Assembly (NCBI RefSeq): GCF_001514205.1
Contig: NZ_KQ948763.1
Coordinates: 809,084 to 873,083 of the forward strand
Direction of reading: 5' to 3'
DNA length: 64,000 nucleotides
DNA from: Streptomyces griseoruber
Lineage (GTDB): Bacteria; Actinomycetota; Actinomycetes; Streptomycetales; Streptomycetaceae
Each line of letters begins with the position of its first letter. The stretch's first letter is position 1. Below, one piece after another: positions 1-64,000 of this stretch. Made by a program: the position numbers and the translations under genes. A model generated the notes under the pieces. The model made no database searches, was not told where the DNA came from, and was given only the letters and a program-made list of their open reading frames with translations.

Positions 1-357
1 CACCTGGGGCACGACGTTCTCGCCGTCGACCTCCACGACCGCGTCGGCGGGCGCGCGCAGGGCGGTGTGCAGGACCGCGCGGCCCTCGGTGGTGTTGATC
101 TTCTCGCCGCGGAACATGGCGTCCCGCAGCCCGAACACACCGGTGGCGGCGGCCAGTTCGGTGAGCAGGGCCAGCGTCTCGTCGGTGACCAGGTTCTTCG
201 AGTAGTCGATGCGCAGGTCGCCGACGCGCACCACGTACCGCTCCGCGCGCCCGGGGTCCGCCGCGAACAGCTCACGCAGACCCGGGGTTCCGTGCGCACG
301 GTGGTCCGCCAGGGCGGCCCACTCGGGCCGCTCCGACAGCTGGGGTGAGTCAGACAT
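1..357 (-). CDS. pgi: Glucose-6-phosphate isomerase (N-terminal 119 residues, runs off window)
   Basis: Interconverts glucose-6-phosphate and fructose-6-phosphate in the cytosol. The visible N-terminus carries the family signatures DYSKN (51-55) and MFRGEKINTTEGR (81-93), followed by AVLHTALR. These belong to the sugar-phosphate-binding N-domain; the catalytic C-terminal part lies beyond the window edge. The ATG at 357 overlaps the opcA stop by 8 nt, so the gene is the last visible member of a tkt-tal-zwf-opcA-pgi operon. The context fits recycling of fructose-6-phosphate into the oxidative pentose-phosphate route. Confidence 0.93.
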   Translation of the reverse strand, partial: MSDSPQLSERPEWAALADHRAHGTPGLRELFAADPGRAERYVVRVGDLRIDYSKNLVTDETLALLTELAAATGVFGLRDAMFRGEKINTTEGRAVLHTALRAPADAVVEVDGENVVPQV

Positions 358-1285
358 GAGAGGGGTTCTCCTTGGTGCCCTCGCCCCTGAGGGCGATGGC
401 GTACATCTCGTCCGCGTCGAGGCGCCTGAGCTCCTCGGCGATCAGTTCGGAGGTGGTGCGGACCTTCAGCGCGAGGGTGCGCGAGGGCTGGCCCGGCAGG
501 GTCAGCGTGGCGAGGGGGCCCTCGGGGCGGTCGATGACGATCTCGCCGCCCGCGGTGCCCAGCCGCACGGCCGTGACGACCGGTCCGGCGGTGACGACAC
601 GGTCGATCCGGACCCCGAGCCGCGCCTCCAGCCAGCGCGCCAGCAGCTCGGCGGCCGGGTTCTCCGCCTCGGCCTCCACCGCCCCCGACACGATCGGCAC
701 CCGGGCCTGGTCCAGGGCCGCCGCCAGCATCGAACGCCACGGCGTCAGCCGGGTCCACGCGAGGTCGGTGTCACCGGGCGCGTAGGAACGCATCCGGGTC
801 TCCATCGTCTGCAGCGGGTTCTCGACGGCATACAGATCGGTGATCCGGCGCTGCGCGAGCGCGCCCAGCGGGTCCTTCGACGGGTACTCGGGGGCGTCCA
901 CCGGCCACCACACGACGACCGGCGCGTCCGGCAGCAGCAGCGGCAGGACCACCGAGTCGGCGTGGTCGGACACCTCGCCGTAGGTCCTCAGGATCACCGT
1001 CTCGCCGGTGCCGGCCTCGGAGCCGACGCGCACCTCCGCGTCCAGCCGCGACTGCGTGCGCTCCCGCGGGGTGCGGGCGTGCCGCTTGATGACGACGAGG
1101 GTGCGCGAGGGGTGCTCGTGCGAGGCCTCCTCGGCCGCCTTGATCGAGTCGTAGGCGTTCTCCTCGTCCGTGACGATCACCATCGTCAGGACCATGCCCA
1201 CGGCGGGTGTGCCGATGGCGCGGCGACCCTGCACCAACGCCTTGTTGATCTTGCTTGCCGTGGTGTCCGTCAGGTCGATCTTCAT
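350..1285 (-). CDS. opcA: Glucose-6-phosphate dehydrogenase assembly protein OpcA
   Basis: A 311-residue OpcA-family protein, which in actinobacteria and cyanobacteria binds and activates glucose-6-phosphate dehydrogenase; it has no catalytic activity of its own. The sequence begins [17 protein letters not shown] and has the family block APVVVWWPVDAPEYP near residue 130. Its start overlaps the zwf stop by 4 nt (ATGA), implying translational coupling of the chaperone-like partner to its enzyme. Length and gene order are typical. Assignment is by family sequence and by context. Confidence 0.93.
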   Translation of the reverse strand: MKIDLTDTTASKINKALVQGRRAIGTPAVGMVLTMVIVTDEENAYDSIKAAEEASHEHPSRTLVVIKRHARTPRERTQSRLDAEVRVGSEAGTGETVILRTYGEVSDHADSVVLPLLLPDAPVVVWWPVDAPEYPSKDPLGALAQRRITDLYAVENPLQTMETRMRSYAPGDTDLAWTRLTPWRSMLAAALDQARVPIVSGAVEAEAENPAAELLARWLEARLGVRIDRVVTAGPVVTAVRLGTAGGEIVIDRPEGPLATLTLPGQPSRTLALKVRTTSELIAEELRRLDADEMYAIALRGEGTKENPSHV

Positions 1286-2817
1286 GGCCTGCGCCAGCTC
1301 CGTCCGTCTCGTGCGAGCATCTCGTCGGCTTCCTCCGGGCCCCAGCTGCCCGAGGGGTACTGCGCGGGCCGTCCGTGGGCCGCCCAGTACTCCTCGATCG
1401 GGTCGAGGATCTTCCAGGACTCTTCCACTTCCTGGTGGCGCGGGAAAAGGTTGGCATCGCCGAGCAGTACGTCCAGGATGAGGCGCTCGTACGCCTCGGG
1501 GCTCGACTCCGTGAAGGACTCGCCGTAGGCGAAGTCCATCGTCACGTCCCGGATCTCCATCGAGGTGCCCGGCACCTTCGAGCCGAAGCGGACGGTGATG
1601 CCCTCGTCGGGCTGGACGCGGATGACGATCGCGTTCTTGCCGAGCTCCTCCGTCGCCGAGGAGTCGAAGGGGGAGTGGGGCGCCGACTGGAAGACGACCG
1701 CGATCTCGGTGACCCGGCGGCCGAGCCGCTTGCCGGTGCGCAGATAGAACGGGACGCCGGCCCAGCGCCGGTTGTCGACGTTCAGCTTCACGGCGGCGTA
1801 CGTGTCCGTCGTCGAGGCCGGGTCGATGCCCTCCTCCTCCAGATAGCCGCGCACCTTCTCGCCGCCCTGCCAGGCGCCCGCGTACTGCGCCCGCACGGTG
1901 TGCCCGCCGAGGTCCTCCGGCAGCTTCACCGCCCTGAGCACCTTGAGCTTCTCGGTGAGCAGCGAGGACGCGTCGAAGGAGGCGGGCTCCTCCATGGCGG
2001 TCAGCGCCATCAGCTGGAGCAGGTGGTTCTGGATGACGTCACGGGCCGAGCCGATGCCGTCGTAGTAGCCGGCGCGGCCGCCGATACCGATGTCCTCGGC
2101 CATGGTGATCTGCACATGGTCGACGAACGACCGGTTCCAGATCGGCTCGAACATGGTGTTGGCGAACCGCAGTGCCAGGATGTTCTGGACGGTCTCCTTG
2201 CCCAGGTAGTGGTCGATGCGGAACACCTGGTCCGGTTCGAACACGTCGTGCACGACCGCGTTCAGCTCACGGGCGCTCGCCAGATTGTGTCCGAACGGCT
2301 TTTCGATGACCGCCCGTCGCCAGGAGCCCTCCGGGGCCTTCGCCAGCCCGTGCCTCTTCAGCTGCTCGACGACCTTCGGGAAGAACTTCGGCGGTACGGA
2401 GAGATAGAAGGCGAAGTTGCCGCCCGTGCCGCGCGAGGTGTCCAGCTCCTCGACGGCCGCCTTGAGCTGCTTGAACGCCGTGTCGTCGTCGAAGTCGCCC
2501 GGCACGAACCGCATGCCCTCGGCGAGCTGCTGCCAGACCTCCTCGCGGAACGGGGTCCGCGCGTGCTCGCGCACGGCGTCGTGCACGACCTGCGCGAAGT
2601 CCTGGTCCTCCCAGTCCCGGCGGGCGAACCCGACGAGCGAGAAGCCCGGCGGCAGCAGCCCGCGGTTGGCGAGGTCGTACACGGCCGGCATCAGCTTCTT
2701 GCGGGACAGGTCGCCCGTCACCCCGAAGATCACCAGGCCCGACGGGCCCGCGATACGGGGCAGGCGCCGGTCACGGGGGTCCCGCAGGGGGTTGTCCCAC
2801 ACAGGGATGGTGCTCAT
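1282..2817 (-). CDS. zwf: Glucose-6-phosphate 1-dehydrogenase
   Basis: Oxidises glucose-6-phosphate to 6-phosphogluconolactone with NADP+, the entry step of the oxidative pentose-phosphate pathway. The 511-residue protein shows the dinucleotide-binding GVTGDL (32-37), EKPFGHN (172-178) and the active-site signature [11 protein letters not shown] (200-210), whose Asp-His pair binds substrate and acts in catalysis. Length is normal. The ATG overlaps the tal stop by 4 nt and the gene itself overlaps opcA, so tal, zwf and opcA form a tightly coupled translational unit. The adjacent second-copy style cluster suggests an isoenzyme of a chromosomal zwf elsewhere (inference). Confidence 0.96.
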
Positions 2818-3962
2818 TCCGCGTCAGCTCCCTTGCTCTGCAGCGACTTCGTGACCGTGTTCAGCAAGTCCTCCCACGCCGCCTCGAACTTGGCGACACC
2901 CTCGTCCTCCAAACGGGTGACGACCTCGTCGTAGGAGACACCGAGTGCCGCCACGGCGGCCAGGTCGGCGCGGGCCTGGCCGTAGCCGCCGGTGACCGTG
3001 TCGCCGATGACGGCGCCGTGGTCGGCGACGGCGTCCAGCGTGGCCTCCGGCATGGTGTTGACGGTGCCCGGCGCGACCAGATCGTCCACATACAGCGTGT
3101 CCTTGTATGCAGGATCCTTCACACCGGTGGATGCCCACAGCGGACGCTGCCGGTTCGCCCCCGCCCCGGCCAGAGCGGCCCAGCGCTCACCGGCGAAGAC
3201 GCCCTCGTACGCCTCGTAGGCCAGCCGTGCGTTCGCCAGCGCCGCCCGCCCCTTCAGCGCGAGCGACTGGTCCGTGCCGAGGACGGTCAGCCGCTTGTCG
3301 ATCTCGGAGTCGACGCGGGAGACGAAGAAGGAGGCCACCGAGTGGACGGTGGAGAGGTCCACGCCGTTGGAAAGCGCTTGCTCCAGGCCCGCCAGGTAGG
3401 CCTCCATGACCTCGCGGTAGCGCTCCAGCGAGAAGATCAGCGTGACGTTGACGCTGATACCGAGGCCGATGACCTCGGTGATAGCCGGGAGACCGGCCTT
3501 CGTCGCCGGGATCTTGATCATCACGTTGGGTCGGTCGACGAGCCAGGCAAGCTGCTTGGCCTCCGCTACGGTGGCCGCGGTGTCGTGGGCGAGGCGGGGA
3601 TCGACCTCGATCGACACACGACCGTCGACACCATCCGATGTTGTGTATACAGAATGCAGGATATCGGCTGCCGCACGCACATCGGCCGTCGTCATCATTC
3701 GCACGGCCTCATCGACCGTCACACCCCGCACGGCCAGATCGGCGAGCTGCTCCTCGTAGCCCTCGCCGGAGCCGATGGCGGCCTGGAAGATGGACGGGTT
3801 GGTGGTGACGCCGACGACGTGCCGCGTGGCGACGAGGTCGGCGAGGTTGCCGGACTGGATCCGCTTGCGCGACAGGTCGTCCAGCCAGATGGAGACGCCC
3901 TCGTCGGACAGGCGCTTCAGGGCTTCCGCGGTGGGCGCGGTCGCTTCGGTCACTGTGATCAT
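2814..3962 (-). CDS. tal: Transaldolase
   Basis: Transfers a dihydroxyacetone unit between sedoheptulose-7-phosphate and glyceraldehyde-3-phosphate. The 382-residue protein has GVTTNPSIF (51-59) and the Schiff-base lysine K150 in [12 protein letters not shown], both diagnostic for the actinobacterial transaldolase family. I use the ATG at 3962 (MITVTEAT), 19 nt after the tkt stop and preceded by AGAAAGAAG, rather than the in-frame upstream start at 4001, which would overlap tkt. Codons around 3600-3700 are unusually AT-rich for this genome (for example TCT GTA TAC ACA ACA), centred on a TGTATACAG motif at 3644-3652; a second patch lies near 3088-3113. Confidence 0.95.
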
Positions 3963-3981
3963 CTTCTTTCTGGCGTTCGGA

Positions 3982-6057
3982 TCAACCACGCGCGGCAGCA
4001 AGGGATTCCCGGGCTGCGGCGGCGACGTTCTCAGGGGTGAAGCCGTACTCGGCGAACAGGGTGTCCGCGTCGGCGGAGGCGCCGAAGTGCTCGAGGGAGA
4101 CGATGCGGCCGGCGTCCCCGACGTACCGGTACCAGGTGAGACCGATGCCCGCCTCGACCGCGACCCGGGCCTTCACGGCCGGCGGCAGCACGCTCTCGCG
4201 GTACTCCCGCGGCTGCTCCTCGAACCACTCCACGGACGGCATCGACACCACCCGCGTCCCGATCCCCTCGGACTCCAGCCGCTCCCGCGCGGCGACGGCG
4301 AGCCGCACCTCCGAGCCGGTGGCGACGAGGATGACCTCAGGGCTCTCCGTCGACGACTCGCGCAGGACGTAACCACCCTTCGCGGCATCGGGGTTGAGGG
4401 CGTACGCCGGCACGCCCTGCCGGGTCAGGGCCAGTCCGTGCGGGGCGGGGCGGGTGGCGTGCCGCCGGAGGATCTCGGCCCAGGCGACGGCGGTCTCGTT
4501 GGCGTCGGCCGGCCGGACCACGTTCAGCCCGGGGATGGCGCGCAGCGACGCCAGGTGCTCGACCGGCTGGTGGGTCGGGCCGTCCTCGCCGAGACCGATG
4601 GAGTCGTGCGTCCACACGTAGGTCACCGGCAGCTGCATCAGCGCCGACATCCGCACGGCGTTGCGCATGTAGTCGGAGAACACCAGGAACGTGCCGCCGT
4701 AGACACGGGTGTTGCCGTGCAGCGCGATGCCGTTCATCTCCGCCGCCATCGAGAACTCGCGGATGCCGAAGTGGATCGTACGGCCGTAGGGGTCGGCCCC
4801 GGGCAGCGGATTGCCCTCGGGGAGGAAGGAGGAACTCCCGTCGATCGTGGTGTTGTTGGAGCCCGCCAGGTCGGCGGAGCCGCCCCAGAGTTCGGGCAGG
4901 ACCGCGCCCAGCGACCGGAGCACCTTGCCGGAGGCGGCACGGGTGGCGACGGACGTGCCCGGCTCGAACACCGGCAGTGCGTCCTCCCATCCTTCGGGGA
5001 GCTGTCCCGCCACGACCCGGTCGAACAGGGCGGCCCTCTCCGGGGTGCCGGCGCGCCACTCGGCGACCCGCTTGTCCCAGGCGGCGTGGGCCTCGGCGCC
5101 CCGGTCGAGCGCGCCGCGGGTGTGGGCGAGGACGTCCTCGTCGACCTGGAAGGACCGCTCGGGGTCGAAGCCGAGGACGCGCTTGGTGGCGGCGACCTCC
5201 TCCGCGCCGAGCGCCGAGCCGTGGGAGGCCTCGGTGTTCTGGGCATGGGGAGCGGGCCAGGCGATGATCGTGCGCAGTGCGACGATCGAGGGACGCGCGG
5301 TCTCGGCCCGCGCCGCCTCCAGGGCTGCATACAGGGCGTATACGTCGGTGTCGCCGTTGTCCGCGGGCTCCACGCGCCGCACCTGCCAGCCGTAGGCCTC
5401 GTACCGCTTCAGCACGTCCTCCGAGAACGCCGTCGCGGTGTCGCCCTCGATGGAGATGTGGTTGTCGTCGTAGAGGAGGACCAGATTGCCGAGCTTCTGG
5501 TGCCCGGCGAGGGAGGAGGCCTCGGCGGAGACCCCCTCCTCCAGGTCGCCGTCGGAGACGATCGCCCAGACGGTGTGGTCGAACGGGGACTCGCCGGCCG
5601 GCGCCTCGGGGTCGAACAGGCCGCGCTCGTAGCGGGCCGCCATCGCCATGCCGACGGCGTTGGCGACCCCCTGGCCGAGCGGGCCCGTGGTCGTCTCGAC
5701 GCCCGCCGTGTGCCCGTACTCGGGGTGGCCCGGCGTCTTCGAACCATGGGTCCGGAAGCTCTTCAGGTCCCCCAGGTCCAGCTCGTAGCCGGAGAGGAAC
5801 AGCTGGGTGTAGAGCGTCAGCGAGGTGTGGCCGGGGGAGAGGACGAAGCGGTCACGGCCCGTCCACTCCGGGTCCGCCGGATCGTGACGCATCACCTTCT
5901 GAAAGATCGTGTACGCGGCGGGCGCCAGGCTCATCGCGGTGCCCGGGTGGCCGTTGCCCACCCGCTGTACGGCATCCGCCGCCAAAAGGCGGGCGGTGTC
6001 GACGGCACGCCGGTCGAGTTCGGTCCACTCGAAACTGTTCGGAGTCTGCGTGCTCAT
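3982..6057 (-). CDS. tkt: Transketolase
   Basis: Thiamine-diphosphate enzyme moving two-carbon units in the non-oxidative pentose-phosphate pathway. Visible motifs are [13 protein letters not shown] (from residue 34), the cofactor-binding GDGDLEEG-type segment (169-175) and its Asn at 199, then a pyrimidine domain containing [18 protein letters not shown]. The 691-residue length is typical. The ATG at 6057 follows GAGGA by 10 nt; an in-frame TTG at 6063 is a less likely start. It is the first gene of the leftward operon, divergent from an AraC regulator across 146 bp containing a 17-nt palindrome. Rare codons GTA TAC ... CTG TAT GCA occur at 5325-5343. Confidence 0.95.
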
Positions 6058-6109
6058 CTTCAAGAAATCCTCGATGGGAGAGGGAGAAGCGTCCTAGCGC
6101 GTTCAAACT

Positions 6110-6126
6110 TAAAAGTCTGACTTTTA
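6110..6126. promoter_or_regulatory. Perfect 17-nt palindrome between tkt and the AraC regulator
   Basis: The sequence TAAAAGTCTGACTTTTA reads the same on both strands around a single central base. It lies 53 nt upstream of the tkt start and 78 nt upstream of the araC-type gene, in an AT-rich pocket of otherwise GC-rich DNA. Position and symmetry suggest an operator for the divergent pair. AraC proteins more often bind direct repeats, so another regulator could own the site. Confidence 0.5.
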
Positions 6127-6203
6127 CGGGGGAAGGTCTTCCTGTGTCAGCCTGTGGTGAAAGTGGGACACCGGCAGCAGCGGCAGGACGGCACGAGAAC
6201 GAC

Positions 6204-7100
6204 ATGGCGGACATACGGCCCCAAGGCGGAACCGCCGGCGACGGCATCAGAACCCTCCCCTTCCCCGCCGAGCTGAGCGTCGGCGGTGTCGGTATGCAGG
6301 TCGGCCCCATGGGCGCGGGCCGCACCTGGCACGCCGACGACACACCGCTGGACCGCGTCCACCGCATCGACTTCCACGTGGTGATGCTGTTCGACGACGG
6401 CCCCGTACGCCACATGATCGACTTCGCGGAGTACGAGGCGACCACCGGCGAACTGCTCTGGATCCGCCCGGGCCAGGTCCACCGCTTCTCGAAGTCGAAC
6501 GAGTACCGCGGAACCGTCCTGACCATGCAGCCCGGCTTCCTCCCCCGCACCACCGTCGAGGCCACCGGCCTCTACCGCTACGACCTGCCGCCCCTGCTCC
6601 GCCCGGACGCCCCGCAACTCGCCTCCCTGCGCGCCGCACTCAGCCACCTCCAACGGGAGTACGAGGACAGCGCACCCCTGCCTCCAGCCCTGCACACGGC
6701 CGTGCTCCGGCACTCACTCACCGCCTTCCTGCTGCGCCTCGCCCACCTCGCGACCAGCTCCGCGGAAGCCGGACGGCGCACCGAGTCGACGTTCACCCTC
6801 TTCCGGGACGCCGTGGAACGGGACTTCGCCACCCAGCACAGCGTCAGCGCCTACGCCGACGCCCTCGGCTACTCCCGCCGTACCCTCGTCCGCGCGGTCC
6901 GTGCCGCCACCGGCGAGACGCCCAAGGGCTTCATCGACAAACGGGTCGTCCTGGAAGCGAAACGGCTGCTGGCCCACACGGATCTGCCGATCGGGCGGGT
7001 CGGAGCGGCGGTGGGATTCCCCGATCCGGCGAACTTCTCCAAGTTCTTCCACCTGCATACAGGGATGTCGCCGGTGGGGTTTCGGGCGGAGCTGCGGTGA
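6204..7100 (+). CDS. AraC-family transcriptional regulator
   Basis: A 298-residue regulator with an N-terminal cupin-like sensor half (roughly 20-150, containing [11 protein letters not shown]) and a C-terminal AraC double helix-turn-helix (roughly 195-298). The second helix-turn-helix region reads [21 protein letters not shown], the usual AraC signature. The ATG at 6204 (MADIRPQGG) is taken because upstream reading frame overlaps tkt. The gene is divergent from tkt, so it may control the pentose-phosphate operon in response to a small sugar-like ligand (inference). A CTGCATACAG motif lies inside it at 7053-7062. The 3' end runs almost directly into a heptamer array. Confidence 0.9.
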
Positions 7101-7156
7101 GGGGTGGGCGGGGCGGCCGGCGGTGGCGGCGGCGGTGGTGGATGGTGGATGGGTGT

Positions 7157-7387
7157 CGGTCTGCGGTCTGCGGTGGGCAGTCGACGGTCGGCGGTCGACA
7201 AGCGGCGGTCGACAGTCGGCGGGCGAACATGGACGGTCGCCGGTCGCCGGTCGCCGGTCGCCGGTCGCCGGTCGCCGGTCGCCGGTCGCCGGTCGCCGGT
7301 CGCCGGTCGCCGGTCGCCGGTCGCCGGTCGCCGGTCGGCGGTCGCCGGTTGCCGGTCGGCGGTCGCCGGGCGACAGTCGGCGGGCGA
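7157..7387. repeat. Heptanucleotide tandem array, about 33 in-phase units (CGGTCGC core)
   Basis: Fourteen perfect copies of CGGTCGC occupy 7234-7331. Both flanks continue in exact 7-nt phase with diverged units such as CGGTCGA, CAGTCGG and CGGGCGA, back to about 7157 and on to about 7387. Because 7 is not a multiple of 3, the array opens reading frames on both strands; these are artefacts. It fills most of the gap between the araC-type gene and the comB-type gene and probably varies in copy number. Confidence 0.95.
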
Positions 7388-7455
7388 TTGTAGACAGCCT
7401 TCGGCCGACCGGCGGGGTTGATCCCGGTGACGGTATGCGGTGAGACTCCCCTCTC

Positions 7456-8226
7456 ATGACTGACTGGTTCCTTCAGCAAGGGCACGGCGTCCGGTTCGAG
7501 TGGGGTCCCGTCGGTGCGCGGGAGCTGGCCGGGGACGTCGCCTGTCTCGTGGTGGTCGACGTCCTCTCCTTCACCACCTCGGTCACCGTCGCCGTCGAGC
7601 GCGGAACCCACGTCTACCCGTACGCCTGGCGGGACGCGACCGCACGCGCCTTCGCCGACGCACGGGAAGCCGAACTCGCCGTTGGCCGAAGGGAGATGAC
7701 CCCGGAGGCACCCTGGTCGCTCTCGCCCGCCGCTCTCCGTCGGGCGCCCTTCGCTTCCCGGCTGGTGCTGCCGTCGCCGAACGGTTCGGCGATCGCCGCG
7801 GCGGCCGGCGGCACGACCGTGATCGCGGGCTGTCTGCGCAACGCGACGGCCGTGGGACGGCGGCTCGCCGCTCAGGGGTACGGGACCGAGGACCGGCCGG
7901 TCGGTGTGGTCGCCGCCGGTGAGCGCTGGCCCGACGGCAGCCTGCGGCCCGCGCTGGAGGACCTGCTGGGGGCCGGTGCGATCATCGCGGAACTGCGTGC
8001 TCAGGGAGCCGGCCCGCTGTCGCCCGAGGCGTCCGCCGCACGGGCCGCCTTCATGGGGACTCCGGACGTGGCGGACACGGTGGCCGACTGCGCCTCGGGG
8101 CGGGAGCTGACCCGGGGTGGTTTCCCGGACGACGTGGTGATCGCGACTGAGCTGGACGCGTCCACCGCCGTGCCCGTTCTCACGGACGGGACCTTCACCG
8201 CCGTACCGGAGGCGGGGCGCCGCTGA
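7456..8226 (+). CDS. ComB-family 2-phosphosulfolactate phosphatase-like protein
   Basis: A 256-residue protein matching the ComB family, named after the archaeal coenzyme M enzyme that dephosphorylates 2-phosphosulfolactate with Mg2+. Family features are the early acidic segment VVVDVLSFTTSVTVAVERG (34-52) and the LPSPNGSAIAAAA block (about 109-121). Streptomyces do not make coenzyme M, so the natural substrate is probably another phosphorylated acid; the name gives fold, not function. Ends 61 nt before a short-chain dehydrogenase that may be cotranscribed. Its promoter must lie in or beyond the heptamer array. Confidence 0.82.
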   Translation: MTDWFLQQGHGVRFEWGPVGARELAGDVACLVVVDVLSFTTSVTVAVERGTHVYPYAWRDATARAFADAREAELAVGRREMTPEAPWSLSPAALRRAPFASRLVLPSPNGSAIAAAAGGTTVIAGCLRNATAVGRRLAAQGYGTEDRPVGVVAAGERWPDGSLRPALEDLLGAGAIIAELRAQGAGPLSPEASAARAAFMGTPDVADTVADCASGRELTRGGFPDDVVIATELDASTAVPVLTDGTFTAVPEAGRR

Positions 8227-8287
8227 TCCGGTGCTGCCCTCTGCAAGGCTTGTGCCCGGTACGGGCCGGACGGTGAAAGGGCGCGCA

Positions 8288-8968
8288 GTGATCGCATTGG
8301 TGACCGGGGCGAACCGTGGCATCGGGCACGAGGTGTCCCGTCAACTCCTCGGTCTGGGCTGGACGGTACTGGTCACTGCCCGGTCCGAGCGGGCCGCGCG
8401 GGAGGCCGCCGCCCGGCTCGGTGCCGGCGCGCACCCGTTGCGGCTGGACGTGAGAAGCCCGGCCGACACGGAGGCAGTGGCCCGGGTGCTGCGGGAGCGG
8501 TTCGGTGGGCTCGACGTGCTGGTGAACAACGCGGCGATCACCTACGACACCTGGCAACGGGCCGTCGGCGCCGATCTGGACGTCGTACGCGAGGCCATGG
8601 AGACCAATCTGTACGGGCCTTGGCGGCTTGTGCAGGCTGTGCTGCCGCTGTTGCGGGCGAGCCGTCGGCCACGGGTCGTGAACGTCTCCAGCGAGGGCGG
8701 ATCGCTGGCCGGAATGACCGGCGGCACGCCCGCCTACTCGGTGTCCAAGGCCGGGCTGAACGCGCTCACCCGGATGCTGGCGGGCGAACTGCGTGCCGAC
8801 GGTGTGCTGGTCAACTCGGTCTGTCCCGGCTGGGTCGCCACCGACATGGGCGGTCCGGGCGGGCGGCCCGTCGCTGAGGGCGCCGCCGGGATCGTATGGG
8901 CCGCGACGCTCCCCGACGACGGCCCCACCGGCGGCTTCTTCCACGACGAGCGGCCACTGCCTTGGTGA
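8288..8968 (+). CDS. Short-chain dehydrogenase/reductase
   Basis: A 226-residue classical SDR oxidoreductase. It has the NAD(P)-binding TGANRGIG (6-13), NNAA (80-83), catalytic Ser around 134 (VNVSSEGG) and the Y150-x3-K154 pair (YSVSK). The GTG at 8288 is chosen because GTGAAAGGG stands just upstream and the Rossmann strand then begins immediately; a start at 8231 would add an unlikely extension. It follows the ComB-like gene on the same strand. Substrate cannot be told from sequence. Confidence 0.9.
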   Translation: MIALVTGANRGIGHEVSRQLLGLGWTVLVTARSERAAREAAARLGAGAHPLRLDVRSPADTEAVARVLRERFGGLDVLVNNAAITYDTWQRAVGADLDVVREAMETNLYGPWRLVQAVLPLLRASRRPRVVNVSSEGGSLAGMTGGTPAYSVSKAGLNALTRMLAGELRADGVLVNSVCPGWVATDMGGPGGRPVAEGAAGIVWAATLPDDGPTGGFFHDERPLPW

Positions 8969-9100
8969 CGTTCCGTCAGATACCAGTCGGTGGTGGCTGA
9001 GTTTCCTCAAGTACGGCCCTTGGCAAGCTTGATGAGCAGCACCGCCTCGAGCGGGCGGATCGTCAGGTCCGGGCCTGCGGGACGCGCTCGGTTTGATCAG

Positions 9101-9165
9101 CCCGGCCCAGCCCGGCCCGGCCCGGCCCGGCCCAGCCCGGCCCGGCCCGGCCCAGCCCGGCCCGG
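9101..9165. repeat. Pentanucleotide array, 13 units of CCCGG/CCCAG
   Basis: Thirteen uninterrupted 5-nt units, each CCCGG or CCCAG, begin right after a TGATCAG sequence. The A variants recur at units 2, 7 and 11. Like the heptamer array at 7157-7387 it lies between genes and has a unit length that is not a codon multiple. Confidence 0.93.
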
Positions 9166-9179
9166 ACCGCCCGGCCCGT

Positions 9180-9400
9180 GCTGTCCGGTCCCGCCTCGCC
9201 CCGGCCGCAGTCGGGTCCGTGCCGGTGCTCCTCCTGTGCCGGAGCGGCGAAGGGGTCTTTCCCGCAGAGCAGTTGGACGGCAGCCGTGTTGCCGGCCGTG
9301 CGCCGCAGGGTGAGGAGGCGTTGGTCCGGCCCGCGGATGCTCGCCGAGGTCGCCGGGCTCTTGCGGGACGGGTCGGGGAAAGGGGCGGCGGGGCAGACCT
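9180..9400 (-). pseudogene. Short reading frame with an LQRTAGN-like motif, probable gene remnant
   Basis: On the minus strand 9267-9320 encodes RLLTLRRTAGNTAAVQLL. This resembles the (L)xLQRTAGNxAVxxLL element that precedes DUF4157 and other extracellular-contractile-injection-system-associated proteins in actinobacteria. Downstream, the frame falls into the low-complexity pentamer repeat, and no good start with a ribosome site is visible. I read it as a leftover of a larger gene, or at most a small protein; a chance resemblance is possible. Confidence 0.3.
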
Positions 9401-9427
9401 CTTGCCCCGCCTGACGGGCGAATCGTG

Positions 9428-9469
9428 CGGTGCCGGGCCCCCGTTCGTGCGGGTGGGGGCCCGGCACCG
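9428..9469 (-). terminator. Terminator hairpin after the GH16 gene (15-bp stem)
   Basis: Positions 9428-9442 pair perfectly with 9455-9469 around a 12-nt loop, 13 nt past the GH16 stop. There is no U-tract, as is common in Streptomyces. Confidence 0.8.
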
Positions 9470-9482
9470 GTGTGGGTCTGTG

Positions 9483-10874
9483 TCAGTGACCGAACGTGTA
9501 CCAGTTGACGTTGACGAAGTCCGCCGACTGCCCGCTGGTGAAGGTGAGATACACGTCGTGCGTGCCGGTGACGGAGCTGATGTTGGCCGGAACCGTCTTC
9601 CAGGTCTGCCAGCCGCCGGTGTTGGCCACCGCGAAGCTGCCGATCGGGGTGCTGGTGGGGCTGTCCAGACGTACTTCGACCAGACCGCTGATGCCGGAGG
9701 CCGCGCCGCTCGCCACCCGCGCGCTGAACTGGGTCGCCGCCGTGGAGCCGAAGGTGACGCCCTTGTACAGCGCCCAGTCGCCGTTGGCGAGGTAGCCGAT
9801 GTTCTGGCCGCCGCCGGTGTCGGTGGTGGTCTCGGTCGAGACGCCGGACTGGCTGTCGTAGGACTCGGCCTGGATCGTGGAGTAGGCGTCGCGGCTGCCG
9901 GACGTGGGCGAGGTGGTACCGCTCCCACTGCCCGCGGCCTGGAGCACCTGCACGTAGTCGACGACCATCGGGTGGCCCGACTCGGTGGCGCTGTCCAGGC
10001 CGCCGCCGAGGGCGTCGGGGAAGGCGCCGCCCATCGCCACGTTCAGGATGACGAAGAACCCGTGGTTGGTGGCGTTGGCCCAGGTGGTCGCGTCGACCTG
10101 ACTTGCCGTCACCGTGTGGTAGTTGACGCCGTCGACGTAGAAGCGGATCGCCTCGGGGGAGACCGAGCGGTCCCATTCCATCGTGTAGGTGTGGAAGCCC
10201 GACTGGCAGGTGGTGCCGGGACAGGCCGTGGAGTTGCCGATGCCGGTGGTCTCGTTGCACGGGCCGCCCGGGTTGGTGCCGCAATGCATCGTCGCCCAGA
10301 CCTTGTTGAGGCCCTGGACGTTCTCCATGATGTCCAGCTCGCCCACACTGGGCCAGTTCTGGTAGTTGCCACGGTAGGGGGCGCCGAGCATCCAGAACGC
10401 CGGCCAGTAGCCCTCGGCCGCGGTGCCGGTGACGTTCGGCATCTGCAGCCGGGCCTCCACGCGGAGTTTGCCGCCGGACGGGGGCTGGAAGTCGGTGCGG
10501 ACCGTCTCGATCCGGCCCGAGGTCCAGTTGCCCGCCGAGTCGCGCAGCGGGGTGATGCGCAGGTTGCCGCTGCCGTCGAGGGAGACGTTGCTGGTGCTGC
10601 TGGTCATCGTCTCGACCTCGCCGGTGCCCCAGTTGGCGGGGCCGCCGGGATATGAAGTTCCGGTGCTGTACTGCCAGTTGGAGGTGTTGACACCGGTTCC
10701 CGCGGTGCCGTTGAAGTCGTCGAGGAAGACCTGGGTCCAGCCCGAGGGGGGCGTGGGAGCGGAGGCGTTCGCGGGCAGGGTGACGGCCGTCGCCGCCGCG
10801 GCCGCCAGACCGAGGGTGCCGAGGACGGCGATGAGGGCGCGTCGCCGTCTGGACATGCCGGAGGGAGCACTCAT
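9483..10874 (-). CDS. Secreted GH16 endo-beta-1,3-glucanase with C-terminal carbohydrate-binding module
   Basis: A 463-residue exported glycosidase. An n-region MSRRRR and hydrophobic stretch (about 12-32) with a probable Ala-x-Ala cleavage near 37 form a signal peptide. The GH16 domain (about 45-320) has the catalytic signature GELDIMENVQG, with E179 as nucleophile, D181 and E184 as acid/base. A Gly/Ser/Thr linker leads to a CBM6-like domain (about 330-463, SRDAYSTIQAESYD ... GYLANGDWALYKG). The ATG at 10874 has AGAGG 7 nt upstream. A 20-bp palindrome of LacI-family type lies 56-75 nt upstream. Laminarin or fungal beta-glucan is the probable substrate; other GH16 specificities remain possible. 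Confidence 0.92.
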   Translation of the reverse strand: MSAPSGMSRRRRALIAVLGTLGLAAAAATAVTLPANASAPTPPSGWTQVFLDDFNGTAGTGVNTSNWQYSTGTSYPGGPANWGTGEVETMTSSTSNVSLDGSGNLRITPLRDSAGNWTSGRIETVRTDFQPPSGGKLRVEARLQMPNVTGTAAEGYWPAFWMLGAPYRGNYQNWPSVGELDIMENVQGLNKVWATMHCGTNPGGPCNETTGIGNSTACPGTTCQSGFHTYTMEWDRSVSPEAIRFYVDGVNYHTVTASQVDATTWANATNHGFFVILNVAMGGAFPDALGGGLDSATESGHPMVVDYVQVLQAAGSGSGTTSPTSGSRDAYSTIQAESYDSQSGVSTETTTDTGGGQNIGYLANGDWALYKGVTFGSTAATQFSARVASGAASGISGLVEVRLDSPTSTPIGSFAVANTGGWQTWKTVPANISSVTGTHDVYLTFTSGQSADFVNVNWYTFGH

Positions 10875-10929
10875 GGGGGGACCTCTCGGGTACGGAGGGG
10901 TGGGGTGCGGGTGACACTGTGGGAGCACG

Positions 10930-10949
10930 CTTTGAGAGCGCTCTCAAAG
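10930..10949. promoter_or_regulatory. LacI-family-type operator upstream of the GH16 gene
   Basis: A perfect 20-bp palindrome with half-site CTTTGAGAGC. Its core TGAGAGCGCTCTCA differs at two symmetric positions from the CebR site TGGGAGCGCTCCCA that controls cellulose genes in Streptomyces. It sits where a repressor would block the GH16 promoter. No LacI-type gene lies in this window. Confidence 0.75.
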
Positions 10950-11048
10950 TGCGCCCAATGTGCTCTCCGTCCCGAGAGTCGTCAAGACTTAAAGCGAGGA
11001 AAGTCCTTTCGCTGCAAGGAAGTTCAGGGCGTGAAGCACGCAAACGGG

Positions 11049-12299
11049 CTAAACCGCGCTGCCCGCCTTCCAGTCCGCCCACGACAGGTTCCAGCCGTTG
11101 AGGCCGTTGGACGCCTCGACGGTCTTGTCGCCCGAGTTCTTCACGATCACCACGTCGCCGAGCATGGAACTCTCGTAGAACTTGTAGCCCGCGACCGAGC
11201 TGTCGCTCGCGCCCTTGGTGTCGTGCAGACCGACGCAGCCGTGGCTGGTGTTCTGGCTGCCGAAGACGGAGGTGGAGGCCCAGTAGTTGCCGTGGACGAA
11301 GGTGCCCGAGGTGGTCAGGCGCTGGGCGTGCGGCACGTCGGAGATGTCGTACTCGTCGCCGAGGCCGACCGTCGAGGACTCCATACGGGTCTGCTTGAAC
11401 CGCTCGCTGATCACCATGATCCCGGCCCAGGTGGTGTGCTCGGCGTTGCCGCCGGAGACGGGGTAGGTGGCGTAGGTCGCCCCGTCCCGCTTGACCACCA
11501 TCTCCTTGGACGACAGGTCGACGGTGCTGATCTGCTCGCGGCCGATGTGGAAGGTGACGTCCTTCGACTGTATACCGTAGACACCATCCTGTCCTTCGAT
11601 GTCCTTCAATCGCAGACCGAGCGTGATCTTGGTGCCGGCCGCCCAGTACGTCTCCGGCCGGAAGTCCAGCCGGGTGTCGCTGAACCAGTGGCCCACGATC
11701 TCCACGGCCGGCTCGGCGGTCACCGTGATCGCCTTCTGTACGGCGGCCCGGTCCTTCACGGCCTTCGTGAAGTTGATCGACACGGGCATGCCGACGCCGG
11801 AGGTCGAGTTCGCCTCGGGGGTGAAATAGCCGACGAAGGTCTCACCGGGCGACTTGGTCGTGAAGGTGGCCGTCTCGGCGTCGGCGCCCTCGGCCTGCGC
11901 GGTGACGGTGTACTTGGTGCCCGAGTACGGGTTCTTCGACGACGTCCACCGGGTCTTCGCGTCGTTCAGGGAGCCCTCGAGCGTGGAGCCGTCGTTGCCC
12001 GTCACCTTCACGGACGCCAGGGTGCCGTCCGTCACCGCCACCTCGACGGGACTGCCGAAGGCGGCCTTCTTGGTGCCGTTCGCGGGGGTGACCGTGATCA
12101 CCGGGGTCTTGGCGGCCGCCGAGGCCTTCGCCGCGGCGGACGCCTGGGCGCCGCCCGAGCCCTCCGAGGCGTCCGCCGACCCGGAACTGCAGCCGGTCAG
12201 CGCGGCGGCCGGAGCGACCCCCAGTACGGACAGGATCCCGCGCCGGGACCACCCCTGCGTCCGTTGCTCGGACCGGTTCGATATGTGCGAGACGCCCAC
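11049..12299 (-). CDS. L,D-transpeptidase lipoprotein with Ig-like domains
   Basis: Cell-wall enzyme of the YkuD family, which makes 3-3 cross-links in peptidoglycan outside the membrane. A signal with SRRGIL (18-23) ends in the lipobox LTGC with Cys37. Ser/Ala-rich linker and Ig-like domains (about 60-280) precede the catalytic domain. Its HG-x14-SHGC motif has H336 and catalytic C355. I take the GTG at 12299, which follows AGGAAGG by 6 nt. An ATG at 12353 with AAGGA upstream would add 18 residues and is a real alternative. The patch at 11568-11576 uses rare codons including ATA. Length of about 416 is normal for actinobacterial Ldts. Confidence 0.92.
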   Translation of the reverse strand: MGVSHISNRSEQRTQGWSRRGILSVLGVAPAAALTGCSSGSADASEGSGGAQASAAAKASAAAKTPVITVTPANGTKKAAFGSPVEVAVTDGTLASVKVTGNDGSTLEGSLNDAKTRWTSSKNPYSGTKYTVTAQAEGADAETATFTTKSPGETFVGYFTPEANSTSGVGMPVSINFTKAVKDRAAVQKAITVTAEPAVEIVGHWFSDTRLDFRPETYWAAGTKITLGLRLKDIEGQDGVYGIQSKDVTFHIGREQISTVDLSSKEMVVKRDGATYATYPVSGGNAEHTTWAGIMVISERFKQTRMESSTVGLGDEYDISDVPHAQRLTTSGTFVHGNYWASTSVFGSQNTSHGCVGLHDTKGASDSSVAGYKFYESSMLGDVVIVKNSGDKTVEASNGLNGWNLSWADWKAGSAV

Positions 12300-12530
12300 G
12301 GCACGCCTTCCTGAGTTGTCCGCCTTTGCACCGGCATCCTGCGCCCCGCACATGGGTTGATCCTTTGAATACCCATACCGCAGGCTGAGATTTCCGTGAG
12401 GAGAGGCTGGGCGGAGGCAGGCGGAGAGGGGGCAGAGGAAGGAAGGGCGAAGAAAGGGAAAGAAAAGGATCGGGGTCGGAGTTGATCAGGGAAAGGAACC
12501 GGCGACACCCGTGATCATCGAGGAGCCCCG

Positions 12531-12953
12531 ATGTCCGACGCGTCCGAAGCGCCCGCAGTCCGTGAACTCCGTCTCGTGGTGACCGCCGACGACTACGAGG
12601 AGGCCCTGCGCTTCTACCGGGACGTCCTCGGCCTCCCCGAGCGGGCCGCGTTCTCCTCGCCCGACGGTCGGGTCACCCTCCTTGACGCGGGCCGCGCCAC
12701 CCTGGAGCTGACCGACCCGAACCACGCCGCGTTCATCGACGACGTCGAGGTCGGCCGCCGGGTGGCCGGACCCGTCAGGGTCGCCTTCCAGGTCGACGAC
12801 TCCACCGCCGCGACCGCCCGGCTCGCCGCCGCGGGCGCCGAGGTGGTCGCCGAGCCGACCCGCACCCCGTGGAACTCCCTGAACGCCCGCCTCCAGGCTC
12901 CGGGCGCGCTCCAGCTCACCCTCTTCGAGGAACTCGGGGAGCAGGAGGACTGA
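12531..12953 (+). CDS. VOC (glyoxalase/bleomycin-resistance fold) protein
   Basis: A 140-residue VOC-superfamily protein with two beta-alpha-beta-beta-beta units. The first (about 10-60) contains YEEALRFYRDVLGLPE; the second (about 75-135) contains RVAFQVDDSTAATARLAAAGAEV and ends QLTLFEEL. Such proteins bind a divalent metal and act on, or sequester, diverse small molecules. The start follows AGGAG by 5 nt. It is convergent with an IclR regulator 52 bp away. No substrate can be assigned. Confidence 0.85.
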   Translation: MSDASEAPAVRELRLVVTADDYEEALRFYRDVLGLPERAAFSSPDGRVTLLDAGRATLELTDPNHAAFIDDVEVGRRVAGPVRVAFQVDDSTAATARLAAAGAEVVAEPTRTPWNSLNARLQAPGALQLTLFEELGEQED

Positions 12954-13005
12954 GGAGCTTGGGGGGCGCCAGGAAATCGGGGAGCGGGAGGAAGCGCGAC
13001 GGAGC

Positions 13006-13782
13006 TCAGTCCCGCGCCCCCTCCGGCTGCCACCCCAGCGCCCGTGAGATTCCGCGCGCGGCGACCCGTACGGCAGGGGCGAGGACCGGCACCTGGGCGT
13101 CGGCGTGGGGGACGACCACCGACACGGCGGCGACCACCGTACCGCCCGGCCCGCGCACGGGTGCGGCCACCGACAGGGCGTCGTCGGTGACCTGACGGCT
13201 GCTCACCGCGACGCCGGTGCGCCGGACTTCGGCCAGCATGCGGCGCAACCGGGCCGGATCGGTGACGGTGTGAGCGGTGTAGGACGCCAACCGTCCGGCA
13301 CAGTACGTCTCTTGGAACGTCGCGTCGCCATGGGCCAGGAGGACCAGGCCGACCCCGGTGACGTGCAGCGGCCAGCGGGCGCCCACCCGGATGTGCACTC
13401 CGACGGCCGAACGCCCGGAGATCCACTCGGTGTAGACGACCTCGGATCCGTCCCGCACCGCCAACTGCACGTTCTCGTGGGTGGCTTCGTACAGGTCCTC
13501 CAGATACGGCAACGCCACCTGCCGCAGGGCCAGTCCGCGCGGCGCGAGCGCGGCGATCTCCCACAGCCGCAGCCCCACGTGGTAGAGGCCGGACGCGTCC
13601 CGCTCCAGCGCGCCCCATTCCGTCAGCGCTCCCACCAGCCGGTGGGCGGTGGTCAGGGTCAGCCCTGCGCGCCGGCCGATGTCGCTCAGGGACAGCGCCG
13701 GATGGGCGTGGTCGAACGCGGCGAGCACGGCCAGCAGCCGGTCGGGCGCGGAACGGGAGGTCATGGCGGGCCGGGAGTGCAT
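13006..13782 (-). CDS. IclR-family transcriptional regulator
   Basis: A 258-residue IclR protein. The N-terminal winged helix (about 8-70) includes LSLSDIGRRAGLTLTTAHRLVGAL; the C-terminal effector domain (about 80-250) includes SEVVYTEWISG, GARWPLHVTGVG and SVAAPVRGPGGTVVAAVSV, all typical. An in-frame ATG at 13764 (MTSRSAP) is an equally good start, as neither has a clear ribosome site. The 9-bp tandem array at 13842-13922 lies in its upstream region, between it and the marR gene. Its target is not evident, since neighbours on the left are convergent. Confidence 0.88.
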   Translation of the reverse strand: MHSRPAMTSRSAPDRLLAVLAAFDHAHPALSLSDIGRRAGLTLTTAHRLVGALTEWGALERDASGLYHVGLRLWEIAALAPRGLALRQVALPYLEDLYEATHENVQLAVRDGSEVVYTEWISGRSAVGVHIRVGARWPLHVTGVGLVLLAHGDATFQETYCAGRLASYTAHTVTDPARLRRMLAEVRRTGVAVSSRQVTDDALSVAAPVRGPGGTVVAAVSVVVPHADAQVPVLAPAVRVAARGISRALGWQPEGARD

Positions 13783-13841
13783 GGCTGTGCCGGATTACAA
13801 GCCGGGCCGGGAGTGCGGGGCGGGGCGTCCCCGTTCCCCTC

Positions 13842-13922
13842 CGGTCGCTCCGGTCGCTCCGGTCGCTCCGGTCGCTCTGGTCGCTCTGGTCGCTCCGGTC
13901 GCTCCGGTCGCTCCGGTCGCCC
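13842..13922. repeat. Nine tandem copies of a 9-bp unit (CGGTCGCTC)
   Basis: Nine contiguous units, with variants TGGTCGCTC (two) and CGGTCGCCC (last), stand between the end of the marR gene (13931) and the start of iclR (13782). The array therefore occupies the only promoter space of the iclR gene. Confidence 0.95.
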
Positions 13923-13930
13923 CCATGGCA

Positions 13931-14482
13931 TCAGCTCGGCCCGTCCTCGGTGACCCGCAGCAGCAGTGTGTGCAGCGTCTCGCGTTCGGCTGGGTCGAGC
14001 GGGCCGAGGAGCTCGTTCGTCACGCGCAGTCCGGCCTCGTCGGTGCCGCGCAGGAAGGCGCGGCCGTCCCCGGTGAGGACGACGATCCGGCTGCGCCGGT
14101 CGTCGGGGGCGGGCCGGCGTTCGGCGAAGCCCAGCTTCTCCAGGTCGTCGACCAGGCCGACGATCGCGCTCGGGTCGTAGCCGAGCCGTGCGCTGAGCTC
14201 GCGCTGGAGCGCGCCCTCGGCGGTGGCCAGGAAGCGCAGCACGGCGTAGTGGCGCAGGCGCAGCCCCGACTCCTGGAGGAAGGAGTTGAAGAGCTGGCCG
14301 GAGCGCAGGCCCAGCCGGTAGAGCAGATAGCCCGTGTCCGCGTGCAGTCCCCGCATCCACGGCTCGTTCCCGTCGATCGGGGCGGCGGCGTTCACTGCGT
14401 TGTCCTGGCGGGCGATGGCGGGCTCCCTGGTCTCGGCCCCCGTACGGCCGGCGGGGGCGGTGTGTCGTACAGATTCCAGCAT
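13931..14482 (-). CDS. MarR-family transcriptional regulator
   Basis: A 183-residue winged-helix regulator. The DNA-binding region (about 85-150) reads LQRELSARLGYDPSAIVGLVDDLEKLGF followed by the wing RRPAPDDRRSRIVVLTGDG, the standard MarR pattern. About 40 residues of extra N-terminus precede it. It is divergent from the SDR/amidohydrolase/ligase/MaoC operon, and its start lies 27 nt from the palindrome TTGACGTCAA, so it very probably represses that operon and itself, released by a pathway metabolite. Confidence 0.9.
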   Translation of the reverse strand: MLESVRHTAPAGRTGAETREPAIARQDNAVNAAAPIDGNEPWMRGLHADTGYLLYRLGLRSGQLFNSFLQESGLRLRHYAVLRFLATAEGALQRELSARLGYDPSAIVGLVDDLEKLGFAERRPAPDDRRSRIVVLTGDGRAFLRGTDEAGLRVTNELLGPLDPAERETLHTLLLRVTEDGPS

Positions 14483-14509
14483 GACTCACCCGCAGGTGGA
14501 CAACAACTA

Positions 14510-14538
14510 TTGACGTCAACAATTATTGCTCTTAGCTT
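14510..14538 (+). promoter_or_regulatory. Promoter and probable MarR operator of the SDR-ligase operon
   Basis: TTGACG (14510-14515), a 17-nt spacer and TAGCTT (14533-14538) resemble a housekeeping-sigma promoter reading right. The -35 box is part of the perfect 10-bp palindrome TTGACGTCAA (14510-14519), where bound repressor would compete with RNA polymerase. Confidence 0.6.
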
Positions 14539-14613
14539 CGATCTCGCAGCCGCACCTCCCGCCGCTCCACGTGACCCCCTCGTGGTCATGGCTCTTTCTG
14601 AAGGGACTCGCTC

Positions 14614-15531
14614 GTGACCAGCATCGATCTCACCGGCAAGGTCGCCGTCGTCACCGGCAGCGGCCGGGGCCTCGGCCTCGCGTACGCCCAGGCCCTCGCC
14701 GCACACGGCGCCCGCGTGGTGATCAACGACGTCGACGAGGCCGTGGCCGAGGCGGCCGTGAAGTCCATCGCGGAGGCCGGCGGCACGGCCGTCGCCGAGG
14801 TGGTCCCGGTCGGCACCACCGAGGCCGCCGAGCGGCTGGTGAACCGGGCGGTCGAGGAGTTCGGACGGCTGGACATCCTGGTCACCAACGCGGGCATCCT
14901 GCGCGACAAGGTGCTGTGGAAGATGACCGACGACGACTTCGACGCGGTGATCACCACCCACCTCAAGGGCACCTTCACCTGCGCCCGTGCCGCCGCCGTG
15001 CGGATGCGCGAGCAGGGCGAGGGCGGCACCCTGATCCTGGTCGGCTCCCCGGCCGGCCAGCGCGGCAACTTCGGCCAGACGAACTACGCCGCAGCCAAGG
15101 CCGGCATCGCCGCCTTCGCCCGCACCTGGGCCATGGAGCTGGGCCGCGCGAACATCACCGTCAACGCGATCGTGCCGGTCGCCGCGACCGCGATGACCGA
15201 GACGATCCCCGCCTTCGCCCCGTACATCGAGGCCATGCGCAGCGGCGAGCCGCTGCCGGACTTCCTGCGCAAGGGCGAGGGCTTCGGCACCCCCGAGGAC
15301 TGCGCGGCGCTGGTGCCGTTCCTCGCCTCCGGGGCCGCCCGGGGCGTCACCGGCCAGGCCATCGGCATCGGCGGCGACAAGGTGGCACTCTGGTCGCATC
15401 CGCAGGAGATCAAGGCGGCCTACGCCGACGGCGGCTGGACCCCCGAGAGCCTGGCCGCCGCCTTCCCTACCTCGGTCGGCGCCGAACTGCAGACCGTCGG
15501 TATCCCGGCGCCCAAGTTCCCGGAGGCCTGA
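14614..15531 (+). CDS. SDR-family 3-hydroxyacyl dehydrogenase-like oxidoreductase
   Basis: A 305-residue short-chain dehydrogenase. It has TGSGRGLG (14-21), TNAG (91-94), Ser145 and the Y158-x3-K162 pair in NYAAAKAG. The long C-terminus and general look resemble the reductase part of actinobacterial multifunctional hydroxysteroid/3-hydroxyacyl-CoA dehydrogenases. The GTG start follows AAGGGA by 7 nt. First gene of a four-gene operon with an amidohydrolase (3 nt gap), an acyl-CoA ligase and a MaoC hydratase, so it probably oxidises a 3-hydroxyacyl-CoA intermediate (inference). Confidence 0.88.
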   Translation: MTSIDLTGKVAVVTGSGRGLGLAYAQALAAHGARVVINDVDEAVAEAAVKSIAEAGGTAVAEVVPVGTTEAAERLVNRAVEEFGRLDILVTNAGILRDKVLWKMTDDDFDAVITTHLKGTFTCARAAAVRMREQGEGGTLILVGSPAGQRGNFGQTNYAAAKAGIAAFARTWAMELGRANITVNAIVPVAATAMTETIPAFAPYIEAMRSGEPLPDFLRKGEGFGTPEDCAALVPFLASGAARGVTGQAIGIGGDKVALWSHPQEIKAAYADGGWTPESLAAAFPTSVGAELQTVGIPAPKFPEA

Positions 15532-15534
15532 CCC

Positions 15535-16419
15535 ATGACGACCCTCAATGTCGAGGAACTCGTCGCGATCGACGTCCACACCCACGCGGAGGTGTCCTCC
15601 AAGGGGCACTCCTCCCTCGACGACGACCTGCACGACGCGTCCTCCGCCTACTTCAAGGTGGAGGGCAAGCGGAAGCCCACCCTGGAGGAGACGGCCGCCT
15701 ACTACCGGGAGCGGAAGATGGCCGCCGTGATCTTCACGGTGGACGCCGAGTCCGCGACCGGCACGGCCCCCGTCCCCAACGAGGAGGTCGCCGAGGCCGC
15801 CGCCGCCAACGCCGACGTCCTCATCCCCTTCGCCTCCATCGACCCCTTCCGCGGCAAGGCGGGCGTCAGGCAGGCGCGCCGGCTGGTCGAGGAGTACGGG
15901 GTGAAGGGATTCAAGTTCCACCCCAGCATCCAGGGCTTCTTCCCCAACGACCGCGCGGTGGCGTACGACCTGTACGAGGTCATCGAGGAGACCGGCACCA
16001 TCGCCCTCTTCCACACCGGCCAGACGGGGATCGGCGCCGGGGTGCCGGGAGGGGGTGGCATCCGTCTCAAGTACTCCAACCCCCTCCACGTCGACGACGT
16101 GGCCGCAGACTTCCCGCACCTCAAGATCATCCTGGCGCATCCGTCCTTCCCCTGGCAGGACGAGGCCCTCGCCGTCGCCACCCACAAGCCGGGCGTACAC
16201 ATCGATCTGTCCGGCTGGTCGCCGAAGTACTTCCCGCCGCAGCTCGTCCAGTACGCGAACACGCTGCTGAAGGACAAGGTCCTCTTCGGCTCCGACTTCC
16301 CCGTCCTCACCCCCGACCGCTGGCTCGCCGACTTCGACAAGCTGACGATCAAGGACGAGGTGAAGCCGAAGATCCTCAAGGAGAACGCCGCCCGGCTGCT
16401 CGGGCTGACGAGACCATAA
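15535..16419 (+). CDS. Amidohydrolase-2 (ACMSD-like) family metal hydrolase or decarboxylase
   Basis: A 294-residue TIM-barrel amidohydrolase of the ACMSD/gamma-resorcylate decarboxylase-like group. Metal ligands are suggested by DVHTH (13-17), the strand GVKGFKFHP (about 121-129), FHTGQTG, ILAHPSFPW and the late Asp in LFGSDFPV. Members decarboxylate or hydrolyse small aromatic or unsaturated acids in the cytosol. It lies 3 nt after the SDR and 12 nt before the acyl-CoA ligase, so it should act on the same catabolic substrate. The exact reaction cannot be assigned. Confidence 0.85.
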   Translation: MTTLNVEELVAIDVHTHAEVSSKGHSSLDDDLHDASSAYFKVEGKRKPTLEETAAYYRERKMAAVIFTVDAESATGTAPVPNEEVAEAAAANADVLIPFASIDPFRGKAGVRQARRLVEEYGVKGFKFHPSIQGFFPNDRAVAYDLYEVIEETGTIALFHTGQTGIGAGVPGGGGIRLKYSNPLHVDDVAADFPHLKIILAHPSFPWQDEALAVATHKPGVHIDLSGWSPKYFPPQLVQYANTLLKDKVLFGSDFPVLTPDRWLADFDKLTIKDEVKPKILKENAARLLGLTRP

Positions 16420-16431
16420 GGGGCGTGGCAG

Positions 16432-17937
16432 ATGCGCAACGAGGGACTGGGGTCATGGCCCGCACGCCGGGCACGCAAGACCCCGCACCGCACCGCGCTG
16501 GTCCACGGTGAACAGTCGACGGACTACCGCACATTGCATACACGCGTCACGCGGCTGGCCCACGCCCTGCGCGCCCGGGGCGTCCGGCGCGGCGACCGGG
16601 TCGCCTACCTCGGCCCGAACCACCCCTCCTACCTGGAGACCCTGTTCGCGGCCGGCACGCTCGGCGCGGTCTTCGTCCCGCTCAACACCCGCCTCGCGGG
16701 CCCCGAGATCGCCTACCAGCTCGCCGACTCCGGCGCCAAGGCCCTCGTCTACGGCCCCTCGCACGCGGGCCTGGTCGCGGGACTGCCGGGCAGCACGGAC
16801 GTACGGACGTACCTCGAGGTCGGCGCCGAGTACGAGAAGGTGCTGGCCGCGGCCTCCGACGAGCCGATCGACGAGCCCGTCGGCGCCGACGACACCTGCA
16901 TCATCATGTACACCTCGGGCACGACCGGCCGGCCCAAGGGCGCCATGCTCACGCACGGCAACCTCACCTGGAACGCGATCAACGTCCTCGTCGACACCGA
17001 CCTGATCGCCGACGAGCGGGCCCTGGTCTCGGCGCCGCTGTTCCACACAGCGGGGCTGAACATGCTGACGCTCCCGGTGTTCCTCAAGGGCGGCACCTGC
17101 GTCCTGGTCGAGGCCTTCGACCCGGAGGCCACCTTCGACCTGATCGAACGGCACGGGATCACCTTCATGTTCGGGGTGCCGACGATGTTCGACCAGGTGG
17201 CCCGGCATCCACGCTGGGCCGACGCGGACCTGTCCAGCCTGCGCATCCTGACCTGCGGCGGCTCCCCGGTCCCGACCCCGCTGATCGCCGCCTACCAGGA
17301 ACGCGGACTCACCTTCCTCCAGGGTTACGGCATGACCGAGGCGTCCCCCGGAACGCTGTACCTGGACGCCGAGCACGCGATCAGCAAGGCGGGCTCGGCC
17401 GGAGTCCCGCACTTCTTCAGCGATGTCCGTGTCCTCGCCCCCGACCTCACCCCGGTCGGCCCCGGCGAGACGGGCGAGGTCCTCGTCCGGGGTCCGCACG
17501 TCATGCCCGGCTACTGGGGGCTGCCCGAGGAGACCTCCGCCTCCTTCGCCGACGGCTGGTTCCGCAGCGGGGACGCGGCGAAGGTCGACGACGACGGTTA
17601 TGTGTACATCGTCGACCGTATGAAGGACATGATCATCTCCGGTGGGGAGAACATCTACCCCGCCGAGATCGAGGACCTCCTCCTGGCCCACCCCGACATC
17701 GTCGAGGCCGCCGTCATCGGTGTGCGGGACGACAAGTGGGGCGAGGTGCCGCGCGCCGTCGTCGTGCCCCGCGAGGGCGCCGGACTGGACCCCGACGAGG
17801 TGCTGGCCTCCCTGGCCGGACGGCTCGCCAAGTACAAGATCCCCAAGTCGGTGGTGGTCGCGGACGAACTTCCGCGCACGGCCTCCGGGAAGCTCCTCAA
17901 AGCCCGGGTGCGCCAGCGCTTCGGCACCAACTCTTAG
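16432..17937 (+). CDS. Acyl-CoA synthetase (AMP-binding family)
   Basis: Activates a carboxylic acid to its CoA thioester through an acyl-adenylate. The 501-residue protein has the P-loop-like motif YTSGTTGRPKG (160-170), QGYGMTE near residue 300, the hinge region SGDAAKVDDDGY and the catalytic lysine K487 in RTASGKLLK. The ligand-binding region is generic, so chain length or aromatic preference is unknown. Third gene of the MarR-controlled operon, followed after 14 nt by a MaoC hydratase. Codons ACA TTG CAT ACA at 16531-16542 are out of keeping with the rest. Confidence 0.92.
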   Translation: MRNEGLGSWPARRARKTPHRTALVHGEQSTDYRTLHTRVTRLAHALRARGVRRGDRVAYLGPNHPSYLETLFAAGTLGAVFVPLNTRLAGPEIAYQLADSGAKALVYGPSHAGLVAGLPGSTDVRTYLEVGAEYEKVLAAASDEPIDEPVGADDTCIIMYTSGTTGRPKGAMLTHGNLTWNAINVLVDTDLIADERALVSAPLFHTAGLNMLTLPVFLKGGTCVLVEAFDPEATFDLIERHGITFMFGVPTMFDQVARHPRWADADLSSLRILTCGGSPVPTPLIAAYQERGLTFLQGYGMTEASPGTLYLDAEHAISKAGSAGVPHFFSDVRVLAPDLTPVGPGETGEVLVRGPHVMPGYWGLPEETSASFADGWFRSGDAAKVDDDGYVYIVDRMKDMIISGGENIYPAEIEDLLLAHPDIVEAAVIGVRDDKWGEVPRAVVVPREGAGLDPDEVLASLAGRLAKYKIPKSVVVADELPRTASGKLLKARVRQRFGTNS

Positions 17938-17951
17938 CTAAGGACAGCGAT

Positions 17952-18407
17952 ATGAGCATCACGGTCAACGGCCTCGACGAGCTGAAGAAGCTGGCCGGCA
18001 GCGACCTGGGCACCAGCGAGTGGATCGAGGTCACCCAGGAGCGCATCGACACGTTCGCCGACGCGACCGGCGACCACCAGTGGATCCACGTGGACCCGGA
18101 GCGCGCCGCGGCCGGTCCGTTCGGCGCCCCGATCGCCCATGGCTACCTGACCCTCTCCCTCTTCATCCCCCTGTTCACCGAGCTGCTGGACGTCCAGGGA
18201 GTGACGACGAAGGTCAACTACGGCCTGAACAAGGTGCGTTTCCCCTCGCCCGTGAAGGTGGGGTCCCGCATCCGGCTGGTCGGCAAGCTGGCCGAGGTCG
18301 AGGAGGTGCCGGGCGGGGTCCAGATCACCGTCGACGGGGCGATCGAGATCGAGGGCGGCGCGAAGCCCGCGGCGGTGCTGCAGAGCCTCTCCCGGTTCTA
18401 CGCGTAG
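17952..18407 (+). CDS. MaoC-family (R)-specific enoyl-CoA hydratase
   Basis: A 151-residue hot-dog-fold hydratase. The hydratase-2 motif ADATGDHQWIHVDPERA contains the catalytic Asp41 and His46; GPFGAPIAHGYLTLSL follows, as in the family. It hydrates trans-2-enoyl-CoA to (R)-3-hydroxyacyl-CoA. With the upstream ligase and SDR this gives activation, hydration and oxidation of an acyl chain. AAGGA lies 7 nt before the ATG. Last gene of the operon; a very strong terminator follows within 10 nt. Confidence 0.92.
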   Translation: MSITVNGLDELKKLAGSDLGTSEWIEVTQERIDTFADATGDHQWIHVDPERAAAGPFGAPIAHGYLTLSLFIPLFTELLDVQGVTTKVNYGLNKVRFPSPVKVGSRIRLVGKLAEVEEVPGGVQITVDGAIEIEGGAKPAAVLQSLSRFYA

Positions 18408-18415
18408 CGGAAAGC

Positions 18416-18456
18416 GGGGAACCACGCGACCGTCCTGGCCGGTCGCGTGGTTCCCC
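18416..18456. terminator. Bidirectional terminator, 17-bp perfect stem with 7-nt loop
   Basis: 18416-18432 pairs without mismatch with 18440-18456 around TCCTGGC. It sits between the convergent maoC-type gene and the PHP-domain gene and can serve both; CCCCTTTTC follows on the plus side. Confidence 0.92.
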
Positions 18457-18474
18457 GACCCCTTTTCGGGATTC

Positions 18475-20151
18475 CTAGCGCACGACGTCGACGAAGACCG
18501 GGTTGGAGTAGAACCAGGTGTCCGCCCACGGGTCGCCGTCGCCCGGCTGGTGCGGGATCGGGCCGTGCGGGTCGACCGCCGCGCCGAGGTAGCCCGTTCC
18601 GTGCCGGTTGCCGTCGCTGCCGCGCAGCCGGACGTAGAAGGACTCGTCCCCGACGGTCAGCGGGATGCGCAGGGTGTACGTCCCCCTGCGGCCCGACACG
18701 TCGTCCGTGTGGACGACCCTCGTGTCGGGCGCCTGCCATGCGTCCCGGTCGGTCACCGGGCCGCGCACCGTGCCCCGGATCACGTCCACGTGCGCCAACT
18801 CCGGCAGGACCCCCTGGGAGTTGGTCCGGGAGGCGGTCGTCACGGTGACGTACAGCGTGATCCTCTCGCCCTTGCGGACCCGCAGCCGACCGCCGAGGGT
18901 GACGCCCCGGCCGCCGTCGCAGTCCCGCTTCACCCGCACCTCGAGCCCGTCCAGCAGATGCCCGTGGTCGAGCCAGACGCGGCCGGCCCGCAGGCCCTCC
19001 ATCACGGCGCGGTAGCCGTAGCGGGTGACGCCGACATGGGTGCGGCTGAACTCGCCGGGCCAGAAGTCGCTTCCGGGCTGCGCGGTGTCCGTGTTCACCG
19101 GGTCGGGCAGTTTGCCGGTGTTGTCGAAGTTCTGCCCGGCCGGCCAGTCGCCGTTCTTCCAGGTGTCGAAGACGGTCCGGTGGTTGTCGGAGTTGGTGGT
19201 GATCGTGAACAGCCGGCCCTCGGCCAGCAGCGCGTCCCACAGACCGCCGACGGTCGCGGTCGCCCAGTCGAAGCCGCCGTACGTGAGATAGGCGTCCGCC
19301 GGGTAGCCCGACCACGACTGCGCCGAAGGCTTGTTCTCGTACTCGCCGCGGATCGAGGTGGCACCGCGCCAGCCGGGGATGGCCGCGCCCTGGGCGCCGG
19401 GCGCGCCCTCCATGCCGATCATGATCTCGGGGGCCGCGTCGCGCCAGTTGCGCATCTCGTGCGGGGAGTCGATGCCCAGGCGCAGCGGGTGGTTGGCGAG
19501 GACGAGGACGTCGTCGACATAGCCCGAACGGCGCTGCTCGGCCAGCCACTTGATCGCCTTCACGGCGTGGGCCTCGTTGCGGGCGGTGTCGGCGGCACCG
19601 GCGGAACCCTCGGTGTAGCCGAGCAGCTTGCCGTCGTAGGCGAGCTCGAACCGGGTCAGCAGATCGACCTCGTGGGCTCCCGGCGCGGCGAACACCGTGC
19701 AGTGCTCGGCGGCCGGGATGTACCACTCCAGACCCTGGAAGATCAGCCGGCGCGGGTTCTCCGCACGGGCCTTGAGGATCTCCTGGTGCTCCAGCGCGGC
19801 GCCGTAGTGGGCGTGGCCGAAGTTGGAGTGCTCGTTGAACACCATCCAGTCCAGGCCGTACCTGGCGGCGGCCCTGGCCTGCTGGGAGAACGTGTACTTG
19901 GCGTCGTGGCTGTAGACGGAATGCACGTGATGGTCGCCGACGAGGTACGCGAGGCGCGGGTCGTGGCCGCCGAGGCCGCCGAGGCCCCGGTCGGAGGCGG
20001 CGAACGCGGGCGTCACGGCCGGGCCGAGGGCGAACGCGGCGCCGAACAGACCGGCGCGGCGCAGGAGTCCGCGGCGGGAGACTCCCTGGGCGTCGAGGGA
20101 ATCGGGGGAGACGGACGGGTCGGCCCACTCGGGGAGCTGCTGCTCGGTCAT
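18475..20151 (-). CDS. Exported PHP-domain (CehA/McbA-like) metallohydrolase
   Basis: A 558-residue protein with a twin-arginine signal (SRRGLLRRAGLFGAAFALG, 25-43). The PHP domain has the metal-binding GDHHVHSVYSHD (72-83), then MVFNEHSNFGH, the block VLVLANHPLRLGID and TNSDNHRTVFD, which supply further His/Asp ligands. The C-terminal 200 residues look beta-rich, ending PGDGDPWADTWFYSNPVFVDV. PHP proteins of this group hydrolyse phosphoesters or carbamate-like bonds outside the cell. It follows the metallophosphoesterase by 25 nt and is probably the last gene of the leftward glycan operon, so it may remove phosphate or other substituents from the imported glycan or its carrier. Confidence 0.85.
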   Translation of the reverse strand: MTEQQLPEWADPSVSPDSLDAQGVSRRGLLRRAGLFGAAFALGPAVTPAFAASDRGLGGLGGHDPRLAYLVGDHHVHSVYSHDAKYTFSQQARAAARYGLDWMVFNEHSNFGHAHYGAALEHQEILKARAENPRRLIFQGLEWYIPAAEHCTVFAAPGAHEVDLLTRFELAYDGKLLGYTEGSAGAADTARNEAHAVKAIKWLAEQRRSGYVDDVLVLANHPLRLGIDSPHEMRNWRDAAPEIMIGMEGAPGAQGAAIPGWRGATSIRGEYENKPSAQSWSGYPADAYLTYGGFDWATATVGGLWDALLAEGRLFTITTNSDNHRTVFDTWKNGDWPAGQNFDNTGKLPDPVNTDTAQPGSDFWPGEFSRTHVGVTRYGYRAVMEGLRAGRVWLDHGHLLDGLEVRVKRDCDGGRGVTLGGRLRVRKGERITLYVTVTTASRTNSQGVLPELAHVDVIRGTVRGPVTDRDAWQAPDTRVVHTDDVSGRRGTYTLRIPLTVGDESFYVRLRGSDGNRHGTGYLGAAVDPHGPIPHQPGDGDPWADTWFYSNPVFVDVVR

Positions 20152-20176
20152 GTGGTGTGAGTCCTCTTCGGGGGCG

Positions 20177-22048
20177 TCAGTGGTTCATGAAGGAGGAGAC
20201 GGGCAGCGCCCGCGCGACGATCCGGACGTCGCCGAGGCGGCCGTGCAGGATCTGGTCGATCTTCCCGCCGTACTCGTAGCCGCCGAGCAGCCACGGCAGT
20301 CCGACGGAGGTGATGCCCACGGCCTTCGCCTTCGGGTTGCGCACGACCGGGCAGCCCTCGACGTACAGCGTGGTGTGCGTGCCGTCGTTGACGACCGCGA
20401 GGTGCCACCAGGTCTCCAGCGGGGTCTCCTGGCCCCAGTTGGTGGCGATGCCCTCCTGGTTCAGCGGGCGCATCGCCCACTGCGGCTCGCGGTCGTTGGA
20501 CAGCGACAGGGTGGCGAGCGGCTCGTCGGGGTCGTCGCCGGTCCTGCCCGCCGCGCCACCGGTTCCCGTCCGGCTGACCAGCCCCGACCAGGCGTGGTGC
20601 GCCGGGTCCCAGTCCGCCGGGAGACGGTAGAACGCCTCGAGGGTGTAACCGTCCTCGAATGTCGCGGAGTTCAGCGGAGCGCCGTCGACCGTGCGCAGGT
20701 ACGCGCCCTTGAGCGGTGACTTGAAGCCGCGGAACTCCAGGCTGCCGTGCCCGGGTTGGTCCGGGTGGTGGTCGGAGGACCAGCCCAGGGTCCCGCCGCC
20801 GACGGTGACGAGGGTGAGGTCGTTGCCGCGTCCGGACAGGTCGCGGACGGTGCCGGAGACGGCCGTACCGTCGGCGTGGCCGTCGAAGCGCCAGTAGGCG
20901 GCCGTGTCGCGGACGAGGACCTTCGACGCCGGGCGCGCGGGGCGGGCCGGGACCGGGGCGAAGCCGGAGAAGCGGTCGGCGAAGTCGATGTCGACCGAGA
21001 ACCGGTCGGCGTCACCGCTGAGTTCGATCTCCTGCCGCTCCAGTTCGTTGAGCCCCTTGGCGGCCCGGCCGAGGATCCACGGGGAGACGGTCTCCACGTC
21101 GATGACATTGCGGTCGAGATCGAAGCGGTACAGACGGATCATCGCCGCGCCGCCGAAGTAACGGTTCTGATAGTTCGTCAGGTGCAGATGGACGTCATGC
21201 CCCGCCGCGTTCTTGCGGGTCGCCCGGCCGGCGGGCCAGTAGTGCCCGTTGAGGGTGAGGAAGATCTGGTCGTGGCCGTGGATCAGCCGGTCCCACAGCT
21301 GCTGCCCGTACGCCGACAGGGAGTCGTCCTCGACGACCAGTTCGTGCGTGGTGAGGACGACCGGTGTCGTCGGGTGGGCGGCCAGGACCTCCTTCGCCCA
21401 GGCGTGCCCCTGGTCCGACAGCCGCCAGTCCAGCGCCAGCACCATCCACTCCCGCCCGGCGGCCCGGAACAGGTGGAAGGTGTTGTAGCCGTCGGGGGAG
21501 GCCCCGCCGAAGGAGGACTTCCCCCGGAACCGGCGGGGCCCGAAGGTGTCCAGGTACGGGGTCGACCCGCGCTGGTCGGTCGTCGAGGACTTCACGTCGT
21601 GGTTGCCGGCCAGGACGCTGTAGCCGACCCCGCGCCGGTCGAGCAGCTCGAACGCCTCCCCGATCGCGGCGAATTCGGCGGCCGCGCCGTTCTGTGTGAG
21701 GTCGCCGAGGTGGGACAGGAACACGATGTTCTCGGCGTTCCGGGACTTCTCGCCCCCGTGCTCCAGGAGGTACCGCAGGGACGCCTCCACCGGCGCCTTG
21801 TCGATGCTCGGACCGTCGAAGAGGTACTGGGTGTCGGGCATCACGGCGAGCGTGAAGCGGTGACCGGCGGTGTCCGGGCGCCAGGCGGCGGACGTCGCCT
21901 GCGCGGCGGCCGCCTCGGCGGAGGCCGAGGGCAGCGCTGCCGAGGCCGTGGCCGCGGCGCCGAGCAGCGCCGTGGCCCGCAGGAAGCTGCGTCGTCCGGC
22001 GCCGGCCTGCGCGGCCTCGCACGGTTCTTGGGCATGCGAAGTACACAC
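20177..22048 (-). CDS. Exported calcineurin-like phosphoesterase with LamG domain
   Basis: A 623-residue protein with a Tat-type signal (GRRSFLRATALLGAAATASA, from about 18). The phosphoesterase domain (about 55-330) has VMPDTQY, SHLGDLTQNG, LAGNHDVK and LTLNGHYW, the metal-binding blocks of the family. The C-terminal region (about 380-610) is a LamG/concanavalin-like jelly roll (YWRFDGHADG ... GYTLEAFYRLP). The start is the GTG at 22048 with GGAG 5 nt before it. Extracellular phosphoester removal from a carbohydrate fits the neighbouring beta-galactosidase and importer, though no substrate is proven. Confidence 0.87.
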   Translation of the reverse strand: MCTSHAQEPCEAAQAGAGRRSFLRATALLGAAATASAALPSASAEAAAAQATSAAWRPDTAGHRFTLAVMPDTQYLFDGPSIDKAPVEASLRYLLEHGGEKSRNAENIVFLSHLGDLTQNGAAAEFAAIGEAFELLDRRGVGYSVLAGNHDVKSSTTDQRGSTPYLDTFGPRRFRGKSSFGGASPDGYNTFHLFRAAGREWMVLALDWRLSDQGHAWAKEVLAAHPTTPVVLTTHELVVEDDSLSAYGQQLWDRLIHGHDQIFLTLNGHYWPAGRATRKNAAGHDVHLHLTNYQNRYFGGAAMIRLYRFDLDRNVIDVETVSPWILGRAAKGLNELERQEIELSGDADRFSVDIDFADRFSGFAPVPARPARPASKVLVRDTAAYWRFDGHADGTAVSGTVRDLSGRGNDLTLVTVGGGTLGWSSDHHPDQPGHGSLEFRGFKSPLKGAYLRTVDGAPLNSATFEDGYTLEAFYRLPADWDPAHHAWSGLVSRTGTGGAAGRTGDDPDEPLATLSLSNDREPQWAMRPLNQEGIATNWGQETPLETWWHLAVVNDGTHTTLYVEGCPVVRNPKAKAVGITSVGLPWLLGGYEYGGKIDQILHGRLGDVRIVARALPVSSFMNH

Positions 22049-22060
22049 GTGTGCTCCATT

Positions 22061-22104
22061 GGGGAAGAGCCGGGGAAGAGCTGGGGAAGAGCCGGGGAAA
22101 GTCC
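22061..22104. repeat. Four tandem 11-bp units (GGGGAAGAGCY)
   Basis: Three near-identical units (22061-22093) and one diverged unit GGGGAAAGTCC (22094-22104) fill the gap between the beta-galactosidase stop and the phosphoesterase start. Confidence 0.85.
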
Positions 22105-22120
22105 TTGCGGTGATGGGGGG

Positions 22121-25059
<2,939 letters not shown>

Positions 25060-25063
<4 letters not shown>

Positions 25064-25896
25064 TTGATCGCTCCCTTGGCGAGGTCGCCGATGATCTGGC
25101 GCGCGCCGACCGCGAACACGATGAGCAGGGGGATGAGCGCGAGCAGTGCGCCGGTCATGACCATTCCGTAGTCCGTCGTTCCGTGGGTTCCGTTGAGCTG
25201 GGACAGTGCGACCTGGAGGGTGACGTTGTCCGGGTTGGTGAGGGCGATGAGGGGCCAGGCGTAGTCGTTCCACTGGCCCATGAAGGTGAAGATGCCGAGG
25301 AAGGCCAGGCCGGGGCGGACGACGGGCAGGGCCACGTGCCAGTACTGGCGGAGGAAGTTCGCGCCGTCGATGCGGGAGGCGTCGAGGAGTTCGTCGTGGA
25401 TGGCGCTCTTCATGTACTGGCGCATCCAGAAGATGCCGAAGGCGTTGGCGGCGGCCGGCACGATCAACGAGGTCATCGAGCCGATCCAGCCGAGCTTGGC
25501 CATGATGACGAACTGCGGGATGGCCGCGAGCTGCGCCGGCACCATGAAGATGATCATGAGCGAGGCGAACAGGAAGCGCTTGCCCGGGAACGGGAACTTG
25601 GCGAAGACGAACGCCGCCAGCGAGTCGAAGAACAGCACCAGGAACGTCACCGAACCCGCCACCAGGAGCGAGTTGGCCATCGAGCCGTAGAAGTCGATCG
25701 CGTCGAGGAGATGGCGGAGGTTGTCCAGGAAGTGGGTGCCGGGCAGCAGCTTCGGCGGGTAGGAGAAGATCTCGCTCGACGTGTGCGTCGACATGATCAC
25801 GGCCCAGTAGAACGGGAAGGCCGAGAGCAGCACGCCGACGACGAGTGTCGCGTGCAGGGCGAGCGCGCGGCGCCGGGAACCCTTGATGGTTGCCAT
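25060..25896 (-). CDS. Sugar ABC transporter permease (MalG type)
   Basis: A 278-residue membrane protein with six predicted helices and the permease EAA loop DASRIDGANFLRQYWHVALPV, which contacts the ATPase. The ATG at 25896 (MATIKGSRR) has AGGAGG 9 nt upstream. It forms the second inner-membrane subunit with the preceding MalF-type protein. No ATPase gene is in the cluster, so a shared MsiK-type ATPase, as is usual for Streptomyces sugar importers, is expected to power it (knowledge plus inference). Confidence 0.93.
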
Positions 25897-25910
25897 GGGG
25901 GTGGGGCCTC

Positions 25911-26867
25911 CTAGTCTTCGCCCCGGCGCTGCACCAGACGCCAGTTGATGATCGAGAAGAGGACGACGACGAGGAAGATGCCCCACGCCACGGCGGCGCC
26001 GTAGCCGAAGTCGTTGTTGTCGAAGGTCTGTTGGAAGAAGTAGAGGACCATCGTCCGGCCGGCGTGGCCGGGGCCGCCGGAGAACGTCGAGTCGTTGGAG
26101 GTGTTCTGCAGCAGGACCTGGGGCTCGGAGAAGCTCTGCAGACCGGTGACCGTGGAGATCACGAGCACGAACAGCAGCACCGGCCGCATCATCGGCAGCG
26201 TGATCCGGAAGAACGTCTGCACCGGACCGGCCCCGTCCATACGGGCTGCTTCATACAGTTCACCGGGGATCGTCTGCAGTCCGGCGAGGAAGATGATCGC
26301 GTTGTATCCCGTCCACTGCCAGGTCATCAGCGTGGCGACGGCGACCTTGATGCCCCAGGGCGTGTTCAGCCAGGCCACCTGGTCCAGTCCGACGGCCTGC
26401 AGCAGGGCGTTCACCAGGCCGAAGTTGGTGGAGAACACCGAGCCGAAGATGATCGCGATCGCCACGACCGAGGTGACGTTCGGCAGGAAGTACGCGAACC
26501 GGTAGGCGTTCTTGAACCGGACCGCCGAGTTCAGCAGCACGGCCGTCACCATCGCCAGGAAGATCATGGGGAAGGTGGCCAGCGCCCAGATGACGATCGT
26601 GTTCCCGATCGAGCTCCAGAAGTCGCTGTCGCCCAGCAGGTACTGGTACTGCGACAGTCCGGCCCACTCCATCGGGCCGAGCCCGTCCCAGCGGTGGAAG
26701 GACAGATACAGCGAGAAGCCGACCGGGACCAGGCCGAAGCAGATGAAGAGCAGATAGAACGGTGAGATCGCCGCATACAGATGCCAGTATGCGCGGAACC
26801 CCTTGCGGGGCGGGGGAGCGGGGGCGGACTCCACGGTGACCGTGGGCTTCTCCAGCGCGGTGGCCAT
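25911..26867 (-). CDS. Sugar ABC transporter permease (MalF type)
   Basis: A 318-residue permease with an N-terminal cytosolic tail, about six membrane helices (first near residue 28, PFYLLFICFGLVPVGFSLYL) and the EAA loop EAARMDGAGPVQTFFRITLPM. The ATG at 26867 shares one base with the stop of the binding-protein gene (TGATG). The next permease starts 14 nt downstream. Two low-GC codon patches, at 26251-26258 and 26773-26794, carry CATACAG-like motifs. Confidence 0.93.
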   Translation of the reverse strand: MATALEKPTVTVESAPAPPPRKGFRAYWHLYAAISPFYLLFICFGLVPVGFSLYLSFHRWDGLGPMEWAGLSQYQYLLGDSDFWSSIGNTIVIWALATFPMIFLAMVTAVLLNSAVRFKNAYRFAYFLPNVTSVVAIAIIFGSVFSTNFGLVNALLQAVGLDQVAWLNTPWGIKVAVATLMTWQWTGYNAIIFLAGLQTIPGELYEAARMDGAGPVQTFFRITLPMMRPVLLFVLVISTVTGLQSFSEPQVLLQNTSNDSTFSGGPGHAGRTMVLYFFQQTFDNNDFGYGAAVAWGIFLVVVLFSIINWRLVQRRGED

Positions 26868-28153
26868 CAGTGGCTCACCCCCAGATGGTCCGCGATCCGC
26901 CGGCATGTGCTCATGGCGTCCTTCCAGGCCTGGTCGGGGTTCTTGCCGAGGACGCCGACGTTCTTGATCTCGTCCTTGATCGGCTGGCCGAGCGCCACGT
27001 CGTAGGGGCTGTTGTAGGCGACGGCGATCTTCTGCGCGGCGGGCCCGAAGACGTCCATGGTGACCTGGCCGCCGAAGAACTCGTCGGGCTCGCGCAGCTG
27101 CCGCAGACCGTACGAGGCGGGCGTGGACGGGAAGAGGCCCGCGTCGACATAGCCCTGCGCCTGGTTGGCCGCGTCCAGCATCCAGGTGATGATCCGGAAC
27201 GCCTGCTCGGGCTCCCGGCAGGCCTTGGTGATCGCCAGGAACGAACCGCCGTTGTTGGCGGGCCTGACCGGCATGTCGGCCACCCGCCACCGGCCCTTGG
27301 TCTTCGGGACGCCGTTCTTGATGTCGCTGGTCGCCCAGGAGGCACCGAGCTGGCTGGGCAGCTTGCCGTCCTGGAGGGCGGAGAGCTGGTCGGGGGTGCC
27401 GTTGACCAGGTCCGAGACGATCCCGCGCCGCTTGGCCTCGACGGCGAGCGCCCAGGCGGCGCGGATGTGCTCCTGGTCGCCGATGAAGTGGCGGTCCCTG
27501 TCGACGTACCGCTTGCCGCCCTGCTGCACCGCGTTCTCGAACACGGAGTTGACGTCGGTGAGCAGGTACGTGCCCGGGATCCGCCGCTTGAGCTGCTCGC
27601 CGGCCGTGAAGAACTTCTCCCAGGTGTCGAGCTCCCTCGACACGTCGTCCGGTTCGTACGGCAGCCCGGCCCGGCGGAAGACGTCGTACTGGTAGATGTG
27701 CGCGACCGGGCCGCAGTCGATCGGGAAGCCGATCATCGAGCCGTCGTCGGCGATGCCCTGGTCCCACTTCCACGCCAGGTACCGGCTCCTGTACTTCTCC
27801 GCGCCCAGCGTGCGCAGGTCCACGAACTGGTCGGCGTTGGGCAGGTAGGACGCCATGTCCTCGCCCTTGAGACCCGCGACGTCGGGGATGTGGGCGCGGC
27901 CGGCGAGGGTGGTGATCAGTTTGGAACGGTAGTAGCCGCCGATCTTGATGGCCTTGAGGTCGACCGTGCCGCCGTAGCGGGCCCGGGCCTTCTCGACGAC
28001 GGTGTCGCCCAGACCGCCGTCCCAGTACCACAGGACCATGTTCCGGCCGGTCGAACCGGTCGGAACGGCACAGCCGGACGCCAGGCCGCCGAGCGCGGTC
28101 GCGGCCGTACCGGCCAGACCGGCGCGCAGCAGGCCTCTACGTGAGAGCCGCAA
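26867..28153 (-). CDS. Sugar ABC transporter substrate-binding lipoprotein
   Basis: A CUT1-type solute-binding protein of about 428 residues. The N-terminus RLSRRGLLRAGLAG and lipobox LASGC (Cys28) show export and lipid anchoring, possibly by the Tat route. The mature part resembles carbohydrate oligomer binders (WYWDGG ... FPIDCGPVAHIYQYDVFR ... DELFGGQVTMDVFG-like end). I chose the TTG at 28153, which has GGTGGGAG upstream; GTG 28204 and TTG 28216 are in frame but lack a ribosome site. It heads the importer genes, 120 nt after the PfkB kinase gene. Ligand is unknown but should be a galactose- and mannose-containing oligosaccharide if the locus acts as one (inference). Confidence 0.88.
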   Translation of the reverse strand: MRLSRRGLLRAGLAGTAATALGGLASGCAVPTGSTGRNMVLWYWDGGLGDTVVEKARARYGGTVDLKAIKIGGYYRSKLITTLAGRAHIPDVAGLKGEDMASYLPNADQFVDLRTLGAEKYRSRYLAWKWDQGIADDGSMIGFPIDCGPVAHIYQYDVFRRAGLPYEPDDVSRELDTWEKFFTAGEQLKRRIPGTYLLTDVNSVFENAVQQGGKRYVDRDRHFIGDQEHIRAAWALAVEAKRRGIVSDLVNGTPDQLSALQDGKLPSQLGASWATSDIKNGVPKTKGRWRVADMPVRPANNGGSFLAITKACREPEQAFRIITWMLDAANQAQGYVDAGLFPSTPASYGLRQLREPDEFFGGQVTMDVFGPAAQKIAVAYNSPYDVALGQPIKDEIKNVGVLGKNPDQAWKDAMSTCRRIADHLGVSH

Positions 28154-28273
28154 CTGCTCCCACCGCCTTTCGGATCTGTTCGCGTCTTCACAGACGTGAT
28201 GCACAACCAGGGGCAAAGCTTCGGGCAGGGAAAGAGAAGAGAGAGCTTCAGGGAGGGAAGAAGGAGGGGCTGG

Positions 28274-29353
28274 TCAGGCCGGCTGGGCGGGCGGGGTGAC
28301 CGGGGCGTGGCGCACCGGCGGGCCGACGTCCGCCGGGATGCGGTCGGCGAGGAAGCCGTACGCCCGCCTCAGCTCCGGGTCCCTCAGCGACCGCCACCAC
28401 CGGTCGACGCCGTACCATCCGGGCGCGGCGAGCGCTCCGCCGTGGTGGCGTACGGACAGGCCGGCGGCCAGTACGGCGAACCGCAGCCGTTCCTCCAGCG
28501 GCCAGCCGCCGAGCGAGGCGGCGACGAAGCTCGCGCCGAACACGTCACCGGCGCCGGTCGCGTCCACGACATCGATGTCAAGGGCCGGGACGTCCGCGTA
28601 CTCGCCGGTCGTCTGGTCCACCGCGAGCGCGCCGTCGCCGCCCCGGGTGACCACGGCCACCGGCACCAGTTCGGTGAGTGTGCCGAGGGCCGCGACCGCG
28701 CTGTCGGTGCGGGTGTAGGCCATCGCCTCGGTCTCGTTGGGGAGGAAGGCGTGGCACAGGGCGAGTTGCTCGAGCAACTCCGCGGACCACTGCTGGGTGG
28801 GGTCCCAGCCGACGTCTGCGTAGATCCGGGTGCCGTTCGCCGCGGCCTTGGCGAGCCAGGCCTGCGGCTCGGTCTCGATGTGCACGAGCGCGGTGCGCGC
28901 CTCGGGCGGGTCGCCCATCAGGACGTCCTGGGAGTACGGCGGCTCCTGGCCGTGGGTGACGAGCGCCCGGTCGTGGCCGTGCGCGAGGGCGACGGTGACG
29001 GGGGTGGGCCAGTTCCGCGCGACCCGGGAGAGCGAGAGGTCGACGCCCTCCTGGCCGGCGATGACCTCCCGGCAGTACGCGCCGTAGAAGTCGTCGCCGA
29101 AGACCGTGGCGAGACAGGTGCGCAGGCCGAAGCGGGAGGCGGCGACCGCGAGGTTGGCGATGCCGCCGGGGCCGCAGCCCATGCCGGCGGTCCAGATCTC
29201 CTCGCCCGGCGTCGGCGGCTTGCCCAGGCCCGTGAGGACGAGGTCGTAGAAGAGCAGCCCGGTCAGCAGTACGTCGGGCCGGTCGTCGTCCACGGGGGCG
29301 TCCTCTCGTCGGTGCGGGATGTCGCTGTCGGGGAGCTCGTCAAAACTCTTCAT
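28274..29353 (-). CDS. PfkB-family carbohydrate kinase
   Basis: A 359-residue ribokinase-like sugar kinase. It shows the N-terminal GxG region CGPGGIANLAVAASRFG and the C-terminal catalytic motif DATGAGDVFGASF with the Asp base. It phosphorylates a sugar with ATP in the cytosol. It is the first gene of the leftward set and is divergent from a DeoR regulator, the typical partner of sugar kinases. On the minus strand TTGACC (29389-29394) could be its -35 box, leaving a short leader. A sugar kinase beside a GH4 phospho-glycosidase is notable, since it could supply phosphorylated substrate without a phosphotransferase system. Confidence 0.9.
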   Translation of the reverse strand: MKSFDELPDSDIPHRREDAPVDDDRPDVLLTGLLFYDLVLTGLGKPPTPGEEIWTAGMGCGPGGIANLAVAASRFGLRTCLATVFGDDFYGAYCREVIAGQEGVDLSLSRVARNWPTPVTVALAHGHDRALVTHGQEPPYSQDVLMGDPPEARTALVHIETEPQAWLAKAAANGTRIYADVGWDPTQQWSAELLEQLALCHAFLPNETEAMAYTRTDSAVAALGTLTELVPVAVVTRGGDGALAVDQTTGEYADVPALDIDVVDATGAGDVFGASFVAASLGGWPLEERLRFAVLAAGLSVRHHGGALAAPGWYGVDRWWRSLRDPELRRAYGFLADRIPADVGPPVRHAPVTPPAQPA

Positions 29354-29429
29354 TTCGTGACCGGAATCGTGCGACGCCAGCGGCCTCCGGTCAATACCCG
29401 AGCAGAACTGAGCATAGAAATGATTGAAG

Positions 29430-30215
29430 ATGACGAGTAGTGTTCACGACGTGCTGGCAGAACGACGACATCAACTCATCCTGCGGGCCCTGCGCTCCGG
29501 TGGTCCCGCGGCAGTGACGGATCTCTCCGGACAACTCGGCGTGAGCCCCGCCACGATCCGGCGTGACCTGGTCAAACTCGAGGAGGAGGGCCTGCTCACC
29601 CGGGTCCACGGCGGGGCCGTCGTCGACGAGGGCGACCAGCCCTTCGCCGAGGTCGCCGAGGTGCGGGTGGCCGAGAAGGACGCGATCGCCGCGCACGCGG
29701 CGGCGATGGTCGCCGACGGCCAGTCGGTCCTGCTCGACATCGGCACCACCGCCTACCGCCTCGCCCGACAGCTGCACGGCCGCCGTCTCACGGTGATCAC
29801 CAGCAATCTGGTGGTCTACGAGGAGCTCGCCGACGACGAGGGTATCGAGCTGGTGCTGCTCGGCGGGATGGTCCGCCGTGAGTACCGCTCCCTGGTCGGC
29901 TTCCTCACCGAGGACAACCTGCGCCAGCTCCACGCGGACTGGCTCTTCCTCGGTACCAGTGGAGTGCGCCCGGGCGGGCAGGTGATGGACACGACCGTCG
30001 TCGAGGTGCCGGTCAAACGGGCCATGATCAAGGCCGGTGACAAGGTTGTCCTGCTGGCCGACGCGGCGAAGTTCCCGGGTACCGGGATGGCGAAGGTCTG
30101 TGGTCCCGAGGACCTGGACGTGCTGGTGACGAACGCGCCGGTCGACCCGGCGACCCGCACCTCCTTCGAGGAGGCGGGCGTCGAGGTGGTCGTGGCAGGA
30201 AAGGTGCAAGCGTGA
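29430..30215 (+). CDS. DeoR-family transcriptional repressor
   Basis: A 261-residue DeoR regulator. The N-terminal helix-turn-helix reads LSGQLGVSPATIRRDLVKLEEEGL with the following RVHGGAV; the C-terminal sugar-phosphate sensor domain includes LLDIGTTAYRLARQL, VITSNL and LGGMVRREYRSLVG. I use the ATG at 29430, though ribosome site evidence is weak. It is divergent from the PfkB kinase and overlaps the GH4 gene by GTGA, so it likely represses both arms until a phosphorylated sugar accumulates. Confidence 0.92.
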   Translation: MTSSVHDVLAERRHQLILRALRSGGPAAVTDLSGQLGVSPATIRRDLVKLEEEGLLTRVHGGAVVDEGDQPFAEVAEVRVAEKDAIAAHAAAMVADGQSVLLDIGTTAYRLARQLHGRRLTVITSNLVVYEELADDEGIELVLLGGMVRREYRSLVGFLTEDNLRQLHADWLFLGTSGVRPGGQVMDTTVVEVPVKRAMIKAGDKVVLLADAAKFPGTGMAKVCGPEDLDVLVTNAPVDPATRTSFEEAGVEVVVAGKVQA

Positions 30216-31552
30216 AGCTGACGATTCTGGGCGGCGGCGGGTTCCGGGTGCCGCTCGTGTACGGGGCGCTCCTCGGTGACCGGGCGGAGGGGCGGGTCAC
30301 CGAAGTCGTTCTGCACGATCTCGACGACAGTCGACTGTATGCAGTCGCCCGTGTGCTGGATGAACAGGCCGCCGGCATCCCCGACGCCCCCACCGTCACG
30401 GCCACCACCGACCTCGACGAGGCCCTGCGCGGCGCCGACTTCATCTTCTCCGCGATCCGCGTCGGCGGTCTCCAGGGTCGCGCCGACGACGAACGGGTCG
30501 CCCTCGCCGAGGGCGTCCTCGGCCAGGAGACGGTCGGCGCCGGAGGCATCGCCTACGGTCTGCGGACGGTGCCCGTCGCCGTCGACATCGCCCGGCGGGT
30601 CGCCCGGCTCGCCCCCGACGCCTGGCTGATCAACTTCACCAACCCGGCAGGACTGGTCACCGAGGCCATGTCCCGCCACCTCGGCGACCGGGTCATCGGC
30701 ATCTGCGACTCGCCGGTCGGCCTCGGCCGCCGGATCGCCCGGGTCCTCGGCGCGAACCCGCAGGACGCGTGGATCGACTACGTCGGCCTCAACCACCTCG
30801 GCTGGGTCCGCGGCCTGCGCGTCGCGGGCCGCGACGAACTGCCGCGCCTGCTCGCCGACCCCGACCTGCTCGGTTCCTTCGAGGAGGGCAAGCTGTTCGG
30901 TGTCGACTGGCTGCGGTCGCTCGGCGCCATCCCGAACGAGTACCTGCACTACTACTACTTCAACCGCGAGGCCGTCCGCGCCTACCAGCAGGCCGAGAAG
31001 ACCCGCGGCGCCTTTCTGCGCGAGCAGCAGGCCCACTTCTACGAGGAGATGCGCGACCCCGGCGCGGTGGCCCTGGCCGCCTGGGACCGCACCCGCGCCG
31101 AGCGCGAGGCCACCTACATGTCGGAGAACCGGGAGACGGCCGGCGCCGGCGAGCGCGACGCCGACGACCTCTCCGGCGGCTACGAGAAGGTGGCCCTCGC
31201 CCTGATGCGGGCCATCGCCCGCGACGAGCGCACCACGCTCATCCTCAACGTGCGCAACCAGGGCACCCTGTCGGCGCTGGACGCCGACGCCGTCATCGAG
31301 GTCCCCTGCCTCGTCGACGCCAACGGCGCCCACCCGGTCGCGGTCGACCCGCTGCCCGGCCACGCCACCGGCCTGGTGTGCGCGGTCAAGGCGGTCGAGC
31401 GCGAGGTGCTGGCGGCCGCCGAGTCCGGGTCGTGGGCGACGGCGGTGAAGGCGTTCGCGCTGCATCCGCTGGTCGACTCCGTGAACGTCGCCCGCAGGCT
31501 CGTGGAGGGCTACACCGAGGTCCATCCGGGGCTCGCGTACCTTAGGCGCTGA
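30212..31552 (+). CDS. GH4 glycosidase, 6-phospho-beta-glucosidase-like
   Basis: A 446-residue NAD- and metal-dependent GH4 enzyme, which hydrolyses by oxidation and elimination. The Rossmann segment GGGGFR (7-12) binds NAD; NFTNP (141-145), Cys165 in CDSP and His195 in GLNHLGW are the family cofactor/metal residues. GLNHLGW favours the phospho-beta-glucosidase branch over alpha-galactosidases. It is cytosolic and translationally coupled to the DeoR gene. Rare codons AGT CGA CTG TAT GCA at 30327-30341 surround a CTGTATGCAG motif. Confidence 0.9.
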   Translation: MKLTILGGGGFRVPLVYGALLGDRAEGRVTEVVLHDLDDSRLYAVARVLDEQAAGIPDAPTVTATTDLDEALRGADFIFSAIRVGGLQGRADDERVALAEGVLGQETVGAGGIAYGLRTVPVAVDIARRVARLAPDAWLINFTNPAGLVTEAMSRHLGDRVIGICDSPVGLGRRIARVLGANPQDAWIDYVGLNHLGWVRGLRVAGRDELPRLLADPDLLGSFEEGKLFGVDWLRSLGAIPNEYLHYYYFNREAVRAYQQAEKTRGAFLREQQAHFYEEMRDPGAVALAAWDRTRAEREATYMSENRETAGAGERDADDLSGGYEKVALALMRAIARDERTTLILNVRNQGTLSALDADAVIEVPCLVDANGAHPVAVDPLPGHATGLVCAVKAVEREVLAAAESGSWATAVKAFALHPLVDSVNVARRLVEGYTEVHPGLAYLRR

Positions 31553-31560
31553 CGTAGAGA

Positions 31561-31572
31561 GAAAGCGCTTTC
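31561..31572. promoter_or_regulatory. LacI-type operator GAAAGCGCTTTC before the alpha-mannosidase gene
   Basis: A perfect 12-bp palindrome of the standard LacI-family form lies 8 nt after the GH4 stop and 57 nt before the mannosidase ATG. It would give the two downstream glycosidases their own control on top of DeoR. No LacI gene is visible here. Confidence 0.6.
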
Positions 31573-31629
31573 CGAGCCCGACGGCTCTCCCCACCCGGTT
31601 CCTACTTCCCGGTTCCCTGGAGACAACCC

Positions 31630-34600
31630 ATGCACGACGAACGCCGCCGCATCGAGGAGCGCGTCGAGCGCGTCCACAACCAGCGCATCAAGCCCGCGAT
31701 CTACGCGGCCACCGTTCCCTTCGAGGTCGAGGCCTGGCAGGCGCCGGGGGAGCCCGTGCCGTTCGAGGAGGCCGCGGGCGCCGTCTACGAGCCCTTCGCG
31801 ATGGGCACCCCGTGGGGTCCGCCCTGGGGGACCACCTGGTTCCGGATGAGCGGGCAGGTGCCCGCCGAGTGGGCGGGCCGGCGCGTCGAGGCCGTCATCG
31901 ACCTCGGCTTCGTCGGCGACTGGCCCGGCAACCAGGCCGAGGCCCTGGTCCACCGCACCGACGGAACCCCGCTGAAGGCGGTCAACCCGCTCAACCAGTA
32001 CGTGGCCGTCGGCAACCCGGCGGCCGGCGGCGAGCGGATCGACTACCTGGTCGAGGCGGCCTCCAACCCCGACATCCTGGCGAACGACTTCGCCGAGCCG
32101 ACGCTGCTCGGCGATGTACTGACGGCAGGCGACCGTCCACTGTATACATTCCGCCGCGCCGACCTCGCCGTCCTCGACGAGCAGGTCTGGCACCTCGACC
32201 TGGACCTCCAGGTGCTGCGCGAGCTGATGGTCCACCTCGGCGAGCACGAGCCGCGCCGCCACGAGATCATGCACGCCCTCGACCGTGCCATGGACGCCCT
32301 CGACCTGGACGACGTCTCCGGCAGCGCCGCCGCCGTCCGCGAGGTGCTCGCGCCCGTCCTGGCCCGCCCCGCGCACGCCAGCGCCCACACCATCTCGGGC
32401 GTCGGCCACGCGCACATCGACTCCGCCTGGCTGTGGCCGATCCGCGAGACCAAGCGCAAGACGTCCCGCACCTTCTCCAACGTGACGTCGCTGGCCGACG
32501 AGTACGAGGACTTCATCTTCGCCTGCTCGCAGGCCCAGCAGTACGAGTGGGTGCGCGACAACTACCCGCACGTGTGGGCCCGCATCCAGGAGTCGGTGAA
32601 GAAGGGCCAGTGGGCGCCGGTCGGCGGCATGTGGGTGGAGGCCGACGGCAATCTGCCCGGCGGCGAGGCGATCGCCCGCCAGCTCATCCACGGCAAGCGG
32701 TTCTTCATCGAGCACTTCGGCGTCGAGACGAAGGGCGTCTGGCTGCCGGACTCCTTCGGCTACACCGCCGCCTACCCGCAGCTCGCCAAGCTCGCCGGCA
32801 ACGACTGGTTCCTCACCCAGAAGATCTCCTGGAACCAGACCAACAAGTTCCCCCACCACACCTTCTGGTGGGAGGGCATCGACGGCACCCGCATCTTCAC
32901 CCACTTCCCGCCGGTCGACACCTACAACGCCCGCTTCAGCGGCGAGGAGATGGACCGCGCGGTCCGCAACTACTCGGAGAAGGGCGGCGGTACGCGCTCG
33001 CTCGCCCCGTTCGGCTGGGGCGACGGCGGTGGCGGTCCCACCCGCGAGATCATGGAGCGGGCCCGCCGCCTCGCCGACCTCGAGGGCTCGCCCAAGGTGG
33101 TCGTCGAGCACCCCGACCAGTTCTTCGCCAAGGCCCGCGAGGAGTACCCGGACGCCCCCGTCTGGGTCGGCGAGCTCTACCTGGAGCTGCACCGCGCCAC
33201 CTACACCTCCCAGGCCCGCACCAAGCAGGGCAACCGGCGCAGCGAACACCGGCTGCGCGAGGCCGAGCTGTGGGCGACGACGGCCGCGCTGCACGCGCCG
33301 GGCTACTCCTACCCGTACGAGAAGCTGGACCGGCTGTGGAAGACGGTGCTGCTGCACCAGTTCCACGACATCCTGCCGGGCTCCTCGATCGCCTGGGTGC
33401 ACCGCGAGGCCGAGGCCGAGTACGCCCGTGTCGCCGAGGAGCTGGAGGCGCTGACGGCGGAGGCGGTCGTGGCGCTCGGCGCGGGCGGCACCCGGGTGTT
33501 CAACGCCGGCCCGTACGACCGTGCCGAGGTGATCCGCACCTCGGCGGGCGCGCCGGCGTACGTCGAGGTGCCCGGGAGCGGCAGCGCGCCGCTCGCCGCC
33601 GCCGGCAGCTCGCCGCAGCCGGTGACGGTCTCCGGCGGCCGGGTGCTGGACAACGGACTGGTCCGGGTACAGGTGGCGGACGACGGCACACTGTCTTCCG
33701 TATACGACATCCGGGCCGGTCGTGAGGTCCTCGCCGGCCAGGGCAACCTGCTCCGGCTGCACACCGACCTGCCCAATTACTGGGACGCCTGGGACATCGA
33801 CAAGCACTACAAGAACCGCTTCACGGACCTGCTCGACCCCGACTCCGTCACCGTCGTCGAGGACGACCCGCTGCTCGGCGCGATCCGCGTCACCCGCTCC
33901 TTCGGCAAGGGGTCGACCCTCACCCAGACGATCACGGTCCGGGCCGGCAGCCCGCGCATCGACATCGAGACCGACATCGACTGGCACGAGGCCGAGAAGA
34001 TCATCAAGGCGGCCTTCCCGGTCGACGTGCGGGCCGCGCACTCCTCCGCCGAGATCCAGTTCGGTCATGTCCAGCGGCCCACGCACACCAACACCAGCTG
34101 GGAGTCGGCCCGTTTCGAGGTCTCCGGCCACCGCTGGGTGCACGTCGGCGAACCCGGCTACGGTGTCGCCGTCCTCAACGACTCGACGTACGGCCACGAC
34201 GTCTCCCGCACGGTCCGCGAGGACGGCGGTACGACGACCACGGTCGCCCTCAGCCTGGTGCGCGCCCCGCGTATCCCGGACCCCGAGGCCGACCAGGGCC
34301 GGCACCGGTTCACCTACTCCCTGCTGCCGGGCGCCACGATCGGCGACGCGGTCGCCGAGGGCTACGCGCTCAACCTGCCGCTGCGGGTGGCGGAGTCGGC
34401 GGGCGCGGCGGAGCCGGTCGTGAGCGTGGAGGGCGACGGCGTGACCGTCGAGGCGGTCAAGCTCGCCGACGACCGGTCGGGCGATGTGGTGGTGCGTCTG
34501 TACGAGTCGCGCGGCGGCCGGGCCCGGGGCCTTGTGCGCACCGGGTTCCCGCTGGCCGGCTTCCAGGTCACCGACCTGCTGGAACGGCCCCGTGAGGAGG

Positions 34601-34692
34601 ACGCGGAGGCGGCCACGGACGCCGGCGGCGCGGTCGAGGTGAGCCTGCGTCCCTTCCAGGTCCTCACGCTCCGGCTGCGGCGCGGCGCGTAG
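31630..34692 (+). CDS. Alpha-mannosidase, GH38
   Basis: A 1020-residue class II alpha-mannosidase without signal peptide. Zinc-site residues lie in GHAHIDSAW (H260/H262/D264) and the nucleophile is D374 in WLPDSFGY; the fingerprint VGGMWVEADGN is also present. The C-terminal half is the usual beta-sandwich mannosidase domain. GGAG precedes the ATG by 8 nt. It would trim alpha-mannose from imported oligosaccharides. Two low-GC codon patches occur at 32131-32149 and 33691-33705. Confidence 0.95.
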   Translation: MHDERRRIEERVERVHNQRIKPAIYAATVPFEVEAWQAPGEPVPFEEAAGAVYEPFAMGTPWGPPWGTTWFRMSGQVPAEWAGRRVEAVIDLGFVGDWPGNQAEALVHRTDGTPLKAVNPLNQYVAVGNPAAGGERIDYLVEAASNPDILANDFAEPTLLGDVLTAGDRPLYTFRRADLAVLDEQVWHLDLDLQVLRELMVHLGEHEPRRHEIMHALDRAMDALDLDDVSGSAAAVREVLAPVLARPAHASAHTISGVGHAHIDSAWLWPIRETKRKTSRTFSNVTSLADEYEDFIFACSQAQQYEWVRDNYPHVWARIQESVKKGQWAPVGGMWVEADGNLPGGEAIARQLIHGKRFFIEHFGVETKGVWLPDSFGYTAAYPQLAKLAGNDWFLTQKISWNQTNKFPHHTFWWEGIDGTRIFTHFPPVDTYNARFSGEEMDRAVRNYSEKGGGTRSLAPFGWGDGGGGPTREIMERARRLADLEGSPKVVVEHPDQFFAKAREEYPDAPVWVGELYLELHRATYTSQARTKQGNRRSEHRLREAELWATTAALHAPGYSYPYEKLDRLWKTVLLHQFHDILPGSSIAWVHREAEAEYARVAEELEALTAEAVVALGAGGTRVFNAGPYDRAEVIRTSAGAPAYVEVPGSGSAPLAAAGSSPQPVTVSGGRVLDNGLVRVQVADDGTLSSVYDIRAGREVLAGQGNLLRLHTDLPNYWDAWDIDKHYKNRFTDLLDPDSVTVVEDDPLLGAIRVTRSFGKGSTLTQTITVRAGSPRIDIETDIDWHEAEKIIKAAFPVDVRAAHSSAEIQFGHVQRPTHTNTSWESARFEVSGHRWVHVGEPGYGVAVLNDSTYGHDVSRTVREDGGTTTTVALSLVRAPRIPDPEADQGRHRFTYSLLPGATIGDAVAEGYALNLPLRVAESAGAAEPVVSVEGDGVTVEAVKLADDRSGDVVVRLYESRGGRARGLVRTGFPLAGFQVTDLLERPREEDAEAATDAGGAVEVSLRPFQVLTLRLRRGA

Positions 34693-34802
34693 GGCCGGAC
34701 CCCGTCCGGGCGGGCACGCCCGGACCTGTGCCGGGCGGGCACGGTACTGCACCACCGTGCCCGCCCTTCCCGCAGTCCCTTTCGTTGTCGAGGAGTTCAG
34801 CC

Positions 34803-36053
34803 GTGCCCATGCAACCCTGGTTCACCGACGCCAAGTTGGGGATCTTCGTCCACTGGGGCATCTACGCCGTCGACGGCGTCCAGGAGTCCTGGTCGTTCTA
34901 CGACGACATCGTGCCGCACGAGCAGTACATGTCCCAGCTCGGCCGTTTCACCGGAGCTCGCTACGACCCGAAGGCCTGGGCCGACCTGTTCGCCCGCGCC
35001 GGCGCCCGGTACGCGGTGCTGACGAGCCGTCACCATGACGGTGTGGCGCTGTGGGACACGGCGTACGGCGATCTCAGCCTCGGGCGCGACTACCTCACCG
35101 GCTACGCCGACGCGCTGCGGGAGAAGGGCCTGAAGGTCGGCCTGTACTACTCCCACTCCGACTGGAACCACCCCGACTACGCCAGCACCCGCAAGCCGGG
35201 CCGCCCGCCGGAGATGGAGGACAACCGCTACTCGGAGTGCTCGGCACAGGACGAGGATCTTCAGGCCTGGGAGCGGTTCATCGCCTACCGGGACGGCCAG
35301 ATCAGGGAGTTGGCCTCCCGCTACCGGCCCGACCTGATGTGGTTCGACGGGGAGTGGGACCGCAGCGAGGAGCAGTGGCGCATCCCCGAACTCGCGGCGC
35401 TCATCCGCTCGTACAGCCCGGACGTCGTCTTCAACGCCCGGATGCTCAGCGAGGGCGACTACGCGACCCCCGAGCAGGGCGCCCCGATCGTGCCGCCGGA
35501 CGGCCCCTGGGAGCTGTGCCTGACGATCAACGACTCGTGGGGTTACCAGCATCACGACCACAACCACAAGTCCCTTGCCCAGCTGATCCGTTACTTCACG
35601 GAGACCATCGGCGGGGGCGGCAATCTGCTGCTCGACGTCGGCCCGATGGAGGACGGCACCGTCCCGCAGCCGCAGGTCGAACGGCTGGAGGGACTGGGGG
35701 AGTGGATCCGCAGGCACGCCGACGCCGTGTACGGGACGGTCCGCGGGCTGCCGGCCGGGCACCACTACGGTCCCAGCACCCTCTCCGCCGACGGCCGCAC
35801 CCTCTACCTCACCCTGTTCGACGCCCCGCGCGCGGAGATCGGGGTACGGGGGCTGGCGACACCGGTGCGCAGGGTCACCGTGCTCGGCACCGGGACGGAA
35901 CTCGGGCACCGGGTCGTGGGTGGGCTGCACGAGGCGGTCGGGGTGCTGTGGATCGACCCGCCGGCCGGGGCCGACCTCGACCCGTACGCCACCGTGCTCG
36001 CCGTGGAACTGGACGGTGAGCTGGAGCTCTACCGGGGCTCGGGCAGGTTCTGA
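34803..36053 (+). CDS. Alpha-L-fucosidase, GH29
   Basis: A 416-residue GH29 enzyme. It has LGIFVHWG (12-19), LTSRHHDGVALWD, LKVGLYYSHSDW and the nucleophile D182 in LMWFDGEWDR. The start is the GTG at 34803 with GAGGAG 7 nt before it; an ATG two codons later is possible. No signal peptide, so it works in the cytosol on imported fucosylated oligosaccharides. Together with the mannosidase and beta-galactosidase it covers the terminal sugars of complex-type N-glycans. A strong hairpin follows at 36141-36175. Confidence 0.94.
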   Translation: MPMQPWFTDAKLGIFVHWGIYAVDGVQESWSFYDDIVPHEQYMSQLGRFTGARYDPKAWADLFARAGARYAVLTSRHHDGVALWDTAYGDLSLGRDYLTGYADALREKGLKVGLYYSHSDWNHPDYASTRKPGRPPEMEDNRYSECSAQDEDLQAWERFIAYRDGQIRELASRYRPDLMWFDGEWDRSEEQWRIPELAALIRSYSPDVVFNARMLSEGDYATPEQGAPIVPPDGPWELCLTINDSWGYQHHDHNHKSLAQLIRYFTETIGGGGNLLLDVGPMEDGTVPQPQVERLEGLGEWIRRHADAVYGTVRGLPAGHHYGPSTLSADGRTLYLTLFDAPRAEIGVRGLATPVRRVTVLGTGTELGHRVVGGLHEAVGVLWIDPPAGADLDPYATVLAVELDGELELYRGSGRF

Positions 36054-36417
36054 GGATCCCGTGCGCCGTCACACCCAGCACACACCCAGGTGAGATCGCC
36101 CGCGCCTGGGGTTGTCCGACGGGCTGAGGACAGGGCGGGAGCGGGCGGCCGCTCCCCGTGACAGCGGCCGTCCGCCCCGATCCCCCGTGCCCCCGGGCAT
36201 CCCCCATGACTCCCGGGGGCTGGTGCTTCCCCGATCCCCCGTGCACCGGACCCTGAACGGTGAACCCTGAACCGCGGTGCCTCCGCGCCGGCCCACCGGG
36301 ACCCTCACGTTCCCCCGTCGTCCCCGGTGGGCCTTCACGGTTACACCCTTTAGAACCCGCACCTCGCTCCGTGATACACCCCGGGCGAAAGAAATTTCCT
36401 CGCGGGGGTTCGCCGGT
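36054..36417. other. Intergenic region between convergent fucosidase and chitinase genes
   Basis: No gene seen. It contains two GC-rich hairpins: the 13-bp stem at 36141-36175 listed below and a 9-bp stem at 36189-36197 / 36212-36220. The rest is unremarkable. Confidence 0.7.
36141..36175. terminator. Terminator hairpin between fucosidase and chitinase genes
   Basis: 36141-36153 pairs with 36163-36175 (13 pairs, one G-U) around a 9-nt loop. It can stop transcription from the fucosidase side and from the chitinase side. Confidence 0.8.
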
Positions 36418-38106
36418 TCAGCCGGTGAAGCCCGCCGTGATGGAGGTGAACTGCCAGGTGCTCTGGCTGATGCCGGAGCAGTTGCTCACCACGCCCCCGC
36501 CGGGGCAGGAGCGGTCACGGTTGACGGCCCAGTAGGCGAGCCGGGCGATGTGGTGCGAGTTCGCCCAGTCCCGGATCTGCGTCCAGATCGCCGGGGTGGT
36601 GTTCTCCTGCTGGTCGGACAGGCCGTTCATGCCGGAGATGCCGATGTGGGCGTAGGCGGTGGCGTCGTCCCAGCCGAAGGTGGACTTCAGCTTGGCCTTC
36701 AGCCCCTCCGTGGCGTTCACGGTGTTGCCGTACATGTCGGAGCCGCCGCCGAAGTCGAACGGCATGATGGTGAAGACGTCGATGTCGGCGCCGATCGACT
36801 TGGCCTGCTCGATGAGACGGTTGCCGTAGTACGACGGCCCGGTGGTCGAGGTGCCGAAGGTGACGATGGTCCTCAGCCCGGGGTTGTTGGCCTTCACGGT
36901 CTTCAGCGCGGTCAGGATCCTCGCCTGCACGGCCTCGTTCTCGAACTCGTCCGTGTTCTCGATGTCCATGTCGATCGCCTTCAGACCGTAGGCGTCGATC
37001 ACCTTCTGGAGCGCGCCCGCCAGGGCGCTCGCGGAGGAGCAGTTGGCGCCGAGCTTGCTGCCCTGCCAGCCGCCGAACGACGGCACGATGTCGCCGCCCG
37101 CCGAACGGACCTGGTTGATGACACTCTGGTCGACTCCGCCCGTCAGCGGGCGGGTGCTGTCCCACATCGGGTTGCAGCCGCCCCCGTCCAGCATGAACGC
37201 CATCGTGAACCACTTCACGCCCGTCGCGCTCATCACCGTGGGCACATTCGGCGGATCGCCCCAGCCCTCGTACAGATAGGGCGCCGCCTGCTTGAACGCG
37301 GTCCCGCCACTGCCCGCGTTCGTCGTCACCGACACCGAGTTGGAGGCTCCGGAGACGTTCCCGGCGGCGTCGCGCGCCCGCACGCTGAAGGTGTAACCCG
37401 TGCTCGGGGAGAGCCCGCCCACGGTGGCGGACGTGCCGGAGACGCTCAGCACCCGCGAGGAACCGCTGTAGACGTCGTACGCCGTGACGCCGGTGTTGTC
37501 CGAGGAGGCGCCCCAGGTGAGCGACACGCTGGAGGAGGTCTTGCCGGTGGAGGTCAGCCCGGTCGGCGCACTGGGCGCCTGGGTGTCCGGGCCGCCGCCC
37601 CCGCCGCCCGGCCCGTCCAGACCGATGTCGTCGGCGTAGTAGGTGCCCTGGGCGTACCAGCCGTGCACATAGACGGTCGCACTGGTCTGCGCGGCACCGG
37701 TGGTGAAGGCCACCGACAGCCGGCTGTACGCCGACGGCGAGGAGGTCCAGGTGGAGGCGCCGCCGTCGACGCCGAGGTAGACGTAGCTGCCCCGGACCCA
37801 GCCGCTGAGCGTGTACGTCGTGTTCGGCTGGACGGGGACGGTCTGGCCGCACTGCGCGATGTCGCTCGAACTCACCGCCCCCGCGAGGGCCTTGGACCCG
37901 CTGTGCACGGGCGAGGAGACGACCTGGCCGAGGCTGCCGGTGCAGGACCAGGGGGAGAGGGAGCCGGATTCGAGACCGGGGTTGGTGAGGATGTTCGCCG
38001 CCTCGGCGGTGCCGGGCAGCGCGATGGCCCCGGCGAGCGCGAGTGCCGCGGAGCCCAGCAGGGCGAGAACTCGACGCCAGGGGCGTCTGCGGGGTGTCGT
38101 GCGCAC
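36418..38106 (-). CDS. Secreted GH18 chitinase with CBM and fibronectin type III domains
   Basis: A 562-residue exported chitinase. The signal peptide ends near AEA (residue 36). A carbohydrate-binding module (about 38-170, ILTNPGLESGSLSPW) and a Gly-rich linker precede a fibronectin III domain (about 180-265). The GH18 catalytic domain (about 275-560) has IDMDIEN, with D379, D381 and acid E383. The GTG start follows GGGAG by 6 nt. Two DasR-like elements lie 67-119 nt upstream, fitting chitin and N-acetylglucosamine control. Two Cys pairs near the C-terminus probably form disulphides. Confidence 0.95.
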   Translation of the reverse strand: MRTTPRRRPWRRVLALLGSAALALAGAIALPGTAEAANILTNPGLESGSLSPWSCTGSLGQVVSSPVHSGSKALAGAVSSSDIAQCGQTVPVQPNTTYTLSGWVRGSYVYLGVDGGASTWTSSPSAYSRLSVAFTTGAAQTSATVYVHGWYAQGTYYADDIGLDGPGGGGGGPDTQAPSAPTGLTSTGKTSSSVSLTWGASSDNTGVTAYDVYSGSSRVLSVSGTSATVGGLSPSTGYTFSVRARDAAGNVSGASNSVSVTTNAGSGGTAFKQAAPYLYEGWGDPPNVPTVMSATGVKWFTMAFMLDGGGCNPMWDSTRPLTGGVDQSVINQVRSAGGDIVPSFGGWQGSKLGANCSSASALAGALQKVIDAYGLKAIDMDIENTDEFENEAVQARILTALKTVKANNPGLRTIVTFGTSTTGPSYYGNRLIEQAKSIGADIDVFTIMPFDFGGGSDMYGNTVNATEGLKAKLKSTFGWDDATAYAHIGISGMNGLSDQQENTTPAIWTQIRDWANSHHIARLAYWAVNRDRSCPGGGVVSNCSGISQSTWQFTSITAGFTG

Positions 38107-38172
38107 GCGATCTCCCTGAAGGTATGGGGGTGTTCGGGAGTGCAGAACTGCAAAGGGGGGTGCGCAACAAAG

Positions 38173-38225
38173 TTGGTATGGACCAATCCGCCTGTCAAGG
38201 TGAGAGACGGAATTGGTCCATACCG
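38173..38225 (-). promoter_or_regulatory. Paired DasR-like (chitinase direct-repeat) elements
   Basis: TTGGTATGGACCAA (38173-38186) and TTGGTCCATACCGG (38212-38225) each carry TTGGT-N4-ACC. They are inverted copies sharing a 13-nt segment. The form matches the TGGTCTAGACCA-type DasR responsive element and the classical chi promoter repeats of Streptomyces. Confidence 0.75.
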
Positions 38226-38241
38226 GTGAGAGAAACGCCCG

Positions 38242-39405
38242 CTAGAGCGGCAGCACCTCCGCCGCGCCGGCGGGCGTCACCTCGACGACCCCGGTCTGCG
38301 CGGGGACGACGGCCTCGGCCTGGGCGGGCACGGCGGGCAGCAGCGGCTCGGTGCTGTCCTCGATCCGCTGGTGCGGCAGCGACACCGCACGCAGCGGCCG
38401 CGGCCCGGACACCACCGTGTAGTCCTGCCCGAGGAACGGCGGCACGACCTCGCCCGGGTCCTCCCCGAGCGCCAACTGCACAGCGGCCCAAGGGGCGTTG
38501 ACCCCGCACAGCGACAGCTGGTGCAGCCCGCCGGCGGGGCGCGTGTTGACGTCCATGAGGACCGGCTCGTCGCCGAACATACGGAACTGGATGTTGGACA
38601 GGTAGTGCAGCCCGAAGCCCTCGGCGATGCGCCGGGCCGGCTCCAGCCACTGCTCCTGGAGGGTGAAGCCGCGGCGGCGGCCGTTCTTGGTGCGGCCGAT
38701 GGCCATCCGCACCCGGTTGTCGGGGCCGGTGAGGCAGTCCACGGACACCTCCGGCTGCTCCAGACGGGGCATCACCAGCCAGTCCACGGCCTCGTCGGCC
38801 TGCTTCAGCGCCTCGACGACCATGTCCAGCTGGACGTACGGGGTCGGGAAGCCGCTGAGGTGCATGAGCGAGAAGGGGGCGCGCGTGATCACCCGGAAGC
38901 CCACCCCGCCGGCGCCGGACGCCGGCTTGAAGCACGCCCGGTACCCCGCCTCCTCCAACTCCTCCACGGCGGCGACGAGTTCGTCGGCGTTGCGGGCCCG
39001 GTGCCACGGCGGCACGGGCACACCGATCGCCCGGACGGCCTCGTACGCGACGACCTTGTCCTCGAACACGGCGACGGCCTCGGGCGTGGGCGCCAGCAGG
39101 GCCGTGCCGATCGCCTCGAAATCGGCGCGGTGCGCCACGATCGCCGCCTGCTCCAGCCGGGGCACGAACACGTCGATGCCGCGGCGCTGGCACTGGTCCA
39201 GCGCGTACTCGACGTAGGCGGCGGGTGACAGGCCCTCCGGCTCCAGGTCGGCGGTGTCGGCGGCGGCCAGCACGGGCGAGTCCGCGTCACCGTGCGTCGC
39301 ATGGATCTCGACCGCGCGATCGCTCGGATTTCTCCGCAGCTGATCCATGAAGAACACGTTCTCCGCGTACGTGCGGTTGAGCCAGACGCGTACGCGAGAG
39401 ACCAT
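38242..39405 (-). CDS. ATP-grasp domain ligase-like protein
   Basis: A 387-residue protein with an ATP-grasp fold: a pre-grasp region (FVPRLEQAAIVAHR), the nucleotide-binding part (CFKPASGAGGVGFRVI, about 158-173) and the metal-binding end (VLMDVNTRPAGGLHQLSL). Such enzymes join a carboxylate to an amine or thiol with ATP. AGGCGG lies 6 nt before the ATG. It is divergent from the metallophosphoesterase/phosphopantetheinyl transferase pair and downstream of nothing obvious, so its substrate is unknown. The C-terminal tail is rich in Pro, Ala and Val. Confidence 0.85.
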   Translation of the reverse strand: MVSRVRVWLNRTYAENVFFMDQLRRNPSDRAVEIHATHGDADSPVLAAADTADLEPEGLSPAAYVEYALDQCQRRGIDVFVPRLEQAAIVAHRADFEAIGTALLAPTPEAVAVFEDKVVAYEAVRAIGVPVPPWHRARNADELVAAVEELEEAGYRACFKPASGAGGVGFRVITRAPFSLMHLSGFPTPYVQLDMVVEALKQADEAVDWLVMPRLEQPEVSVDCLTGPDNRVRMAIGRTKNGRRRGFTLQEQWLEPARRIAEGFGLHYLSNIQFRMFGDEPVLMDVNTRPAGGLHQLSLCGVNAPWAAVQLALGEDPGEVVPPFLGQDYTVVSGPRPLRAVSLPHQRIEDSTEPLLPAVPAQAEAVVPAQTGVVEVTPAGAAEVLPL

Positions 39406-39731
39406 GCGAGGCCGCCTTTCAGGGTTCGCGGGCAGGGCAAAGCGAGCCCGTGCCCGGGCAGGGGGATTGGAGGGTCACCAAACCGCCCTGCTGAAGGGGC
39501 ATCCATGGCGGTGGTGTTGGGGCGATCATACGGCTTCCCAGCCGTGCCGCGTGCAACGCGCGTGTTACGGATTTTCTGATCTTGTTCACCGATGTCATCC
39601 CGTCCGGTAAGGAAGTGACCGCTCGGTAACCATGGCGTACACCTGCGTGACACGACAGGGGCGGCCTTGTTCCGCGCCCGCGAATGTGCTGTCGTGGTGA
39701 CCTTCGTGAGTGGTGAACGGAAGGACGCGAG
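39406..39731. other. Divergent promoter region between ATP-grasp and phosphoesterase genes
   Basis: No gene seen. On the minus strand TATGAT (39520-39525) resembles a -10 box for the ATP-grasp gene. The middle (39540-39640) is comparatively AT-rich and should hold the plus-strand promoter. No clear operator. Confidence 0.45.
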
Positions 39732-40634
39732 GTGACGTCGACGGCCGGTGGTGCCGGGCAGCTGCTGGCCATCAGTGATCTGCACATCGGCTATCCCGAG
39801 AACCGTGCCCTGGTCGAGCGGATGGCGCCGGACACGGACGAGGACTGGCTGCTGGTGGCCGGGGACGTCTCGGAGAACGTGGCCGACATCCGCTGGGCGC
39901 TGAAGACCCTCGCCGGCCGTTTCCGCAAGGTGGTCTGGGTGCCCGGCAACCACGAGCTGTGGACCCACCCCTCCGACCCCGTCACCCTGCGCGGCGTCGC
40001 CCGGTACGAGCATCTGGTCGGCCTGTGCCGGGACTTGGGCGTGGTGACGCCCGAGGACCCCTACCCGGTGTGGGAGGGCCCGGGCGGCCCGGTGGCCGTG
40101 GCGCCGCTGTTCCTGTTGTACGACTACTCGTTCCTGCCGGCCGGCTGCACGACCAAGGCCGAGGGGCTCGCGTACGCGCAGGGGACCGGCATCGTCTGCA
40201 ACGACGAGTATCTGCTGCACCCCGACCCCTACCCGACCCGCGAGGCCTGGTGCCGGGCCCGGGTCGCCGAGACCGAACGCAGACTCGCCGAACTGCCCGA
40301 CGATCTCCCGGTCGTTCCCGTCAACCACTATCCGCTGCACCGCCACCCGATGGACGTGCTGTGGCATCCGGAGTTCGCCATGTGGTGCGGCACCGGGCTG
40401 ACCGCCGACTGGCACCGCCGCTTCCGCGTGGCGACCATGGTCTACGGCCATCTCCACATCCCGCGCACCACCTGGCACGAGGGCGTCCGTTTCGAGGAGG
40501 TCTCGGTGGGCTATCCGCGCGAGTGGCGCCAGCGTGTGCAGCCGCCGGGCCGGCTGCGCCGCATCCTGCCCGCACCCGCCGAGGACACGACCCTGACGCG
40601 GCGGCAGACGCCGGCGGAGAGCGAGGACCGGTGA
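39732..40634 (+). CDS. Cytosolic calcineurin-like metallophosphoesterase
   Basis: A 300-residue phosphoesterase with the full set of metal-binding motifs: SDLHIGY (15-21), LVAGDVSEN, WVPGNHELW, PVNHYPLH and VYGHLHIPRT. There is no signal peptide. The GTG start follows AAGGA by 6 nt. It overlaps the following phosphopantetheinyl transferase gene by GTGA. This pairing suggests a role linked to carrier-protein metabolism, for example phosphopantetheine or CoA turnover, which remains inference. Confidence 0.9.
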   Translation: MTSTAGGAGQLLAISDLHIGYPENRALVERMAPDTDEDWLLVAGDVSENVADIRWALKTLAGRFRKVVWVPGNHELWTHPSDPVTLRGVARYEHLVGLCRDLGVVTPEDPYPVWEGPGGPVAVAPLFLLYDYSFLPAGCTTKAEGLAYAQGTGIVCNDEYLLHPDPYPTREAWCRARVAETERRLAELPDDLPVVPVNHYPLHRHPMDVLWHPEFAMWCGTGLTADWHRRFRVATMVYGHLHIPRTTWHEGVRFEEVSVGYPREWRQRVQPPGRLRRILPAPAEDTTLTRRQTPAESEDR

Positions 40635-41320
40635 TCGAGGAACTGCTGCCGGAGTCCGTGGTGGCCGTCGAGGCCTTCGGGGAGGAGGGCGTCCGGGAGT
40701 TCGGGGACGCGCCGCTCTACCCCGAGGAGGAGGCCCTGGTGGCGCGCGCGGTGCCCAAGCGGCGCCGGGAGTTCACCGTCGTACGCTCCTGCGCCCGGCG
40801 CGCGATGGAGAAGCTCGGGGTGCCGCCGCAGCCGGTGCTGCCCGGCGAGCGCGGCGCGCCGCAGTGGCCGGACGGCCTGACCGGCAGCATGACCCACTGC
40901 GAGGGCTACTGTGCCGCCGCCCTCGTCCGCGCCGCCGACCTGGCGGCCCTCGGCATGGACGCCGAGCCCCACGAGGCGCTCCCGGAGGGGGTGCTGAAGG
41001 CCGTCGCCCTGCCCGCCGAGCAGGAGCGGCTCGCACGGCTGAGCGCCCGGCGGCCCGAGGTGCACTGGGACCGGCTGCTGTTCAGCGCCAAGGAATCCGT
41101 CTACAAGGCGTGGTTCCCCCTCACCCGTAAGTGGCTGGACTTCAGTGAGGCCGACATCGACGTCTCGGCCGGGACGGACGGGGAGGGGCGCGGCACCTTC
41201 CGCGCCCGGCTCCTCGTGCCCGGACCGGTGCTCGGCGGCCACCGGCTCGGGCACTTCGACGGCTCCTGGACGGTCCGCCGCGGCCTGGTGGCCACGACGG
41301 TCACCGTCCACCACCGCTGA
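40631..41320 (+). CDS. Sfp/EntD-type 4'-phosphopantetheinyl transferase
   Basis: Transfers phosphopantetheine from CoA to carrier proteins of polyketide, peptide or fatty-acid synthases. The 229-residue protein has GSMTHCEGYCAAA, the Mg-binding GMDAEP (about 110-115) and WDRLLFSAKESVYKAW (about 149-164), the W-x3-KEx-K core. The GTG at 40631 overlaps the phosphoesterase stop. A discrete transferase outside any synthase cluster usually serves several pathways; in the corresponding S. coelicolor region one such enzyme is known. Confidence 0.94.
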   Translation: MIEELLPESVVAVEAFGEEGVREFGDAPLYPEEEALVARAVPKRRREFTVVRSCARRAMEKLGVPPQPVLPGERGAPQWPDGLTGSMTHCEGYCAAALVRAADLAALGMDAEPHEALPEGVLKAVALPAEQERLARLSARRPEVHWDRLLFSAKESVYKAWFPLTRKWLDFSEADIDVSAGTDGEGRGTFRARLLVPGPVLGGHRLGHFDGSWTVRRGLVATTVTVHHR

Positions 41321-41356
41321 CCCGGCCGCGGCCCGGAGCCCGGAGCCGGAGCCCCG

Positions 41357-41575
41357 TCACGGGGCGGGGCACCAGCTCTGCAGCAGTCTGAAGAACTCCT
41401 CCTCGTTGCCCGCGAGTCCCGCCTCCGCCAGTGCCCGTTCCGCCTCCGCCAGCACGGCGGGCGGGACCACCCGGGGTACATCCCCGCCGAAGGCGGCCCG
41501 GACGGTGTGCAGCAGCCGCAGATAGGCCTGGACGGCGGTGCGCTCGCGGTCGGTCAGTACGGCAGTGGGCATCAT
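41357..41575 (-). CDS. Small conserved-looking helical protein, unknown function
   Basis: A 72-residue protein beginning MMPTAVLTDRERTAVQAYL and ending EEEFFRLLQSWCPAP. It looks largely alpha-helical, with no recognisable motif or membrane segment. Codon bias supports a real gene. The ATG at 41575 or the next codon is the start; longer versions run into low-complexity sequence. It is convergent with the phosphopantetheinyl transferase and divergent from the alpha/beta hydrolase. I do not recognise a family. Confidence 0.6.
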   Translation of the reverse strand: MMPTAVLTDRERTAVQAYLRLLHTVRAAFGGDVPRVVPPAVLAEAERALAEAGLAGNEEEFFRLLQSWCPAP

Positions 41576-41793
41576 CGGTCGGCTCTCCCCGTCTCGGCGT
41601 CGTCTCCACGCCGCCGGGGCGGCGCGGACGCCGCCCTGCGACGGCGCACCCCCCAGCTTGCCGCCCACCACTGACAATCCGGTCGCACCGCCCCCGGTTC
41701 GCCCGCTTAGCGGAGGTGAAACCTCTCCGAAATCCCCGGGTGGAAACGCTCCCTACGCTGGGAGGAAGCGGTGTCGACCAGGGAGGAGGACGG

Positions 41794-42822
41794 GTGTTCG
41801 ACGTCTCGATGCGGCGTCCGCTGGGCGCCGTCGGACCGCGCGCCGCGGGCGGCCGGGAGCCGGCCCTCGAGTACCGGGTCGTGCACGGTCACCGGCGTGC
41901 CTTCCGCCGGGCCGGACAGGGCCCCGCGCTGGTTCTCGTCCACGGCATCGGGGACTCCTCGGCGACCTGGGCCGAGCTGATCCCCGGCCTCGCCCGCACC
42001 CACACCGTCGTCGCGCCCGACCTCCTCGGCCACGGCGCCTCCGACCGGCCGCGTGCCGACTACTCGGTCGCCGCGTACGCCAACGGACTGCGCGACCTGC
42101 TGACCACGCTCGGCATCGAGTCGGCGACCCTCGTGGGGCACTCCCTCGGCGGGGGAGTGGCGATGCAGTTCGCCTACCAGTTCCCCGAGCGCACCGAACG
42201 GCTCGTCCTCGTCAGTGCCGGAGGAGTGGGCCGCGAGGTCACCCCCGCCCTGCGGCTGGTCTCCCTGCCCGGCGCCCATCTCGCCCTCTCCGCACTACGG
42301 TTGCCCGGCATGCGTACCCAAGTCGGCCTGGCAATTGGGCTGATGAAGCTTCTGGACACCGATCTCGGCCAGGACGCACCCGACTTGCTCCACCTCGTCG
42401 ACGCCCTGCCGGACGCCACCTCCCGTGACGTCTTCGTCCGCACCCTGCGTGCCGTCGTCGACTGGCGCGGGCAGGTGGTGACCATGCTCGACCGCTGCTA
42501 TCTGACCGCCGGGATGCCCACCATGCTGCTGTGGGGCGACCGGGACAGCGTGGTGCCGGTCCGGCACGCCCACCGCGCCCACGAGGCGATGCCGGGCAGC
42601 CGGCTGGAGATCTTCGAGGGCGCCGGGCACTTCCCGTTCCACACCGACCCGGCCCGGTTCCTCGCCCTGGTCGAGGAGTTCACCCGTACCACCGCCCCGG
42701 CCGACTGGAGCCGCGACCACTGGCGCCGGCTCCTGCGTGAGGGCCGCCCGCGGGCGCACCCCGACCTGCCCGAGGCGGCTGTGCGGGAGCTGCGGGAGGC
42801 GAGCCGCCGCAGCGCGACCTGA
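41794..42822 (+). CDS. Alpha/beta-hydrolase
   Basis: A 342-residue alpha/beta-hydrolase with oxyanion-region VHGIGDSSATW, DLLGHGASDRP, the nucleophile elbow VGHSLGGG with Ser117, an acidic residue in LWGDRDSVVP and His in EGAGHFPFH. The GTG start follows GGAGGAGGA. The cap region (about 150-230) is helical and could bind a hydrophobic acid or ester. No operon partner. Substrate not assignable. Confidence 0.88.
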   Translation: MFDVSMRRPLGAVGPRAAGGREPALEYRVVHGHRRAFRRAGQGPALVLVHGIGDSSATWAELIPGLARTHTVVAPDLLGHGASDRPRADYSVAAYANGLRDLLTTLGIESATLVGHSLGGGVAMQFAYQFPERTERLVLVSAGGVGREVTPALRLVSLPGAHLALSALRLPGMRTQVGLAIGLMKLLDTDLGQDAPDLLHLVDALPDATSRDVFVRTLRAVVDWRGQVVTMLDRCYLTAGMPTMLLWGDRDSVVPVRHAHRAHEAMPGSRLEIFEGAGHFPFHTDPARFLALVEEFTRTTAPADWSRDHWRRLLREGRPRAHPDLPEAAVRELREASRRSAT

Positions 42823-42838
42823 TGGCCGTACGCAGAGG

Positions 42839-43384
42839 TCAGTTCTTCGGTCCCAGATAGCCGAGCGACGCCTCGATGCGGCCCGCCAGATCATCACGGC
42901 CGCGGCCGCGCGGGGACGAACCGGCGAGCCACGCGCGGCACTTGCTGGCGAGGAGCAGGCCGAAGCTCTCGGCCTCCTTCTCGTCGGAGAGGTCGAAGCG
43001 GGTGCGCGCGGCGACCCTGCGGACCGTCGCCTGGAGGTCGGCCCCGTCGGTGAGTAAACGCGCCGCGACCGAGGCGCCCTCGACGTGAAGGCCGCAGTGG
43101 CCCGCGTTCATGTGCCACAGTTCGTGCCCGAGGATCACCAACTGGTGGTCGGGCGCGGTGCGTTCCTCGATGACGACGAGGTCCTGGTCGGCCATGTCGA
43201 GCCACAGCCCGCTCGCGGTGTCGGTCGGGAAGGCCGCCGTGCGGAAGTGGACGGGCCGGCCGCGGCGTCTGCTCATCCCGTCGCAGAGCGCGGTGTACAG
43301 GTCGGCCGGCGCGGCGGGCGCCGGCAGGGTCAGTTCGGAGACGAGTCCGCCGCACAGACGGCGCATTTCCCTGGCGATGCCCAC
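42839..43384 (-). CDS. ImmA/IrrE-family metallopeptidase (toxin-like partner of XRE regulator)
   Basis: A 181-residue zinc peptidase of the ImmA/IrrE type with the motif HELWH (87-91) and a further acidic region EKEAESFGLLLA supplying the third ligand. The GTG at 43384 has GGGAG 5 nt before it. It follows the XRE regulator by 14 nt. In such pairs the peptidase usually cleaves its partner regulator, as in ImmA/ImmR of an integrative element. The gene contains a TTA codon at 43055-43057, so translation should need the bldA tRNA and be tied to development. Confidence 0.85.
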   Translation of the reverse strand: MGIAREMRRLCGGLVSELTLPAPAAPADLYTALCDGMSRRRGRPVHFRTAAFPTDTASGLWLDMADQDLVVIEERTAPDHQLVILGHELWHMNAGHCGLHVEGASVAARLLTDGADLQATVRRVAARTRFDLSDEKEAESFGLLLASKCRAWLAGSSPRGRGRDDLAGRIEASLGYLGPKN

Positions 43385-43398
43385 TGTTCTCCCCCGGA

Positions 43399-44049
43399 TC
43401 ACGACTCGGGCCGCTTCACGCTCTCCAGGAGCATGTCCAGCCACTCCGCGACCTTGTCCCGGTGCTGGTCGGTGGGCAGCTGGGCCGCCCGCCAGGCGAT
43501 CCCGCGCACGCCGTGGTCCTGGAGCAGCCGCTCCAGCGGGTCCTCGGCGGCCGCGGCCGCCTCCCGTGCGGCGAGCTTCTGCAGCAGTTCCTGCTCGGTG
43601 TGCTGGAGGGCGCCCGCGAGGGCCTCGGGGTCCTCCGCGGTCAGGAAGCCGGCGTGCACCCGGAAGAACCGCTGGATCGCGTCACAGTGCTCCATCGTGG
43701 GACGGCGGTCACCGTTGATGAGGGCGCCCGCCTGCTGCCGGGACATGCCGGCTCCGTCGGCGATCTCCTGCTGGGTGTACTTGCGGCCGTTGGGCTTGAG
43801 CCGGGTGCGGCGCAGCAGGTCCAGGCGCTGCAGGAAACGGGCCTGGACATCGGGCTCGCCCGCCGGGCGGCCGCTCAGCAGGGCCTTGACGACGGACTCG
43901 GGGACCCCGGAGGCGACGGACAGCCGTCCGGTGTCGAAGACCTCCGCGTGCGGCACACCGAGCCGGTCGGCAGTTACGGCGACACGGGCGACGACGGCCG
44001 ACAGCGGCACCGTCGCCGTGGCGCCCGGAACCTCGAAGCCATCCGACAC
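43399..44049 (-). CDS. XRE-family helix-turn-helix regulator
   Basis: A 216-residue regulator. The helix-turn-helix (about 90-145) reads YTQQEIADGAGMSRQQAGALINGDRRPTM followed by FFRVHAGFL, the pattern of Streptomyces XRE proteins paired with ImmA-like peptidases. A second weaker helix-turn-helix-like stretch near residues 25-65 (RLSVASGVPESVVKALLSG) is visible. The GTG at 44049 has AGGAG 8 nt upstream; an upstream GTG at 44073 is an alternative. It likely represses its own operon and is inactivated by the peptidase. Confidence 0.85.
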   Translation of the reverse strand: MSDGFEVPGATATVPLSAVVARVAVTADRLGVPHAEVFDTGRLSVASGVPESVVKALLSGRPAGEPDVQARFLQRLDLLRRTRLKPNGRKYTQQEIADGAGMSRQQAGALINGDRRPTMEHCDAIQRFFRVHAGFLTAEDPEALAGALQHTEQELLQKLAAREAAAAAEDPLERLLQDHGVRGIAWRAAQLPTDQHRDKVAEWLDMLLESVKRPES

Positions 44050-44291
44050 CGACAGGTCTCCTACGTCTCTCACGTCGCTTTCACCGGCACAGGCCCACCG
44101 CACAGGCGATCGCCGTGAACTGCGTGGAGACTAGCCGGTCTTTCGAACTCACATCCAGGTCTCGCCACAACTGTGGCCAATTTCAGCCGTCAATGAGCAT
44201 GGAATGCCACGATAGTTGACACGTCACGTACCCGGGCAGCAGGATCGGGGCGCCGCGTGAAGGCGGCACCGGCAAGAGGGGTGACCTCCCG

Positions 44292-44966
44292 ATGGCGTTT
44301 CAGGCAGGAGGGCAGCGGTCCGCACCGCGGCCCGTCCCCGAGAGTCCCGAGGCCCAGGCGTATCTCCAGGACTACGCCGTCTACTTGGAAGCCGTCCCCT
44401 TCCCGTCCGTCGTCCTCGACCACCGGTGGGACGTGGTCCTGGCCAACACCGCTTTCGAGACACTTTTCCGTGAGGTCGGCCCGCATCCGACGGCCCAGCC
44501 GGGCGACAACTTCCTCCGGTTCGTCCTCTTCCACCCCGACGCGGCCTCGGTCCTCGGCGACCACGAGGCCAGCTGGTGTCTGCCGATGCTGGCCTGCTTC
44601 GCGGCGGCCGTGGAGCGGCACGGGCACGACGCCGGGCTCCAGGCGATCCGCCGGGAGATCGCCCAGGACCCGATCATGGAGGCCGCCTACCGCCAGGGTC
44701 TGCCGCACTGGATCCGCGCGGTCGGCGAGGTCGCCGTGGAGCACGACGGGGCGGTCCGCCCGCTGCACCACCCCGACCCGCGCCGGGGCGCCACCCGGTG
44801 CCGTATCGTCGGCGAGACCCCGCGGGCCCTGCGGGACATGGGATACACACGGTTGACGATGGTGTTCCAGGAGCCCCGCCCGGCGCCCGCGCCCCGCAGA
44901 GCCCGCCGTACCGCCACCCGGCGCAGTGCGAGCCACCTCAGCGTGGTCCCCGCCCCCCGGGCCTGA
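44292..44966 (+). CDS. Stand-alone MmyB-like ligand-binding domain protein
   Basis: A 224-residue protein that matches the C-terminal ligand-binding domain of the large actinobacterial MmyB-type XRE regulators (YAVYLEAVPFPSVVLDHRWDVVLAN, TAFETLFREVG, LPHWIRAVGEVAV). This PAS-like domain binds fatty acids in relatives. The usual N-terminal helix-turn-helix is absent, so it is either a sensor that acts through a partner or a truncated regulator. The Arg-rich tail (about 195-224) could contact nucleic acid. TTGACA at 44215-44220 may belong to its promoter. Confidence 0.75.
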   Translation: MAFQAGGQRSAPRPVPESPEAQAYLQDYAVYLEAVPFPSVVLDHRWDVVLANTAFETLFREVGPHPTAQPGDNFLRFVLFHPDAASVLGDHEASWCLPMLACFAAAVERHGHDAGLQAIRREIAQDPIMEAAYRQGLPHWIRAVGEVAVEHDGAVRPLHHPDPRRGATRCRIVGETPRALRDMGYTRLTMVFQEPRPAPAPRRARRTATRRSASHLSVVPAPRA

Positions 44967-45031
44967 CCGGGCACCGTCGGCGTTCAGGTCGCCGACGGCG
45001 CCCGGTTCGGCGAGGCGTGCGGCCGGGCCGC

Positions 45032-45343
45032 TCACGGCCCCTCGTCACCAGGACCAGCGGCACGCTCCCGCACGGCACCAGCGGCCTCGTCGATGTCGTG
45101 GGTGACGAACACGGCGGTCATGCCGCGCTCCCGCCACAGACCCCGGACGAGGTCCTCCAGATCGGCGCGGGTCTGGGCGTCCACCGCCGCGAACGGCTCG
45201 TCCATCAGCAGCACCCGGGGCTCGTAGGCGAGCGCCCGGGCGATCGCGACCCGCTGCTGCATCCCACCGGACAGCTGCCACGGGTACGCCCCCGCGGCGT
45301 CCGCGAGCCCGACCGAACCCAGTGCGTCGGCCACCAGCCCGGG
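45032..45343 (-). pseudogene. 5'-truncated ABC ATPase (SsuB/TauB type)
   Basis: The reading frame starts abruptly in the middle of an ATPase. It keeps the signature [15 protein letters not shown], Walker [13 protein letters not shown] and the His-loop VTHDIDEA, but lacks the Walker A half. After DEA the family continuation seems to lie in another frame, so a small indel is also likely. It matches nitrate/sulfonate/taurine importer ATPases. The break falls next to the stop of the reductase gene at 45344, marking a deletion or rearrangement junction. No cognate permease or binding protein is near. Confidence 0.85.
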
Positions 45344-46282
45344 TCAGAGATCGAGGACGAGTTTCCGGCCCCTGCACCGGGACACGCAGATCATCATCGT
45401 CTCGCCGGCCGCCCGTTCCTCGGCGCTCAGCACGGAGTCCCGGTGCTCCGGCGTGCCGTCGAGCACGTCTGTCTCGCAGGTGCCGCAGGTGCCCTCGGAG
45501 CAGGAGTACAGCACCTCGATGCCGGCGGCGCGCACGGTGTCGAGGACGGAGACGCCGGGCGCGACGGTCAGTGTCCGGCCGCTCTGTGCCAGCTCCACCT
45601 CGAACTCGGCGTCCTCGTCCGTCTGTTGCTGCCTGGGCTGGAACCGCTCGATGTGCAGGGCCCCGGCCGGGCAGCGCTCCTCCACCGCGTCGAGGAGCGG
45701 CCCGGGACCGCAGCAGTAGACCAGTGTTCCCCCGGGCAGCGCGTCGAGCACCGGGCCGAGGTCGAGCAGCCCGGTCTCGTCCTGCGGGGCGACGGTCACC
45801 CGGTCGCCGTACCGGGCCAGCTCCTCGGTGAACGCCATGGAGTCGCGGCTGCGGCCGCCGTAGAGCAGGGTCCACTCGGCGCCGGCGGCCTCGGCCGCCG
45901 CCAGCATCGGCAGGAGCGGGGTGATGCCGATGCCGCCCGCGACGAAGCGGTAGCGCGGAGCGGGATGCAGGGCGAAGTGGTTGCGAGGGCCGCGCACTCG
46001 GACCTTTGCGCCCTGCCTCAACTGCTCGTGCACATAGGCCGATCCGCCGCGCCCGTCGGGTTCGCGCAGTACGCCGATCCGCCAGGCGGAACGGTCCGAG
46101 GGGTCGCCGCACAGCGAGTACTGACGTTCCAGATCCGGCCCGAGGAGGACATCGACATGAGCGCCCGGCTCCCAGGCCGGGAGCGGCTCGCCCAGCGGGT
46201 GGCGCAGGGTGAGGGCGAGCACGCCGTCGGCGGCCGGCTCCCGTCGCTCGACGACGAGTTCGGCCTCGTACACGTCACTCAT
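45344..46282 (-). CDS. VanB-type ferredoxin reductase of a Rieske oxygenase system
   Basis: A 312-residue phthalate-dioxygenase-reductase family protein: flavin-binding region (RQYSLCG), NAD-binding region (VAGGIGITPLLPML) and a C-terminal plant-type 2Fe-2S domain with C261, C266, C269 and C299. It passes electrons from NAD(P)H to the oxygenase two genes upstream. The ATG at 46282 overlaps the stop of the small CxC protein (ATGA). It abuts a truncated ABC ATPase on its 3' side. Confidence 0.92.
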   Translation of the reverse strand: MSDVYEAELVVERREPAADGVLALTLRHPLGEPLPAWEPGAHVDVLLGPDLERQYSLCGDPSDRSAWRIGVLREPDGRGGSAYVHEQLRQGAKVRVRGPRNHFALHPAPRYRFVAGGIGITPLLPMLAAAEAAGAEWTLLYGGRSRDSMAFTEELARYGDRVTVAPQDETGLLDLGPVLDALPGGTLVYCCGPGPLLDAVEERCPAGALHIERFQPRQQQTDEDAEFEVELAQSGRTLTVAPGVSVLDTVRAAGIEVLYSCSEGTCGTCETDVLDGTPEHRDSVLSAEERAAGETMMICVSRCRGRKLVLDL

Positions 46283-46452
46283 GAAGCGCTTCCTCGCGGC
46301 TCGTGTCCTTCGGGGTGGCCGAGCATCCACTCCCACATCTCGACCGGGTCCTGGGCGGAGTGCTCGGCGCCGCAGTGACAGGTGCCGTGCAGCACATCGG
46401 TGCCCGGAAGCCAGTCGATGCGGTAGATCTCGCCGGTGGGGCTGTTGCTCAC
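46279..46452 (-). CDS. 57-residue CxC protein between oxygenase and reductase genes
   Basis: Starts at the GTG overlapping the oxygenase stop (GTGA) and ends overlapping the reductase start (ATGA), so it is coupled on both sides. The sequence has DVLHGTCHCGAEH (about 19-31) with Cys25, His26, Cys27 and His31, then DPVEMWEWMLGHPEGHEP with two further histidines. The pattern suggests a metal-binding or iron-sulphur-related accessory, perhaps helping assemble or stabilise the oxygenase. I do not recognise a named family. Confidence 0.8.
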   Translation of the reverse strand: MSNSPTGEIYRIDWLPGTDVLHGTCHCGAEHSAQDPVEMWEWMLGHPEGHEPRGSAS

Positions 46453-47522
46453 AGGACCCTCTCCACCGGCTTGTCGCCCTCCTCGACCAGCCGGGCGAGG
46501 ATCCGGCGGGCCGCCAGACCGCCGGTGTCGATGTTGATGCTCAGCTCCTGGTAGCCGGCCCGCTCCGAACCCAGCGTCCGCTGGAGGAGGTTGAGCGCGT
46601 CGACGTCCTGCATGACCACGGTGTGGTTGTTGCTCCGCAGGAACTCGGTGACCTCGTCGTCGTCCGTCGCCCAGTCCCGCGAGACCATCCAGAAGTCGTA
46701 CACCTTGCCGTCGGTGGACGGGGTGATGGCGTACGTGATCTCGGTGTGGAAGCCGTTCGGATCGCTGCCGTCGGCCTCCGGCAGCACGCCCACCGGCGCG
46801 ATCCTGCTGTGCAGCAGGTACAGACAGGGGGCGTGGTACTCGATGTCCTGCCAGCGGGTGATCCGGCCCTCGATACCGGTCGAACGGGCGTAGAACGGCG
46901 GGCACTCGGCGTCGGCCATGTGCCGGCTGACCCGGACGACGCCCGCGCCCTCGTCGACCTCGGTGGTGATCGGCGTCTCGGCGACCTCGGGGGTGCCGAT
47001 GTAGCCGCCGTGCAGATACGTCTCGTGCGAGAGGTCGAGCAGGTTGTCGACGAGCAGCCCGTAGTCGGCGTCGATGGGCTCCATGCCGCGCACGGTGGTC
47101 CAGCCGGGGGAGTCGAGGTGCCGGGCGCGCGGGATCGTCAGCGGGTCGGCCAGCGCCGGGTCGCCTATCCACACCCACACCAGGGCGTCCTGCTCGACGA
47201 CCGGGTACGACGCGACGCGGGCCGTGCGCGGGATGCGTTTCTGGCCCGGCACGTACACACAGGTGCCGCTCGTGTCGTACGTGAAGCCGTGGTAGCCGCA
47301 CACCAGTCGGTCGCCGTCGAGCCGGCTGGGCTTCTCGTGCAGCGGGAAACGGCGGTGCACACAGCGGTCGGCCAGCGCGACCGGGGTCCCCTCCTCCTCC
47401 GTCCGGTAGAACACGAGGGGCTCGCCGAGGACGGTCCGGCCGAGCAGTTCCTCGCGCCCGACCTCGTGGCTGTAGGCGGCGACGTACCACTGGTTCCTGG
47501 CGAAGGCGGTCGTGTGCGGCAT
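46449..47522 (-). CDS. Rieske non-heme iron oxygenase, VanA-like
   Basis: A 357-residue ring-hydroxylating or O-demethylating oxygenase. The Rieske 2Fe-2S ligands are C54-x-H56 (CVHRRF) and C75-x2-H78 (CGYHGF). The catalytic iron site is suggested by D159, H166 and H171 in DNLLDLSHETYLH. The C-terminal half resembles vanillate demethylase oxygenase (VanA), and the VanB-type reductase follows in the operon. The substrate is probably a methoxy-aromatic or similar aromatic acid, but Rieske specificity cannot be read from sequence. Confidence 0.92.
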   Translation of the reverse strand: MPHTTAFARNQWYVAAYSHEVGREELLGRTVLGEPLVFYRTEEEGTPVALADRCVHRRFPLHEKPSRLDGDRLVCGYHGFTYDTSGTCVYVPGQKRIPRTARVASYPVVEQDALVWVWIGDPALADPLTIPRARHLDSPGWTTVRGMEPIDADYGLLVDNLLDLSHETYLHGGYIGTPEVAETPITTEVDEGAGVVRVSRHMADAECPPFYARSTGIEGRITRWQDIEYHAPCLYLLHSRIAPVGVLPEADGSDPNGFHTEITYAITPSTDGKVYDFWMVSRDWATDDDEVTEFLRSNNHTVVMQDVDALNLLQRTLGSERAGYQELSINIDTGGLAARRILARLVEEGDKPVERVL

Positions 47523-48225
47523 GGATGCGGCTCCCGTCGTTGGGTGGTGGCGCCATCGTCCGGAAGGGCGTCGCGGGGGCGCAATACCTCTTCCGTCTTA
47601 CGGAAGGGGCAGGGGAAATTGCCTGTTCAGGGCGCGTGATCGTCTGTGGGAGCGACATGAGGAGCGCGCTGAGCCGACGACCTTGCTGGGCGTTTCCGTC
47701 GATGATTGTGTCGAGCTTTACACTCCCGCTTTGCGAGACATAGCAGCTCTGAGCATTTTGTGTTGACTATTGCGCCGCAAGCTGGTGGTACACCGGCAGA
47801 AGTTGTGTCGCCGCAGATCAACCTTGATCGTTTCCGCGTTGACAGGCCATGGGGTCAGGAGCGGGGTGAGAGGGCGTGATGGCAGGCAGTGCGAGACCGA
47901 TTGCTGAGGCTGTGGCCTTGAGGGGCGCCCCCGAGCAGATTCTTGGTCTCATGGTTGTGCACGTGCGGTACCCGCACTGACCTGTGGAAACGGGGCTGCT
48001 GCCGTCGGCGGAGGACGCATCAGTCCGGGAATGGCCCGGATCTTGGACTCGGGCGCGCGCCTCAGACCATCCTGGGAGCCCAGGATGGACGGCAGGCTTT
48101 TCAACGCACCCTGCTGCCGAGTGGCGGGGGCTCGGTGGGCGGCGTAGCGCCGGGATGCTTGGTCCTGGGGTGGCCCGCCGGATGTTGGCGACCGGGGGTG
48201 TTGAAGGAGCGAATCTCGCTGTGGA
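47523..48225. other. Long intergenic region left of the tRNA fragment
   Basis: No convincing gene. 47,640-47,800 is AT-richer and should hold the oxygenase promoter. A perfect hairpin with stems 48067-48075 and 48080-48088 (CCATCCTGG) lies in it. The segment CTGACCTGYGGAAACG occurs here at about 47980 and again at 48294, just beyond the tRNA fragment. Confidence 0.5.
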
Positions 48226-48280
48226 GCAGAGCAGCGGACTCATAATCCGTCGGCCGTGGGTTCGAGTCCCACCCGCCCCA
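48226..48280 (+). other. 3' fragment of a CAU-anticodon tRNA, probable attachment-site scar
   Basis: The last 55 nt of a tRNA are intact: part of the D-arm (GAGCAGC), the anticodon arm with loop CTCATAA (anticodon CAU), and the T-arm GTGGGTTCGAGTCCCAC followed by CCGCCCCA. The 5' acceptor strand GGGGCGG and D-stem are missing; the sequence before 48226 does not pair. Integrative elements of actinobacteria commonly recombine in tRNA 3' ends, leaving such partial copies. Confidence 0.8.
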
Positions 48281-48859
48281 CTTGTGCAGGCTTCTGACCT
48301 GCGGAAACGTTCAATTTGTCCTGTTGGATCGTCAACTTCGCCTGAACGGAAAGAATCCGCTGCGCGCGAGTTTGGCCTCGGTGTCGGCGCCTGTAGCGCG
48401 AATGCCCCCTGACCTGCATGGACGCTCCGGCTCGTAGCTGTTGAGGCTTGCGGTAAATGGCTCCTGTGGCTGGTTGCGCGCTCGATTCTGGACGCTGGCT
48501 GGACGCGAGGAAACCGGAGGGACTCGCTCCGGCGCCGATCCGTCCACTTTTGCCTGCTCGAGTTATGGCCGACGTGGCCGGTCGGTGTGCTAGAGAAACG
48601 GCCCGTACTGAAAACGGCCCCAGGTCGCACCAGGGAGTCACTCCCAGGGCCTCACGGCTTCCTCGAGGCGTGCAAGGCGAGGGCTGCCTGCGTACTTAGG
48701 GTCGGCCCAGCCGCATGGCGTCCCGTTCGTGATCGTCCGAGGCCGAGGAGTGGGAGGGGTCAGTGAGAGTCGCGGGCGTTGCGGCGGAGGCCGGCCTCGA
48801 TTCTTGACTCCGGTATCTGTCCGCAGGACGCGGTATTGGTCATGTTCGTGACACGCGGT
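48281..48859. other. Intergenic region between tRNA fragment and B12 riboswitch
   Basis: No credible gene; reading frames here are short and of poor codon use. An inverted repeat GGGAGT-C-ACTCCC lies at about 48628-48640. It may hold decayed mobile-element sequence. Confidence 0.45.
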
Positions 48860-48980
48860 ACGGTCTGGTGGATATCGACGACGGCAGGACGGAAGCCGGT
48901 GGGAATCCGGCACGGTCGCGCCACTGTGTGCCGCCGACCCGCGAGGGGTGGCGGCGAGTCAGACCCGTAGCCGTCGTCAT
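48860..48980 (+). ncRNA. Cobalamin riboswitch upstream of cbtBA
   Basis: Contains the B12-box pattern GAAGCCGGTGGGAATCCGGC followed by ACGGTCGCGCCACTGT (48891-48927) and ends with GAGTCAGACCC (48956-48966), the conserved cobalamin-riboswitch elements. It lies about 50 nt before the cbtB start, so adenosylcobalamin should shut off the cobalt transporter genes. Confidence 0.92.
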
Positions 48981-49025
48981 GTGCACCACCGAGATGGGAC
49001 GCGAACTCCCAGAGGAGGCCCTGCC

Positions 49026-49247
49026 ATGGCGCAGCATGTCGCCCCGCCGACTGCCACCACTCCCGCTCTTCCCGCCAAGCTGCCGATCGGCGCGATCGCT
49101 CCGTGGGCGGTCTTCTTCGGCATCCTGATGCTGGTCCTGCTGTACTTCGTCGGCTCCGAGCAGGGCGCCACCTCCGTGTTCAACGGCACGGACGTCCACG
49201 AGTGGGTGCACGACGCCCGCCACCTGCTCGGTTTCCCCTGCCACTGA
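49026..49247 (+). CDS. cbtB: Cobalt transporter subunit CbtB
   Basis: A 73-residue single-helix membrane protein. One hydrophobic segment (about 23-42, IAPWAVFFGILMLVLLYFVG) precedes a histidine-containing C-terminus HEWVHDARHLLGFPCH, the metal-binding end typical of CbtB. GAGGAGG lies 7 nt before the ATG. It is controlled by the cobalamin riboswitch and is followed after 22 nt by cbtA. CbtAB is predicted from comparative genomics to import cobalt for B12 synthesis. Confidence 0.92.
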   Translation: MAQHVAPPTATTPALPAKLPIGAIAPWAVFFGILMLVLLYFVGSEQGATSVFNGTDVHEWVHDARHLLGFPCH

Positions 49248-49269
49248 CGCAAGGGAAACCGGCCATCCC

Positions 49270-50025
49270 ATGAACTCCGCAACGGTAAGAAACCTGCTCG
49301 TCCGCGGCATGCTCGCCGGCCTCGCGGCCGGTGTGCTCGCCCTGGTCGTGGCCTACCTGCTCGGCGAGCCGTACGTCGACAAGGCGATCGCTTTCGAGGA
49401 GGCGCACTCCCACGAGCACGAGATGGAAGTCGTCTCCCGCTCCCTTCAGTCGACCGCCGGTCTGGCCACCGGCGTCCTCGTCTACGGGGTTGCCTTCGGC
49501 GGCATCGCCGCCCTCGCCTACGCCTTCGCACTCGGCCGCGTGGGCCGCTTCAGTCCCCGGGCGACTGCGCTGCTGCTGTCCGGCTGCGCCCTGCTCGCCG
49601 TCTACGTCGTGCCGTTCCTGAAGTACCCGGCCAACCCGCCGTCCGTCGGCAACCCCGACACCATCGGCAGGCGCACCACCCTGTACTTCTTGATGATGCT
49701 GCTCAGCGTGCTCCTCGCGATCGCCGCGACCATCCTCGGCAAGCGCCTGGCGCCCAGCCTGGGCACCTGGTGGGCGACCGTGGCCGCGGTGGCCGCCTTC
49801 GCGGTCGTGATCGGGCTCGCATTCGCGTTCCTGCCGGTCATCAACGAGGTGCCCCAGGAGTTCCCGGCCACCGTGCTGTGGCGCTTCCGCCTCTCCGCGC
49901 TGGCCATCCAGCTCACCCTGTGGACCGGGTTCGGGCTGGTCTTCGGCGAGTTGGCCCAGCGGCTGCTGAACCCCAAGCCCGCCACGGCCGCCACCGCGCG
50001 CCACCCGGTGGCCGCCCCCAACTAA
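49270..50025 (+). CDS. cbtA: Cobalt transporter subunit CbtA
   Basis: A 251-residue membrane protein with about five to six helices (first at residues 11-28, GMLAGLAAGVLALVVAYL). An N-terminal loop HSHEHEMEVVSR carries histidines that may gather cobalt. Follows cbtB in the riboswitch-controlled unit. The hairpin at 50045-50074 ends transcription. Length and topology match the CbtA family. Confidence 0.9.
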   Translation: MNSATVRNLLVRGMLAGLAAGVLALVVAYLLGEPYVDKAIAFEEAHSHEHEMEVVSRSLQSTAGLATGVLVYGVAFGGIAALAYAFALGRVGRFSPRATALLLSGCALLAVYVVPFLKYPANPPSVGNPDTIGRRTTLYFLMMLLSVLLAIAATILGKRLAPSLGTWWATVAAVAAFAVVIGLAFAFLPVINEVPQEFPATVLWRFRLSALAIQLTLWTGFGLVFGELAQRLLNPKPATAATARHPVAAPN

Positions 50026-50044
50026 CAGGAGCCGCCACACGTTC

Positions 50045-50074
50045 GAGGGCCCACGGAACCATCCGGGGGCCCTC
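50045..50074 (+). terminator. Terminator after cbtA
   Basis: GAGGGCCC (50045-50052) pairs with GGGCCCTC (50067-50074) around a 14-nt loop, 20 nt after the cbtA stop. Confidence 0.75.
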
Positions 50075-50193
50075 TCGCGTTCTTCCGACACCCGACCCGG
50101 ACCCGGTATGACGCAACGACCGACCGACCTGGCCCGTCTGCCCGCTCCTGCCGACAGGACGGGGACGACCGAGGCGAGCAGCGGAGGACCTAC

Positions 50194-50538
50194 GTGCCCA
50201 GACGCCCCCAGCCCCGCCACATCACCCTCGGCGGCCGTGAGGCGGTCGCCCTGCCCCTGGAGGAGTACGAGCAACTGATCGCGAGCCGCCGCCAGATCGG
50301 TGGCCAGAGCGCCCGGGTCAGGGTGCTCGCCGAGCAGGCCAAGCGGACGGAGCAACTCCTGCGCGATCTGGAGCGCCTGATCGCCGTTCCCGAGGACGGC
50401 GGCACGGTGGCCGAGCTCTCACCGCCGGGCTGCACCACCGCGTGCCGCACCGGCCGTGCGGCTGAGCGGGAGGACGCCGACTGCCTGCGGTGCGCGATCG
50501 CCGCACTGCTGCGCCGTCACCGCAACTCGGCCACATGA
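50194..50538 (+). CDS. Hypothetical protein with an antitoxin-like N-terminus
   Basis: A 114-residue protein. The start RHITLGGREAVALPLEEYEQL (about 8-28) recalls the strand-helix start of Phd/YefM-type antitoxins. A predicted coiled helix follows (about 38-62). The C-terminus has four cysteines (CTTACR, ADCLRCAI), a possible metal site. The GTG at 50194 has GGAGG upstream. It is convergent with the frameshifted phosphatase gene. No toxin gene follows, so an antitoxin role is doubtful. Confidence 0.6.
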   Translation: MPRRPQPRHITLGGREAVALPLEEYEQLIASRRQIGGQSARVRVLAEQAKRTEQLLRDLERLIAVPEDGGTVAELSPPGCTTACRTGRAAEREDADCLRCAIAALLRRHRNSAT

Positions 50539-50546
50539 GCGGCGAT

Positions 50547-51136
50547 TCAGCTGCCGATGGCGTGCGGACCGAGCGGGTGCCCCATGCGCAGGTTCCAGCG
50601 TCCGGACCGTCCGCTGATCTCCGTCGCGGTCAGCGGCGCCACGTCGGCACGCCAGAACGCCGCCACCGGCGCTCCCAGCACCCGCACCACCACCGCGCGC
50701 ACGACATCCGGCTCCACCACGGCGACCGTACGACCGTCCACCTCCCCCATGTTGTCCAGCCAGCGTCCGATGCGCTGACACAGGTCCTGCACCGACTCCC
50801 CGTCGTGGGGGGCTGAGGCCGGGTCTGCCAGCCACTGCGCCACTGCATCCGGCTCGGCCGCGCCGACCTCGTCGAGCGTGCGGCCCTGCCATCGGCCCAC
50901 CTGGGGCCGGCGAGTTCGGCCACCGGTTCGGCATCGGCGAGTCCGAGTGCCGCGGCCGTTTCCTGGCAGCGCACGCCGGGCGAGGAGACGACCCGGTCGG
51001 CCGGACGCAGCGTGCCGGCCGCCGCCCGGGCCTGCGCCCTGCCCGCGTCGTCGAGCGGGGTCCGGCTGTCGTCGAAGCGGGCCTGGCGCAGCGACGGGTT
51101 CGTCGCGGGCGAGATGAAGGTGACGCGGCTGGTCAC
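50547..51136 (-). pseudogene. Histidine-phosphatase-family gene with a frameshift
   Basis: The N-terminal half (GTG at 51136, VTSRVTFISPATNP ... VVSSPGVRCQETAAALGL) and the C-terminal half (VGRWQGRTLDEVG ... RWNLRMGHPLG) are in different frames. The change falls near 50,900-50,912 in a GGCCCC run; a one-base loss explains it. Both halves together give a protein of about 196 residues like those next to cobalamin genes in Streptomyces. The usual RHG catalytic motif is replaced by ISPA, which I believe also occurs in intact relatives. A sequencing slip in the C-run cannot be excluded. Confidence 0.75.
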
Positions 51137-51299
51137 GCGGTCGCTCCTGCCGTCGGGGAATCGTGGGGTGCAAGTCTTCGCTGCCCGGGGCACTGCCCGA
51201 GCACGCGCACGCTACCGTCCGTAGCAGCGGGTTCTCCTGCCGAGTCCGGCGAACGGCCGGGGCCGGAGCTCAAGCACTCCGCCTCGGCCGTCGCTGCCG

Positions 51300-53618
51300 T
51301 CAAGAGGCGGGCAGCTCACTCCTCACCGTGCGTGCCGCGGCGACCAGGTTCTCCAGGGAAGCCCGGGTCTCGGGCCAGCCGCGGGTCTTCAGCCCGCAGT
51401 CGGGGTTGACCCAGAGACGTTCGGCGGGAATCGCTTCAAGCCCCGCTCGCAGAAGGGCTGCTGCCTCCACCGCGCTCGGTACGCGCGGGGAGTGGATGTC
51501 GTACACGCCCGGCCCCGCCTCGCGCGGGTAGCCGTGCGCGGCGAGTTCGCGGGCGACCTGCATGTGAGAGCGGGCGGCCTCCAGGCTGATGACGTCGGCG
51601 TCGAGGTCGTCGATGGCCTGGACGATGTCACCGAACTCGGCGTAGCACATATGGGTGTGGATCTGGGTGTCCGGTCGTACGCCGCCGGTGGTGAGCCGGA
51701 ACGCCTCCGTGGCCCACATGAGATACGCCGGACGGTCGGCGGCCCGGAGGGGGAGCGTCTCGCGCAGTGCGGGCTCGTCCACCTGGATGACTGAAGTCCC
51801 GGCCGCCTCAAGGTCGTTGACCTCGTCGCGCAGGGCGAGGGCGACCTGGCGGGCGGTGTCGCCGAGGGGCTGGTCGTCGCGGACGAAGGACCAGGCGAGC
51901 ATGGTGACCGGGCCGGTGAGCATGCCCTTGACCGGCTTCGGGGTGAGGGACTGGGCATACGTCGTCCAGCGCACCGTCATCGCTTCGGGACGAGAGATGT
52001 CGCCGGCCAGGATCGGCGGGCGTACGTAGCGGGTGCCGTAGGACTGCACCCAGCCGTGCTGGGTGGCGAGGTAGCCGGTGAGCTGCTCGGCGAAGTACTG
52101 GACCATGTCGTTGCGTTCTGGCTCGCCGTGCACCAGGACGTCCAGGCCCGCCTTCTCCTGAAAGGAGATCACTTCGCCGATCTCCGCCCGGATGCGCTCC
52201 TCATAGCCGGCCGTGTCGATCCGCCCGGCACGCAGGTCGGCACGGGCGGTGCGCAGTTCGCCGGTCTGCGGGAACGAGCCGATGGTGGTCGTGGGTAGCA
52301 ACGGCAGCTGCAGATGGGCGCGTTGGGCGGCGGCACGCCCCCGGTACGGGTGGGATCGGCGGCTGTCGTACGCGGTGATCGTCGCCGCCCGTGCGCGGAC
52401 GGCAGGGTCGTGGGTGATCGGTGAACTCGCCCGGGAGGCCAGGTCGGCGCGGTTGGCGGCCAGTTCCGCCGTGATCGCGTCGGTGCCCTGGGTGAGGCCC
52501 CTGGCGAGGGTGACGATCTCGCTGGTCTTCTGCTTCGCGAAGGCCAGCCAGCGCAGGATCTGCGGGTCGATGTCCTTCTCGGCGGCGGCGTCCAGCGGCA
52601 CGTGCAGAAGGGAGCAGGAGGCGGCCACGTCGACGCGGTCAGCGAGCCCGAGGAGGGTGCCGAGGGTGGACAGGGACTTATGAAGGTCGTTGATCCAGAT
52701 GTTGCGGCCGTTGACCACACCGGCGACCAGGCGCTTGCCGGGCAGGCCGCCCACCGCCGCCAGGGCGTCCAGGTTGGCGGCGGCCGCCTCGGTGAAGTCC
52801 AGCGCGAGACCCTCGACCGGCGCCTTCGCCAGCACCGGCAGGGCGTCGCCGATCCGGTCGAAGTACGAGGCCACCAGCAGCTTCGGCCGGTCGGTCAGGG
52901 CGCCGAGATCGCGGTAGGCGCGTGTCGCGGCGTTCAGTTCGGCCGGGGTGCGGTCCTGGACGAGGGCGGCCTCGTCCAGCTGCACCCACTCGGCACCGGC
53001 GGCGCGCAGGTCGGCGAGCAATTCGGCGTACACAGGGAGCAGCCGGTCCAGGAGGGTGAGCGGCTCGAAGTCCGCGGCCACGCCGGGCGCGGGCTTGGCG
53101 AGCAGGAGGTACGTGACAGATCCGACCAGTACGGGCCGGGCGGTCAGGCCCTGGGACAGGGCCTCCTTCAGCTCGGAGACCTGCTTGGCGGGGTCGGCCG
53201 TGAAGACGGTGTCCGGGCCCAGCTCGGGGACCAGGTAGTGGTAGTTGGTGTCGAACCACTTGGTCATCTCCAGTGGAGCGACCTCCTGGGTCCCGCGGGC
53301 CATCGCGAAGTAACCGTCCGTAGCGTCGGCGTCCACGGCGGCGCGGTGCCGGTCGGGAATCGCGCCGACCATCACGGTGGTGTCGAGGACGTGGTCGTAG
53401 TACGAGAAGTCACCGGTGGGCACCTCGTGGATGCCGGCCTCGGCGAGCTGCTGCCAGTTGCTCCGGCGGAGCTCGGCGGCGGTTGCGTGGAGGGCGTCGG
53501 CGGTGACGCGGCCCTTCCAGTAGCCCTCGATGGCCTTCTTCAGTTCCCGGTTCTGGCCCTGGCGGGGGTAGCCGTACACGGTGGCCCGTGCTGCCGCGGC
53601 TGCGGACTTTGCTGTCAC
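51300..53618 (-). CDS. metE: Cobalamin-independent methionine synthase
   Basis: Transfers the methyl group of 5-methyltetrahydropteroyltri-glutamate to homocysteine without B12. The 772-residue protein has the duplicated barrel layout; the C-terminal catalytic half carries zinc ligands in [13 protein letters not shown] and [11 protein letters not shown], and [11 protein letters not shown]. The GTG at 53618 follows AAGGAG by 6 nt. A cobalamin riboswitch lies in the leader at about 53800-54010, so the gene is off when B12 is available, when the B12-dependent enzyme MetH can serve. Next to cbtBA this makes a B12-response neighbourhood. Confidence 0.96.
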
Positions 53619-53799
53619 GGAGATCTCCTTCGCGAGATGAATCCCTGAGATCCCGGGGACGGGACGAGAGCGCGAAGGGAACGACGAACCGGACGGCCAC
53701 GACCCCGCGCGGCATGGGCACGGTCGCTCCGTCTGGTGTGTACGCCGACCCGCCCTCGAGGTCACCGGGATGTCCGCGCACGGAACGGTCCGCACGCGG
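53619..53799 (-). promoter_or_regulatory. metE leader between riboswitch and start codon
   Basis: About 180 nt of untranslated leader lie between the aptamer and the metE ribosome site AAGGAG. The expression platform, either sequestering the ribosome site or terminating, must be within it; no single dominant hairpin was obvious by eye. Confidence 0.5.
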
Positions 53800-54010
53800 G
53801 CAGTTGGCAGGTCTTCGGACTCGCGGGCACGCCCTCCTCGGAGGACACCTACTGGCCGTCGCTTCCCGGGCCCGGTACGTCGGACCCAGTGCTTTATGAC
53901 GGCGGTCGTTCCCGCTCACCGCTGCGGGGCAGTCCCGGATTCCCACCGGGTTCCCTCTTGCGACGCGCCTGCCTGGCGGGCAGGGCGAACCAGCTGCAAG
54001 GCCAGCGTAC
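53800..54010 (-). ncRNA. Cobalamin riboswitch upstream of metE
   Basis: Read on the minus strand: AGAGGGAACCCGGTGGGAAT, then CCGGGACTGCCCCGCAGCGG and TGAGCGGGAACGACC, ending with GCGAGTCCGAAGACCTGCC. These are the conserved blocks of the classic cobalamin aptamer, including the B12 box. It is a fuller version than the one before cbtB. Confidence 0.95.
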
Positions 54011-54154
54011 ACACCGGTCCGAGGGTGCGGACCGCCTTCCTTGAGCTGGCGCGATCGTCCTTCATCCCTTCGGCGCGATCCTGTCAGGCCTCATTGAGAC
54101 CGAGTTGATGCCGGAAGGACAGGGACAGAACGACAAGGGCTGATTAGCCCCAAC

Positions 54155-54343
54155 ATGGTCAACTTGGCCCGGGTACGCCGCCTGCTCCCCCTCGCCCTGC
54201 TCTTGGCCTCCGCGGTAAGCGCCGCCTGCACGGCTCTGGCCTGGCTGCTCGCCGTCACCGCATACATTCCATTGTCCGATGCCTATCGGGTCGGCTCCCA
54301 ATTGAATGCGGCTGGACGCTACTCCCTCCCGCCGTGGCGCTGA
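54155..54343 (+). CDS. Possible small membrane protein, or fragment
   Basis: A 62-residue frame with one long hydrophobic segment (about 10-37, LLPLALLLASAVSAACTALAW). It has no good ribosome site and uses odd codons in its second half (ATT CCA TTG TCC). The next frame continues LMFWELRNSGSEE, which hints at a broken longer protein. Low confidence that it is expressed. Confidence 0.25.
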   Translation: MVNLARVRRLLPLALLLASAVSAACTALAWLLAVTAYIPLSDAYRVGSQLNAAGRYSLPPWR

Positions 54344-54436
54344 TGTTCTGGGAACTGCGTAACTCCGGCAGTGAGGAGGCGGGAGGCGGCCGCCCCAGAG
54401 GTCATACCGGTAAGTCCCTTCGCCTAGCTGGATACC

Positions 54437-55075
54437 GTGCGTACGACGGTCAAGAGCGGGCGCGCGGCGACGGCCTTGGTCGCCGCTGCTGCCGCGGCCC
54501 TGCTGATCATCGTCTGCGGAGGCCAGGACACATCGGGTCGGCAGACCTCCCCCGGACAGAGCGTGAGCCTGGGTGCGTTGGGCACCGAGAAGCCCGCGAC
54601 GGGACAGGCCGTCGCCGCGCTGGAGAGGTCCGTGCCGTAGCGCGTCTCCATCCCCTCCATCGGCGTCTCCAGCACGCTGGAGACGCTCGGACAGAACAGG
54701 GCCATGACGACCCCCAAGGACCCCGATCTGGCGGGGCTGGTACGAACCCGGACCCACTCGCGGCTCCGAGGGGCCCGCCGTGATCGCCGGACACGTCACC
54801 TGGAACGACGCGGACGCGGTCTTCAAGAAGCTGAAGACGGTGAAGGCTGTGGACACGGTTGAGGTGGAACGCGAGGACGGAAGGACCGCCACGTTCACGG
54901 TGGAGCGGGTCGAGGAGTACGAGAAGGCCGAGTTCCCGACCCTGGAGGTCTACGAGAACATCGACCAGGCGGGGCTGCGACTGGTCACCTGTGCGCCGAG
55001 TTCGATGTTCAACGGCGCTACCAACCCAGCGACACCGCCATGTCCGTGACCTGGACGCGCTCAGTGGCCGACCCA
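54437..55075 (+). pseudogene. Decayed class E/F sortase gene
   Basis: The parts of a Streptomyces sortase can be read in order but not in one frame. A signal-anchor (TALVAAAAAALLIIVCGGQ) is followed by an in-frame TAG at about 54638. RVSIPSIGVSSTLETLGQN follows. After a one-base insertion near 54735 come VIAGHVTWN, the Lys/Glu-rich strand region and LRLVTC with the catalytic Cys. A second shift at about 55000 leads to EFDVQRRYQPSDTAMSV. One stop and two shifts make this a clear pseudogene. The His in AGHV and the Cys in VTC are still present. Confidence 0.88.
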
Positions 55076-55254
55076 TCGTTGCGCCGCACGCGCGCGTGCC
55101 GCCCGGAGGGGGCGTTCTGTCCGACGGGCTGGATCTCGATGTCGTGCTCGGCGCGCAGCCGTCGCAGTCTGTGCCTCCCGATCGCGAGGACGTCCTTTCT
55201 TCCCCTGCTGCCCGCGCCTGTGAGTGGGCACGGTCCGTGTTCCCCCGATCGGCC

Positions 55255-55893
55255 TCACAGGGGTTGTGGTGCGAGGGCGCGGGCGGGGTGGCGGGGGCCC
55301 AGGAAGACCACGATTCCCTCGCCGTCGGGGGAGGGGTGGGTGGCCTGGGCCCAGCCGCGGCCCCGGTAGAAGGACATCGCCCGCGTCGACCGCACCGAAG
55401 TCAGCAGCCAGGAGCGGCCGTCGGGGGCGTCCTCGGTGACCGCGGCCAGCAACTCGCCCGCGAGACCGGTGCCGCGGGCCCCGGGGAGGACGGCGAGTTC
55501 GTCGATCTCCCGGGCCCCGCACAGCCATGCGGCGGTGCGCTCGGGACCCAGCCCCGCAGCAGCCTGCGGATAGCAGCGGTCGGTGGGGAAGGGGGCCGGC
55601 GTGGTCCAGGCCGTCGCGAAGCCGAGCAGGTCGGATCCGGCGAAGGCGAGCACCGCGATGAAACCGGGGCGCCGCACGTTCACCGGAAGCCGCTCCCCGA
55701 ACTCGACGGCCTTCTCCTCGTCCTCGTTCCAGGGCGGCGCGCAGAAGGCGTCGGCGTACACGGAGCGCAGGGCAGTGGTGTGGGCGAGCAGGTCGCCGTC
55801 TCTGAAGACGCGGACGGCGGGGACGGCGGGGACGGCGGGGACGGCGGGGACGGCGGGAATTGCCGGGCTGACGGGGCTGTCCGGGATGTCCAT
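55255..55893 (-). CDS. GNAT-family N-acetyltransferase with Ala-Val-Pro repeat
   Basis: A 212-residue acetyltransferase. The N-terminus IPAVPAVPAVPAVPAV (about 10-25) is encoded by a 9-bp tandem repeat and is likely disordered. The GNAT fold follows, with the acetyl-CoA-binding region IDELAVLPGARGTGLAGEL (about 135-153) and SFYRGRGWAQ near the end. The ATG shares one base with the tsaD stop (TGATG), so it is translationally coupled. A RimI-like enzyme beside TsaD is a common pairing, but the target protein or small molecule is unknown. Confidence 0.87.
   Translation of the reverse strand: MDIPDSPVSPAIPAVPAVPAVPAVPAVRVFRDGDLLAHTTALRSVYADAFCAPPWNEDEEKAVEFGERLPVNVRRPGFIAVLAFAGSDLLGFATAWTTPAPFPTDRCYPQAAAGLGPERTAAWLCGAREIDELAVLPGARGTGLAGELLAAVTEDAPDGRSWLLTSVRSTRAMSFYRGRGWAQATHPSPDGEGIVVFLGPRHPARALAPQPL
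55812..55856. repeat. Five tandem 9-bp units encoding Ala-Val-Pro
   Basis: Five exact copies of GGACGGCGG lie inside the acetyltransferase gene. The unit is three codons long, so copy-number change keeps the frame. Confidence 0.92.
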
Positions 55894-56945
55894 CAGGCCG
55901 CCACCGCCCCGGCCGTCGAGACGGGGTTGAGGGAGGCGCACTCCAGCGGCGCCGACGGGTCGATGGACACGTCCAGCGGCGCCGGCTCCGCCCCGGCGCG
56001 GACCAACAGGTCGCCCACGGCGGCGATCATCGCGCCGTTGTCCGTGCACAACTTCAGTGGCGGCACGCGCAGTTCGATCCCGGCCGCCCGGCACCGCTCC
56101 TCGGCCAGCCGCCGCACCCGCGAGTTGGCGGCGACCCCGCCGACCACGACCAGCGTCCCTACGCCGTGCTCGGCGCAGGCCGCGACCGCTTTGCGGGTCA
56201 GTACGTCGGCCACCGCCTCCTGGAGCGAGGCCGCCCCGTCCGCCACCGGCAGCTCACGGCCCGCGTGACCCTCGGCCCAGCGCGCGGCGGCGGTCTTCAG
56301 CCCCGAGAAGGAGAAGTCGTACGACCCCGGCAGCGGGCGGGGGAAGGCGACGGCGCCCGGATCTCCGGCCCGCGCCACCCGGTCGATGGCCGGGCCCCCG
56401 GGATACGGCAGCCCGAAGACCCGCGCGACCTTGTCGAAGCACTCCCCAGCGGCGTCGTCGAGGGTGTCGCCGAGGTGGACTATCGGATCCCGGACCATGT
56501 CGCGGACGAGGAGGAGCGAGGTGTGGCCGCCGGAGACGATCAGCACCATGCACGGGTCCGGCAGCGGCCCGTGCTCCAGGGTGTCGGCGGCGACGTGCCC
56601 CGCGAGGTGGTGGACGCCGTACAGCGGGACCCCCAGGGCGTAGGCGAGGCCCTTCGCCCCCGCCAGGCCCACCTGGAGCGCGCCCGACAGTCCGGGCCCG
56701 GTGGTCACGGCGACGGCGCCGATGTCGGACAGCCGTCGCCCGGCCTCCTCCAGCGCCTGCCGGACCACCGGCCGCAGGGCCTGGAGGTGGGCCCGGGAGG
56801 CGATCTCGGGCACGACACCGCCGTAACGGGCGTGCTCGTCCATGCTCGACGCCAGCGCGTGGCCGAGCAGCCGCCCGTCCCGGACCAGGCCCGCGCCGGT
56901 CTCGTCGCAGGACGACTCGATCCCGAGCACGATCGGTGAGCTCAC
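55893..56945 (-). CDS. tsaD: TsaD-family tRNA threonylcarbamoyltransferase, probable paralogue
   Basis: TsaD transfers the threonylcarbamoyl group to A37 of ANN-decoding tRNAs and uses a metal site. The 350-residue protein has [10 protein letters not shown] (near the N-terminus), the metal-binding [29 protein letters not shown] and [11 protein letters not shown]. It differs noticeably from the usual Streptomyces TsaD as I recall it (for example NHLASH and a His-rich tail), and no tsaB/tsaE neighbours are present, so it is probably a second copy. The GTG at 56945 follows AGAGG by 7 nt. A Nur-like box lies 29 nt upstream, suggesting metal-dependent control. Confidence 0.88.
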
Positions 56946-56973
56946 GCCTCCACCTCTTCCTGCATAGTCAATG

Positions 56974-56996
56974 TTATTGCGAATAGTGTGCAATAA
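56974..56996. promoter_or_regulatory. Nur-box-like operator TTATTGC-N9-GCAATAA
   Basis: Perfect 7-bp arms around 9 nt. Read as TTGCGA-ATAGT-GTGCAA it matches the Streptomyces Nur consensus tTGCaa-N5-ttGCAA. It sits just upstream of tsaD on the minus strand and of the cobM stump on the plus strand. Confidence 0.7.
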
Positions 56997-57008
56997 GCGG
57001 GCCGTGTT

Positions 57009-57169
57009 GTGTACCCGAGCACGGAAACACGCTCGACGAGATCGCCGGGAAGGCGAAGGGGGCCGGGGTCCTGCGGACCGCGGTGATCATGGTGGGGCGG
57101 ACGCTGGGGGCGGAGAAGTTCCGGGACAGACACCTGTACACGGCGAAGCGGGAGAGGCATGTCTGCTGA
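57009..57169 (+). pseudogene. cobM: C-terminal stump of cobM (precorrin-4 C11-methyltransferase)
   Basis: The plus frame [20 protein letters not shown] followed by [19 protein letters not shown] and ERHVC-stop is the typical C-terminal end of CobM. About 50 residues remain; the methyltransferase body is gone, replaced upstream by the Nur-like box and tsaD. The stump overlaps the start of the next acetyltransferase gene by 11 nt. Confidence 0.78.
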
Positions 57170-57611
57170 CACACTGATCAGAAGGGCCGTCGCGGAGGAC
57201 GCCGACCGGCTCACCGACATGGTCCAGGCGTCCGGTGCCTACCAGGGCGCGTACGCCTCGATCATCTCCGGCTACCGGGTCGGCCCGGACTACCTTGCAC
57301 GCCACTCGGTGTTCCTCGCCGAGGACCCGGACGGGCGCCTGCTCGGCTTCTACTCACTGATCCTGGAACCGCCGGAGCTGGACCTGGCGTTCGTCGCGGA
57401 CGATCTCCAGGGCAGGGGCGTCGGGCGGCTCCTCGTGGAGCACGTGCTCGGTCAGGCCCGCGCGGCCGGCCTGACCGGAGTGCGTGTGGTGTCCCATCCG
57501 CCGGCGGAGGACTTCTACCGCCGCATGGGCGCCGAGCGCGTGGGGACGGTCGGTCCGGTGCCGCCGAAGGTCACGTGGGAACGCCCGGAGTTGTGGTTCA
57601 CCGTCCGCTGA
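57159..57611 (+). CDS. GNAT-family N-acetyltransferase
   Basis: A 150-residue single-domain acetyltransferase. The acetyl-CoA-binding segment is DLQGRGVGRLLVEHVLGQA (about 82-100) and the C-terminal strand region is DFYRRMGAERVG. The ATG at 57159 lies inside the cobM stump, with GGGAGAGG just before it. It may once have been coupled to intact cobM. Substrate unknown. Confidence 0.88.
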   Translation: MSADTLIRRAVAEDADRLTDMVQASGAYQGAYASIISGYRVGPDYLARHSVFLAEDPDGRLLGFYSLILEPPELDLAFVADDLQGRGVGRLLVEHVLGQARAAGLTGVRVVSHPPAEDFYRRMGAERVGTVGPVPPKVTWERPELWFTVR

Positions 57612-57958
57612 GCGGCCCTGCCGCTGTGCTGCGCCCCACCACTGTCCCCGCCCGGTCGATGCGGACCAGGTCGACCGCGACCGGCGCGCCCCGCAGCACG
57701 GCGAGGGCCTGGTCCCGTGCCACCGTCCGGGCTGCCTGTGGTCGTGGTCCGGCGGCCCCCGGTGCCCGATGGCGTTCCGGCAGTGGGTGATCCGGAGTCG
57801 GCGGCACGGTGGATCAGTGACCTGTGCATTTTCCCGGTCGCTGGCTGAATCCTGACGCGGGCTTTGCCGCATGCAGCTTGTACCTGCAACCAATGCGCAG
57901 AAACCTTGAAGGCGCGGCTGAAAACAGCCGCTCGCCGAGAAGTAAGGCCCACGTCCCC
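57612..57958. other. Leader region of the NiCoT gene
   Basis: No confident gene. The left part (57,612-57,800) has good codon bias on the minus strand, in a frame ending DLVRIDRAGTVVGRS, which may be another remnant I cannot identify. The right part holds the inverted repeat TGCAG-N7-CTGCA at 57872-57888 and a 7-bp hairpin with an AAAA loop at 57914-57931. Confidence 0.5.
57872..57888 (+). promoter_or_regulatory. Inverted repeat TGCAG-N7-CTGCA upstream of NiCoT gene
   Basis: Symmetric arms with a 7-nt spacer, 71 nt before the start codon. It recalls a metal-regulator site, but the TGC-to-GCA spacing is 11 rather than the 9 of the two Nur-like boxes nearby. Confidence 0.4.
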
Positions 57959-59092
57959 ATGACCACCGCTCCCGATTCCGTCCGGCAGCGCCTGCGTACC
58001 TCCATGACCCGAAAGGAGTGGGCGAGCGTCGGCGGGATGGCCGCCTTCATCCTGGCGCTGCACGTCATCGGCTGGTTCACGCTCGTCGTGATCGTCGCCC
58101 CCGAGCACTACAGCCTCGGCACCAAGACCTTCGGCATCGGCATCGGCGTCACCGCCTACACGCTCGGCATGCGGCACGCGTTCGACGCCGACCACATCGC
58201 CGCCATCGACAACACCACCCGGAAGCTGATGAGCGAGGGCCAGCGCCCGCTGTCCGTCGGCTTCTGGTTCTCCCTGGGCCACTCGTCGATCGTCTTCGCG
58301 CTCGCCTTCCTGCTCTCCCTCGGTGTCAAGGCGCTGGCAGGACCGGTCGAGAACGACGACTCCACCCTCCACAGCGTCACCGGCTGGATCGGGACGACCG
58401 TCTCCGGGACCTTCCTCTACGTCATTGCGATCATCAACCTGGTGATCATGGTAGGCATCTGGAAGGTCTTCAAGGAGATGCGCACCGGCCGCTTCGACGA
58501 GGCCGCCCTGGAGGAACAGCTGAACAACCGCGGCTTCATGAACCGCATCCTCGGCCGTCTGATGAAGTCGATCACCAAGCCGTGGCAGATGTACCCCCTG
58601 GGCCTGCTCTTCGGCCTCGGCTTCGACACCGCGACCGAGATCGCGCTGCTCGTCCTCGCCGGTTCGGGCGCGGCCTCCGGGCTGCCCTGGTACGCGATCC
58701 TGTGCCTGCCGATCCTGTTCGCGGCCGGCATGTCGCTTCTGGACACCATCGATGGCTCGTTCATGAACTTTGCCTACGGCTGGGCCTTCTCCAAGCCGGT
58801 CCGCAAGGTCTACTACAACCTCACCATCACCGGCCTGTCCGTCGCCGTCGCCCTCATCATCGGCACGGTCGAACTGCTGGGCCTGGTCGCCGAGAAGGCC
58901 GACCTGCACGGCCCCTTCTGGGACTGGGTCTCCGGCCTGGATCTCAACATCATCGGTTACGTCATCGTCGGGCTGTTCTTCGCGACCTGGGCCGTGGCCC
59001 TGCTTGTGTGGAAGGTCGGCCGGATCGAGGAGAAGTGGACGGCGGGGCTGGCTCAACCCGCCCCGGCGTCGGCCTCGGCTGAGCAGGGCTGA
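57959..59092 (+). CDS. NiCoT-family nickel/cobalt permease
   Basis: A 377-residue, about eight-helix secondary transporter of the HoxN/NixA family. The signature RHAFDADHIAAIDNTTR (H-x4-DH) in helix II binds the metal. Further family motifs are GFWFSLGHSSIV and LGFDTATEIALL. I use the ATG at 57959 with AAGG upstream; an extension to 57824 is unlikely. It would import Ni2+ or Co2+ for urease, hydrogenase, nickel superoxide dismutase or B12. The gene is flanked by cobM and cobJ stumps and by two Nur-like boxes. Confidence 0.93.
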   Translation: MTTAPDSVRQRLRTSMTRKEWASVGGMAAFILALHVIGWFTLVVIVAPEHYSLGTKTFGIGIGVTAYTLGMRHAFDADHIAAIDNTTRKLMSEGQRPLSVGFWFSLGHSSIVFALAFLLSLGVKALAGPVENDDSTLHSVTGWIGTTVSGTFLYVIAIINLVIMVGIWKVFKEMRTGRFDEAALEEQLNNRGFMNRILGRLMKSITKPWQMYPLGLLFGLGFDTATEIALLVLAGSGAASGLPWYAILCLPILFAAGMSLLDTIDGSFMNFAYGWAFSKPVRKVYYNLTITGLSVAVALIIGTVELLGLVAEKADLHGPFWDWVSGLDLNIIGYVIVGLFFATWAVALLVWKVGRIEEKWTAGLAQPAPASASAEQG

Positions 59093-59102
59093 GCGCACGC
59101 TC

Positions 59103-59262
59103 CTGTGTCTCGGGGTACCGGCGAGGGGCCAGGCGATCTCCTCGCCGGCACCCCGCCGTACCGCTCGCGTCTGCGAGGACCCCACCAGCACAACGGTCCG
59201 CATGTCGACCTCGGCCGGATCCAGGTTGGCCAGCCGCATGACCCGGACCCGGGCGTGCTGGA
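59103..59262 (-). pseudogene. cobJ: C-terminal stump of cobJ (precorrin-3B C17-methyltransferase)
   Basis: On the minus strand VMRLANLDPAEVDMRTVVLV then GSSQTRAV is the conserved near-terminal part of CobJ. The usual ending W-P-x-R-R-Y-P-E follows only after a one-base shift at about 59122 (PRRYPETQE). The N-terminal body is missing. The stump is convergent with the NiCoT gene. Confidence 0.75.
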
Positions 59263-59326
59263 GGAGCTGCGGCGGGTCTACCTGGAGGCGGAGGGGGACC
59301 TGGAGGGCGGCGAGTGAGGTGGCCTG

Positions 59327-59349
59327 CTATTGCATATATTTTGCAATAG
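59327..59349. promoter_or_regulatory. Nur-box-like operator CTATTGC-N9-GCAATAG
   Basis: Perfect 7-bp arms around 9 nt; read as TTGCAT-ATATT-TTGCAA it fits the tTGCaa-N5-ttGCAA Nur consensus closely. A further half-site GTATTGCAAG follows at about 59355. It lies in a striking AT-rich pocket upstream of the AmiC/UrtA-like gene and of the cobJ stump. Confidence 0.75.
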
Positions 59350-59538
59350 CTTTTGTATTGCAAGAGGGTGCGGGTTCAGGCGAGACTGTCCTGGGCGCGG
59401 GGCGCGTCTCACGACCTCGTCCGTCCTCGGACGCCGCCCCGCGCTCCTCCCGCGCGCGAGCTTGCCGCTATGCCTACGAAACGGTCTCAATCCCAGCCGA
59501 TCCTTGGGCGCTGACGGCCGTCCGGCCATCATGTCGCC
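59350..59538 (+). promoter_or_regulatory. Leader of the AmiC-like gene
   Basis: About 190 nt of GC-rich sequence without a gene. No clear ribosome site precedes the ATG at 59539. Confidence 0.35.
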
Positions 59539-60654
59539 ATGCACCGGCCGCTCAGCCTCGCCCCCGAGTGGTTCACGGCCGACGACTCGGCCCTGAACGT
59601 CGCTTTCGTGTACCCGATGCAGGGGCCTGCCGGCATCTTCGGTCCGGCCTGCGAGGCGTGCGCGAGGCTGGCGGCCGAGGAGATCAACAGGGCCGGCGGT
59701 GTGCTCGGCAAGGAACTCCGGCTGCTGGAGGTCGACGGCGGCGCCGACCCCCAGGAGGTCGCCGAGCACGTCGAGGCCCTGGTGGCGACGGGTGCGGTGC
59801 AAGGTGTCACCGGCTGGCACATATCCTCGGTCCGGCAGGCGGTGGCGCCCCGTGTCGCGCACCTGGTGCCGTACGTCTACACGGCCCTGTACGAGGGCGG
59901 GGAGCGCACGGACGGTGTCTTCATGACCAGTGAGACCCCCGACTGGCAGCTGCTGCCCGCCATGCGGCTCCTGGCCGACACACGGCGGGTGCGGCGATGG
60001 TTCGTCGTCGGCAACAACTACGTCTGGCCGCGGAGCACGGCCCGGGCGGCTCGCCGTTACGCCCGAGCGTGCGGGGGTGGGCGGGTCTGCGGTGAGGCGT
60101 ACCTCCCGCTGGGCGCCGAGGACTTCCGTGACGTGTTGCGGCGCATCGAGCACGCGGACGCGGACGGCGTGCTGATGCTGCTGGTCGGCAGTGACGCCGT
60201 CCGTTTCAACCGGGCCTTCGCCGCCTCCGGCCTCGACCGGCGATGCCTCAGGCTGAGCACGCTCATGGACGAGAACATGCTGATGGCCAGCGGTCCGGAG
60301 GCGACGGGTGACCTCTTCAGCACGGCCGGGTTCTTCGCCTCGCTGGCCAACCAGGACACCCTGGACTTCCACGGCCAGTACGCCGACCGCTTCGGCATCG
60401 AGGCTCCGGCCCCCGGAAGCCTCGGCGAATCCTGTTACGAGGGCGTGCTGCTGCTCGCGTCACTCATCGAGCGGGCCCGCACCCTGGATGTCTCCGCGAT
60501 CTCGGCGGCGGCCGAAACCGTCTCCTACGAAGGGCCGCGCGGTCTGCTCCACCTCCGCGACCGGCATGTGCGCCAGCGCATCTACCTGGCGGAGGCGGAC
60601 GGACTCGACTTCAACGTGCTAGCCCAGCTCCGGGCTCCGCACGACCTCGTGTGA
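59539..60654 (+). CDS. Cytosolic AmiC/FmdD/UrtA-like substrate-binding protein
   Basis: A 371-residue periplasmic-binding-fold protein (Peripla_BP_5 type). LNVAFVYPMQGPAGIFGPACE, EEINRAGGVLGKELRL and WFVVGNNYVWPRSTARAARRY match urea/short-amide binders. There is no signal peptide or lipobox, which resembles AmiC, the cytosolic amide sensor that controls amidase expression in Pseudomonas. It therefore may be a regulator or sensor rather than a transporter subunit. It lies upstream of a urtABC set. Its last 36 nt overlap the convergent MarR gene. Confidence 0.82.
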   Translation: MHRPLSLAPEWFTADDSALNVAFVYPMQGPAGIFGPACEACARLAAEEINRAGGVLGKELRLLEVDGGADPQEVAEHVEALVATGAVQGVTGWHISSVRQAVAPRVAHLVPYVYTALYEGGERTDGVFMTSETPDWQLLPAMRLLADTRRVRRWFVVGNNYVWPRSTARAARRYARACGGGRVCGEAYLPLGAEDFRDVLRRIEHADADGVLMLLVGSDAVRFNRAFAASGLDRRCLRLSTLMDENMLMASGPEATGDLFSTAGFFASLANQDTLDFHGQYADRFGIEAPAPGSLGESCYEGVLLLASLIERARTLDVSAISAAAETVSYEGPRGLLHLRDRHVRQRIYLAEADGLDFNVLAQLRAPHDLV

Positions 60655-61095
60655 CGCCTTCCAGGGGCCGGGAGTGGCCGGGCCTTCCAGGGCCTCGGCC
60701 AGCCGCGTGAGCAGTTCTTCGAGCTCCTCGTCCGGGAGTGACTGCTGCAAGTCCCCCCAGTCGGCCCGTACTTCACGCACCAGCATCCGCCATCGCTGCA
60801 TGCCGCGCGGCGTGAGATGGGCCAGCACCCGCCGCCGGTCCACGGGATCGACGCGGCGGTAGACCCAGTTCTGGTCGACGAGTTGGTCGACCAGCTTGGT
60901 GAGGCTCGGGGCCGGCAGGAAGGCGTGGTCGGCGAGGGCGGTCATGTTGTGCCCCTGCCCGTCGGACAGCAGGTCGAGCACCCTCCACGCCTCCACCGAG
61001 CAGTCGAACTCGTCCAGCAGCGACTGCACTCGGCGCACGGCGAGACGTTCGGCCCGGGTCAGCAGGTGGAGCAGTTCCTGGGGCTGCCTTGCCAT
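60619..61095 (-). CDS. MarR-family transcriptional regulator
   Basis: A 158-residue winged-helix protein: [31 protein letters not shown] followed by [17 protein letters not shown], the MarR recognition helix and wing. It is divergent from the urea-type transporter operon (starting at 61500), so it may regulate it. Its 3' end overlaps the AmiC-like gene by 36 nt on the opposite strand. Confidence 0.9.
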
Positions 61096-61499
61096 CGTGC
61101 TCCTCCGCTCGTGCTGTCGGACGGTGTCCGAGCCTACATGTGATCACCCGGCCCCTGGCAAGGGAGAACCCAGTAAAGCGATCTTTTCCTCAGGAAGCAT
61201 TAATTTCGGCCCTCAAGGCGCTGTTGAGCGTGCATCTCCATCGGGTGCTCTTTTCCTGTGCCAGCAATATTGCTTCCACTGGAAACCATTCTTCAATTGC
61301 CGTGAAACGCACCGGAAACAGTCTCCTCGCAGGCTGTGGTCGCACTTCAGCGACCAGCCCGGACGCCACCCCGGAACGGCTGGGGAACCCGTGCGACAAC
61401 GCGCCGCCACTTCTGAAGCGTGTACCTCCCATTCCTCCCAGGGCTCTTCCGAGCCCCTCCGCTCATTTCGCTTCGCCCTTCGGGGCAAGGAGGTTGTGC
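61096..61499 (+). promoter_or_regulatory. Long regulatory leader upstream of urtA
   Basis: About 400 nt with no gene and a marked AT-rich part (61,180-61,330). It contains the palindrome AGCAATATTGCT (61263-61274) and the GlnR-like pair listed separately. The ribosome site AAGGAGG lies 6 nt before the urtA ATG. Confidence 0.6.
61304..61319 (+). promoter_or_regulatory. GlnR-like box GAAAC-N6-GAAAC
   Basis: Two GAAAC half-sites with exact 6-nt spacing match the G-n-n-A-C-N6-G-a-A-A-C pattern of actinobacterial GlnR sites. It lies 180 nt upstream of urtA; control of urea import by the nitrogen regulator is well known. Confidence 0.55.
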
Positions 61500-62753
61500 A
61501 TGTCCGGGCTCAGTATCAGCAGACGCGGTCTTCTGGCCGGCATATCGGCGGCCGGCGCGACCGCCGCGCTCAGTGCCTGCGGCGCCAAGACCGGAAGCGA
61601 CACCTCGTCCGGCTCCGCGGCCAAGGCCGACACGTCCGGCAGCACGGTCAAGGTCGGTCTGCTCAACTCGCTCTCGGGCACGATGGCCATCAGCGAGGTC
61701 ACCGTCCACAACTCGCTGCTGCTCGCCATCAAGGAGATCAACGCCTCCGGGGGAGTCCTGGGCAAGAAGCTCAAGCCCATCAGCCAGGACGGCGCCTCTG
61801 ACTGGCCGACGTTCGCCGAGAAGGCCGAGGCCCTCATCACCGATGACAAGGTCGCGGCCACCTTCGGCTGCTGGACCTCGGCCAGCCGCAAGGCCGTGAA
61901 GCCGGTCTTCGAGCGGTACAAGTCGCTGCTCTTCTACCCCGTGCAGTACGAGGGCCTGGAGGAGTCGCCGTACATCTTCTACATCGGCGCCACCACCAAC
62001 CAGCAGATCGTGCCCGCCCTCGACTACCTGAAGAAGCAGGGCCTCACCAAGCTGTACCTGGTCGGCAGCGACTACGTCTTCCCGCGCACCGCCAACAAGA
62101 TCATCAAGGCGTACGCGAAGGCCAAGGGCCTGACGGTGGTCGGCGAGGACTACGCGCCGCTCGGCTCCACGGAGTTCAGCACCATCGTCAACAAGGTCAA
62201 GGGCGCCGGCGCCGACGCCGTGTTCAACACCCTCAACGGCGACAGCAACGTGGCCTTCTTCAAGGAGTACAAGTCCGCCGGTCTCACGGCCAAGAGCCTG
62301 CCCGTGCTCTCCGTCTCCATCGCCGAGGAGGAGGTCAAGAGCATCGGAACGCAGTACCTGGACGGCCAGTTGACCGCCTGGAACTACTACGAGACCACAC
62401 CGGGCGCCGCGAACAAGAAGTTCGTCGCGGCCTACCAGGCGGCCTACGGCAAGGACAAGCCGACCTCCGACCCGATGGAGGCCGCCTACATCTCCGTCTA
62501 CCTCTGGAAGGCGATGGTCGAGAAGGCCGGGTCCTTCGACGTCGCCAAGGTGAAGGCCGCCTCCGACGGCATCGTCTTCGACGCCCCGGAAGGCACGGTC
62601 ACCGTCGACGGCGCCACCCAGCACGTCTACAAGACGGCCCGCATCGGCAAGGTCGGCTCCGACGGCCTGATCGAGGAGGTCTGGAACTCGGGCAAGCCCA
62701 TCAAGCCGGACCCGTACCTCAAGGGCTACTCCTGGGCCTCCGGCCTGTCCTGA
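61500..62753 (+). CDS. urtA: Urea ABC transporter substrate-binding lipoprotein UrtA
   Basis: A 417-residue binding protein. The signal carries SRRGLLAG and the lipobox LSAC (about 24-27). The mature part has [54 protein letters not shown] and [12 protein letters not shown], all highly typical of UrtA. AAGGAGG lies 6 nt before the ATG. It captures urea at the outer face of the membrane. Followed by urtB after 107 nt. Confidence 0.95.
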
Positions 62754-62860
62754 GCCACACCCCACGGGATCGACCCGGCTCCGTCACGGCGCCGGGTCAC
62801 GCCCATGGCAAGCCTGCGCGACGCAAGCCCGCACGTCCGTACCCGACCCGGAGCCGCTTC

Positions 62861-63745
62861 ATGACGGTCGTCCTCAACCAGTCCTTCACCGGCATCAGCA
62901 TCGGTGCCGTCCTGCTTCTCATCGCCCTCGGTCTGACCCTCACCTTCGGTCAGATGGGCGTGATCAACATGGCGCACGGCGAGTTCATCATGGCCGGCGC
63001 CTACACGACGTACGTCCTGCAGAAGTCCATCAGCAGCGCCGGAGTCTCCCTCCTCGTCGCCCTGCCGCTCGCGTTCCTGGTCGCGGGAGCCATGGGCGCG
63101 CTGCTCGAATGGCTCCTCATCCGGCGGCTCTACACACGCCCGCTGGACACCCTGCTGGTCACCTGGGGCGTCTCGTTGATGCTCCAGCAGCTGGCCCGGG
63201 ACGTCTTCGGCGCCCCCAACGTGCAGACGGCCGCACCCGACATCCTCACCGGCAACATCTCGGCGGGCTCGGTCACCTTCGCCAACAACCGCCTGTTCAT
63301 CCTCGGCCTCGCACTTCTCTGCGTCCTCGGCCTGACCCTGATCCTGCGGTTCACCCCGCTGGGCCGCAGGATCAGGGCCGTCGTGCAGAACCGCGACCTC
63401 GCCGAGGTGTCCGGGATCGCCACCGGACAGGTCGACCGGATCACCTTCTTCATCGGCTCGGGTCTGGCGGGCGTGGCCGGTGTCGCGCTCACCCTGGTCG
63501 GCCCGATCGGCCCGACGATGGGCACCAACTACATCGTCGACGCCTTCCTGGTCGTGGTCGTCGGTGGCATCGGACAGCTGAAGGGCGCCGTGATCACGGC
63601 GTTCGCGCTGGGCGTGCTCCAGTCCGTCCTCGAGTACTCGACCACCGTCAGTGTCGCCAAGGTCGTGGTGCTGGTGGCGATCGTCGCCTTCCTCCAGTGG
63701 CGACCTCAGGGCCTGTACACACTGCGCACCCGGAGCCTGGCATGA
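62861..63745 (+). CDS. urtB: Urea ABC transporter permease UrtB
   Basis: A 294-residue LivH-like permease with about eight membrane helices. Family segments are TLTFGQMGVINMAHGEFIM (about 28-46), TWGVSLMLQQLARDVFG and GSGLAGVAGVALTLVGPIGPTMG. It pairs with UrtC in the membrane. Its stop overlaps the urtC start (ATGA). Confidence 0.95.
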   Translation: MTVVLNQSFTGISIGAVLLLIALGLTLTFGQMGVINMAHGEFIMAGAYTTYVLQKSISSAGVSLLVALPLAFLVAGAMGALLEWLLIRRLYTRPLDTLLVTWGVSLMLQQLARDVFGAPNVQTAAPDILTGNISAGSVTFANNRLFILGLALLCVLGLTLILRFTPLGRRIRAVVQNRDLAEVSGIATGQVDRITFFIGSGLAGVAGVALTLVGPIGPTMGTNYIVDAFLVVVVGGIGQLKGAVITAFALGVLQSVLEYSTTVSVAKVVVLVAIVAFLQWRPQGLYTLRTRSLA

Positions 63746-64000
63746 CGACGACCACGACCACGCCCCCCAGCACCGTGACCCCGCCCTCCACGCCCCTGCT
63801 GAACCGCTTCCGCGTGCCCGCGGGCTTCGCCCTCGGTGCCGTGCTCCTGCTCGGCATCGCCCCGGTCGCCCTCTCCGACTTCCGCCTCTCCCTCCTCGCG
63901 AAGTACCTGTGCTACGCGATCGTGGCCGTCGGGGTCAGCCTGGCCTGGGGCCGCGGCGGGCTCATGGTGCTCGGCCAGGGTGTCTTCTTAGGCCTGGGCG
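63742..64000 (+). CDS. urtC: Urea ABC transporter permease UrtC (partial, runs off window)
   Basis: The first 86 residues of a LivM-like permease. A Thr/Pro-rich cytosolic start (MTTTTTTPPSTVTPPSTP) precedes membrane helices beginning at about residue 27 (PAGFALGAVLLLGIAPVAL) and the family motif GRGGLMVLGQGVFLGLG. A TTA leucine codon at 63988-63990 makes translation potentially dependent on the bldA tRNA, which is unusual for a nutrient transporter. Confidence 0.93.
   Translation, partial: MTTTTTTPPSTVTPPSTPLLNRFRVPAGFALGAVLLLGIAPVALSDFRLSLLAKYLCYAIVAVGVSLAWGRGGLMVLGQGVFLGLG

Follow-up and report, generated by a model that had tools for sequence, protein, structure and literature searches.

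Our comparative analysis indicated that tsaD2, a second gene for the t6A transferase TsaD in the window (the whole 64,000-nucleotide stretch analyzed, from a 10.2-Mb genome that, among named relatives, is closest to Streptomyces at this locus), is probably a member of the Nur regulon, encoding a functional TsaD that would be induced by nickel scarcity and could stand in for the canonical copy, TsaD1. In the model that we propose, nickel-loaded Nur would sit on a box over the promoter and silence tsaD2 together with the genes that follow it; under nickel shortage, Nur would leave the box, and TsaD2 would be made alongside the iron-type superoxide dismutase (SOD) and the nickel importers. As a complete t6A transferase, TsaD2 would join the existing TsaB, TsaE, and TsaC and be able to replace TsaD1, and, in a subset of species, the tsaD2 unit would also express a second alanyl-tRNA synthetase (AlaRS2).

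The features of the locus are compiled in Table 1. The tsaD2 product scored 397.1 bits against the NCBIfam model TIGR03723 (cut-off, 296.1), which places it within this equivalog. Its likely start is the GTG at 56945, preceded by GGAAGAGGTGGAGG; an alternative TTG start from the open reading frame (ORF) listing falls within the box. The first-pass annotation had described the gene behind tsaD2 as a coupled, RimI-like GNAT acetyltransferase. The coupling holds in the window, where the two genes overlap by one base, but the likeness to RimI does not: beyond the general Pfam model, the product matched nothing in NCBIfam at E 0.001 or in the PDB at E 0.01, and BLASTP at E 10 did not link it to the RimI of its own genome. 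Homologues of this GNAT occupy the position behind tsaD2 in only 8 of 49 loci, counting that of the window. The start of this GNAT ORF (55811-55865) carries a PAV repeat, and the alignment with homologues begins only at about residue 26-35. On the other side, the true start of NicT is probably located inside the listed ORF. A cobalamin riboswitch (RF00174, 89.9 bits) was also found at 53789-54009 on the minus strand, immediately before a metE-like ORF (51300-53795).

Table 1. Features around tsaD2, with positions counted from the first letter of the window.
Feature	Position	Strand	Basis
GNAT acetyltransferase gene, not RimI-like	55255..55893	-	passes general Pfam GNAT model PF00583; start shares one base with tsaD2 stop (TGATG)
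tsaD2, second TsaD (t6A transferase), 350 aa, GTG start	55893..56945	-	TIGR03723 above cut-off; reading frame, start region
Nur-type operator before tsaD2	56974..56996	.	core TTGC-N9-GCAA at 56977-56993; pattern and matrix
Another GNAT gene, unrelated to the first and divergent from tsaD2	57159..57611	+	PF13673 and others
NicT nickel transporter ORF	57824..59092	+	NF052500, 606.8 bits (cut-off, 450); PF03824
Second Nur-type operator of the window	59327..59349	.	matrix score 34.5
urtA-like substrate-binding protein gene, behind second box	59539..60654	+	TIGR03407 below its cut-off; PF13458

The earlier suggestion of a second-type TsaD was borne out by the equivalog score and by the rest of the genome: the only other full-length TsaD match (C4:655749-656756) is 64% identical to TsaD2 and lies 0.9 kb from TsaB, in a tsaB-rimI-tsaD unit, which excludes tsaD2 as the sole tsaD gene. 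The phylogeny of the copies agreed, with two trees parting TsaD2 from canonical TsaD; the TsaD2 group received an SH-aLRT of 99 in the first, and the branch separating 24 TsaD2-type from 32 other rows had a support of 100/99 in the second. By its placement in these trees, TsaD2 is a deep lineage, and a recent duplication was ruled out by both. Among 26 further actinobacterial loci examined, rimI adjoins all 16 canonical-type genes and none of the 10 TsaD2-type genes. For reference, the canonical TsaD of S. coelicolor is listed as SCO4752 in PMC4932002.

The box before tsaD2, TTATTGCGAATAGTGTGCAATAA, fits the published Nur consensus tTGCaa-N5-ttGCAA, as quoted in PMC3919588. Its core pattern, TTGC-N9-GCAA, has 29 occurrences across the genome (85 for the control, the same pattern read backwards), and four of these lie within 11 kb around tsaD2. 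One separates tsaD2 from the divergent GNAT and NicT genes, another precedes the urtA-like gene, and a third is flanked by a Fur-family gene and sodF, which encodes an Fe/Mn-SOD. The fourth is located ahead of a NikA-like gene that is followed by permease genes; the matches to NikA and to permeases fall below the NCBIfam cut-offs. The sodF and nik-like genes are situated just outside the window (L033, C1:876,000-881,000). The same box type preceded sodF in 30 of the 30 genomes looked at, and a 23-base matrix was built from one box of each of these promoters. With this matrix, which leans to the published Nur consensus because the sodF box closest to that consensus was chosen, the tsaD2 box scored 33.6, against a 99% level of 4.7 for shuffled upstream sequence. 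When the 200 bases before each tsaD2 locus were scanned with the 99% level as the threshold, 46 of 49 loci exceeded it, the weakest being G177 (14.6); a fiftieth locus, G041, was also boxed (28.0), giving 47 of 50 copies, versus 0 of 21 canonical tsaD upstream regions scored with the same matrix. Named strains with a boxed copy include Streptomyces globisporus, S. microflavus, and Kitasatospora griseola, and the TsaD2 genes of Kitasatospora and of Glycomyces paridis are boxed as well. The Nur-like box of the first-pass annotation thus withstood comparison by consensus, score, and conservation; a chance occurrence was ruled out by the matrix scores and the site positions.

The Nur orthologue of this genome is encoded at C11:70036-70422 (90% to a 3EYY chain segment). 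The Fur-family gene beside sodF was rejected as Nur, being only 35% identical to the Nur segment; this non-Nur gene (L033:13523-14020, minus strand) is divergent from sodF, with Nur-type boxes in between. In S. coelicolor, nickel-bound Nur acts as a repressor of sodF and nikABCDE, as described in PMC7055735, and sodN is controlled inversely, an enzyme replacement at nickel shortage whose logic is the one proposed here for tsaD2 (PMC7055735, PMC3919588). The operator type is the same, and it is carried here by sodF and a nik-like operon next to tsaD2; by these sequence tests, tsaD2 fits the Nur regulon. From this likeness we infer Nur binding and the direction of control. The tsaD2 target differs in being a tRNA-modification enzyme, joined in some species by an alanyl-tRNA synthetase, and not a known nickel enzyme or importer. 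In the open-licence PMC literature, a scope that mostly leaves out subscription papers, we recognized no report of a nickel- or Nur-controlled TsaD.

Counting the genome of the window, 199 genomes of the same genus were compared, and 50 of them hold a TsaD2-type copy at 78-100% identity, with canonical copies among the matches listed at 62-66%. Because the other 149 genomes show no TsaD2-type match among those listed, TsaD1 is unlikely to be strictly nickel-dependent. Three copies are damaged, by an in-frame stop in G130 (C12:132553-133590), a frameshift in G078 (C363), and an altered C-terminal end in G166 (C222); the box is retained in G130 and G166 and missing in G078. This decay, together with the 149 genomes without a match, indicates that tsaD2 is dispensable in many species. 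Among the 26 further actinobacterial loci, the box was absent before 9 of the 10 TsaD2-type genes (for which the TsaD copies covered were matches at E 1e-125 or better), and the tenth, in a genome with two TsaDs (G263), has a weak one (13.6). In Actinomycetospora (G199), which has a Nur-like protein (52%), the sole TsaD is of the TsaD2 type and has no box; Pseudonocardia CNS-139 has two TsaDs, and its TsaD2-like copy is box-less and broken across frames.

Besides G078, the box is missing at only two of the 50 tsaD2 loci, in G113 and G134, a pair of sister genomes by the tree, each 99% complete. No Nur orthologue, sodN, urease alpha, or NicO was found in either, the last two being weak markers of nickel use since NicO occurs in only 6 of 20 genomes examined and urease alpha is also missing in 5 of 23 others; a sodN match is likewise missing in G001 (79% complete) and in G081 and G151 (95%). 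Both sisters have tsaB, rimI, and the usual post-tsaD1 gene in order with no tsaD1 between them (compared with L163 and L173), and no TsaD besides TsaD2 was found when all candidates were scored. They retain sodF, but the box has gone from its promoter as it has from tsaD2. In these genomes, from which the nickel sensor and the nickel-containing SOD (Ni-SOD) are gone, TsaD2 is, by this search, the sole TsaD. Each also has a single AlaRS match, of the AlaRS2 type, and the other 12 AlaRS2 genomes have at least two; AlaRS1 is thus likely absent from the sisters, as judged from the best four candidates per genome. Since G113 and G134 are sisters, the losses of TsaD1, Nur, and Ni-SOD count as one event, and G046 has kept its box with no detectable Nur. 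The earlier view of TsaD2 as a substitute is indirectly supported by its being the sole TsaD in this lineage; the loss of metal motifs that might accompany such a role was not observed.

The HxxxH motif and the Asp of CTDNG, which we take to be the TsaD metal ligands, are present in TsaD2, align with those of 3zet and 6nak, and are conserved in the alignment. These motifs are kept in both TsaD1 and TsaD2, as HxxxH and CxxxH are in both AlaRS types in the rows listed, and a metal-free substitute paralogue was therefore excluded for TsaD2 and AlaRS2 alike. With the usual ligand motifs in both copies, TsaD metal chemistry is not established as the reason for the switch, and a comparison of the TsaD and AlaRS alignments for a residue that would account for the nickel link found none. 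TsaD2 resembles canonical bacterial TsaD in passing the TIGR03723 cut-off and in the alignment of HxxxH and CTDNG with Salmonella TsaD (3zet), and differs in forming a separate lineage, lacking an adjoining rimI, carrying the box, and lacking a His-rich C-terminal tail. In canonical Streptomyces TsaD this tail is conserved, variable in length, and closes in HDHVHE..NLY (e.g., L034:5665-6768 and L163-L182); it was present in 25 of the 26 Streptomyces TsaD1 proteins examined (the exception being G121), and its composition hints at metal handling. The case for this tail as the cause of the switch is weakened by its absence from TsaD1 of Kitasatospora (0 of 3) and Glycomyces (0 of 1), in which TsaD2 nevertheless has the box. 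Separately, His109 was found in 57 of 57 TsaD2 and 0 of 77 other sequences of the first alignment and was discarded as a TsaD2 mark, His also being there in Salmonella TsaD and several other actinobacterial TsaDs.

The more frequent partner of tsaD2 is AlaRS2 rather than the GNAT gene. AlaRS2 scored 786.6 bits against TIGR00344 (cut-off, 457) and occurs in 14 of 199 genomes, 13 of which carry TsaD2 (Fisher p 5e-8, ignoring relatedness); in 12 genomes it is directly behind tsaD2, sometimes with a GNAT gene between. The AlaRS2 gene of G051 is located far away from tsaD2, with a separate site upstream (17.6), and that of G094 lies behind a GNAT gene, with neither tsaD2 nor a site. A cobL-type gene (CbiE and CbiT domains) stands upstream in opposite orientation, with other cobalamin genes, in 13 of 49 tsaD2 loci (L035-L082), and a CDF cation-efflux gene stands behind tsaD2 in at least three (L043, L051, and L052).

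Three other readings of the locus were weighed against a nickel-responsive stand-in. The divergent NicT gene, seen in the window and in G067, raises the prospect that the box serves the nickel-transporter side (GNAT and NicT) and that tsaD2 is a bystander. The genes on the far side of the box differ among tsaD2 loci, and of the 47 sites scoring above 20 in L035-L082 (727,471 bases), 44 lie 49-128 bases before tsaD2, one for each of 44 of the 48 loci besides the window's own, and the remaining 3 beside sodF (L036 and L039). Because the neighbors vary while the position of the box stays, the box goes with tsaD2; service to a neighboring gene only was ruled out, and we regard the bystander reading as extremely improbable. 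Alternatively, TsaD2 could be under Nur control with another job, such as carbamoylating a different tRNA or a protein, and never replace TsaD1. Its depth as a separate lineage unlinked to rimI and the fixed differences from TsaD1 at many alignment columns would suit such a role; against it stand an equivalog score far above the cut-off and the genomes (G113, G134, and Actinomycetospora G199) in which a TsaD2-type protein is the only TsaD found. As t6A is essential, TsaD2 as the sole TsaD must supply an essential function in these three, which makes a separate job improbable in our view.

It is also conceivable that tsaD2 and alaS2 are spare translation enzymes held against an inhibitor of the standard ones, nickel control being incidental. 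Two essential translation enzymes duplicated together, their patchy spread, and residues that show no metal logic are compatible with this, but almost every tsaD2 locus carries the nickel-type operator, and the recurring neighbors among those listed are cobalamin, nickel, sodF, and cation-efflux genes, with no recurring biosynthetic cluster, so that we consider a resistance role very improbable. Returning to the stand-in reading, we infer that TsaD2 has t6A activity, and a physiological reason for exchanging the enzymes can be sketched more tentatively: the His-tailed Streptomyces TsaD1 and the standard AlaRS might employ nickel, or require it, in the living cell, Nur would then shift t6A formation and the charging of tRNA with alanine onto enzymes that need no nickel, in parallel with its effect on superoxide dismutase, and the lineage that abandoned nickel would have kept only these. 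We consider this explanation unlikely.

Substitute paralogues of metalloenzymes under the control of Zur exist, and tsaD2 resembles them in duplicating a housekeeping enzyme that binds metal and in its proposed control by a Fur-family repressor that senses one; it differs in that its operator is nickel-type rather than zinc-type and that TsaD2 keeps the usual metal ligands. Collectively, our comparison suggests a stand-in enzyme that is swapped in at nickel scarcity in some Streptomyces. If this is true, metal-controlled enzyme substitution would reach beyond oxidative defense into tRNA modification, with a nickel sensor in control, and a possible nickel link of TsaD or AlaRS would become a directly testable question.
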